Below, in pieces: positions 1 through 35,508 of a stretch of DNA of 35,508 nucleotides. The stretch covers positions 1 to 35,508 of the forward strand of contig JAMPFF010000030.1 in assembly GCA_023664605.1 (NCBI GenBank), given 5' to 3'. Each line of letters opens with the position of its first letter. Positions within the stretch are counted from its first letter, which is position 1. The notes beneath the pieces were generated by a model that was given only the letters and a program-made list of their open reading frames with translations, searched no databases and had not been told where the DNA came from. The translations under genes were made by a program, and so were the position numbers. The DNA comes from Clostridium sp. Its GTDB lineage: Bacteria > Bacillota > Clostridia > Lachnospirales > Lachnospiraceae.

Positions 1-35
1 TGTACAGTGACTTGTCGTCAGTTTCCTAACTTGAC

Positions 36-125
36 ATTCGCTCCACGGAAAAACCTGCCACGCGGGCAGCAACCTCACGCTTCATCGCTATCATGCCACA
101 GCACTTGATAGTATACATGATGTTT
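36..125. other. GC-rich intergenic block, possible short dispersed repeat
   Basis: This is a short GC-rich stretch between A+T-rich flanks, downstream of the LysM gene. It contains a small hairpin (CTGCC, five-base loop, GGCAG) and ends near the string TAGTATACATG, which also occurs at 2423-2433. It can be read as a small open frame on the minus strand, but nothing supports translation. Its composition looks like an intergenic repeat. No second copy is present in the window, so this remains a guess. Confidence 0.2.
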
Positions 126-146
126 TGGGAAGATGCAAGCATTTTT

Positions 147-1181
147 TTAAAAAATTTTAGAATATCTGCTTTCTTCTTTCGTATCCGCCTCCATTTGCAC
201 CGCCTCTTGCAGTAAAGAAGTGAAAAATTCATCTATATACGCAAAGGAGTTATACATCCCCGCAGGCGGCCACTCTGTTTCAGGCGCAATCGTCATATTG
301 GAATCATTGACCGTAAATTTCCCGGTGTCTTTGTCATCAAAACGCTCCTCAAAAGAAGCCGTGACATAGCGCACACAGCCTTGGATATCATAATCATCAA
401 GCGTATAGCCCACAAATTCCGCCTGTATATGGTCTGTCAGTTTAAGGCCCACACAGACTCTGCATGTAAGATTCGGATATTCTTCCGGACTGATATGCCA
501 AAGATAAGAATATAAGTATAATTCCCCCGAAGCATCCCCCTGTTCCTCCATGCGGTACCGTGCAAACTGCAATTCTGACGCCTGTGTCGGATAATTTTGT
601 TCCACATACGAGGTAATTTTTTCTCTATAATCAGACCAGTCAGGGATGCCTGCCGAAAGTTCTTTTTTCTTATCCTGCACCAGACAGGCAACCGCTCCCT
701 CTCCGGACATGACAAAATTACCAAACGCGTCTCCCGACTGCGCTATGCCGGTTGTCCAGCCGTAGGGTATATCCATTGCATATTTTCCCATCTGTATGCC
801 GCCGGAGCGCATACCGTCTTCATGGGCATAACGGATATAGCCTGTTTTCGCTATTTTAAGATTCATTCCTGGATAAATCAAATCCGGATTTTCTATGATA
901 TCCCGATTGGCGTCCGCCAGTTCCACATAAGCATTCCCGTCTCCCAACTGCTCTTTTGCAATTTTCCAAAGACTGTCGCCGTCAAGCACCGTATAATCTT
1001 CCAAAACTTCCGTCAGGGTCATATACGCTCCGTCCTGTTCCTGTCCATCCGCATCTGCCTCATAGATAAAAGCATACTGCCCTGCCGCCAACGCATCCAC
1101 ACAGGGCGTTGCGCTTACCAGGATTGCCGCCCCCAGCAGCATCATCCCCGTTTTCTTTTTCAATCGTAATCCCATCCCCAT
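147..1181 (-). CDS. Secreted LysM-domain protein
   Basis: The 344-residue product has a signal peptide: basic residues RLKKK at 6-10, a hydrophobic stretch at about 13-24, and a likely cleavage after the alanines near 29-33. A LysM domain spans about 63-110 (YTVLDGDSLWKIAKEQLG to YPGMNLKI), the usual peptidoglycan- or chitin-binding fold. The remaining ~230 residues match no family I can name. They look like a globular extracellular domain rich in Tyr and acidic residues. The product is probably secreted and wall-associated. Its start overlaps the end of the upstream RsiV-like gene by about 22 bases, which suggests translational coupling in a two-gene operon. The AGGAG box sits about 13 bases before the first ATG, so the ATG two codons later cannot be excluded as the start. 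No catalytic motif was seen. Confidence 0.8.
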   Translation of the reverse strand: MGMGLRLKKKTGMMLLGAAILVSATPCVDALAAGQYAFIYEADADGQEQDGAYMTLTEVLEDYTVLDGDSLWKIAKEQLGDGNAYVELADANRDIIENPDLIYPGMNLKIAKTGYIRYAHEDGMRSGGIQMGKYAMDIPYGWTTGIAQSGDAFGNFVMSGEGAVACLVQDKKKELSAGIPDWSDYREKITSYVEQNYPTQASELQFARYRMEEQGDASGELYLYSYLWHISPEEYPNLTCRVCVGLKLTDHIQAEFVGYTLDDYDIQGCVRYVTASFEERFDDKDTGKFTVNDSNMTIAPETEWPPAGMYNSFAYIDEFFTSLLQEAVQMEADTKEESRYSKIF

Positions 1182-2137
1182 ACCGACGCTTGTTCTCCTA
1201 ACCAGATATTCTCCGCTTTATTTTCGCATGGAAGCACTTCCCCTACAGATTCGGATTTTTCATATTTATCCCAAAAATCGCTCTGCTTTTTAAACGCTTC
1301 CAATTCCTCTACGCTAAAGCGCGTATAGATGCTGCGGTTTAAAGGCTCGTATGTAATAGCATAATCCAACACCGGGTCGAGCGCAATCCCGATGACGAAG
1401 TCCTTATCCTCTGTTATATAGAAGAAAGGGGTACAGAAATAATTTTCGTTGATTTCCTCATCCGATTGTAAAAACCAGGATAACACAAGGTCTATATTTT
1501 CATCATCCGCATATTCGGTATTTTCTTCATCACTAAGAAGTTTATCCCAAAATATGACAAAATCCCTGTTAATCTCTATAATATCTTCCAGCCGATAGCT
1601 TTGTCCGGTGAGCAAATCCACTGTAAGCGCCCTTTCCGTTCCGTTCGTCATCCATACGGGATTGCCGGCGCTGTAGTATTCCCGATAGTCCACGCTCATA
1701 AGGTACTGGCTGTGATAAGTCACCTCACAGTTGACGTCGCTGGCAAAAATAGAAAAATGTTCCTCCTGAAATGCCTTTACTTCATCGGACGGCTCTAAAT
1801 GCCAATAGATTACCCTGTCCATGGCGGTATCATATAAAAGTTGGTTTAACGGGGTCTGCACCTCTTCGTCTATGCCGCTTATCTGCGGATATTCCACCGT
1901 CAAAACATCCCAGTAGTCGTACTCTTCCGAGTATTCAACGTAGTATTGTTCCTTTTGTACGGTGTAATCCTCATAGCCTTTCGGTGAAGAATGATAAAAG
2001 ATGAGAGCTATGACGACGGCTGCCGCTGCCAGCAGTATGATTAAAAATATGATTAGAAATATTCGTTTTCTATTATTCTTGGGAGGTTCCGGTATCTGAT
2101 GTTCGTATTCCTGTTGATATGTTTCTCTTTCGTCCAT
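1160..2137 (-). CDS. Single-pass membrane protein with RsiV-like (DUF4163/DUF3298) extracellular domain
   Basis: The 325-residue product has a short cytoplasmic tail, a membrane segment at about 25-48 (IFLIIFLIILLAAAAVVIAL) and a long extracytoplasmic domain. The domain shows the pattern of the DUF4163/DUF3298 pair found in RsiV and PdaC: YPQISG, then a predicted helix with LNQLLYD, a beta-rich CEVTYHSQYLMSVDYREYY stretch, and DLLTGQSYRLEDII. In RsiV this domain binds lysozyme, but RsiV also has an anti-sigma N terminus, and none is seen here. The start at 2137 was chosen because AAAAGGAG lies 9 bases upstream. A longer open frame to 2233 runs into the palindromic element and has no ribosome site. 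It is the first gene of an operon with the LysM gene, so an envelope-stress or wall-sensing role is plausible but inferred. Confidence 0.7.
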   Translation of the reverse strand: MDERETYQQEYEHQIPEPPKNNRKRIFLIIFLIILLAAAAVVIALIFYHSSPKGYEDYTVQKEQYYVEYSEEYDYWDVLTVEYPQISGIDEEVQTPLNQLLYDTAMDRVIYWHLEPSDEVKAFQEEHFSIFASDVNCEVTYHSQYLMSVDYREYYSAGNPVWMTNGTERALTVDLLTGQSYRLEDIIEINRDFVIFWDKLLSDEENTEYADDENIDLVLSWFLQSDEEINENYFCTPFFYITEDKDFVIGIALDPVLDYAITYEPLNRSIYTRFSVEELEAFKKQSDFWDKYEKSESVGEVLPCENKAENIWLGEQASVWGWDYD

Positions 2138-2210
2138 GTCAGGGGTCTCCTTTTGGTATGTGGCGATTGTACAGTCGGGGTTTACGAAATGTCTAAATGG
2201 AATAATGTAT

Positions 2211-2341
2211 GGACAACATATACAATCCAACACGGGTCGCTTTCGCTACGGTTCAACCGTAACGGCGCATAAGACGCTAAAAAACAGCGTCTAAACGCCG
2301 ACGGTCTCACAGTACCCGCTTATGGATTGTATATGTTGTCC
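2211..2341 (-). repeat. 131-bp palindromic structured element, copy A
   Basis: The ends are perfect 18-base inverted repeats (GGACAACATATACAATCC and its complement). Read on the minus strand, the inside can fold into a CGGGT/ACCCG helix enclosing two arms. One arm is CCGT-CGGCG paired with CGCCG-TT-ACGG and capped by GACGCT/AGCGTC. The other is a short hairpin closed by a GAAA tetraloop. Copy B at 6327-6458 is nearly identical inside but has compensating changes in the terminal stem and in the GAAA hairpin. Copy A lies between a candidate promoter (2414-2442) and the RsiV-like gene, in the sense orientation of that transcript, so it would be part of its leader. It could be a structured leader RNA or a MITE-like element. 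Confidence 0.85.
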
Positions 2342-2413
2342 AACGCCAAAGATTATCAAAGGCGTTTCGTAAATCCCGGCTGTAACAATCATCTATATTT
2401 TCGGATTCTTACT

Positions 2414-2442
2414 ATTATATATAGTATACATGGGAAAAGCAT
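2414..2442 (-). promoter_or_regulatory. Candidate activator-dependent promoter for the RsiV-like/LysM operon
   Basis: On the minus strand a perfect TATAAT lies at 2414-2419. Seventeen bases upstream the hexamer is ATGCTT, which is a poor -35. The four 11-base repeats begin exactly there, as expected if a bound activator replaces the -35 contact. The transcript would run through element A into the gene starting at 2137. Confidence 0.4.
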
Positions 2443-2482
2443 CATTTTTGCATCATACTTGTATCATAGTTGCATCATTTTG
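2439..2482. repeat. Four tandem 11-bp direct repeats (GCATCAT-box array)
   Basis: Four exact 11-base units follow one another: GCATCATTTTT, GCATCATACTT, GTATCATAGTT and GCATCATTTTG. The first seven bases are conserved (one change, C to T, in unit 3) and the last four vary. An 11-base period is about one helical turn, so a protein would see all boxes on one face of the DNA. This is typical of direct-repeat sites for OmpR-type or similar regulators. The array abuts a TATAAT on the minus strand. Confidence 0.7.
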
Positions 2483-2556
2483 GGCAGTTATCCTAATATT
2501 TTTGGTGAAAGGCATCAGAAAAGGACGCCTGATAAAGACGCCCTTAACTGAGAAAA

Positions 2557-4548
2557 TTATTGAAGAAGCTGTAAAATCATTGCAGAGGACTGGTTTGCCT
2601 GACTCGACATACTTGCTCCCGCTTGTAATAAGATATTTTGATTGGAATATTCCACCATTGACTTTGCAATATCCGTATCACGGATAACGGATTCCGATGC
2701 GGTGGTATTTTCATACTTATTCTGATTATTATTATAAGCATGCTCCAAGCGGTTCTGCTCCGCACCCAGCGTCGTCCGGCATTTTGAAACATAAGACAGT
2801 GCATCTCTAATTATACGATTGCTGTCAGGTTCATAAACGACTGTGCGGATAATATCTCCCTCTCCCGGAGTCGGTCTGTTTCTATTGTATACCTTTTTCT
2901 GATAAGATGATGGGGGATGCACTTTCTCCTTTTCATTCGTTTCCCATTGCTGTTCCCATTTCACAAATTCACCGTTTTGATTAAAAATCGGTTTATTTGA
3001 AATCAATTTAGCTTCCCGAACGGTCTCCGTATATCCCGGAACATTTACAGTTTCATAATGGAAATCATTTTCCCATGCCTCCAAATCCGCCTTATAGGAA
3101 TCACTATAGGATTCTTTCACGTTATAGCGCGCTACATCATATCCTGTAATGCCTAACATTTCTGTTGTCAGCAATGGTAAATCAATGGGAATCTTATCCG
3201 GCGACTGCGCGCTGCAGACAATCCATAACGGCTTCTCCATCTCCACTTCCGTTCCGGGTACCAGATAGGAATAGGGTATTTCAATATCGCATATGGCTGC
3301 AATATTCACCAAAGCATCCGCTCCATTAGAAGACAATTTTAACTGGTCACGATAATCATATACGATAATATCATATGCGCCGTCCGTAAGCGCCCTATCA
3401 AAATGGTCTTCATAAGCCGTCACGTTAGTAAGCATCCTATATGTCTGGACGCACAACTCTTTTGCAATTTTATCCGCCAACGCCAGCGTCTGGTCCTTTT
3501 TATCAGCATCATTCAACGCCGTATTTGTTTCATGCTCTTTCACTAATTCTTCAATCGCCTTAAAGCAATTCACTTTTTCTCCTGCGTCGTTCTCAACTTT
3601 CAAGTCAGAGACATTCAAGTAAGTGCCTATTTCAATCTCTTTGCCCTGACTGTTTATATAATGTTTCGGTTTTGCTGAAAAACCGTTGACTTGCCCGAAA
3701 AATCCTATCCCATAATATGTATCATCACAGGTGCCGCACGGTACTCCGACTGCACATCCTATTAAATTCATCACATTTTCATAAAGCGTTGCCGCATCGT
3801 CACACTTTGCCAATTCTGAAAAACTTATTTTTGCCGTCTGGTTGTCGTTCAGCGTATCTGTCCATGGACCTCCGTATGTATATACATCCCATAAAGTGCC
3901 TACATCCGCCGGACCGTAATATTCTCCTGCTGTGATATGTTCCTCGGCGTCAAACGCCGTTGCCTTATACATAAACCTGCTGGTATCCTGTGTCAATCCG
4001 GTATAGGAATGCAGCTCCAGTTTATCGTCGATTCCAGCCTTGAACCATTCCGGCACTTCACGCTCAATAGTCTCCTCCGTATACCCGGTATAAGTCATAT
4101 CCGCCTCAATCTTTACCATTTCGGTCGGATTTCCTTTTAACAGCTTTATTTCATTAAAAGTAGTGGTGTCGGCAATTCTTTCGATTTCCTTAATCAGGTG
4201 CGTAACTTCTCCCTGAATATATTCCCTGTCTTCTTGTGTATTCGTATCATTATACGCTTTTACAGACAATTCATTTATGCGCTGTAAGATGTCAACAACT
4301 TCTCCTATTGCGCCGTCTGCCACCTGAACAAGTGAAATACCATCCTGAATATTGTCAGACCCTTGTTTCAATCCCCTAATCTGCCTGCGCATTTTTTCAG
4401 AAATAGCAAGACTTGCCGCATCATCCGCCGCACGATTAATCTTATAGCCGGACGAAAGTTTTTCTACATTTTTCGCATTCTTTCTTGTATTTACTTTATA
4501 TTGTCTGCCGGCATTCCACGCGAGCATATTAGTTTGAACTGACATCAT
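2557..4548 (-). CDS. Flagellin with large cysteine-containing central domain
   Basis: The N-terminal ~145 residues are classic flagellin D0/D1 (NMLAWNAGRQY, EKLSSGYKINRAADDAASLA, MRRQIRGL, NIQDGISLVQVADGA). The C-terminal ~85 residues are the matching D1/D0 half (GAEQNRLEHAYNN, ESVIRDTDIAKSMVEYS, ILLQAGASMSSQANQ). These halves coil together in the filament core; export is by the flagellar type III apparatus. The ~430-residue middle is a surface-exposed variable domain. It holds several cysteines, including a CAVGVPCGTCDD cluster, and two related strings (YTGYTEETIEREVPEW and VPGYTETVREAKLIS). It has no HExxH motif, so it is not a flagellinolysin. At about 663 residues it is much longer than a minimal flagellin (~270). 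The start at 4548 was chosen for its GGAG box 9 bases upstream and family alignment; an ATG at 4563 lacks a good site. Confidence 0.9.
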   Translation of the reverse strand: MMSVQTNMLAWNAGRQYKVNTRKNAKNVEKLSSGYKINRAADDAASLAISEKMRRQIRGLKQGSDNIQDGISLVQVADGAIGEVVDILQRINELSVKAYNDTNTQEDREYIQGEVTHLIKEIERIADTTTFNEIKLLKGNPTEMVKIEADMTYTGYTEETIEREVPEWFKAGIDDKLELHSYTGLTQDTSRFMYKATAFDAEEHITAGEYYGPADVGTLWDVYTYGGPWTDTLNDNQTAKISFSELAKCDDAATLYENVMNLIGCAVGVPCGTCDDTYYGIGFFGQVNGFSAKPKHYINSQGKEIEIGTYLNVSDLKVENDAGEKVNCFKAIEELVKEHETNTALNDADKKDQTLALADKIAKELCVQTYRMLTNVTAYEDHFDRALTDGAYDIIVYDYRDQLKLSSNGADALVNIAAICDIEIPYSYLVPGTEVEMEKPLWIVCSAQSPDKIPIDLPLLTTEMLGITGYDVARYNVKESYSDSYKADLEAWENDFHYETVNVPGYTETVREAKLISNKPIFNQNGEFVKWEQQWETNEKEKVHPPSSYQKKVYNRNRPTPGEGDIIRTVVYEPDSNRIIRDALSYVSKCRTTLGAEQNRLEHAYNNNQNKYENTTASESVIRDTDIAKSMVEYSNQNILLQAGASMSSQANQSSAMILQLLQ

Positions 4549-4593
4549 ACCTGCATTCTCCATTTGTTTCTCAAGTTCTTCTTTCTGATTCTT

Positions 4594-4621
4594 ATATCGT
4601 CCATATCATTCCAAAACTTTA
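4594..4621 (-). promoter_or_regulatory. Sigma-28 (SigD/FliA) promoter of the first flagellin
   Basis: On the minus strand this reads TAAA (4618-4621), 16 bases, then GACGATAT (4594-4601), close to the sigma-28 consensus TAAA-N15-GCCGATAA. The same arrangement precedes the second flagellin, with near-identical sequence around it. Sigma-28 promoters drive late flagellar genes, which fits flagellin. Confidence 0.75.
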
Positions 4622-4632
4622 GTTATAACTAA
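4619..4632. promoter_or_regulatory. 14-bp palindrome overlapping the flagellin -35, copy 1
   Basis: TTAGTTATAACTAA is a perfect palindrome that overlaps the TAAA element of the sigma-28 promoter. The identical 14 bases occur at the same place in the second flagellin promoter. This is a candidate operator for a dimeric regulator, by position and symmetry only. Confidence 0.5.
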
Positions 4633-4688
4633 TATTTTTTTGAAAAATTATTTGTAATACATCATTATTTTGAGAGAAATACAACATT

Positions 4689-4720
4689 AAAAAAAAGATG
4701 CCTCATAGAAACATCTTTTT
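4689..4720 (-). terminator. Rho-independent terminator of the second flagellin
   Basis: Read on the minus strand after the stop of the 4745-6115 gene, AAAAGATG pairs with CATCTTTT across an 11-base loop and runs straight into a row of T residues. The stem is A+T-rich but perfect. Confidence 0.75.
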
Positions 4721-4744
4721 CAAGGAAAACTATTGAATTGATAA

Positions 4745-6115
4745 TTAAGACAGTAAACTTAAAATATATTGCTGACTTTGATTTGCCTGCACTAGCATTG
4801 ACTGTCCCGCCTGTGCTAAAATACTTCCATTAGAAAACAAAACCATCTCCTTTGCCACATCAACATCACGGATACGTGATTCAGCATCAGTGGTATTTTC
4901 CGCAATATTTTCATTAATATTTATAGCATGTTCTAAGCGGTTCTGCTGTGCGCCAAAAACCGTACGATATTTGCTAATAGTTTCAAGTGCGCCTTTAATA
5001 GAATTAATTGCATTTCCTGCATTTTCCATAGAAGATACATCAAGATTGTCTATGCCAATCCCTTTTGCCGTAGCATTGACTAAATTAATGTACATGCCTA
5101 CTCCTGGCTCGGTAGCCATGTGAATCCAGAGGTCAGACTGCATATTATTGTTTCCGGCATTTGCTGTTCCATCATTCGGCAGTTTAAAATATTCCGTATC
5201 ATCAGACCTCACCCATCCACATCCACTACCATTTCCATCTGGACTTCTCCAATACCAAAACTCATCACAAGAATAGGAAACTACATGATGTAATTTAAAA
5301 TAAATACTTCTATCTGTATCTATTGCCCAGTCCACTATTGATACTCCCCCATATCCATGTTTGGTGCTCTGGTTTTTTGCCTCACTCTCCAATACCTGTT
5401 TATCTAATTCCTCTAAACTACAATGTTGTCTTGAACCACTACCAATCCATGACCAGCCGCCTTTTCCCAGCTCTTCGCTTATATGCCAAATTACCATCTC
5501 AGGCCATGTTGAATTTGGGTCTAAATAAGCATCATACAGCATGTAGCTGCCTTTCACAGTATCACCTACATTATAGGTTACTCCATCCCAAATAATCGGT
5601 TGACCCGTTGTATTCACTACCGAGAATTTTCTTATCATCAGATATGGCGGCAACTTTGCATTCGCTATATCTTCAATTCCTCCAGTTTTAGTCGCCCCCA
5701 ATAGCGGATAAATCTCCTCATTAAACGTCGTCTGATTCGCAATCCTGTCTACCTCTTCTGTCAGTGCATCTATCTCAGCCTGAATATACGACCTATCTTC
5801 CTGAGAATTTGTATCATTGCCTGCTTTCACAGATAATTCATTCATTCGTTGTAAAATGTCATGCACTTCATTCAATGCCCCATCCGCCACTTGGCATAAT
5901 GATATGCCATCCTGAATATTTTCTGCCGCTTTTCGCAAACCTCTTATCTGCCTGCGCATCTTCTCTGCAATAGCCAAACCCGCTGCATCATCTGCGGCAC
6001 GGTTTATTTTATAACCCGAAGATAATTTTTCCGTAGATTTAGCCTTTTTCCTATTGACAATATTAAACTGTCGATTAGCATTCATAGCAGATAAATTATG
6101 CGTTATAACATTCAT
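4745..6115 (-). CDS. Flagellin with intermediate-size central domain
   Basis: The 456-residue product has the typical flagellin N terminus (MNVITHNLSAMNANRQF, EKLSSGYKINRAADDAAGLA, NIQDGISLCQVADGAL) and C terminus (FGAQQNRLEHAININ, DAESRIRDVDVAKEMV, SILAQAGQSMLVQANQ). The ~210-residue middle is Trp- and Tyr-rich and shares no obvious similarity with the middle of the neighbouring flagellin, although the ends are closely alike. GAGGAAAC lies about 9 bases before the ATG. It has its own sigma-28 promoter and terminator, so the two flagellins are separate transcription units. About 110 bases upstream of both genes are nearly the same, indicating an old duplication that included the promoter, followed by exchange or divergence of the exposed domain. 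No other flagellar gene is in the window. Confidence 0.92.
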   Translation of the reverse strand: MNVITHNLSAMNANRQFNIVNRKKAKSTEKLSSGYKINRAADDAAGLAIAEKMRRQIRGLRKAAENIQDGISLCQVADGALNEVHDILQRMNELSVKAGNDTNSQEDRSYIQAEIDALTEEVDRIANQTTFNEEIYPLLGATKTGGIEDIANAKLPPYLMIRKFSVVNTTGQPIIWDGVTYNVGDTVKGSYMLYDAYLDPNSTWPEMVIWHISEELGKGGWSWIGSGSRQHCSLEELDKQVLESEAKNQSTKHGYGGVSIVDWAIDTDRSIYFKLHHVVSYSCDEFWYWRSPDGNGSGCGWVRSDDTEYFKLPNDGTANAGNNNMQSDLWIHMATEPGVGMYINLVNATAKGIGIDNLDVSSMENAGNAINSIKGALETISKYRTVFGAQQNRLEHAININENIAENTTDAESRIRDVDVAKEMVLFSNGSILAQAGQSMLVQANQSQQYILSLLS

Positions 6116-6165
6116 CTTATAGTTTCCTCTTTCATTATTATTTTTAATTATCGTTTCCGACTCTT

Positions 6166-6193
6166 ATATCGTCCATATTATTTCAAAACTTTA
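6166..6193 (-). promoter_or_regulatory. Sigma-28 (SigD/FliA) promoter of the second flagellin
   Basis: On the minus strand TAAA (6190-6193) is followed after 16 bases by GACGATAT (6166-6173). Spacing and sequence match the promoter of the other flagellin, including the overlapping palindrome. Confidence 0.75.
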
Positions 6194-6204
6194 GTTATAA
6201 CTAA
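6191..6204. promoter_or_regulatory. 14-bp palindrome overlapping the flagellin -35, copy 2
   Basis: This is the same perfect palindrome (TTAGTTATAACTAA) as at 4619-4632, in the same register with the -35 element. The nearby XRE-type regulator gene at 6529 is a possible, untested binder. Confidence 0.5.
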
Positions 6205-6326
6205 TATTTTAAACATTTTTATTTGCTATGCATCATTATTCTAAAAGAAATACAACATTAAAATTAGAACATACTATTAGAAAATTGCAGATGATTGCGA
6301 AATGGCTACCATAACACCTGGCATAG

Positions 6327-6458
6327 GGGTAACATATACACTCCATAAGCGGGTACTGTGAAACCGTCGGCGTTTAGACGCTGTCCTTTAGCGTCTTATG
6401 CGCCGCTACGGTTGAACTGTAACGAAAGTGGACCCGTGTTGGAGTGTATATGTTACCC
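6327..6458 (+). repeat. 132-bp palindromic structured element, copy B
   Basis: The ends are perfect 18-base inverted repeats (GGGTAACATATACACTCC and its complement). The inside is nearly the same as copy A in the opposite chromosomal orientation. Compared with A there are three base changes in the left arm, each matched by a complementary change in the right arm, and one paired change (G-C to A-T) in the GAAA-tetraloop hairpin. It sits 70 bases before the XRE regulator and is in the sense orientation of that gene, so like copy A it may be a transcribed leader. Confidence 0.85.
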
Positions 6459-6528
6459 ACAAGCAGCTTTATTCAGCCGTTGCACAATCACTTAGCGAAA
6501 AATTGTAAAGAAAGGAGTCTCTGAATAT

Positions 6529-6867
6529 ATGAAAGATTTAGATTTCAAAGTAATCGGTTCCAAAATTAAAGAACGCAGAAAATCCCTTGGTATCACCCAG
6601 GAATTTATTGCGGAACAGTTAGACGTAAATCCCAGTCATATCAGTAATATTGAATGCGGCAGAGCCAATCCCTCCCTTACCGCGCTTATTAAAATTGCCA
6701 ATACACTGCATTGCAGCGTTGACTGTTTTATCAGTGAAGAATATACCTATCAACTGAATACTGAAAAAAGAGACTCTATCGAGGATATGATTTTAGAAAA
6801 ATTAAGATATTGTAATGCCGAAACCAAAAATAAAGTCCTACAGATTATCGATATTCTTTATAAGTAA
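6529..6867 (+). CDS. XRE-family helix-turn-helix regulator
   Basis: The 112-residue product has an HTH_3 (Cro/CI-like) domain at about 9-65 (IGSKIKERRKSLGITQEFIAEQLDVNPSHISNIECGRANPSLTALIKIA). A short helical C-terminal tail follows that may serve for dimer formation. It is preceded by a strong AAAGGAG box. It is divergent from the flagellin genes and stands alone between element copies B and C. Position makes it a candidate regulator of the flagellins or of itself, but no target is shown by the sequence. The family includes both phage-like repressors and chromosomal regulators; nothing else phage-like is nearby. Confidence 0.88.
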   Translation: MKDLDFKVIGSKIKERRKSLGITQEFIAEQLDVNPSHISNIECGRANPSLTALIKIANTLHCSVDCFISEEYTYQLNTEKRDSIEDMILEKLRYCNAETKNKVLQIIDILYK

Positions 6868-6885
6868 GTATGAAACGCCAAAACA

Positions 6886-6944
6886 TTAGCCGGGGGTAAT
6901 ATATACAGTATCCGCGTTGGATTGTATATGTTATCCCCAGCTAA
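6886..6944 (+). repeat. Shortened copy C of the palindromic element
   Basis: The left arm GGGGTAATATATACAGTATCC and right arm GGATTGTATATGTTATCCCC resemble the ends of copies A and B. Only a few bases (GCGTT, part of the right inner boundary) remain between them, so about 85 internal bases are gone. Outer bases TTAGC/GCTAA extend the pairing. It begins 19 bases after the XRE stop codon and may act as a transcript-end hairpin, though there is no T tract. Confidence 0.65.
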
Positions 6945-6966
6945 ACCTTATCCGATGTATTTTCTT

Positions 6967-8208
6967 TCATTTCACTCCCCGAAACCGCATCTCACAAAAG
7001 CATCCCCCCTGCGCGTTATTGGCAAAGCGGATTCTCCCGCCGTGCGCCAGTACGATTTTACGCACGATGCCAAGCCCTCTGATTTGCAGCTCGGCGTGTT
7101 CTTTTCTGCGGCTTTTCATCTGCGCAAGGACTTCTCCCGAATAGCCTGTGCCGTTATCTGAAAAGCTGACACAGCACCACCGCCTCTCTTTCCACATACA
7201 AAGGGAAATAATCGTCGTCTCCTGCTGCCTGCCGTGCTGGATGCTGTTATGGAACAGATTGTTAAACGCCCTGACAAGCAGTTTTTTGTCCGCCTTAATC
7301 CACATACCCTCCGCCTGTTCGGATATCTCCACCTCAATTTCCAGTTCCCCGTCTGCAGCGTCGCTTAAAAAAGCCGCCGCCGTTTCGCGCAGGACTGCTG
7401 CCGGACGCACTTTTTCCACGCGCAGAGCCTGCATGGAGTATTCCAATCTGGAAGTCAGGTTCAAATCCTCAATCAGTTCTTTCATTACCACGCTCTGGTG
7501 GCTGATAACCGTCATCTGCCGCCTTTCTTCCTCCGTCAGGTTTTCACTGCCGCGCAGCGCATCCGAATAGCCCATCACCATCGACAGCGGCGTACGGATA
7601 TCATGCGAAATGCCCGCTATCCACTCCAGCCTTACCTGTTCCCTGCTTTTCGCCCACCGCCTCGTAAAGAAAACCGTCAATACCAGAATCGCCAGAAAAT
7701 CAACCAGAACGAACCTATACCACACTCTTTTCATATAATCCATCCATGAAATCGGAAATTCCATCAAATATTTCCATGTAGAATACCTCGGAGTCCCCGT
7801 TACAATGATTTTTTCATCCCAGGCTCGTAAATAGACCGGATAATCTTCCAGATACCATCTGCTCATACCGGCAATTTCCGCCATACTGTATGAATCTTTT
7901 ATCTCTGGCGGCTTGCGGTAACTCCATATGACGTCGCCATTTTCATCCAACAGCATCACCCACTGATCTACTTGCGTCAATCTGCGCTGCATGGACTCGC
8001 TTAACGCATAGCCCGTATCCGTCGCCGACAGTTCCTCCAGAATTTCCCCGCCCCCCGCATAATCCGTATTTTTTTTATCAAATTGTATTAAAATTGTGAA
8101 AAAAAACGCAAAGTTTACCATCAGCATCAGTCCTGCAATGATTGCCGCCGCTGCCCCATAATAAAATACCTTGCGTATTCCCGGCATATTCTTTCCCATT
8201 CTCATCAT
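6967..8208 (-). CDS. Membrane sensor histidine kinase
   Basis: The 413-residue product has two membrane segments (about 16-42 and 163-182) around an extracellular sensor loop of ~120 residues. The H-box is GISHDIRTPLS, with the phosphorylated His near 202. The ATPase half has an N-box RAFNNLFHNSIQHG near 313-326, a G1 box DNGTG near 351, and a G2-like RGLGIVRKI. The start at 8208 was chosen because GGACAGGAG lies 7 bases upstream; an in-frame ATG at 8229 has no ribosome site. It lies 54 bases after its response regulator in the same operon and next to a divergent ABC exporter. This arrangement is seen in Firmicute peptide-antibiotic sensing modules such as CprRK. The ligand is unknown. Confidence 0.92.
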   Translation of the reverse strand: MMRMGKNMPGIRKVFYYGAAAAIIAGLMLMVNFAFFFTILIQFDKKNTDYAGGGEILEELSATDTGYALSESMQRRLTQVDQWVMLLDENGDVIWSYRKPPEIKDSYSMAEIAGMSRWYLEDYPVYLRAWDEKIIVTGTPRYSTWKYLMEFPISWMDYMKRVWYRFVLVDFLAILVLTVFFTRRWAKSREQVRLEWIAGISHDIRTPLSMVMGYSDALRGSENLTEEERRQMTVISHQSVVMKELIEDLNLTSRLEYSMQALRVEKVRPAAVLRETAAAFLSDAADGELEIEVEISEQAEGMWIKADKKLLVRAFNNLFHNSIQHGRQQETTIISLCMWKERRWCCVSFSDNGTGYSGEVLAQMKSRRKEHAELQIRGLGIVRKIVLAHGGRIRFANNAQGGCFCEMRFRGVK

Positions 8209-8262
8209 AATGATGCTCCTGTCCGCCATATATGTTCCTGATTCCTATGTCGCTGTCTTTTC

Positions 8263-8961
8263 TTATATTAACTTATAGCCAAGCCCGCGTACCGTCAGCA
8301 GATACTTAGGGTGGGAGGGGTCCACCTCTATTTTTTCCCGTAACCGCCTGATATGTACAATCAGCGTATTTTCATATCCATAGTTGCCCTCCTGCCAGAC
8401 GGCTTCGCACAACGCGTCAATCGTTACAATCCGTCCCCTGTTGGCGGCAAGTTTCTTTAGAATGGCATATTCTTTCGCCGTCAACGCGCTTTCTGCGTCT
8501 TTTTGGCGCGCCGTTCCGCTTCCAAGGTCTACCTCGCACTCTCCCAGCATGATAACTTCGTTTTCTCCGTCTCTGTCTTTTATGCGGTATACCCTTTTTA
8601 AGACCGCCGTTACACGCAAAAGCAGTTCTTTCGGTAAAAAGGGCTTCGTGATATAATCGTCCGCCCCCAGACCAAGCCCGCGCAGTCTGTCCTCGTCCTC
8701 ATCCCTTGCCGAGAGGAAAATAACCGGCACTTCCGACTCCTTGTGAAGTTCTTTTATTAAATCAAAGCCGTTTCCATCCGGCAGCATGACGTCCAGCAAA
8801 ATCAGGTGCGGCATTTTCTCCCGATATGCCTGCCTTGCCTCCCTACAGCTTCCGGCAACCGTCACGTTGACAAAACCTTCTTTTATTAAAAAATCTTTCA
8901 CCATTCTTCGCAGTTCCGGCTCGTCGTCCACTATCATGATTCTGTAGTCGTATATTCCCAC
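8263..8961 (-). CDS. OmpR-family response regulator
   Basis: The receiver domain has an acidic pair in IMIVDDEPE, a phospho-acceptor Asp in LLDVMLPDGNG (near 57) and a Lys in DDYITKPF (near 106). A winged-helix DNA-binding domain follows at about 135-232 (LTAKEYAILKKLA to VRGLGYKLI). I prefer a GTG start at 8961, because GGAGG lies five bases before it; the ATG four codons upstream (8973) has no ribosome site and instead overlaps that box. The gene is first in an operon with the histidine kinase. The divergent intergenic region has an 11-base-spaced pair of GCGGCTTA strings at 8997-9015 and TGTAA-rich repeats at 9083-9117, which could be its binding sites. Confidence 0.93.
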   Translation of the reverse strand: MGIYDYRIMIVDDEPELRRMVKDFLIKEGFVNVTVAGSCREARQAYREKMPHLILLDVMLPDGNGFDLIKELHKESEVPVIFLSARDEDEDRLRGLGLGADDYITKPFLPKELLLRVTAVLKRVYRIKDRDGENEVIMLGECEVDLGSGTARQKDAESALTAKEYAILKKLAANRGRIVTIDALCEAVWQEGNYGYENTLIVHIRRLREKIEVDPSHPKYLLTVRGLGYKLI

Positions 8962-9081
8962 AATGCCCTCCATTTCTGTGTAATCCGTCCGTTTGGGCGG
9001 CTTAAAAGCGGCTTATATATTATTTCAAATCATAGTCTACCATTTTCTTTTCTTACAGGAAAGGAAATTTACGCATTCTTA

Positions 9082-9117
9082 ATGTAAATGTAAGGTAATC
9101 TTCATTTTCATGTAATC
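9082..9117. promoter_or_regulatory. Candidate response-regulator sites in the divergent control region
   Basis: ATGTAA occurs twice back to back (9082-9093). GTAATC occurs at 9095-9100 and again at 9112-9117, 17 bases apart. These direct repeats lie between the regulator/kinase operon and the ABC exporter, just upstream of a possible TTGAAA -35 (9132-9137). They are plausible sites for the adjacent OmpR-type regulator. Confidence 0.3.
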
Positions 9118-9204
9118 TATCATATTTATCCTTGAAACATAGGCTATGGATGATAGGCATTTCGCAATCACCCAAACGTACACCACAACGAAAGGAGCAT
9201 CACT

Positions 9205-10125
9205 ATGACTGCAAAAAATCTGATTGAAACCAATAACCTGACCAAACAATACGGCGGCATCCGCAGTGTCAACGCCCTGCATATGGAGGTTCCACAGGGT
9301 GTTGTCTATGGATTTTTAGGTCCCAACGGCGCCGGAAAATCCACGACGCTGAAAATGATTCTGGGGCTTGCCAGACCCACCGCCGGTTCCATTACGCTGT
9401 TCGGCATCCCCGTCAATGAAAAGAACCGTATGAAGCTGCTTGCCAATACCGGCTCTTTGATTGAATCGCCCAGCTATTACGGGCATCTGACGGGAGAAGA
9501 AAACCTGCATATCCTGCAGACGCTCAAAGGATGTCCCAAGAAAGATATCGACGAGGTTTTGCATATTGTGCGTTTAAGCGACGCCCGCCATAAGAAAGTC
9601 GCCCACTATTCGCTCGGCATGAAGCAGCGTTTGGGGCTGGCGGCGGCGTTACTCGGCTTTCCGAAACTGCTTATTTTAGACGAACCCACCAACGGGCTTG
9701 ACCCTGCCGGTATACAGGAAATGCGCGAACTTATCTGCACGCTGCCGTCCACTTACGGCATGACGGTCGTGGTTTCCTCCCATCTTCTCAGTGAAATCGA
9801 CCAGATGGCGGATTATGTCGGCATCATCCGTAAAGGCGAACTGGTCTATCAGGATACGCTGGAACTGCTTCATTCCCATGCAAAACAGCAGATTGCCCTG
9901 CGTACCGATAAACCGGCAACGGCTGTCGCGCTGCTTCATCAGGACGGCATCGAGGTGGAAAAGGAAGATGACTATCTGCTGATTCCGATGATAGAGGACT
10001 CCTATATCGCCCATCTTTGCAAACGGCTGATAGAACAGGATATTTCTTTATACCGTATTGAAAAAAGGGAAAACAGTCTGGAGGATATCTTCTTATCCCT
10101 GACCGGAAAGGAGACAAGTCTATGA
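9205..10125 (+). CDS. ABC transporter ATPase, lantibiotic-immunity type (LanF/CprA-like)
   Basis: The 306-residue product has Walker A GPNGAGKST (39-47), a Q-loop region near SLIESPSYYGHLTGEEN, signature YSLGMKQRLGLA (about 135-146), Walker B LLILDEPTNGLDP and an H-loop VVSSHLLSEI. This order and the YSLGMKQRLG signature match the DrrA/LanF group of exporters that protect Gram-positive bacteria from lantibiotics and related peptides. It starts after AAAGGAG and ends in an ATGA overlap with the first permease gene, so the two are translated together. It is divergent from a regulator/kinase pair that probably controls it. No lantibiotic precursor or modification enzyme is nearby, so defence against outside peptides is more likely than self-immunity. 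Confidence 0.9.
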   Translation: MTAKNLIETNNLTKQYGGIRSVNALHMEVPQGVVYGFLGPNGAGKSTTLKMILGLARPTAGSITLFGIPVNEKNRMKLLANTGSLIESPSYYGHLTGEENLHILQTLKGCPKKDIDEVLHIVRLSDARHKKVAHYSLGMKQRLGLAAALLGFPKLLILDEPTNGLDPAGIQEMRELICTLPSTYGMTVVVSSHLLSEIDQMADYVGIIRKGELVYQDTLELLHSHAKQQIALRTDKPATAVALLHQDGIEVEKEDDYLLIPMIEDSYIAHLCKRLIEQDISLYRIEKRENSLEDIFLSLTGKETSL

Positions 10126-10874
10126 AAACGTTGAAACTGGAATTTTATAAAATCAAAAGGCGGAAAGTCTGGCTTACCATGTTCGCGCTGTTAGGCGTAC
10201 AGCTTTTATGGGGGCTTTGGGCATTCCGCAACCCCAAAGACTGGGAACTGGACTGCGGCTGGCTGTCACTGTTATATCATTTGTCACTTTTAGACTGCAT
10301 CATGGTTCCAACTATGATGGCAGTGCTTGCCTCCCGTCTCGCCGACATTGAACACAAAGGAAACACCTACAAACAGCTTAAAACGCTTCGCAGCGCCGGA
10401 AGCCTCTATCATGCTAAAGCCGTATGCGGAATGCTTGTCATTATGCTTCTATTCGCCGTCCAGTTCGCCTTTTTTATCGCGCTGGGGCGTCATCTTGGCT
10501 ATCATGGCAATCCGGATGTAAAGTATTATCTGCTTTCCTACTTATTAAAAATTGCCAGCAACTTTTCTTTATTCCTATTACAGCTTGCCCTGTCCATGCT
10601 CTTTGCCAACCAGATGGTTCCGCTTGTCGCAGGGCTTGGCGGCTCTATGGCGGCATTACTGATAATATATGTGGCAAGATACTCCCCGCTGCCGTGGGGC
10701 GGAAATTTAAGCGCCGCGCTGGTAATGTCCGACTGGGATGAAACCACCAGAATAAGCACTTACTATTACCGCGCCTTTTCGCCCGCGGAGACCGCCTGCG
10801 TCGTCTGCATCTTCGTCTGGATAGTTGTCTTTTATATCGCAGGCAGAATCTTATTTAAACACAGGGAAGCATAA
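10122..10874 (+). CDS. ABC-2-type permease, LanE/LanG-like, first subunit
   Basis: The 250-residue integral membrane protein has about six hydrophobic segments. It opens with MKTLKLEFYKIKRRKVWL, the basic N-terminal helix usual in the lantibiotic-immunity permeases. The start overlaps the ATPase stop codon (ATGA) and is preceded by AAAGGAG. It would form the channel with the next gene product and the ATPase. Assignment rests on size, topology and position; substrate is not shown. Confidence 0.85.
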   Translation: MKTLKLEFYKIKRRKVWLTMFALLGVQLLWGLWAFRNPKDWELDCGWLSLLYHLSLLDCIMVPTMMAVLASRLADIEHKGNTYKQLKTLRSAGSLYHAKAVCGMLVIMLLFAVQFAFFIALGRHLGYHGNPDVKYYLLSYLLKIASNFSLFLLQLALSMLFANQMVPLVAGLGGSMAALLIIYVARYSPLPWGGNLSAALVMSDWDETTRISTYYYRAFSPAETACVVCIFVWIVVFYIAGRILFKHREA

Positions 10875-10928
10875 GCACGAGGCAAAGAACAGCCATGAGC
10901 GGCTGTCTATCATAAAGGAGGAAAAACT

Positions 10929-11657
10929 ATGAACCTGTCAATTTTTAAAACCATTACAGCCGAACGACTGAAACTGAAACGAAGTCCTGTCTGGCTCGCC
11001 TTTTTTGCACTGCCCATTCTCTCCGCCTTTTTCGGGACATTCAACTATATGGGCAATCGGGAAATTTTGCAAAATGAATGGTACAGCCTTTGGACACAGC
11101 ATTCTCTTTTTCTATGTTACCTTTTCATGCCCGCTCTGATTGGCACTTACTGTTCCTATCTGTGGCGGCTGGAACATATGCGGAACAACTGGAACAGCTT
11201 TTTGACCGCTCCCGTACCGCTCTCCGCCCTCTATCTGGGAAAATTATTTCAGGCTCTCGTTATGATTATCACCGGTAATGCCTGGATTTTCCTGCTGTAT
11301 TTTCTATGCGGCAAATTCTGCGGTTTCTCCGGCTATATACCGAAAGAGTCCGCAGAGTGGTTTTTATGCGGCGTTGTGGGCGGTATCGTTATCTGCTGCG
11401 TACAATTAGCGGTTTCCATGATAATCCGCTCTTTTGCCGTCCCTATCGGTGTCTCGCTTGCCGGCGGCATAGGCGGATTAGTCATGACAAATCAGGGCTG
11501 GGGGCTGTACTATCCCTATTCGCTCTACTCTTTGGGGATGCGCGCCAACAACCCCAAAAATGCGCTGGATATAAAAGTGTTTACGATTAGCAGCGTACTT
11601 TATATTGTGGTATTTTCCGTGATATCGGTATATGCCCTGAGAAAGCATTCTTCCTGA
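10929..11657 (+). CDS. ABC-2-type permease, LanE/LanG-like, second subunit
   Basis: The 242-residue membrane protein has about six hydrophobic segments and begins MNLSIFKTITAERLKLKRSPVWL, similar in layout to the preceding permease (both start with a basic amphipathic helix followed by a Trp-Leu segment). The pair probably arose by duplication and forms a heterodimer. A very strong AAAGGAGG lies 7 bases before the ATG. The 54-base gap from the first permease contains no terminator, so the three genes make one operon. No clear terminator was found after it. Confidence 0.85.
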   Translation: MNLSIFKTITAERLKLKRSPVWLAFFALPILSAFFGTFNYMGNREILQNEWYSLWTQHSLFLCYLFMPALIGTYCSYLWRLEHMRNNWNSFLTAPVPLSALYLGKLFQALVMIITGNAWIFLLYFLCGKFCGFSGYIPKESAEWFLCGVVGGIVICCVQLAVSMIIRSFAVPIGVSLAGGIGGLVMTNQGWGLYYPYSLYSLGMRANNPKNALDIKVFTISSVLYIVVFSVISVYALRKHSS

Positions 11658-11781
11658 AACAATTTAGCCGCCGCGCCTGTACAAACACAAGAAAACATGC
11701 TATTCTTATGTCAATTCAGACTTACTATAGCGACAAACAAAACACACGGACACAAACCCGCGGGAAAGGCACGATGAGAAT

Positions 11782-12642
11782 ATGTGGATAGCTGACAACT
11801 GGAAAGATTATGAAGTAATAGACACCTCTTCGGGGGAAAAACTGGAGCGCTGGGGCGACTATCTGCTCGTCCGTCCGGACCCGCAAATCATCTGGAATAC
11901 GCCGAAGAAGCATTCCGGCTGGAAAAAAAGAAACGGACACTATCATAGAAGCTCCAAAGGCGGCGGAGAATGGGAATTTTGGAATCTCCCTGATGAATGG
12001 AGCATACATTACGGGGAGCTGACTTTTCATCTAAAGCCGTTCAGCTTCAAGCATACCGGACTTTTCCCGGAACAGGCGGCTAACTGGGACTGGTTTTCTT
12101 CTATTATAAAGGACTCCGTACGCCCCGTCAAAGTCTTAAACCTGTTCGCCTACACCGGCGGCGCTACGATTGCCGCCGCCAAAGCGGGCGCGCAGGTAAC
12201 GCATGTGGACGCTTCCAAGGGCATGGTGACATGGGCAAAAGAAAACGCCGCCGCTTCCGGACTTAGCGACGCTCCGATACGCTGGCTGGTGGACGACTGC
12301 GTGAAATTCGTCGAGCGCGAAATCCGCCGCGGCAATACCTACGACGCCATCATTATGGACCCGCCCTCTTACGGCAGGGGACCTAAGGGCGAAATCTGGA
12401 AAATAGAAGAAAGCATCTTTCCCTTTCTGGAGCTTACCGCTAAAATTTTATCGAAAGACGCTCTCTTTTTCCTGCTAAATTCCTATACGACCGGCTTACA
12501 GCCAGCCGTTTTATCCTATATGTTAAATACGGTTCTTATTCCCAAATTCGGCGGTCATGTAGAAGCGGACGAAATCGGGCTTCCGGTCAGCGAAAGTAAG
12601 CTGATACTGCCCTGCGGCGCTTCCGGGCGGTGGCAGTCGTAA
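11782..12642 (+). CDS. Class I SAM-dependent methyltransferase, RlmI/RlmK-like
   Basis: The 286-residue product has a SAM-binding motif I VLNLFAYTGGAT (118-129), an acidic ribose-binding residue in THVDASKG (about 143) and motif IV DPPSYGRGP (193-201). This DPPSYGRG form is typical of the RlmI/RlmK group of 23S rRNA cytosine or guanine methyltransferases. An N-terminal beta-rich part replaces the full PUA domain seen in longer RlmI proteins. The exact target base is unknown. It stands alone on the plus strand, convergent with the Q/N-rich gene only 25 bases away, without a clear terminator between them. Confidence 0.87.
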   Translation: MWIADNWKDYEVIDTSSGEKLERWGDYLLVRPDPQIIWNTPKKHSGWKKRNGHYHRSSKGGGEWEFWNLPDEWSIHYGELTFHLKPFSFKHTGLFPEQAANWDWFSSIIKDSVRPVKVLNLFAYTGGATIAAAKAGAQVTHVDASKGMVTWAKENAAASGLSDAPIRWLVDDCVKFVEREIRRGNTYDAIIMDPPSYGRGPKGEIWKIEESIFPFLELTAKILSKDALFFLLNSYTTGLQPAVLSYMLNTVLIPKFGGHVEADEIGLPVSESKLILPCGASGRWQS

Positions 12643-12667
12643 TCCGCCTTTACCGAAACAATAAAAA

Positions 12668-13105
12668 TCACCCTATTATTGATGATACACTATACGCCGC
12701 AAAAGAAAATGCCGTCATAAAAACAATTACTACTTGAATTACCGCATAAATCAAAAATGCTTTAAAGAAATTAGACTTACTCTTTTTCTCCGTATTGCCA
12801 AATGCCCATACAAATATCATAATTAAGTTCACACACGGTATCATTGTAATCAAAAGACTAATCAGCCACTCGCCCATTTTCACCGGCTCTTCCAAATCAA
12901 GCGGAGCATTCTGCTGATATGGCATTTGATAATTTCCATTATTATAATAATTATTCTGATATGGCTGATAATTCGGATTCTGATAAGAATTTGCGTCATA
13001 TGTGTTTTGATATCCATCCTGATTCTGATTATTGTTTCCGTTTTGATAATTCTCCGCCTCATTCTGATATCCGGAGTTATAATTATCCATATTGTTGTTG
13101 TCCAT
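12668..13105 (-). CDS. Small membrane protein with Q/N/Y-rich N terminus
   Basis: The 145-residue product starts with ~65 residues made almost wholly of Asn, Gln, Tyr, Asp and Gly, with recurring YQN units (YQNEAENYQNG, YQNTYDANSYQNPNYQPYQ). The C-terminal half has two membrane segments, ISLLITMIPCVNLIMIFVWAF and AFLIYAVIQVVIVFMTAFSF, joined by a basic loop GNTEKKSKSNFFK. Similar low-complexity tails on two-helix membrane proteins are common in Clostridia, but the function is unknown. A strong GGGAGG box precedes the ATG. The sequence composition of the N-terminal half is prion-like. It may be in one transcript with the DUF2752 gene 45 bases upstream. Confidence 0.8.
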   Translation of the reverse strand: MDNNNMDNYNSGYQNEAENYQNGNNNQNQDGYQNTYDANSYQNPNYQPYQNNYYNNGNYQMPYQQNAPLDLEEPVKMGEWLISLLITMIPCVNLIMIFVWAFGNTEKKSKSNFFKAFLIYAVIQVVIVFMTAFSFAAYSVSSIIG

Positions 13106-13150
13106 TTTTTATCCTCCCTGATAAGATTCTTTGATTTTCTACTTATTCTA

Positions 13151-13609
13151 TCACATTATCTTTAATTCGTGTAGTATTTGCTCATAAAAAGGGAAAATTC
13201 TTGCCAAAACGTTCTGTGCCGTATATACATACGGCGGTCTTTCCGGGAAATAAAGCGCCATCCGCCAGACATAACAGGCAATCAATATCACGCAGGTGGC
13301 AATGATAAGCAGCTTCATCCCTTTTGCCTTTCTTCCCATTATGTAACGATTCCAACAAAAATAAAGAAAAAGTATGACAACCCAAATACCCGCCGGGTGC
13401 ATCCGGACAGACTCGGCAAACCTCCCCGTTATCAAGTAAAATAACGCCCTTGTCATGCCGCATCCCGGACAGGGAAAGCCCGTCATAATCACCATCGGGC
13501 AAAAAGCCCGGAATATCAGATGCGAAAAGATGACATACAACGCAAGCGCTGCTGCCACTGCTTGTACGTTTTTAATATCCCGACATATGCGCAACATGAT
13601 TTTTTTCAC
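13151..13609 (-). CDS. DUF2752 membrane protein
   Basis: The product is about 152 residues from a GTG start, chosen because GGAGG lies 6 bases upstream and because the longer frame (to 13780) would overlap the TraX-like gene by a hundred bases. The core GFPCPGCGMTRALFYLITGRF is the hallmark of DUF2752, with the paired cysteines in CPGCG. Three to four hydrophobic segments place it in the membrane. The function of the family is not known. It lies between the TraX-like gene and the Q/N-rich gene on the same strand. Confidence 0.85.
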   Translation of the reverse strand: MKKIMLRICRDIKNVQAVAAALALYVIFSHLIFRAFCPMVIMTGFPCPGCGMTRALFYLITGRFAESVRMHPAGIWVVILFLYFCWNRYIMGRKAKGMKLLIIATCVILIACYVWRMALYFPERPPYVYTAQNVLARIFPFYEQILHELKIM

Positions 13610-13676
13610 ACTAAGCCTCCATTCCGGAACGTCACAAACTACAGTCCGAACTTGTTGCTCAGACTTTGAAAATACG

Positions 13677-14465
13677 CTACCCAAACATCCGCATTTTAAC
13701 TCCATATAACAACAATAAATGAAGTGGATAAAACAGATAATAACATACCTTGGGAAGCTGTCTGCCTTTCCTTCTGTCATAAAAATAAATCAGGACGAAT
13801 GCCGCCAATCCGTACAACTCACTCATGCCGGACTCTAAAAATATGGTTATGGGCAGACCCGCGCCAAGGTGTCTTACCATATAGACCAGCACAATGCCAA
13901 AATAAATGACGATACTGCCCATGAAACACTGTGCTGCAAAAGAACGCCTGTACAGATAGAATACGACAATTAATAAAACGCCCATGAACATATAGTCCGT
14001 TTTTAAAATTGCCGCGCCTACACAGCATAGCAGCGTACTGACAGCCTGCAAAAACCGATGCCCTTTTAGCTTTTTCAAAAAAACCAGCGCCGCAACCCCT
14101 AAAAACAAGGTAAAATATACGTTCTGCCCATCCGGTTCATATAATTTTCCATATATCGCCAAATCAAAGGGAATTTCCGAGATAAGGGCAAACAGGCCAA
14201 GGCGAAGCAGGTAATTTTTCCTGCTATGCGTATGTACAAAACCTTCCGCCGCCATAAAGGCAAACAAGACAAAAGCGATTCTGCCTATGGCCCTCCCTGT
14301 GGAATACCATTCGCTTTCCACCCCTACATCCAGCCCCTGCGTACTCTTCCACTGTATATAAGCCAGAAAAACAACAACGCTGAAATGGTCGATTAGCATG
14401 GAAAGGTACGCGATATGCTTCAAAACGGAACTGCTTATGGAATATTGCTTCATCCTTATCGTCAT
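13677..14465 (-). CDS. TraX-family membrane protein
   Basis: The 262-residue polytopic membrane protein has the TraX-type opening KHIAYLSMLIDHFSVV and the conserved GRIAFVLFAFMAAEGFVHTHSRKNYLLRLGLFALISEIPFD segment, with about eight hydrophobic helices. TraX of F plasmid acetylates pilin; the widespread chromosomal relatives in Firmicutes have unknown targets and resemble acyltransferase_3-like membrane enzymes. No conjugation genes are near, so pilin acetylation should not be assumed. The start could be the first ATG or the one four codons on; ribosome-site spacing does not decide. Confidence 0.85.
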   Translation of the reverse strand: MTIRMKQYSISSSVLKHIAYLSMLIDHFSVVVFLAYIQWKSTQGLDVGVESEWYSTGRAIGRIAFVLFAFMAAEGFVHTHSRKNYLLRLGLFALISEIPFDLAIYGKLYEPDGQNVYFTLFLGVAALVFLKKLKGHRFLQAVSTLLCCVGAAILKTDYMFMGVLLIVVFYLYRRSFAAQCFMGSIVIYFGIVLVYMVRHLGAGLPITIFLESGMSELYGLAAFVLIYFYDRRKGRQLPKVCYYLFYPLHLLLLYGVKMRMFG

Positions 14466-14509
14466 ACCTCTTCCCCGGCTTTTGATGCTTTTTTGCTTCT
14501 ACCCGTCTT

Positions 14510-14538
14510 ATTATAAGATAACGTTTAGAGAAATACAA
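14510..14538 (-). promoter_or_regulatory. SigA-type promoter for the TraX-like gene
   Basis: On the minus strand TTGTAT (14533-14538), 17 bases, TATAAT (14510-14515), about 45 bases before the start codon. It is divergent from the HD-gene promoter. Confidence 0.55.
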
Positions 14539-14541
14539 TCC

Positions 14542-14570
14542 TTGACTTTACACAGGGGGCGGCGTAAGAT
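14542..14570 (+). promoter_or_regulatory. SigA-type promoter for the HD-domain gene
   Basis: TTGACT (14542-14547), 17 bases, TAAGAT (14565-14570). The GC-rich spacer is flanked by CTTTAC and GTAAG, a weak dyad across the promoter. Confidence 0.55.
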
Positions 14571-14626
14571 TGAAGAAATACTGAATATAGCGTAAAAAAC
14601 AAACAGGAAAGGATACGGTACTTCAC

Positions 14627-15133
14627 ATGGACACGATTTATCAATTAACAAGACGTATGATTACTTATGAAAAAGGAAACCCAAGACGCATCCAGCACTT
14701 TATCAAAGTCCACAGCTTTGCCAAATCCATCGGCATCGGTGAAAATCTGGACGCTGAAACGCTCTATGCATTGGAAATTGCTGCGATTGTGCATGATATT
14801 GGGATTCTCCCCGCTGAAAAAAAATACGGAAGCTGTGAAGGCAAATTGCAGGAACAGGAAGGCCCTGCCCCTGCAAGAGAAATGCTTTCCTCGCTTTCCA
14901 TCTCGCCCGACGTCATCGACAGGGTCTGCTATCTGGTCGCCCACCATCACACCTATGAAAATGTGGATGGTATCGACTACCGCATTCTCTTAGAGGCGGA
15001 CGCTTTGGTGAATCTCTACGAGGATAACTCGCCGCGCTCTGCTATCGACGCCATGTTAAAAAATGTTTTCCGTACGGAAACGGGAACGCGGATTTGCCGG
15101 GAAATGTTTTTCGGAGAGGATAAGGAAACGTAA
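14627..15133 (+). CDS. HD-domain metal-dependent phosphohydrolase
   Basis: The 168-residue product shows the HD-fold metal ligands: His residues near 24 and 29 (RIQHFIKVHSFAK), the HD pair at 56-57 (AIVHDIGILPAEKKYG), histidines in VAHHHTYENVDGIDY (106-108) and a distal Asp in LLEADALVNLYED (125). This fits small HD hydrolases in the YfbR/YqeK-like range acting on nucleotides or phosphorylated small molecules; the substrate is unknown. It has its own promoter and ends 5 bases from the convergent RNHCP gene. Confidence 0.87.
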   Translation: MDTIYQLTRRMITYEKGNPRRIQHFIKVHSFAKSIGIGENLDAETLYALEIAAIVHDIGILPAEKKYGSCEGKLQEQEGPAPAREMLSSLSISPDVIDRVCYLVAHHHTYENVDGIDYRILLEADALVNLYEDNSPRSAIDAMLKNVFRTETGTRICREMFFGEDKET

Positions 15134-15137
15134 CTTT

Positions 15138-15563
15138 CTATGTAAGGCTTCCCTCTCCTCCCATCATCCTTGTCATTTCCTCTATCCTTTCCATCGGAAA
15201 CGGCGGCTGGCTGACAGGGCGCATTGCAATAGAAATCAGTTTCATCGGGTTATCATCTGCCGCAATACGGTTGGAATGCAATGCGCCGCATCTTTTGCAT
15301 CTATGAATAACCGCCCATTCTCCATTTTTCCTGACCCACACGGAAACAGGCTCCATATGTCCGCCGCAGTCAGACTTTCTGTCTCCCGGTTCGATATCGA
15401 CATGCAGGCTGTACAGACAGTTCGGGCAATGATTTCTATGGCTGCCGCCCGCTCCCTCCGGCACAACGGTTCTGCCACAGTTTTTGCACACAAAAGTTTC
15501 GTAACAGGCATGTGTCTTATAATAACCCTTTTCATACTGCTTACGCTTATTTTCTCTATTCAT
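15138..15563 (-). CDS. RNHCP-domain zinc-ribbon protein
   Basis: The 141-residue protein carries the signature RNHCPNCLYSLHVD (43-56) that names the RNHCP family, plus further Cys pairs (CKNCG at 26-30, CKRCG at 89-93). The cysteines look like two zinc ribbons. The function of the family is unknown; nucleic-acid binding is a reasonable guess. Its start overlaps the end of the CD3324-like gene by 8 bases, so the two are likely coupled in translation. Confidence 0.88.
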   Translation of the reverse strand: MNRENKRKQYEKGYYKTHACYETFVCKNCGRTVVPEGAGGSHRNHCPNCLYSLHVDIEPGDRKSDCGGHMEPVSVWVRKNGEWAVIHRCKRCGALHSNRIAADDNPMKLISIAMRPVSQPPFPMERIEEMTRMMGGEGSLT

Positions 15564-15864
15564 TTATAAATCCTCCCCTATTATCGCCCTGTCCGGAGGA
15601 TTCATGTGTATGTATGATTCCCTGAATTCTTTTTTCCGAAAGATAATACGCCGCGCTTAAGTCCGAAACCGATTCGCCCATATAGTAGCGGCTCACTATC
15701 TCCCGATTCCGCTTTGCCAGTTTGTCTCTGGCTCCGCTCTTTTCACCCCACGATAATGAATTTTCACCTTTACGCAGGATATAAATAATCTGCCCGTCAA
15801 CATATTTTTGTATTTTCTTTACAAGATATTCGGGCAAAACGTTATCTGCATTCATATAGCCCAT
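15556..15864 (-). CDS. CD3324-family (Mor-like) DNA-binding protein
   Basis: The 102-residue product matches the CD3324-like family of Clostridia: an N-terminal NADNVLPEYLVKKIQKYVDGQIIYI, the SWGEKSGARDKLAKRN stretch and a C-terminal helix-turn-helix (YYMGESVSDLSAAYYLSEKRIQGII). The family is related to the Mor transcription activators of Mu-like phages but is usually chromosomal. GGAGG lies 6 bases before the ATG. A dyad (ATGGCTAT ... ATAGCCAT) lies just upstream and may be an autoregulatory site. Confidence 0.85.
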   Translation of the reverse strand: MGYMNADNVLPEYLVKKIQKYVDGQIIYILRKGENSLSWGEKSGARDKLAKRNREIVSRYYMGESVSDLSAAYYLSEKRIQGIIHTHESSGQGDNRGGFINE

Positions 15865-15895
15865 ATGCTCCCTCCTGATTACTGCTTAGGATACA

Positions 15896-15953
15896 ATGGC
15901 TATAGCATAGTTTGTATTTGCAATAGCCATCGCTATCGCACAATAAGATTATA
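15896..15953 (-). promoter_or_regulatory. Promoter and dyad upstream of the CD3324-like gene
   Basis: A TATAAT -10 lies on the minus strand at 15948-15953, without a good -35. Downstream of it, ATGGCTAT (15896-15903) and ATAGCCAT (15923-15930) form a perfect 8-base inverted repeat, 19 bases apart. This is either an operator or a leader hairpin. Confidence 0.4.
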
Positions 15954-16053
15954 CTTCTTCAAACAACACCCTTTGAACCTTTCTTATTTTATTTTTTTCA
16001 GCATATCATGTATAAAATCTATTCGGCAACCTTATTCTTAATTATAGTCATTT

Positions 16054-17094
16054 TCAAGCCAGCGCCTCCATTAAATCCCTGCACAGCTCTTCCACCGCCT
16101 CTTTCGGTGTCGCCCAACTGGTACAGATGCGCACCGCGCTGTGGGTTTCATCAATCCGCTCCTGATAGCAGAAACAATACTTTTCTTCCAGTTTCTGCAA
16201 AACGGCATCCGGCAGAATCGGGAAAATCTGGTTGGTATGGCTCTCAGCCAGAAAAGGCACTTTCTTCCCATCCAAAACCTCCCTGATACGCTCCGCCAAT
16301 TCGTCGGCATATTTCGACAACCGCCAGTATAAATCGTCTTCAAACAGTGTCAGGAATTGAATTCCTAACAATCTGCCTTTTGCCAGCATCGCTCCCTGCT
16401 GCTTGATAATATAGCGGAAATCCTCCTGCAAGGACGGATTGGAAATCACGACCGCCTCGCCAAAGAGCGCGCCGACTTTCGTGCCACCAATATAAAATAC
16501 GTCGCACAGTCTTGCCAAATCCGCCAGCGTCATGTCATTATCCAACGCCGTAAGCCCATAACCCAGCCTTGCGCCATCCACATATAAAAACAATCTATAT
16601 TTACGGCACACCTGCGAAACCGCCTCCAATTCGGCAAGGCTGTATAACGTTCCTAATTCGGTAGGCTGTGACAAATAGACCATTTTGGGCTGCACGGTAT
16701 GTTCACGGCTTTCATCCGCCATATGCGCCTGATAGCATTTCTCTATCTGATTCACTGTCAGTTTTCCATTATCTGACGGTAGTGCAAGCACTTTATGTCC
16801 GCCGGCTTCCACCGCTCCGCTCTCATGCACGTTGATATGCGCCGTCCGCGCCGCCATCACGCCCTGATGGGGGCGCAGCGCAGCGGCGATAACCGTGGCG
16901 TTTGTCTGCGTGCCGCCTGTCAGGAAATGAACTGCCGCCGTCTTTGTCTCACATTTTTCCAAAATCAGCTCTTTTGCCCGCTCACAATATTTATCACATC
17001 CATAGCCTTGTGTCTGCTCCCTGTTCGTCTGCGCAAGCCGCTCCAATATCTTCTCATGCGCGCCCTCCTGATAATCACACTGAAATTGTATCAT
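16054..17094 (-). CDS. Low-specificity threonine aldolase family enzyme
   Basis: The 346-residue product is a fold-type I PLP enzyme. The PLP lysine lies in FYIGGTKVGALFGEA (K206), the cofactor-ring Asp in YVDGARLGYG (D173), and the phosphate loop near GGTQTN (60-65). These match beta-eliminating lyases of the LtaE type, which cleave L-threonine or L-allo-threonine to glycine and acetaldehyde. Length is normal for the family. It is 74 bases downstream of the ketopantoate-reductase-like gene on the same strand, so both may be in one operon, though no pathway obviously links them. Confidence 0.9.
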   Translation of the reverse strand: MIQFQCDYQEGAHEKILERLAQTNREQTQGYGCDKYCERAKELILEKCETKTAAVHFLTGGTQTNATVIAAALRPHQGVMAARTAHINVHESGAVEAGGHKVLALPSDNGKLTVNQIEKCYQAHMADESREHTVQPKMVYLSQPTELGTLYSLAELEAVSQVCRKYRLFLYVDGARLGYGLTALDNDMTLADLARLCDVFYIGGTKVGALFGEAVVISNPSLQEDFRYIIKQQGAMLAKGRLLGIQFLTLFEDDLYWRLSKYADELAERIREVLDGKKVPFLAESHTNQIFPILPDAVLQKLEEKYCFCYQERIDETHSAVRICTSWATPKEAVEELCRDLMEALA

Positions 17095-17168
17095 AGAGTT
17101 GTCTCCCCGTTATCATTTGCTTTCTGTAATCTCTGCACCTCAAAACTATCTTTTGGCAATCTCGGTTT

Positions 17169-18080
17169 CTATTGAATCTTTTCTAAAAACATATCGTTTA
17201 CCGGCGTCGCAATCCCGTGTTTTTTCCCCAATTCGCAGATAGTTCCGGCAAAAAGCACGACTTCCGTTTTCCGCCCCGCTTTACTGTCCTGACGCATGGA
17301 CGGCTCTCCGTCCGGATTTAACGTATCAATAATGGCAATCCAATCATTCAAATCTTGCTCTGTCAAATCCACGTCCTCGGCGTTTGCCACCAGAATGGTC
17401 TCCCGCATCGCCGCTTTCATCATCTCGCGCGCCTCGCCCTCTTTTTGCACAGTCCGATAAGTTCCGGCATAGAGCGATACAGTCTGATTGACGCCCACAT
17501 TGCAAAGCAGCTTTGCCCACATCATATGCCGCATATCTTCCGGACAGGAATAAGTAAATCCCACCTCGTCAAAAAATGCCTTAACTGCCGCCAGATTTTC
17601 CTCTTTTCCGCCGTTTAACACACCAAGCGCAAGTTCGCCTTTATTCTTACAGGTTGCTATATTTTTCTCTTTCATGGCGTCCATCTTCTGGGCAATGCAG
17701 TGTATGACCTTTTCCGCGCCGAATTTTCTTCCTAAATCCTCTTCGCTGCGGATGCCGTTAAGGGCCGATAGTAAAATCGTATCTTGCCCGACTAAATGCG
17801 CCACTTCCTCCATTGCCGCTTCCAACGCGCCGTATTTTACCGTAAACAGTATTAATTCGGCAGGACGGCTTTCTTTCGCGGCGTCCAGATAATTAAAATC
17901 ACATACTTGTCCGTTAAAGGTAATCGCGTCTTTTTGATACCGCTCGATTCTCGCAGCGTCCGCCAGTACCCGCACATGCTCCTTTCCAAGCTTTTTCGTA
18001 AAAAAATCCGCATACATGACGCCAAGCGCTCCCAGCCCGACAATATCGATGTTTTCAATTTTCTTTTTTGATGTGTCCAT
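17169..18080 (-). CDS. Ketopantoate reductase (PanE/ApbA) family oxidoreductase
   Basis: The 303-residue product has an N-terminal Rossmann motif IDIVGLGALGVMYADFF (the GxGxxG form is GLGALG, 15-20) and the family pattern of an NADPH domain followed by a helical C-terminal domain with MRHMMWAKLLCNVGVNQ (the Lys and Asn of the active site) and PSMRQDSKAGRKTEVV. PanE makes pantoate for coenzyme A, but many paralogues in Clostridia act on unknown 2-oxo acids, and no panB or panC is nearby, so I do not assign panE. GGAG lies 8 bases before the ATG. Confidence 0.88.
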   Translation of the reverse strand: MDTSKKKIENIDIVGLGALGVMYADFFTKKLGKEHVRVLADAARIERYQKDAITFNGQVCDFNYLDAAKESRPAELILFTVKYGALEAAMEEVAHLVGQDTILLSALNGIRSEEDLGRKFGAEKVIHCIAQKMDAMKEKNIATCKNKGELALGVLNGGKEENLAAVKAFFDEVGFTYSCPEDMRHMMWAKLLCNVGVNQTVSLYAGTYRTVQKEGEAREMMKAAMRETILVANAEDVDLTEQDLNDWIAIIDTLNPDGEPSMRQDSKAGRKTEVVLFAGTICELGKKHGIATPVNDMFLEKIQ

Positions 18081-18094
18081 GACTCTTTCTCCAT

Positions 18095-18197
18095 TCTTTT
18101 TAATGATTCTTTTTATTAATTTTTTTATCGATTTTTTTTATTAATTCTTTTTATTGACTCTTTTACCTAATTCGTTTTATTGATTCATTTTCTATTT
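18095..18197. repeat. T-rich imperfect repeats between genes
   Basis: The gap upstream of the ketopantoate-reductase-like gene is a run of loosely repeated strings such as ATTCTTTTTATTAA, ATTCTTTTTATTGA and ATTCGTTTTATTGA. The spacing is irregular. On the minus strand it reads as A-rich, which could serve as an UP-element or a terminator-like spacer. Nothing else was seen in it. Confidence 0.5.
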
Positions 18198-18198
18198 T

Positions 18199-18702
18199 TT
18201 ATATATCCTGCTTCCCATTATTTCGTTCCCAAGCGATTTCTTTCTCATGACTTCGGTGTATGCCGATATGCCCTATCCCCAGGATAATAACCGCTATGAT
18301 AAGCGGCAGGTTTTTCCCATATACCCCCAGCAGGAAAAACGCCAGCACCGGAAGCGTCGCTCCGGCAAGCGGAACTCCCGCAAAACTGCAATAAAAATCC
18401 GCCATCGTCCTTTCGCTTTTAAAATACCGCACCCAGTAACCCTCATAAAAAAGCATACACACAAAAGAAACCGCCAGCCATAACGACCACGGTGACATTC
18501 CTTTTATATTAAAATCCGAAAATATCAAGGCAAAACAGCACACCAGAACTTCTCCGGCTCTTTCCAAGATAAGCAGTATTTTGTTTTCATGGATAACATA
18601 TTTTTCATAATCTTTCGGCTGCTTTTTGGACCACATACTATTGGGGATAAAAAGCATCAGTAAATATAACAGTCCTATATAAGAAAAACCAAAATGTAAC
18701 AT
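18199..18702 (-). CDS. Uncharacterised five-helix membrane protein
   Basis: The product is about 167 residues from 18702, a start chosen for the AGGA box 9 bases upstream and to avoid overlap with the preceding gene. It has about five hydrophobic segments (GFSYIGLLYLLMLFIPNSMW, VLVCCFALIFSDF, LWLAVSFVCMLFYEGYWVRYF, LAGATLPVLAFFLLGVYG, LPLIIAVIILGIGHIGIH). Strings such as PNSMWSKKQPKDYEKYVIHENKIL and GHIGIHRSHEKE recur in a Clostridial family without known function. It follows the acidic protein gene by 25 bases and is probably in the same operon. Confidence 0.72.
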   Translation of the reverse strand: MLHFGFSYIGLLYLLMLFIPNSMWSKKQPKDYEKYVIHENKILLILERAGEVLVCCFALIFSDFNIKGMSPWSLWLAVSFVCMLFYEGYWVRYFKSERTMADFYCSFAGVPLAGATLPVLAFFLLGVYGKNLPLIIAVIILGIGHIGIHRSHEKEIAWERNNGKQDI

Positions 18703-18727
18703 CTGCCAGTGTCCTTTCCAGCATATA

Positions 18728-19615
18728 CTATTCCATAGCCTGCTCATAACGCTTAAAAAGTTCCATTATCTCCTCTTTCTCCATCTTAACGTCCATAGGA
18801 AAGCCGTCCTCATCAAAGTTCTCCCCAAGATACGCTAAATCAGCGCTGCGCACGTCCACAAAGGAGTTTTCTTCCGGTATCAGCTGCCTTTTCAACTCCA
18901 AATATTCCTTTGATGAAACAGGAACCCACTCTTTGCCCGAATAACGCTGTGTAAGCAGGCAATCCTCCAGGACAGCGTCCTGCAAATACTCATCTTCGTT
19001 TTCATGCTGCACAAAATCGCCCGCATCGTCCGCTAATTCCGCATCTATAAGCTTATTAGCGGCTTCTTGGTCCACATCCAATTTTAAAATATCATATACG
19101 CAAGGAATATTTCCGTCACTTTTTATTTCCCTGACATATCCATAGGTTCCATTCTCATTCCCCGAAAGCAAATACATCTCTTTCAGCAAATAGGCTTTTT
19201 TCTGCTCATCATCTACAAGTATCTGTGTATAATTGGAGATTTGCTCCGGTTCGCCTCGCTCATCCAAAATCTTTGAAATGCCGTTTCCATCATAATAATA
19301 AAGAGTAAAATATCCTCCCGCCGAACCCCAGGAATCGTGCAAGACGCCTAACTCCGGTATATTGTCAAAGTTCATGTCGAATAAATAATATCCCCGAATC
19401 GTGTATAAAGAATCAGGGTCTATATCTTCATAAAGAAGAAATTTTGCATATGCTTTTACATATGCCGGCGCATCATCCCAAAACTCCGCATCCTCTTCGG
19501 CGGACAATATGGCAAAATTGTCCTGCATGAAGATATCCTGTATTGGGAGCGGGCAGAAAGTCAGAAATACGCACACTATGGTGTTTAGAATATGTATATA
19601 TATATCGCTTTTCAT
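18728..19615 (-). CDS. Exported or anchored acidic protein, function unknown
   Basis: The 295-residue product starts with a short hydrophobic segment (IYIHILNTIVCVFLTFCPLP) that can act as signal or anchor, and the rest is strongly acidic. YYLFDMNFDNIPELGVLHDSWGSAGGYFTLYYYDGNG is the D-x-N/D-x-D type string found in many secreted Clostridial proteins with FG-GAP/VCBS-like or EF-hand-like calcium loops. No catalytic motif was recognised. GGGGAATGAGTT precedes the ATG. It lies between carB and a membrane protein on the same strand. Confidence 0.7.
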   Translation of the reverse strand: MKSDIYIHILNTIVCVFLTFCPLPIQDIFMQDNFAILSAEEDAEFWDDAPAYVKAYAKFLLYEDIDPDSLYTIRGYYLFDMNFDNIPELGVLHDSWGSAGGYFTLYYYDGNGISKILDERGEPEQISNYTQILVDDEQKKAYLLKEMYLLSGNENGTYGYVREIKSDGNIPCVYDILKLDVDQEAANKLIDAELADDAGDFVQHENEDEYLQDAVLEDCLLTQRYSGKEWVPVSSKEYLELKRQLIPEENSFVDVRSADLAYLGENFDEDGFPMDVKMEKEEIMELFKRYEQAME

Positions 19616-19651
19616 AACTCATTCCCCATTCCATGATTCCTCATCCGTATA

Positions 19652-22600
19652 TCATGCCTCTCTGTCTGTTTCTGACGGTTTATCGTGTATTTCACTATGT
19701 AATTCCTGCAGCGATTTTACTTTGCTTTTTTCATGCGTTCTCAGATAATGAATACCTTCGGCAGTTACCCTTGCCGCCGCAACCGTAGTAATATAAGGCG
19801 TTTTTGCCTTAATTGCCGCCTTTCGCAGATAACTGTCATCATGAATGCTGTCTTTTCCTATAGGCGAGTTAATGATAAGCGCAAAATCACCATTGGTAAT
19901 CATATCCCCCACGTTAGGCCGTCCTTCATAAAGCTTCTTTGCTTTCTTCGCCGGGATTCCCGCTACTGTAATAAGGTTATAGGTTCCCTCTGTCGCTATA
20001 ATTTCAAAACCATCTCCCGCAAGGCTTCCTGCAATTTCCACAACTTCATCCTTATCTTTCTTATTTACGGAGATTAACACCGTTCCTTCTAACGGAAGTT
20101 TTGACTGCACCGCTTCCTGCGCCTTGAAAAACGCCTCGCCATAGGAAGGGGACAGTCCAAGAACTTCTCCGGTAGAGCGCATTTCCGGTCCAAGAACGGG
20201 GTCCACCTCCGGGAACATATTGAAAGGAAAGACCGCCTCTTTTACTCCATAATAAGGAATCACTTTTTCCCTCAAATTCGGAACAGGTGAAGGATTCCCC
20301 GTAATTTCGGAAGTAATAATCTCTGTGGCAAGCGGCACCATACGAATATTGCATACTTTTGACACTAACGGCACCGTCCGCGACGCTCTTGGATTTGCTT
20401 CCAACACAAAAACCTTTCCGTTTTCAATGGCATACTGCATATTCATAAGTCCCTTAACGTGCATTTCCTCTGCGATTTTTCTCGTATACTCCTTGATTAT
20501 CTCTACATTTTCAGGCTGAATATGTACAGACGGAATAATACATGCGGAGTCTCCCGAATGAATGCCTGCAAGTTCAATATGCTCCATAACGGCAGGTACA
20601 AAAGCATGGGTTCCGTCGCTGATAGCGTCCGCCTCACACTCTAACGCATGATTTAAAAAACGGTCAATCAAAATGGGACGATCCGGCGTCACGCCTACTG
20701 CCGCTTCCATATATTCTGTCATGCTCTCATCATCATAAACCACTTCCATCCCTCTGCCGCCAAGGACATAGGACGGACGAACCATAACCGGATATCCGAT
20801 TTTCTTCGCTATGGAAAGCGCTTCTTTTACAGTAGTCGCCATGCCTGATTCCGGCATTGGAATCTCAAGTTTATCCATCATAGCGCGGAATTGGTCCCTA
20901 TCTTCAGCCAAATCAATGACAGCAGGAGAAGTTCCCAAAATCCTGACGCCGTTCTTTTCCAGCTCCGACGCCAGATTCAACGGCGTCTGCCCGCCAAACT
21001 GCGCAATCACTCCAAGCGGCTTTTCCTTTTTATAAATACTCAATACATCTTCTAAAGTGAGCGGCTCAAAATATAGTTTATCGGAAGTATCATAATCCGT
21101 GGAAACCGTCTCCGGATTACAGTTGACAATGATAGTCTCAAATCCAAGCTGTTTTAATGCTATCGCGGCATGGACGCAGCAATAGTCAAACTCAATTCCC
21201 TGACCGATGCGGTTCGGACCTCCTCCAAGAATCATAATCTTTTGCTTATCTTCATGAACCGGATTTTTATCCGGCGCATTGTATGTGGAATAATAGTACG
21301 CGCTGTCTTTTGTACCGCTTACATGAACGCCTTCCCATGCTTCTTCCACGCCTAATTCTATACGACGCCTGCGGACAGCATCCTCCGGGATTTCCAAAAT
21401 CAGACTTAAATATTTATCTGAAAATCCATCCTTTTTGGCGGTAATCAGCATTTCATCCGGCGGGAGAGCGCCTTTATATTTTGTGATTGCTTCTTCCTCT
21501 TCCACAAGTTCTTTCATCTGCTCAATAAAATACGTCTTAACCTTGGTTATTTCAAATATTTCATCAACGCCCGCACCCTTACGAAGCGCCTCATACATGA
21601 GAAAATGGCGTTCGCTGGACGGCGTTATCAAACGCCTTAGCAATTCTTCCTTTGACAAAGAACCATAATCTTTCACATGACCTAAGCCATAGCGCCCCGT
21701 TTCCAATGAGCGGATGGCTTTCTGAAAAGCCTCTTTGTAGGTCTTTCCGATGCTCATAACCTCACCGACCGCGCGCATCTGCGTTCCAAGTTTATCCTCT
21801 ACCCCCTTAAACTTTTCAAAAGCCCAACGGGCAAACTTAATAACCACATAGTCGCCATCAGGCACATACTTATCCAAAGTGCCATACTTCCCGCATGGAA
21901 TATCCTTTAGCGTCAATCCCGCCGCCAGCATGGCGGATACCAGCGCAATCGGGAATCCTGTCGCCTTGGAAGCCAGCGCCGAGGAACGCGACGTACGCGG
22001 GTTAATCTCAATAACGATAATGCGGTCCGTCACCGGGTCATGGGCGAACTGTACATTCGTTCCGCCAATTACCTTAACCGCTTCCACAATCTTGTATGCC
22101 TGTTCCTGTAATTTCTTCTGGCATTCTTCAGAAATGGTAAGCATCGGCGCCGAGCAGAAAGAATCTCCTGTATGGACACCCAAAGGGTCAATATTTTCAA
22201 TAAAGCAAACTGTAATAATATTATTTTCCGCATCACGGACTACTTCCAGCTCCAATTCTTCCCAGCCCAGAACAGATTCTTCCACTAAAACCTGTCCCAC
22301 CAGACTTGCCTGAAGCCCTCTGGCACAAACTACTTTCAATTCTTCTTTATTATAAACCAGACCGCCTCCTGCGCCGCCCATAGTGTAAGCAGGACGCAGA
22401 ACTACCGGATATCCCAGTTTATCCGCAATGTCAAGCGCCTCGTCCACCGAATAAGCAACTTCGCTGCGCGCCATCTCAATGCCAAGCTGATTCATTGTCT
22501 TTTTAAATGCAATGCGGTCCTCTCCCCTCTCAATGGCGTCCACCTGCACACCAATCACTTTCACATGATATTTATCCAAAATACCAGCCTTATGTAACTC

Positions 22601-22900
22601 TGCGCACAAATTAAGCCCGGACTGTCCTCCCAAATTCGGAAGTAAAGCATCAGGGCGTTCTTTCTCAATAATCTGTTCTAATCGTTCTACATTAAGCGGT
22701 TCTATATAAGTCACATCCGCCGTCTCCGGATCGGTCATGATTGTTGCAGGATTGGAATTGACTAATACGATTTCATATCCCAGTTTCCTAAGCGCTTTAC
22801 AAGCCTGAGTCCCCGAATAATCAAATTCGCACGCCTGCCCTATAATAATCGGACCTGAACCAATGATTAGCACCTTATGAATATCTGTTCTGCGCGGCAT
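19652..22900 (-). CDS. carB: Carbamoyl-phosphate synthase large subunit
   Basis: The 1082-residue product is full length and contains the two ATP-grasp halves: KVLIIGSGPIIIGQACEFDYSGTQACKAL with TIMTDPETADVTYIEPL, and KIMILGGGPNRIGQGIEFDYCCVHA with TVSTDYDTSDKLYFEPL. A C-terminal MGS-like regulatory domain covers about the last 150 residues (GFEIIATEGTYNLITVAGIPAKKAKKLYEG, ALIINSPIG). It makes carbamoyl phosphate from bicarbonate, ammonia from CarA, and two ATP, for pyrimidines and arginine. carA is not adjacent on either side, so the small subunit must be encoded elsewhere. GGAGG precedes the ATG, and a SigA promoter lies at 22983-23012. Confidence 0.97.
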   Translation of the reverse strand: MPRRTDIHKVLIIGSGPIIIGQACEFDYSGTQACKALRKLGYEIVLVNSNPATIMTDPETADVTYIEPLNVERLEQIIEKERPDALLPNLGGQSGLNLCAELHKAGILDKYHVKVIGVQVDAIERGEDRIAFKKTMNQLGIEMARSEVAYSVDEALDIADKLGYPVVLRPAYTMGGAGGGLVYNKEELKVVCARGLQASLVGQVLVEESVLGWEELELEVVRDAENNIITVCFIENIDPLGVHTGDSFCSAPMLTISEECQKKLQEQAYKIVEAVKVIGGTNVQFAHDPVTDRIIVIEINPRTSRSSALASKATGFPIALVSAMLAAGLTLKDIPCGKYGTLDKYVPDGDYVVIKFARWAFEKFKGVEDKLGTQMRAVGEVMSIGKTYKEAFQKAIRSLETGRYGLGHVKDYGSLSKEELLRRLITPSSERHFLMYEALRKGAGVDEIFEITKVKTYFIEQMKELVEEEEAITKYKGALPPDEMLITAKKDGFSDKYLSLILEIPEDAVRRRRIELGVEEAWEGVHVSGTKDSAYYYSTYNAPDKNPVHEDKQKIMILGGGPNRIGQGIEFDYCCVHAAIALKQLGFETIIVNCNPETVSTDYDTSDKLYFEPLTLEDVLSIYKKEKPLGVIAQFGGQTPLNLASELEKNGVRILGTSPAVIDLAEDRDQFRAMMDKLEIPMPESGMATTVKEALSIAKKIGYPVMVRPSYVLGGRGMEVVYDDESMTEYMEAAVGVTPDRPILIDRFLNHALECEADAISDGTHAFVPAVMEHIELAGIHSGDSACIIPSVHIQPENVEIIKEYTRKIAEEMHVKGLMNMQYAIENGKVFVLEANPRASRTVPLVSKVCNIRMVPLATEIITSEITGNPSPVPNLREKVIPYYGVKEAVFPFNMFPEVDPVLGPEMRSTGEVLGLSPSYGEAFFKAQEAVQSKLPLEGTVLISVNKKDKDEVVEIAGSLAGDGFEIIATEGTYNLITVAGIPAKKAKKLYEGRPNVGDMITNGDFALIINSPIGKDSIHDDSYLRKAAIKAKTPYITTVAAARVTAEGIHYLRTHEKSKVKSLQELHSEIHDKPSETDREA

Positions 22901-22982
22901 AAATATCCTCCATTCTAAAAACCGGGAATCTGCCCACCTCGCAAATTCCCTTATTTCTTCCGTGTATTTTCTTCTGTCTAAT

Positions 22983-23012
22983 ATTGTATCATTGCACGCG
23001 CCTTACTGTCAA
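22983..23012 (-). promoter_or_regulatory. SigA promoter of carB
   Basis: On the minus strand TTGACA (23007-23012), 18 bases, TACAAT (22983-22988), about 85 bases before the start codon. No PyrR-type hairpin or arginine box was recognised in the leader. Confidence 0.65.
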
Positions 23013-23046
23013 TTTGAACCTTTCATGCGGCAAAAAAACGAAATTT

Positions 23047-23700
23047 TTACAGTTCTTCATATGCTTTCATTCTATTATAAATTTCCAGCCCTCTCTTCCT
23101 GCCAAATGAATGCAGACAATTTAAATATATAACTTTAGGCGTTTTCTCTTTTTTCTTCATCAATGTTTGAATCTGTTCTGTCAATCCCTCATACTCCGTT
23201 CCGTCAAATAATCTTTTGATAATTGTTTTTATACGAATTTCTTCCGTATAATCGGTAAAGAATCCCCCAATCGTTAGATTCTCACGCTGTCGCTTTAAGT
23301 TCCTCATCCGTTCAGTATTTTCATTGCTGCTCATAATACCGTCTTCCACACAAGCAGCTAACAAGACTTTGCGCTTATGTGCTGCCCTTTTCTCCCAATA
23401 ATCCCTCACTGCCTGAAATCCGTTATCATGACTGACGATCGCCGTTATTCCCTCGAATCCGCTGCCAAACAATTCGCCAAGCCTGGAAGCTATATAAAAA
23501 TCCAATGCATTCTTTCCATTTTTACACAGCTTACATATTTCAAAAACGCATTCGGAATTTGCAATACTTTCTAAATGTCTACGCTCCATGTTCTTTTTTA
23601 CATCACTGTAAAAAACAATCATATGATCTGAGGCATTCAAATAATGACAACCCTTCATGCCCATATTCCCAACATTCTCATAGTCCACCAGAAACAGCAT
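23047..23700 (-). CDS. PIN-like domain nuclease
   Basis: The product is about 217 residues from the ATG at 23700, which follows GGGGGCAGAAT; the ATG at 23718 has no box. It begins MLFLVDYENVG and has acidic residues in the PIN/NYN positions: Asp 6 (VDYENVG), Asp 67 (NALDFYIASRLGELF) and Asp 92 (IVSHDNGF). These would bind Mg for RNA cleavage. This PIN-like type is frequent in Lachnospiraceae; its target is unknown. The C-terminal ~90 residues are basic and helical. It sits just left of the tuf-scar boundary, so it is probably a resident chromosomal gene beside the island. Confidence 0.75.
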   Translation of the reverse strand: MLFLVDYENVGNMGMKGCHYLNASDHMIVFYSDVKKNMERRHLESIANSECVFEICKLCKNGKNALDFYIASRLGELFGSGFEGITAIVSHDNGFQAVRDYWEKRAAHKRKVLLAACVEDGIMSSNENTERMRNLKRQRENLTIGGFFTDYTEEIRIKTIIKRLFDGTEYEGLTEQIQTLMKKKEKTPKVIYLNCLHSFGRKRGLEIYNRMKAYEEL

Positions 23701-24112
23701 ATTCTGCCCCCTTTTCATAATGGTTAGCCGCGTGTTCTATTTTATCTGTAAAGTATACAGACATAGTGTAGCAGACCTGCTGTCCAAAAAAACGGACTTG
23801 TAATATTTTCGATACATTTATAAATGATAAGTAAAAAAAGACTGTTGCAAAAGTATCTAAATCTATTGGAGCAATGGCTCCCTCGATTTTACTGAATAAA
23901 TAGTAATTACTCAATAATAGTAGCAACCTTGCCAAAATCAACAGTCCTACCACTCTCACGGTTTTCTGTTATGAAAATTATTGCGTTTTCTGGTGACTTT
24001 TTGCTTGATATGAGCCTTGTATCTGATGTTTTTTAAATTTTTGTTATCACAGAGCAAATTGCGGCAGATTGCCTAATCACTATTTAGGCAATTCGATACC
24101 TATAACTCCGTT
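23701..24112. other. Left boundary of the island, no gene
   Basis: About 410 bases carry the left tuf scar (23907-23960 or slightly longer, listed separately). On the plus strand GGAGC-AATG-GCTCC near 23870 can form a small hairpin, and GTCC/GGAC around a seven-base A/T loop gives another near 23790. A 93-codon minus-strand frame overlaps this stretch, but it reads out of the tuf frame and lacks a ribosome site. Confidence 0.5.
23907..24032 (-). pseudogene. tuf: 3'-terminal fragment of tuf (EF-Tu), left scar
   Basis: The minus strand encodes NRESGRTVDFGKVATIIE and a stop, matching the conserved end of EF-Tu (REGGRTVGSG-VA-IIE). The open frame goes 41 codons back to a TAA, but only the last ~18 codons look like EF-Tu; further back it is unrelated. 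Compared with the right scar at 35411-35482, 15 bases (GTGGTAGGACTGTTG) are identical, and about 46 of the last 54 bases agree. It is probably an attachment-site duplicate left by insertion at tuf. Confidence 0.7.
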
Positions 24113-25666
24113 TTAATCATCTTTTGGCAAATTCATAGAGATACGATAAACTATATTGTTGGTGTTTCCCTCTGCCACTATATATCTTGTATCTACAAGC
24201 ATTTTAAAATATCTTCGCACTGTCGCAGCAGACTTTCTGGTGATCGTTTCAGCCTCTTTAGGAGTGATTTCTCCATGTTCTTCCATAAATCTAACAATTG
24301 TACTGACTTTATTATAATCTTTTTGTGCTAAAACTTCGCTCAAAACTTCGCTCAAACTTCGCTCATTTTTTTGAGCGAAGTTTGCATTCTCAGTTTCAAA
24401 TTTTTCATGAATCCTTATTGTAGTAATCATATAGGTTCTGTCTGCATCCGTTTCAAACTCCGGCAATGGTGAACCATTTCTTTCCAATTCACGCAAAATT
24501 TTTGATATGCCTGTCGATTTCTTCTCAGACAGTTCAATTTCCTTGAAAAATTCTCCAATTTTAGGATTTCTGTATCTTCTTGCCCTGACTTTCCCCACCG
24601 CAAACTTTTCCATATCAATATAGCGATCCGGTCCGGGAAAATTGATAATTTGAATTTGGTCTAAATAAATTCGAATCTCTACCGGCACATCCTCTTTGTA
24701 GTTTTTGTGTAAAACCGCATTTACAAGTGCTTCTTCTAAAGCATTATACGGATAGTTGAAAAAACGGTCTGCTTCCGCTCTTCCATCAACCTTTACAACC
24801 TTTTCCTCAATCACAGTTGTTTTAATGTAATCTAATGCATCCCTTACCTGTTTCCATATCGGACCATTAAATGCTTTCTCTGTAAAATCAGATGCCTCCG
24901 CCTCCTTATCATAAAAACGCACCAGCTCAATCTTGCTTCCTGCAATCAACTTGTCCGGTCTTTCCCCAAACATAAGCAGTCCAATATTTTTAATTGCAAT
25001 TCCCTCGTCTTTTTCTTCTGCCACTTCCTCGGATACTAATAAGTCCTCCAAAGAACGTACATTCAGTTCTTCTACCAATGAACTATTGCTTTCTCTAATA
25101 AAATCCTCAAGATATCCCCTGCGTATATGCTCCATAGATGCCAGATTATTAATGCGATCAACAAATGGTATAGACGCAAATTTTTCAAAAAGTTCCGCTA
25201 TCTCGCTCTGTTTGGCTTCTACTGTAAGCGATGCCGGACGAATCCAATATTTCATTGTGCGGTCTTGCTCTTTTCCTGCTTCCTTTTTAGAATAAACATC
25301 CACAGGTGCTTGATACGGTCCTGCATCACCCGCTGCGCACTTCAAATATACCACATTCACCCCTTGATATTCCACAATCTCAATCTTTGGAATAAAACGA
25401 GGCTCAATTCTATTACAATATTGAAATATTTTCAGCTGAATGTCATCAAGTAATTCGTCTGGTACACCTACTGGCGGCAAAATCGGAATCCCGTTTTCTG
25501 TTTTTACTCCAATCACAAGATATCCGCCGTCCACCCCTGCGATATCATTCGCATATCCGCATATTGTATGCACAATTTCTGATGGATTAAAACCTTCTTT
25601 GTATTCTATTCGATTTTGTTCTATTTTGCGCCCTTCTAATAGGGTTTCTATTTTTACTGGGATCAA
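24113..25666 (-). CDS. AlbA_2 (Schlafen-type)/ATP-binding winged-helix regulator
   Basis: The 517-residue product has an N-terminal AlbA_2 domain (IEYKEGFNPSEIVHTICGYAN and GGYLVIGV), a middle GHKL-like AAA_4/HATPase_c_4 domain with NALEEALVNAVLHKNY (about 308-323) and INFPGPDRYI, and a C-terminal winged helix (about 440-510, TPKEAETITRKSAATVRRYFKMLVD). Such proteins are often annotated as RecG-like transcription factors and are common next to restriction systems. The start is TTG, after AAAGGAAG. A 160-base gap with a TCTTGTT/AACAAGA inverted repeat separates it from the operon upstream. A coding hairpin lies at 24353-24384. Confidence 0.85.
   Translation of the reverse strand: MIPVKIETLLEGRKIEQNRIEYKEGFNPSEIVHTICGYANDIAGVDGGYLVIGVKTENGIPILPPVGVPDELLDDIQLKIFQYCNRIEPRFIPKIEIVEYQGVNVVYLKCAAGDAGPYQAPVDVYSKKEAGKEQDRTMKYWIRPASLTVEAKQSEIAELFEKFASIPFVDRINNLASMEHIRRGYLEDFIRESNSSLVEELNVRSLEDLLVSEEVAEEKDEGIAIKNIGLLMFGERPDKLIAGSKIELVRFYDKEAEASDFTEKAFNGPIWKQVRDALDYIKTTVIEEKVVKVDGRAEADRFFNYPYNALEEALVNAVLHKNYKEDVPVEIRIYLDQIQIINFPGPDRYIDMEKFAVGKVRARRYRNPKIGEFFKEIELSEKKSTGISKILRELERNGSPLPEFETDADRTYMITTIRIHEKFETENANFAQKNERSLSEVLSEVLAQKDYNKVSTIVRFMEEHGEITPKEAETITRKSAATVRRYFKMLVDTRYIVAEGNTNNIVYRISMNLPKDD
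24331..24384 (-). repeat. Direct-repeat array ending in a 13-bp hairpin inside the AlbA_2 gene
   Basis: AAACTTCGCTCA occurs three times (24331, 24343, 24354). The last copy is followed by six T and then its perfect inverse, giving a 13-base stem (CAAACTTCGCTCA at 24353-24365 with 24372-24384). It lies in the linker between the ATPase and winged-helix domains and encodes SLSEVLSEVLAQ-type residues. Spacing of 12 and 11 bases means loss or gain of a unit could change frame. Confidence 0.7.
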
Positions 25667-25826
25667 TTCGCCACACTTCCTTTGCTGTGATTTAATAGCA
25701 TCTACATAAACTTATGCAGTTCTTGCTTAAATCTTGTTATAATTTCAATTTTAAAACAAGACCTCTCTTGCTAAAACGTATCTTATCACCGATTCCAAAC
25801 ACAATTGTGTCGCCTCAGATCTATTC

Positions 25827-27821
25827 TTAAATTCCTAACTTGTCAAATAAAATTCTATTTCTCTTCTCAGAATCCTCAATAATTTTGTCATACGATAATA
25901 TTTCTATATATGCATGTTTCTTATCATGATATTTATAGTATCCTCTTTTATCTGGTGTTTCCTTAAAATCTTCATCTTCTGCTACTTTTACCAAATTAGG
26001 TGTCAAATCACATATTGCATACAAATAAAACTGAGTATTATCACCCACTTTGATAATTCGCCCATATTTATCAGCAACCTTATTTGTAGATAACTTATTT
26101 ACATAATCAACTAATTGAACAATCGGATTTTCTGCTCGACTATAATCATCTCTCATAGGACGCTTCAATTCAAAAATAACAATTGTTCCATACTCTCTTC
26201 CAATATTCTCTTCATCCGAAACAGCGACCGGATTATTAAGAAATAAAATATCTGTACGTTCTTCTTTTGGGTTATTATTAAATGGAATATCCGACGATAT
26301 ATATTCACTATACGCTAACCGTTCATCAATTAACCACAAATTATGTGCCTGATACTCAATCTCTCCCGATGTCCTGCGCATTGGATAAATCAAATTATGC
26401 AAATAAGATTCTTTATTAAATTTATCATCATTGTTTTTCTTAATTCCTTTTTTTAACAATTCTAAAATTATCTTTCTATGAGCTACATAATCTGCTAATG
26501 CCGACTTATTCGCATCACTAATTTTTTCAAACTGTTCTTCTAATTTTCCACTATATTCTTCATAATTTTCTGCACCAACATCCATTTTATCCATTATTTC
26601 CTTACTTGATTTTTTCAGCTCAACATCAAATTTTCTTTTTATTTTATATAATTCTTCATCTAACCCGCTATCTGTTATTGTTGGTTTGATTTTTTTAATT
26701 TCCTCTGGCATATACCTAAGCAAATGACCAAATTGAGGTGCTTGATCCGAAATATATTTTTTAATTCTTTCCTCTTTATTTTTTCTAACTTCATTAAGAT
26801 ATTCTGACAAATAATTTTCTATCTGCTCTTTTGCACACTCGATAATATCTTTCATCGAAATATCAGTATCCTCATTGTCCTCAGATATATCAAATGATGT
26901 TCTGCTCGTATCAACATTGTCATCCAGATATGTTCCTGATATAATACCAACATAAAAGTATCCTCTATTTGCATAGATTGCTTTATCTAAATCCACAATT
27001 TCCTTGTCTAAATTGATAGGTTTTACCATCCGATCATTCGCATAAAGAAAAAGCTTATTTCCATCAATAGATGCATCTTCAATCTTTATATTTAATAATT
27101 TAAAAGTTTGATCTTTCACAAATATATCAATCTCTTTTTCCTCACGTTTTGTTTTTTCCTTAAGCATCAAATTTAAGCAAAATCTTTCTTCGTCAAGCAC
27201 ATTAATTTGTGGACATTTGGGTGACATCAAATACATCATACAGTGCTGCATTAATTTCATCGCAATAGTTTCAGCTTTCTTATTTTTTACATGTTTACGA
27301 TACACCGGCAAATAATTTACTAAGCTTATTCTTGTCATATTATCAGAAACATCACCTACTTTTTCTAACCCATCATCTATATCCAAATTATCTAATGAAA
27401 AGTCAAATGAGCGTTTCACCCATACCCCGTCATCTTTAAAAATACTTTCAACCTCTGTCTTTTGGAATGCTTTCAGCCATGAAAAGCGTCCGACTCCCTT
27501 GCCGCCCTTATCTGCACGATAGGCAGAATCCGACTGCAAGAATGAACGCATATTATTCTCATCTAATCCAATTCCGTTATCTATTATTGTAAACCCGATA
27601 ATCTCATTTATGCTACTATCTATTCCATCAATACTTGCAACTTGTTGAGATTCCCTTACTATTTGAATATCAATACGCCCTTCAAAAGTTTCTTTACTTT
27701 GACGTTCCTCAATGGCATAAATAGAATTTACTACTGCCTCGTATAATGGAATCAATGGCTGCGTTTTGGGTAAATCAAAATTTTTAACTCTCCCTACTAA
27801 ATCTATAGTAAACCCTGCCAT
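25827..27821 (-). CDS. GHKL (MORC/MutL-like) ATPase with putative C-terminal nuclease
   Basis: The product is about 664 residues from 27821, chosen for GGAAGGAGAGCATT; the longer frame has no ribosome site. The N-terminal GHKL ATPase has LYEAVVNSIYAIEE (Glu 28, Asn 32), DNGIG (81-85) and GGKGVGRFSWLKAF (106-119). A second S5-like region and a long charged helical section follow. Near 530-575 the order RTDILFL, then GTIVIFELKRP, gives Asp and E-x-K in the spacing of a PD-(D/E)xK nuclease; this is inferred. Prokaryotic MORC/MutL-like ATPases are known in restriction-modification neighbourhoods. It lies 77 bases after res on the same strand. Confidence 0.78.
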   Translation of the reverse strand: MAGFTIDLVGRVKNFDLPKTQPLIPLYEAVVNSIYAIEERQSKETFEGRIDIQIVRESQQVASIDGIDSSINEIIGFTIIDNGIGLDENNMRSFLQSDSAYRADKGGKGVGRFSWLKAFQKTEVESIFKDDGVWVKRSFDFSLDNLDIDDGLEKVGDVSDNMTRISLVNYLPVYRKHVKNKKAETIAMKLMQHCMMYLMSPKCPQINVLDEERFCLNLMLKEKTKREEKEIDIFVKDQTFKLLNIKIEDASIDGNKLFLYANDRMVKPINLDKEIVDLDKAIYANRGYFYVGIISGTYLDDNVDTSRTSFDISEDNEDTDISMKDIIECAKEQIENYLSEYLNEVRKNKEERIKKYISDQAPQFGHLLRYMPEEIKKIKPTITDSGLDEELYKIKRKFDVELKKSSKEIMDKMDVGAENYEEYSGKLEEQFEKISDANKSALADYVAHRKIILELLKKGIKKNNDDKFNKESYLHNLIYPMRRTSGEIEYQAHNLWLIDERLAYSEYISSDIPFNNNPKEERTDILFLNNPVAVSDEENIGREYGTIVIFELKRPMRDDYSRAENPIVQLVDYVNKLSTNKVADKYGRIIKVGDNTQFYLYAICDLTPNLVKVAEDEDFKETPDKRGYYKYHDKKHAYIEILSYDKIIEDSEKRNRILFDKLGI

Positions 27822-27898
27822 AATGCTCTCCTTCCCACATCTATATTTGCCTATCTTTATGATTTTTAAATATATCGCACTATCTTTGATATGTTCAG

Positions 27899-30106
27899 CT
27901 AAAACTTCTCCTCCAACGGCACCCAACTATCATCTGACATATCATCCACATATTCTGTATTATTGATAAACAGTTCTTCCTGAGTGTCTCTCACGAATCC
28001 CCAATGTAGCTTATATTTTTCTGCATATTGCTTAAACGCATTGAATTTATTACCAATCTGCATGTCAATATTCTTACTGTGACCTGACACCTCGCCCCCC
28101 TTTGTTTCAATTATCCAATCCGTGCCATCTTTTAAATGTACAATATAATCCGGATAGAATAGCCATTGTTTCAAAAGGGCATCTGTATATACAACCGATA
28201 AATATTGCTGTCCAGTATCCCCATTTTTGTAAAACCATTCCACATTTTCATTTGACTCACAATAGCGCTCGAACAGTCTCTCCGGCAGGCTCCTTGTTTT
28301 GTCGGTACAAAATTCATTCGTATACTCTTTGTATGCATTCAAGCGAAACAACATTCGCTTTTTAACTTCACTATACTTGTACACTTCCATTTCAGGAATA
28401 GTAAACAATACTGTCTTAGGTTCCAACATAAATGACATCTGTGCTCCACCCATCTGTGCAGTAACATTTTTAAAATCTATCTTTAATTGTTTCGCATTAT
28501 TTATTACAAACGCATAAAAATCTGCGTTATCCAATTCAATAAATTTATATTTTGTCTTCTTTCCCTTACTGAACATTCTCCGTAATATATTCTTTACCTT
28601 CTGTGCCTGCATTCCTGTTACTTTCTTAATTTCATCAACAGAATGCAACAAATAGATACCATGAGAATGGGTATTAACAGTGGTCTTTATACCAATTTGG
28701 TTCTTCTCTCCGCTTCCCGCCAAATCTTCTGTTGTCCGAAAAACACCTTGCAATATTTTGCTATCTATCTCATGACTAAAATTATATCCTCCTGCTTCCA
28801 GATTTTCTCGATTCACACTCGTATCACTTCCAAGACAATACTTATCCTTGAAATAATCGTATACCTTGATTAAAGTCTCGCGTTCCCCCAATCCATCAAA
28901 ATCAAGATTACGCAACTCTTTTGTCAGAGTAAAGTCTTTCGCCTCATCCTTGAGAAATAGGCGACGTACCTGATACGCCTTATCCAGTGTAGAAAGTAAA
29001 CCCATTTTATATTGCGTGTCCAAAGTATAAATATAACAGTAATCGAGCGTATTAATACCATAATGTTTGCGTTCCGGCATTCTCCTGATTCGTCCAATCG
29101 TCTGAATCTGGAAATCCTCACTTCCACCCTCGCGAAGCTTAACCAATATCTTTGCACGCGGACAATCCCAACCGGTGGAAATCGCTTGTTTCATAAGCAA
29201 AAATGCAGCAGAACCATCCAAATTTATAAGGTCATCTCCTACGATTTTTTCATCACTCATCCAGATATTGACCATACCATTATCGTAGGTATAACCCATA
29301 CCCGCTAATTTTTCTTCTACCGCCTTAATCGTCTCCGGTTGTCCCATCGGAAACTGGATGAGAACAAGCGGACGGATATTAACCCCCATTAGCTTATACA
29401 TTTCCGCCACTTCTTTCCGTTTTTCATCAGCCAAATCGAGCAAATAATCATAATCATTCTGAATCTCGCGGCTCTCATCTACACCCTCATTGACGTAGAT
29501 AGCACGGGTAATCAGTCCTGCATTAATGACCTCTTCTTCTGGTATTTCATAATATTCCTGATGTGAAACCTTGTTTGCGGTAGCAGATACACGGATAATA
29601 TTTTTTGCAGCAAATGCACTAATGACATCATCTGCCTTTTTCGTATTATTCAAATGCTCTTCATCAATAATAACAATAAATCGCACACCGTCTTTATGTG
29701 CTTCTGCAATCTTCTCAAACAGATTAGAGCGCTCACTATCCTTTAGCGCTGTATTGCCTTTTTTTGTCACCAACTCCCAGTTGATAAATGTAACGCTTCC
29801 CCCTTCAAACCCTGACAACATCGAATAAATCAGATTTCTGGTATCTCGTTGCGGCGTAAGGGCATCCATACTATCTTTACTCTGTTCTTCCAGATTCCCT
29901 TTACCCGGACAAAGCCATACAAATGCAGTATGACCATCTGTATTTTTCAAATATTCATCTATGTATTTGATAAGAATGACTGTTTTTCCTGCCCCAGTAG
30001 GCGCCTTTATGGTGATAATCTGCTTACTGCTTATATCAGATGTCTTATCTATCAAAAACTCCACGCAATCATCCTGAAATTCAAAATCATTGATGCCATT
30101 TACCAT
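27899..30106 (-). CDS. res: Type III restriction enzyme Res subunit
   Basis: The 735-residue product is a superfamily 2 helicase: Walker A APTGAGKT (35-42), DEEH box IIDEEHLN (about 147-153), SAT motif VSATAN (173-178), and motif VI QTIGRIRRMP. The C terminus has a nuclease core YPDYIVHLKDGTDWIIETKGGE, fitting PD-(D/E)xK. Type III enzymes cut after Res, bound to Mod, moves between two head-to-head sites. It is shorter than classical EcoP15I Res (~970) but complete in motifs. It overlaps the mod gene by 7 bases. Since Mod has a premature stop, Res may be without a recognition partner. Confidence 0.9.
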   Translation of the reverse strand: MVNGINDFEFQDDCVEFLIDKTSDISSKQIITIKAPTGAGKTVILIKYIDEYLKNTDGHTAFVWLCPGKGNLEEQSKDSMDALTPQRDTRNLIYSMLSGFEGGSVTFINWELVTKKGNTALKDSERSNLFEKIAEAHKDGVRFIVIIDEEHLNNTKKADDVISAFAAKNIIRVSATANKVSHQEYYEIPEEEVINAGLITRAIYVNEGVDESREIQNDYDYLLDLADEKRKEVAEMYKLMGVNIRPLVLIQFPMGQPETIKAVEEKLAGMGYTYDNGMVNIWMSDEKIVGDDLINLDGSAAFLLMKQAISTGWDCPRAKILVKLREGGSEDFQIQTIGRIRRMPERKHYGINTLDYCYIYTLDTQYKMGLLSTLDKAYQVRRLFLKDEAKDFTLTKELRNLDFDGLGERETLIKVYDYFKDKYCLGSDTSVNRENLEAGGYNFSHEIDSKILQGVFRTTEDLAGSGEKNQIGIKTTVNTHSHGIYLLHSVDEIKKVTGMQAQKVKNILRRMFSKGKKTKYKFIELDNADFYAFVINNAKQLKIDFKNVTAQMGGAQMSFMLEPKTVLFTIPEMEVYKYSEVKKRMLFRLNAYKEYTNEFCTDKTRSLPERLFERYCESNENVEWFYKNGDTGQQYLSVVYTDALLKQWLFYPDYIVHLKDGTDWIIETKGGEVSGHSKNIDMQIGNKFNAFKQYAEKYKLHWGFVRDTQEELFINNTEYVDDMSDDSWVPLEEKF

Positions 30107-31737
30107 AATTCTCCTGCCTCCCGAAGTTCATCATCAAAATAACAATCCGGAATGATATAGGCATTTACATTCCGTAACATCTTTTCCTGTGAAGCGGAAA
30201 GCAAAACATCCTGATTAATAAAGACAGCTTGCAAATCCTTGTAATCAGCAAAACTCTTTTCAAAATCATCCATTTCCTCATCATTCATGATGATAACATA
30301 CTTTTTATTGTCGATTTTGATGCCATATTTTAACTGTATCATTTCTTCAATATGTTCCAACAAATCATCGTAAATTTCTTCGCTATCTTTAGCGACAACA
30401 TTTGTTTTGTAATATTTTAAATTAGCTGGTAATCCTTCAGAATACTCGCTACCATCTGCACGTTTTCCGGTTATAACCGTTTTCAAACGTTGATAGGTAA
30501 CTTCTTCACAAATATTGTTTTCATTATTGGTGCAAAGGATAAAATGGCGGTTGCCACCATCTTCTTTATTTAGTTCTAAAACTGCTTGTCCAGTTGTACC
30601 TGAACCAGCAAAAAAATCTAGAATTATAGCATCAGTAGAAATACAACCAAGCCTTACTATAGCTTCAATTAATTTTGTAGGTTTAGGATTATCAAAAGGG
30701 CAAAAACCGGAAAATATAAGTTTAAGTTCATCCGTTGCATCTTGATTGCAACCAAACAATTCATTCGTCCACCAATTTGTCGCACACTGCCCCTGTTCTT
30801 GGATATCACTTGCATATATTTTTATTCGAGGAATTCCATTGCCATTTTTAGTCCAATGAACTCTGTTCTCGTTAAGAAATTTTTCAAACGTTTCTTTAGA
30901 GCCATACCAAGTTTCCGTTAATATACATCCTGTCGGAGTAGTTATAGAATATTCACATCCCCCACGACCTCGTGCAGCTTTCCAAGGATTTGAAGTCCAA
31001 GCTCCTCTATTATCATTATCAGGATTTGAAAAAGAACTGGTAGATTCAACTTTCCCTATTCCATACAATTTATGATATTCGCTATCTCTAGAATAAACAA
31101 GTATATGTTCTGCCACTATACCTATTAATTTCTTCTTATCATTTGGTTGATTATGTCTTCTCCTCCAATGAATATGACCTTCAAAATTATTTTCATTAAA
31201 GATTTCATCACATAGCATTCTAAGGGTATGTATTTCATTATCATCACAAGAAATAAAAAGACAACCTTCTTTAGCCAATAAACGATATGCTATTTTTAAT
31301 CGCTTGTACATAAAGGATGCCCATTTTGAATGCTTATACAAATCAAACTTATCTACATATTTATCATTTTAAATAAAATCCTTTTCTTTATTATACGGCG
31401 GATCAATATAAATCACATCAATCTTCCCTCTATGTGTTTTCTCCAATAACTTCAAAGAATGCAGATTATCCCCTTCTAAAAGGAAGTTATATTCCTCACT
31501 ATCCGGATTTCCAACAATCTCCCGCTCCTTTACTTCCGTAAATACCGGAATATGTGTCCTCATTTTTACATCCACTTCTTCCTCATGTTCTTCCCATACA
31601 AGACCATATTTCTTAGAAGTGAGTTCTTTTTCTATCTGATTAATTGCAATCAGAGATTCATCATCACTATGCTGCTCTTTCAGTTTCTCCAGAAAGCTTA
31701 TCATCTGCTCTCTCTTAATCTGTGATAAATTTGCCAT
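30100..31737 (-). pseudogene. mod: Type III DNA methyltransferase Mod, interrupted by one in-frame stop
   Basis: The full frame is 545 codons. The first 122 residues end in IDVIYIDPPYNKEKDFI, which contains the catalytic DPPY (112-115). Codon 123 is TAA (31369-31371). After it the same frame continues NDKYVDKFDLYKHSKWASFM and runs to 30100, with the SAM-binding FAGSGTTGQAVLEL near residue 375. In relatives the site reads DFIYND, so a Tyr codon became TAA by one base change. No frameshift is needed. The downstream TTG at 31341 lacks a ribosome site and would lose DPPY. The order DPPY then FxGxG is the beta-class layout. The protein is probably inactive unless read through. Confidence 0.88.
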
Positions 31738-31749
31738 ATTTTAATTTCC

Positions 31750-34446
31750 TCATTTGCTGATTTCTGAGTATTCCTTTTTACTAAGACATAAATAATTCAA
31801 ATAACAAGCCGAACATTTTTCTTTGCTGCATTTTTTCTCCAAATGATTCGCCCTAATATTTTTTGCAGCTTCCTTTATTTCAGTTGCAACGTCATCCGTC
31901 AATCCTTCCGTAACACGAACTCTTTCATTCTCTGCATTATCCAAATTCAAAATTTCCAAATAGTCCGCCTTATGTCCTGTAAGTTCCTGATATCCCAATG
32001 CATATATGCGGAGCTGTTCTGCATTTACGCACTCCGTCACATCTCTATCTGCTGTTTTAAAATCAACAATTGTTGTTTTAACCTCTCCAGATAATTCCCG
32101 TCTTTTCACCAAATCAATACGACCATTTACCTTGATTCCGTTCCCCATATCAAGCTCAATATAAGCTTCTGCCATTTCTATATTCTTGAAATCAGCCTCA
32201 TTTTTTACAAAGTAACTGTCTACCGATTTCTTTGCCCCAGCAAGCATATTCTCTGCCAGTTTTTCATTCGCGTAAGGCAAATAAAAGGTCTCATCAACAA
32301 TCGACGCAACTTCCTCTCTTGTAAGTGTTCCGCCTTCTAGATACTTTCTATGAATATTTCTCACAATATTGTGCATAGCAATTCCATGCCCCATAGAAGC
32401 AGCAAGCGGCTGCACAAATCCATAAAACATAGAAAGTTTAAATCGGTAAGCACAGTCAAAATAATCCTGAAGTATCGAAAAATTGAGATTAATTGCTGCT
32501 TGTTCTTTATTCATAGGCGGAAGTTGTAAATCTGTATATTTCATTTGCGCATCATAAGTAAGCATATAAGGCGACTCTTTAGCTTCTATCAAAAATTGCG
32601 ACACCAATTTATCTCTACCATGTGGCGCTCTTGTCAAATACAAATATTTCTTCGCCCTTGTTACCGCAACATAGAACAACTTCCTTTCCTCCTCTATGCC
32701 GCCTTTAAAACGCTCAGAATTGGCAATCCATGATTTATCAATCACATGCCATACACCCTTTCCACCTACCCCTGCCGCTGGAAAATTATTCTTACTTAGC
32801 TGTGGCACAAATACTGCCGTATATTCCAAACCTTTCGCCTGATGAACGGTCATAATATTGACGGCATCCGGTCTTATGTAGGTATTTGCAAGATATCCTT
32901 CCGGATAGTAACCACTTGCAGTATATTGAAGAAACTTGCAAAAACGCTCTAATTTATTTTTAGGTACCGTTGCAAAATTAATCGTTTCAAAGTCATGAAT
33001 AACTTGGCTGAATTTTCCCAAATTGTACAGAATCACCTCCGCATGAATATTCCCACTATCTTCCGTAATATCTATCTTTCTTAAAAAATTGTGAAACACA
33101 TCCTGCAGAATAAAATCTGCATAAAATTTCTTAGAATTAACATCTATTGTTGCCAAATATCCTATTGCATCCGTTAAATCCTTAAGGTCAAAATGATATT
33201 CTACCCCTTGCCATAATTTATACAAATCATTCATGCTGATACTTCCTTCAAGGTAGTTAAATATACCTTTTGCCGCTTTGCATTCTGCGGTTTCAAATAA
33301 CGCATTCACTCCTTCTACAATATAAGGAATATCATATTCATCAAACTTCTTTGAAAAATCATCCCCAAACTTTTTCTTTCTAAGCAGAACAGCTATTTCC
33401 GAATAATTAATCCCAACCTCGTGTAAAGCTTTGATTCGTTGTGCAATAAAATCACATTCATCTTCTATATGCTCAAATTCCCGATAAACTGTATCGCCTT
33501 CTTCATACTTAAATCCAGTGCCAGATTTCATCTTTTTAGGAAGTCGTTTTATATTATTGACAATAACCCTATGTGCAATATCAACAATAGCCTCTGAGCT
33601 CCTATAGTCAGTATCCAAAACAATGTACTTCTCAATTCCATATCGCTCTTTGAATGTAAGAATATTATCAGCATCGCTTCCTCTAAACTGATAAATAGTT
33701 TGGTCATCATCTCCAACAATACACAAATTGCAACCCGCGTCTTTTATACACCTTATCAATCGCTCCTGAATTGGATTAATATCTTGATATTCATCTACAG
33801 TCAAATATTTCACTCTATCAGTAATGGTTTTGTAAAATTCTTCATTTTGCTGTATCTGTTCTAACATTTCCCTAAGAATCAGAGAATAATCGAAATAGTG
33901 CTTTTCGTAAAATAGACTCTTATATTTTTCAACCGCAGCTAATGTTTTCGCATCCCACTTAGTATGTTCATCCCAGCTTTCATTTAATATACTCATCGTA
34001 GATAAAAACAACGAAGTTTCAACATACATTTTAAGTCCAAAATCCTTCATCCCAGAATCGAAATAATTTTTGTCAATAAAAAGCTTCGTTTTTATCTCAT
34101 CTAACACAGTAAAATTTTGATACTGAGGAAGAAATTCCTGTAGCATTCTCAAGCAAAAGCCGTGTATCGTTCCGACATACATATCCGCAAAACCAACCGT
34201 GCTTCCAAGTTCTTCTTTGGCATATTTATAAATACGGCTCTTTAATTCTTCAGCGGCTTTTTCTGTAAATGTAAAGGCAACAATATTTTTAGGTTGTATA
34301 TCAGGTTTGCATTTTAAAACATTAATTATTCTTCTTGTAACTACACCCGTTTTTCCTGCCCCTGCGCAAGCAATTATCTCAAGATTTTCGTCAATTGTTT
34401 TGACCGCCTCTGCTTGTGCATCTGAGAGTTTATCCAATAACCCCAT
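31750..34446 (-). CDS. UvrD-type helicase fused to RecB/AddB-like Fe-S nuclease
   Basis: The product is about 898 residues from 34446 (GCAGAGGAAAAAT box); the longer frame overlaps the HTH gene. Superfamily 1A helicase motifs are present: ACAGAGKT (26-33), DEYQDINPIQE, GDDDQTIYQFRGSD, VMTVHQAKGLEYTAVF and FYVAVTRAKKYLYLTR. The C-terminal ~200 residues are a RecB-family PD-(D/E)xK domain with GRIDLV, TIVDFKTAD and AEQLRIYALGYQ. Cys residues in YFDCAYRFKL and in CSKEKCSACYLNYLC are placed like the Fe-S cluster of AddB and Cas4. The gene ends 12 bases before mod, so all belong to one operon. A role in degrading or unwinding foreign DNA is inferred. Confidence 0.9.
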   Translation of the reverse strand: MGLLDKLSDAQAEAVKTIDENLEIIACAGAGKTGVVTRRIINVLKCKPDIQPKNIVAFTFTEKAAEELKSRIYKYAKEELGSTVGFADMYVGTIHGFCLRMLQEFLPQYQNFTVLDEIKTKLFIDKNYFDSGMKDFGLKMYVETSLFLSTMSILNESWDEHTKWDAKTLAAVEKYKSLFYEKHYFDYSLILREMLEQIQQNEEFYKTITDRVKYLTVDEYQDINPIQERLIRCIKDAGCNLCIVGDDDQTIYQFRGSDADNILTFKERYGIEKYIVLDTDYRSSEAIVDIAHRVIVNNIKRLPKKMKSGTGFKYEEGDTVYREFEHIEDECDFIAQRIKALHEVGINYSEIAVLLRKKKFGDDFSKKFDEYDIPYIVEGVNALFETAECKAAKGIFNYLEGSISMNDLYKLWQGVEYHFDLKDLTDAIGYLATIDVNSKKFYADFILQDVFHNFLRKIDITEDSGNIHAEVILYNLGKFSQVIHDFETINFATVPKNKLERFCKFLQYTASGYYPEGYLANTYIRPDAVNIMTVHQAKGLEYTAVFVPQLSKNNFPAAGVGGKGVWHVIDKSWIANSERFKGGIEEERKLFYVAVTRAKKYLYLTRAPHGRDKLVSQFLIEAKESPYMLTYDAQMKYTDLQLPPMNKEQAAINLNFSILQDYFDCAYRFKLSMFYGFVQPLAASMGHGIAMHNIVRNIHRKYLEGGTLTREEVASIVDETFYLPYANEKLAENMLAGAKKSVDSYFVKNEADFKNIEMAEAYIELDMGNGIKVNGRIDLVKRRELSGEVKTTIVDFKTADRDVTECVNAEQLRIYALGYQELTGHKADYLEILNLDNAENERVRVTEGLTDDVATEIKEAAKNIRANHLEKKCSKEKCSACYLNYLCLSKKEYSEISK

Positions 34447-34522
34447 ATTTTTCCTCTGCTTTCCAAAATATTTTATATCGACTACATAATTTTTTATTGT
34501 AGATTCGTTCTTACTTCTTATT

Positions 34523-34711
34523 TTACTCTTTTTCCTGTCCGTTTTTTCGTACTCTACGCGGATCTTCCGGTTTTTGGGCATCATTGGGAATAAACCAACG
34601 ATTACCTACAAGTTCAGCTCCTTTTATACGCCCTTCTTTACACAAAATTGCAACTCTCCGCTGTGATATTTTCCATTCTTCTGCCTTGATAGATGATGGT
34701 ACATAGTTCAT
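34523..34711 (-). CDS. Small helix-turn-helix protein (HTH_17/MerR-like)
   Basis: The 62-residue product carries EEWKISQRRVAILCKEGRIKGAELVGNRWFIPNDAQKPEDPR, the pattern of small excisionase/MerR-like HTH proteins that precede many mobile or defence operons. AAAGGA lies about 10 bases before the ATG. It is first in the operon, 76 bases before the helicase gene, and could be its regulator. An inverted repeat lies upstream (34739-34785). Confidence 0.8.
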   Translation of the reverse strand: MNYVPSSIKAEEWKISQRRVAILCKEGRIKGAELVGNRWFIPNDAQKPEDPRRVRKNGQEKE

Positions 34712-34738
34712 TTATATCCATTCCTTTCGCTTCGCTCA

Positions 34739-34785
34739 AGGCACAAAACGTTATGAAAATGATTTCTGTACCGAGCATTTTGTGT
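34739..34785. promoter_or_regulatory. Inverted repeat upstream of the HTH gene
   Basis: GCACAAAACG and its near-complement CATTTTGTG face each other across about 28 bases, 30-75 bases upstream of the HTH start codon. This is a candidate operator for autoregulation. A promoter on the minus strand could use TATAAC just beyond. Confidence 0.35.
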
Positions 34786-35343
34786 TATAGTAAATTTAAT
34801 AATTAGGCATCCCGGTATCAATGGCTGATGCACCACCCGTAAGTATTGATATGCAGATAACCCTTATCCAAAGGTGGGAATACCAAAAATCAAGTTCGCT
34901 TTGCGAGTCTTTTGTTGTGTCTCATAGGCAATTCTGGCGCAATTTACTATTTTTCAATCTTTGTTCCTCCATATACTCAAACAATTCCTCTTATATTATA
35001 TTCTCTATAGCGAATATTTTCAATAATATTATACATGAAATAGGTCGATATCTCTCTTCCTGCTTTTGTCGGAAAGAAATTTCTCAACTATAATGTTATA
35101 CATCTCAAGCAAAACCATTGTCCTTATCAATATATAAAGTGATTTAAAAATCCAAGAAAACTTTGCAGCATATTGTATTTCACTTCAAAAGATATGTTCG
35201 GTATATTGAAGAAGCAAAAGATTGCTGATTATTTCACCCTGCCAGTAACAAAGAACGCGTATGAGGATATAACAATACTACAAATATGAAACTTCGGCAA
35301 GTGGCTTCTCCTTTTGATTGCTATTACTTTCAGACATTAAGAA
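34786..35343. other. A+T-rich region at the right end of the island, no gene supported
   Basis: Several short frames exist but none has both a ribosome site and a recognisable product. ATAATATTATACAT (35023-35036) and ATAATGTTATACAT (35090-35103) form a direct repeat 67 bases apart; on the minus strand each begins a tiny frame starting MYNII. The stretch looks like decayed or control sequence of a mobile element. No integrase was found. Confidence 0.4.
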
Positions 35344-35377
35344 ACCGCAACCCCTTGCTTTCTCAAAGGATTGCGGT
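35344..35377. terminator. Bidirectional terminator-like hairpin at the island's right end
   Basis: ACCGCAA (35344-35350) pairs with TTGCGGT (35371-35377), extended inward by CCCCTT/AAAGGA with few mismatches. On the minus strand it is followed by TTTCTT, on the plus by ACTTATTTCTT. It lies 34 bases downstream of the right tuf scar on the minus strand, the place of a tuf terminator or an element end. Confidence 0.55.
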
Positions 35378-35410
35378 ACTTATTTCTTATATTTGGCTCT
35401 ATATCAATGA

Positions 35411-35482
35411 TTACTCAATGATAGACGCAACCCTGCCAGACCCAACAGTCCTACCACCCTCACGATACTTCAATAGCGTTTT
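35411..35482 (-). pseudogene. tuf: 3'-terminal fragment of tuf (EF-Tu), right scar
   Basis: The minus strand encodes KYREGGRTVGSGRVASIIE and a stop, the conserved end of EF-Tu. Four codons further upstream the frame meets TAA (35483-35485), so the rest of tuf is not joined to it. The upstream string AAAACGC occurs a short way before the EF-Tu part here and also in the left scar, suggesting both are ends of related elements. The window ends 26 bases later. Confidence 0.75.
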
Positions 35483-35508
35483 TTATGGTATTTTCTATAC
35501 TTTCTATT

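Follow-up and report, generated by a model that had tools for sequence, protein, structure and literature searches.

A probable non-autonomous transposable element carrying a conserved RNA fold in gene leaders of the Lachnospiraceae

Two copies of a palindromic element, A and B, and a shortened third, C, lie in the window, the 35,508-nucleotide stretch of a Clostridium sp. genome (contig JAMPFF010000030.1) analysed here. The initial annotation located A and B correctly and gave them 18-base terminal repeats. These repeats are instead an inner 18-19-base palindrome, P1, and the roughly 131 bp of each copy are the inner part of a repeated unit of about 205 bp that has outer terminal repeats of its own. 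The consensus of the outer repeat is TAGGTRATTGCGAAAC, of which A and B have diverged forms: in A the outer arm at 2361-2373 has two mismatches and the opposite arm is more diverged, while the arms of B have two (6289-6304) and three (6478-6493). Read on the plus strand, A and B are in opposite orientation and form an inverted pair (I1) of 98 nt with 93% complementarity. A covariance model, R1, was built on 17 copies from the window's own genome, A and B among them. The features are as follows.

1163..2137, minus strand: gene downstream of A, encoding 325 aa when started at the ATG at 2137, which has a Shine-Dalgarno sequence
2147..2152, minus strand: AAGGAG, the Shine-Dalgarno sequence of that gene (sequence)
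about 2177..2379, minus strand: copy A, whole element with outer terminal repeats, spacer, P1 and core (flanked alignment of copies)
2211..2341, minus strand: copy A, inner palindrome P1 and structured core, model positions 1-132 (R1 and fold)
6289..6494, plus strand: copy B, whole element with outer terminal repeats (end listing and alignment)
6327..6458, plus strand: copy B, inner palindrome P1 and structured core (R1 and fold)
6349..6437, plus strand: copy B, structured core (P2-P7), approximate limits (fold and conservation)
6511..6517, plus strand: Shine-Dalgarno sequence AAAGGAG, 16 nt past the end of B (sequence)
6529..6867, plus strand: XRE-type regulator gene downstream of B (Pfam HTH_3)
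about 6887..6942, plus strand: copy C, P1-like arms joined by a short loop, a core-deleted remnant (sequence and fold)
9156..9173, minus strand: solo outer terminal repeat, probably a remnant, lying 31 nt ahead of the ATG at 9205

Neither Pfam nor NCBIfam has a match for the gene downstream of A, which the list of open reading frames starts at an upstream GTG, at 2233. R1 scores A at 148.6 bits (E 4.6e-34) and B at 152.5 bits (E 4.7e-35), both being building sequences of the model. Copy C, originally described as an internal-deletion form, does look like P1-like arms from which the core was deleted, and it folds at -30 kcal/mol (z -5.45), but the own-genome search with R1 did not pick it up at E values up to 1.

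The element is widespread within one bacterial family. R1 has 27 matches in the window's own genome, and matches occur in 72 of 77 congeneric genomes and in 90 of the 298 genera of Lachnospiraceae sampled. In a sample of the phylum, only four of 398 genomes had matches, all four inside the same family. After the removal of four reverse-strand echoes from 96 matches, a first set of 92 copies was obtained; flanks were analysed in a set of 201 copies, from which those with a flank shorter than 60 nt or with duplicate flanks were excluded. Two core patterns had no exact match in the viral_contigs collection. A blastn search with one copy (L078) found nothing in plasmid records and a single 44-nt match in phage records. 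The covariance-model search proposed at the outset, run with own-genome copies, thus returned many further copies in the genus and the family, with covarying stems.

Read on their common strand, A and B each fold at -74.1 kcal/mol (z -10.65 and -10.21, respectively), and none of 200 dinucleotide shuffles of either folds as well; the other strand of the two copies folds less well, at -63.7 and -61.3 kcal/mol. The predicted shape is a rod (P1) with a multi-helix core at its tip, which comprises a GNRA hairpin, a tandem G-A motif and fixed internal loops. The GAAA-loop hairpin noted at first is present, but GAAA is one of a set of loops, the small tetraloop being GNRA in 117 of 118 copies. The core has fifteen unpaired columns with a conservation of at least 80%. 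Of the cells in the 17 own-genome copies, 94.5% are paired. Among 113 distinct copies from other genera, all outside the building set of R1, the figure is 93.8%, compared with 60.0% after shuffling, and covariation is 0.838 compared with 0.204; both sides change in 50 of 51 pairs. Duplicates had been removed from this alignment, but it was fitted to R1, which favours the structure. Covariation lay above both the shuffled and the slid controls. The paired changes first seen between A and B are real and recur across the family, in own-genome and other-genus alignments alike.

An excess of G-U over A-C was considered as proof of the RNA strand. Counted after the removal of duplicate copies, the excess holds when helices are summed, but it is uneven among them and counts as moderate evidence only. 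A single constant pair supplies 167 of the 177 G-U cells in P6, and another supplies 73 of 102 in P2. In P4 the relation is reversed (24 G-U, 81 A-C), which we think is partly due to misregister of subfamilies. In P1, 3.6% of cells are G-U, and G-U outnumbers A-C by 133 to 48.

Good ends are found on both sides of 46 of the 201 copies; A and B are not among them. In 18 of the 201, the flanks carry exact 10-14-bp direct repeats at matching distances, compared with 1.0 expected from mispaired flanks, and 17 of these 18 belong to the 46 with good ends. A 41-base repeat at one locus (L210) was excluded from the count as a tandem duplication. The target duplication is imperfect in B and decayed in A, if it was ever present there. 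Two genomes (G263 and G169) have inward-facing pairs of the element end spaced about 190 bases apart. At about 205 bp, the unit is too small to encode a transposase, but an autonomous insertion sequence (IS) of about 1.76 kb has the same ends, TAGGTRATTGCGAAAC being found at the ends of both (strictly, in the 46 copies). Eight IS copies with both ends measure 1757-1796 bp; one end is exactly TAGGTAATTGCGAAAC and the other has two or three mismatches, and four of the eight (L334, L336, L337 and L346) have exact 10-14-bp duplications. Since the outer repeats and the duplications match those of this IS, the version of the element with these ends is a MITE, and the IS transposase may move it in trans, as common ends and duplications would suggest. 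The transposase has the DUF772 domain, is probably of DDE type and is distantly related to IS1182. It is present in 12 of the 77 congeneric genomes (E up to 1e-30); the window's own genome, which is 95.5% complete, gave no match to the IS. Copy number of the element in congeneric genomes, judged by eye, has no clear relation to the presence of the IS.

A second type of end, TIR2 (CACGGAAATCAATTTTCAG), occurs in five own-genome copies. A candidate partner for it, the one exact viral match (L412), was set aside, as it has no mate and lies within a coding frame among phage-like genes. A pair of ends 4.2 kb apart in G263 (L252) was likewise rejected as a transposon; it contains unrelated genes and one more copy of the element.

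Well-ended copies and the IS are both inserted just upstream of Shine-Dalgarno sequences. The element ends 24-37 nt before a start codon in 32 of the 46 good-ended copies, as does the IS in six of eight; taking only copies with a detected start, the proportions are 32 of 44 with good ends and 20 of 110 of the rest (Fisher p 4.6e-10). The start codon is the nearest one, chosen by script. For the other copies, among them decayed ones like A and B, the flanks were taken from a fixed offset of 38 nt, so the contrast is conservative. Selection could also sharpen the pattern. The placement of A and B in sense leaders was described correctly at first, but across copies both orientations occur: in the 201-copy set, 44 tandem contexts are sense and 69 antisense. 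A bias towards antisense that was strong in the first 92 copies (39 antisense and 15 sense tandem contexts) shrank in this larger set and is, for that reason, not built upon.

In keeping with mobility, the element is in none of the leaders of 23 other orthologues of the gene downstream of A, nor near four other orthologues of the XRE gene; a near-identical leader in G037 looks shortened rather than being a clean empty site for A. All four copies fetched from G431 have the element at the orthologous site in G282, and the sites L095-L098 are occupied in four congeners. Three further G282 sites without an R1 match have flanks of 65-74% identity, too diverged to read. A pair of copies in G357 has 99% of the core but only 23% of the outer P1 in common, yet keeps 11 and 10 of 11 pairs; L243 was left out of this comparison of near-identical cores owing to a one-base alignment shift. 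The orthologues L224 and L380 remain similar in core and flanks, but most of P1 has been exchanged between them; L225 carries a difference of several bases, resembling palindrome correction, that disrupts pairing intact in its orthologue. Near-identical cores also occur within locus-specific palindromes. For the ideas that P1 is an inverted copy of the target, or that the core enters hairpins, there was no usable empty site, as all the close orthologues compared are occupied. The initial annotation took the paired changes as a sign of selection for folding. Given the near-complete replacement of arms and the correction-like difference, compensatory change in P1 need not mean this, and arm pairing may partly be palindrome correction.

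We consider it likely that A and B belong to a new family of non-autonomous transposable elements that carry a conserved structured RNA, even though both lie outside the strict good-ended set, the IS was not detected in their genome and 155 of the 201 copies fall short of two good ends. In other genera the same core is found within other palindromic frames, and so it is probably older than any single set of transposon ends. Could the palindrome matter only as DNA, with paired changes arising by template switching and correction between hairpin arms rather than by selection on RNA? The turnover of a P1 that stays palindromic (the G357 pair; L224 and L380), the disrupted pairing in L225 and the scarcity of G-U in P1 are what this would predict, but the conserved unpaired columns and GNRA loops of the core, the unequal foldability of the strands and the excess of G-U over A-C even in P1 make it unlikely as a full account. 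That the element is a host cis-regulatory RNA, a riboswitch-like leader selected for the genes downstream, is highly improbable: A and B do stand in leaders and some orthologous sites are occupied, but copies occur in both orientations, target duplications are present and the element is missing from the leaders of orthologues of the two downstream genes.

The core might also be a selfish RNA or ribozyme module, autonomous in its own right, which invades palindromes already in place, the MITE ends being only one frame. The variety of outer frames around one core (IS-like ends, CACGGAAATCAATTTTCAG ends and locus-specific palindromes) is in keeping with this, but fast in-place turnover of arms can yield locus-specific arms too, the four G431 sites are all occupied in G282 with none empty, and no known ribozyme family in Rfam was matched by A, B or 13 relatives. 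Such a module is thus very unlikely.

If A and B are MITE copies, insertion would land between promoter and ribosome-binding site, so that the element joins the mRNA leader. The leader RNA is predicted to fold into the P1 rod with the core at its tip, which would tuck about 200 nt of foreign RNA out of the way while the ribosome-binding site stays free; folding may in this way make leader insertions tolerable. A binding partner or a tertiary contact may hold the conserved loops of the core. More tentatively, it is possible that the IS and MITE family homes to DNA directly upstream of Shine-Dalgarno sequences, and that the family-wide RNA module of the MITE, possibly a ribozyme or the ligand of a factor, moves between transposon frames. 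If the targeting is real, one insertion puts a folded RNA into a gene leader with promoter and ribosome-binding site untouched, and such elements could rewire leaders at scale. The element apparently represents a large class of structured RNA, so far undescribed, within a single family of Clostridia, where 90 of the 298 genera sampled have it, and its copies offer many natural replicates for telling RNA selection from correction of a DNA palindrome. Both halves of the original proposal hold in the main: an undescribed structured RNA, in that the fold has no Rfam match, and a MITE-like element that spreads as a leader, in view of the duplications, the autonomous partner and the site upstream of ribosome-binding sites.

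Like the curated families of Rfam, the element has covarying helices and tetraloops. Against Rfam 15, A, B and the loci of 13 relatives gave no match at or above a family's threshold, and nothing fell on the element at a relaxed threshold; mir-578 on A was dismissed, as it scores 26.6 bits against a threshold of 98 and rests on the palindrome. Two other relaxed matches fall elsewhere in L115 and L111, off the element. A search of the titles and abstract openings of open-licence papers found no description of it.

The IS1182 family pairs DUF772 with DDE_Tnp_1_6. The partner transposase resembles the IS1182 model NF033551 of NCBIfam and has the DUF772 domain (48.2 bits, cut-off 23.1), while DDE_Tnp_1_6 scores 20.7 bits, below its cut-off of 25.1. 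At 68.4 bits, compared with an equivalog cut-off of 270 for NF033551, it is not a member of IS1182 by the NCBIfam test. The RNA core of the element is absent from the ten partner IS loci searched.

Parallels are also found among small repeats. BOX, RUP and SPRITE of Streptococcus pneumoniae are interspersed, strongly folding repeats with IS-like terminal repeats, held to be non-autonomous and co-transcribed with genes (PMC3049150). The present element shares the IS-like ends, the presumed non-autonomy and, by prediction, the strong folding and the co-transcription. They are pneumococcal, BOX is modular (boxA-B-C), and the passages of that paper on these repeats mention neither a family-wide GNRA core nor a fixed Shine-Dalgarno spacing (PMC3049150). 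ERIC, YPAL, Bcr1 and other stem-loop families, described in a survey of 40 genomes whose text contains neither 'Roseburia' nor 'Lachnospira', are palindromic, mostly intergenic and about 100-200 bp long, with a common predicted fold (PMC2267715). The likeness lies in palindromic repeats of similar size that share a predicted fold; ERIC, as described there, is a single long stem-loop, whereas a multi-helix core is predicted for the element described here.

Two copies of the element lie in the window, which also holds other features:

2211..2341, minus strand: copy A, inner palindrome and core
6327..6458, plus strand: copy B, inner palindrome and core
2557-4563 and 4745-6115: two neighbouring genes between A and B, resembling flagellin paralogues
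4561-4638 and 6133-6210: upstream regions of these two genes, 82% identical to each other
12-93, minus strand: S10-Clostridia ribosomal protein leader (Rfam RF03136, 93.7 bits), which suggests a clostridial source
18086-18200: AT-rich direct repeats with 12-13-base spacing

A and B are mutually inverted on the plus strand. Read on a common strand, both fold at -74.1 kcal/mol (z -10.65 for A, -10.21 for B), an energy matched by 0 of 200 shuffles of either copy, while the opposite strands fold more weakly (-61.3 and -63.7). With B as blastn query, the window's own genome yields 23 matches, two of which are B's own arms on the other strand. When 19 copies were aligned with 90-nt flanks, the repeat was found to extend past the 18-19-base inner palindrome (P1). 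Most of these copies have a second inverted repeat, AGGTGATTGCGAAACGCC, about 37 nt outside P1; immediately beyond AGGTGATTGCGAAACGCC, several are flanked by direct repeats some 10 nt long. The full element is about 205 bp long, and the 131-bp element of the initial annotation survives as its inner part, not as the whole unit.

The consensus fold has P1 as its outer helix (19 pairs, variable in sequence), separated by an internal loop from P2 and P3; a tandem G-A motif then leads to P4, a short bulge to P5 and a further internal loop to the P6 hairpin, followed by P7, a two-pair hairpin with a tetraloop. Seventeen copies from this genome, including A and B, served to build a covariance model of P1 and the core with 132 positions and 51 pairs. 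The initial annotation had looked to such a model for further copies with covarying stems, and both the copies and the covariation were found. The structure was scored on 113 distinct copies that come from other genera and had no part in training. Here 93.8% of cells pair, against 60.0 for shuffled and 29-45 for slid partners; two-sided changes are seen at 50 of the 51 pairs (shuffled 44.9, slid 24-31), and covariation reaches 0.838 (shuffled 0.204, slid 0.065-0.116). Fitting this alignment to the model favours the structure, but the slid controls are nonetheless low. Further pair types barely exceed the shuffled value (186 vs 176.5, with 10 of 500 shuffles reaching 186). A GNRA tetraloop caps P7 in 117 of 118 rows, and in 81 of 92 of the other set by a cruder text match; fifteen unpaired columns are conserved at 80% or more. 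Extra hairpins occur beside P6, about one each in loci L252, L254 and L260 and several in L253 (relative G169; 140-520), where 381 nt including flanks fold, nearly fully paired, at -190.5 kcal/mol. The added hairpins adjoining P6 in L253 are unrelated sequences.

At E up to 1, the model finds 35 places in the window's genome: 27 with E below 1e-8 (17 of which had built it), five weak echoes on the reverse strand of the same places, and three fragments. Across the genus it matches 72 of 77 genomes at 1e-3 (44 candidates scored per genome), and across the family (Lachnospiraceae in the initial annotation, a plausible assignment) 91 of 299 genomes, or 90 of 298 genera, at 1e-4, where 11 candidates were scored per genome and copy numbers are thus lower bounds. 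Matches occur in 55 of 392 genomes of an order sample, every listed one from the same family, and in 4 of 398 of a phylum sample, all within that family; E-values of the model are rough. Two exact core patterns had no match in viral contigs, and blastn with one copy as query returned no plasmid record and a single phage record, matched over 44 nt.

The paired changes in P1 can be explained either by selection on pairing or by hairpin-templated correction. G-U and A-C at paired sites, counted over 196 distinct copies, stand at 133:48 in P1, 102:6 in P2, 31:21 in P3, 24:81 in P4, 32:19 in P5, 177:2 in P6 and 7:0 in P7. Since the P6 and P2 counts rest largely on single pairs (one constant G-U pair supplies 167 in P6, and one pair 73 in P2), the core looks RNA-like mainly through its loops; the P4 deficit, we think, stems partly from subfamilies in another register. 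P1 differs from the core in being free in sequence and turning over as a unit. Two copies in relative G357 are 99% alike in the core but 23% in outer P1, where 11 and 10 of the 11 pairs are intact, and at the orthologous site L224 vs L380 P1 is mostly replaced while core and flanks are close. L225 and its orthologue in G282 have a broken and a perfect P1 arm, respectively, with a multi-base difference between them, and paired changes in P1 occur among orthologous loci of four congeners (L095-L098). The orthologous elements L010 and L135 differ at 10 bases, including one paired change, whereas their flanks are identical close to the element, and 96% and 99% identical over 700 nt, which implies either fast change or gene conversion among copies.

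For A's gene, the other genomes of the genus contain 23 orthologues (E up to 1e-25). None of the 260-nt leaders inspected holds the element, and the model's single match at these loci, in L323, lies elsewhere. In the G037 orthologue (94% protein identity) the -10 box is followed almost directly by the Shine-Dalgarno sequence. This leader may have been shortened by sequence loss, since that of G039 is of ordinary length without the element. B's XRE gene has four other orthologues, with no model match at their loci, and at L306 both B flanks align to an element-free leader. In genus g207 all four fetched copies of G431 are occupied at the orthologous sites of G282, so copies can be old and stable; the comparison covers 1.2 Mb of G282, and three distant sites have no model match but are too diverged to read as empty.

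Of 201 copies, 18 lie between exact direct repeats of 10-14 bp placed at matching distances, where 1.0 is expected from mispaired flanks. All of these except L205 belong to the 46 copies whose outer terminal repeats (TIR1) are good on both sides. The same end is found on a 1796-bp insertion sequence (IS) on a viral contig (L290), encoding a 485-aa transposase that matches Pfam DUF772 (48.2 bits, cut-off 23.1) and, under their cut-offs, DDE_Tnp_1_6 and NCBIfam IS1182 (68.4 bits, cut-off 270). Twelve of the 77 genus genomes encode homologues at E up to 1e-30, the window's own not being one of them. Eight IS copies, including L290, have both ends (1757-1796 bp), one end exactly TAGGTAATTGCGAAAC and the opposite with 2-3 mismatches. 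Four have exact target duplications (13, 10, 12 and 14 bp), L290 has one of 10 bp offset by one base, and three have no clear duplication. None of the 10 IS loci searched contains the core. Seven copies in the window's genome (L066-L072) have a diverged core, and in five of them (209-222 bp) it is framed by a different type of end, CACGGAAATCAATTTTCAG. The core therefore probably outlasts any single transposon frame. Four of the five have direct repeats of 8-9 bp, short enough for some to arise by chance; no transposon with CACGGAAATCAATTTTCAG ends was found. Opposed core pairs, 116-453 bp apart, occur at L154 (579-1070), L155 (596-972), L152 (527-1072) and L157 (638-1356), with short tandem repeats between the two cores of L154.

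The 46 good-ended copies have 92 flanks, of which 44 contain, within 200 nt, a start codon accompanied by a Shine-Dalgarno-like sequence. Thirty-two of the starts, each from a separate copy, lie 24-37 nt from the element (12 sense, 20 antisense); for 31 of them a crude match puts the Shine-Dalgarno sequence at a distance of 14-21 nt from the element end. Among the remaining 155 copies, whose 310 flanks were measured from a fixed offset, there are 110 starts, 20 of them at 24-37 nt (Fisher p 4.6e-10), a conservative contrast because this set includes further decayed copies as well as A and B, whose ends are diverged forms that fail the TIR1 test. At B the element ends at 6494, the Shine-Dalgarno sequence starts at 6511 and the ATG is at 6529. 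Selection against other insertions could sharpen this pattern; targeting upstream of the Shine-Dalgarno sequence is the simpler reading, because the IS behaves likewise (in 6 of 8 copies one end lies 26-34 nt from a start). A solo outer repeat at 9156-9173, probably an insertion remnant, precedes the ATG at 9205 of another gene by 31 nt, a spacing also found for whole elements.

Most likely this is a MITE family that has IS1182-like ends, carries a conserved structured RNA and inserts into mRNA leaders. Its ends, duplications, insertion point and covarying fold emerge from comparison among copies. The MITE would move in trans, and the RNA would be expected to fold within the cell and may help to render leader insertions tolerable. 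The family is not described in any title or abstract opening found in a literature search; related known repeats include BOX, RUP and SPRITE (PMC3049150) and the stem-loop families surveyed across 40 genomes (PMC2267715).
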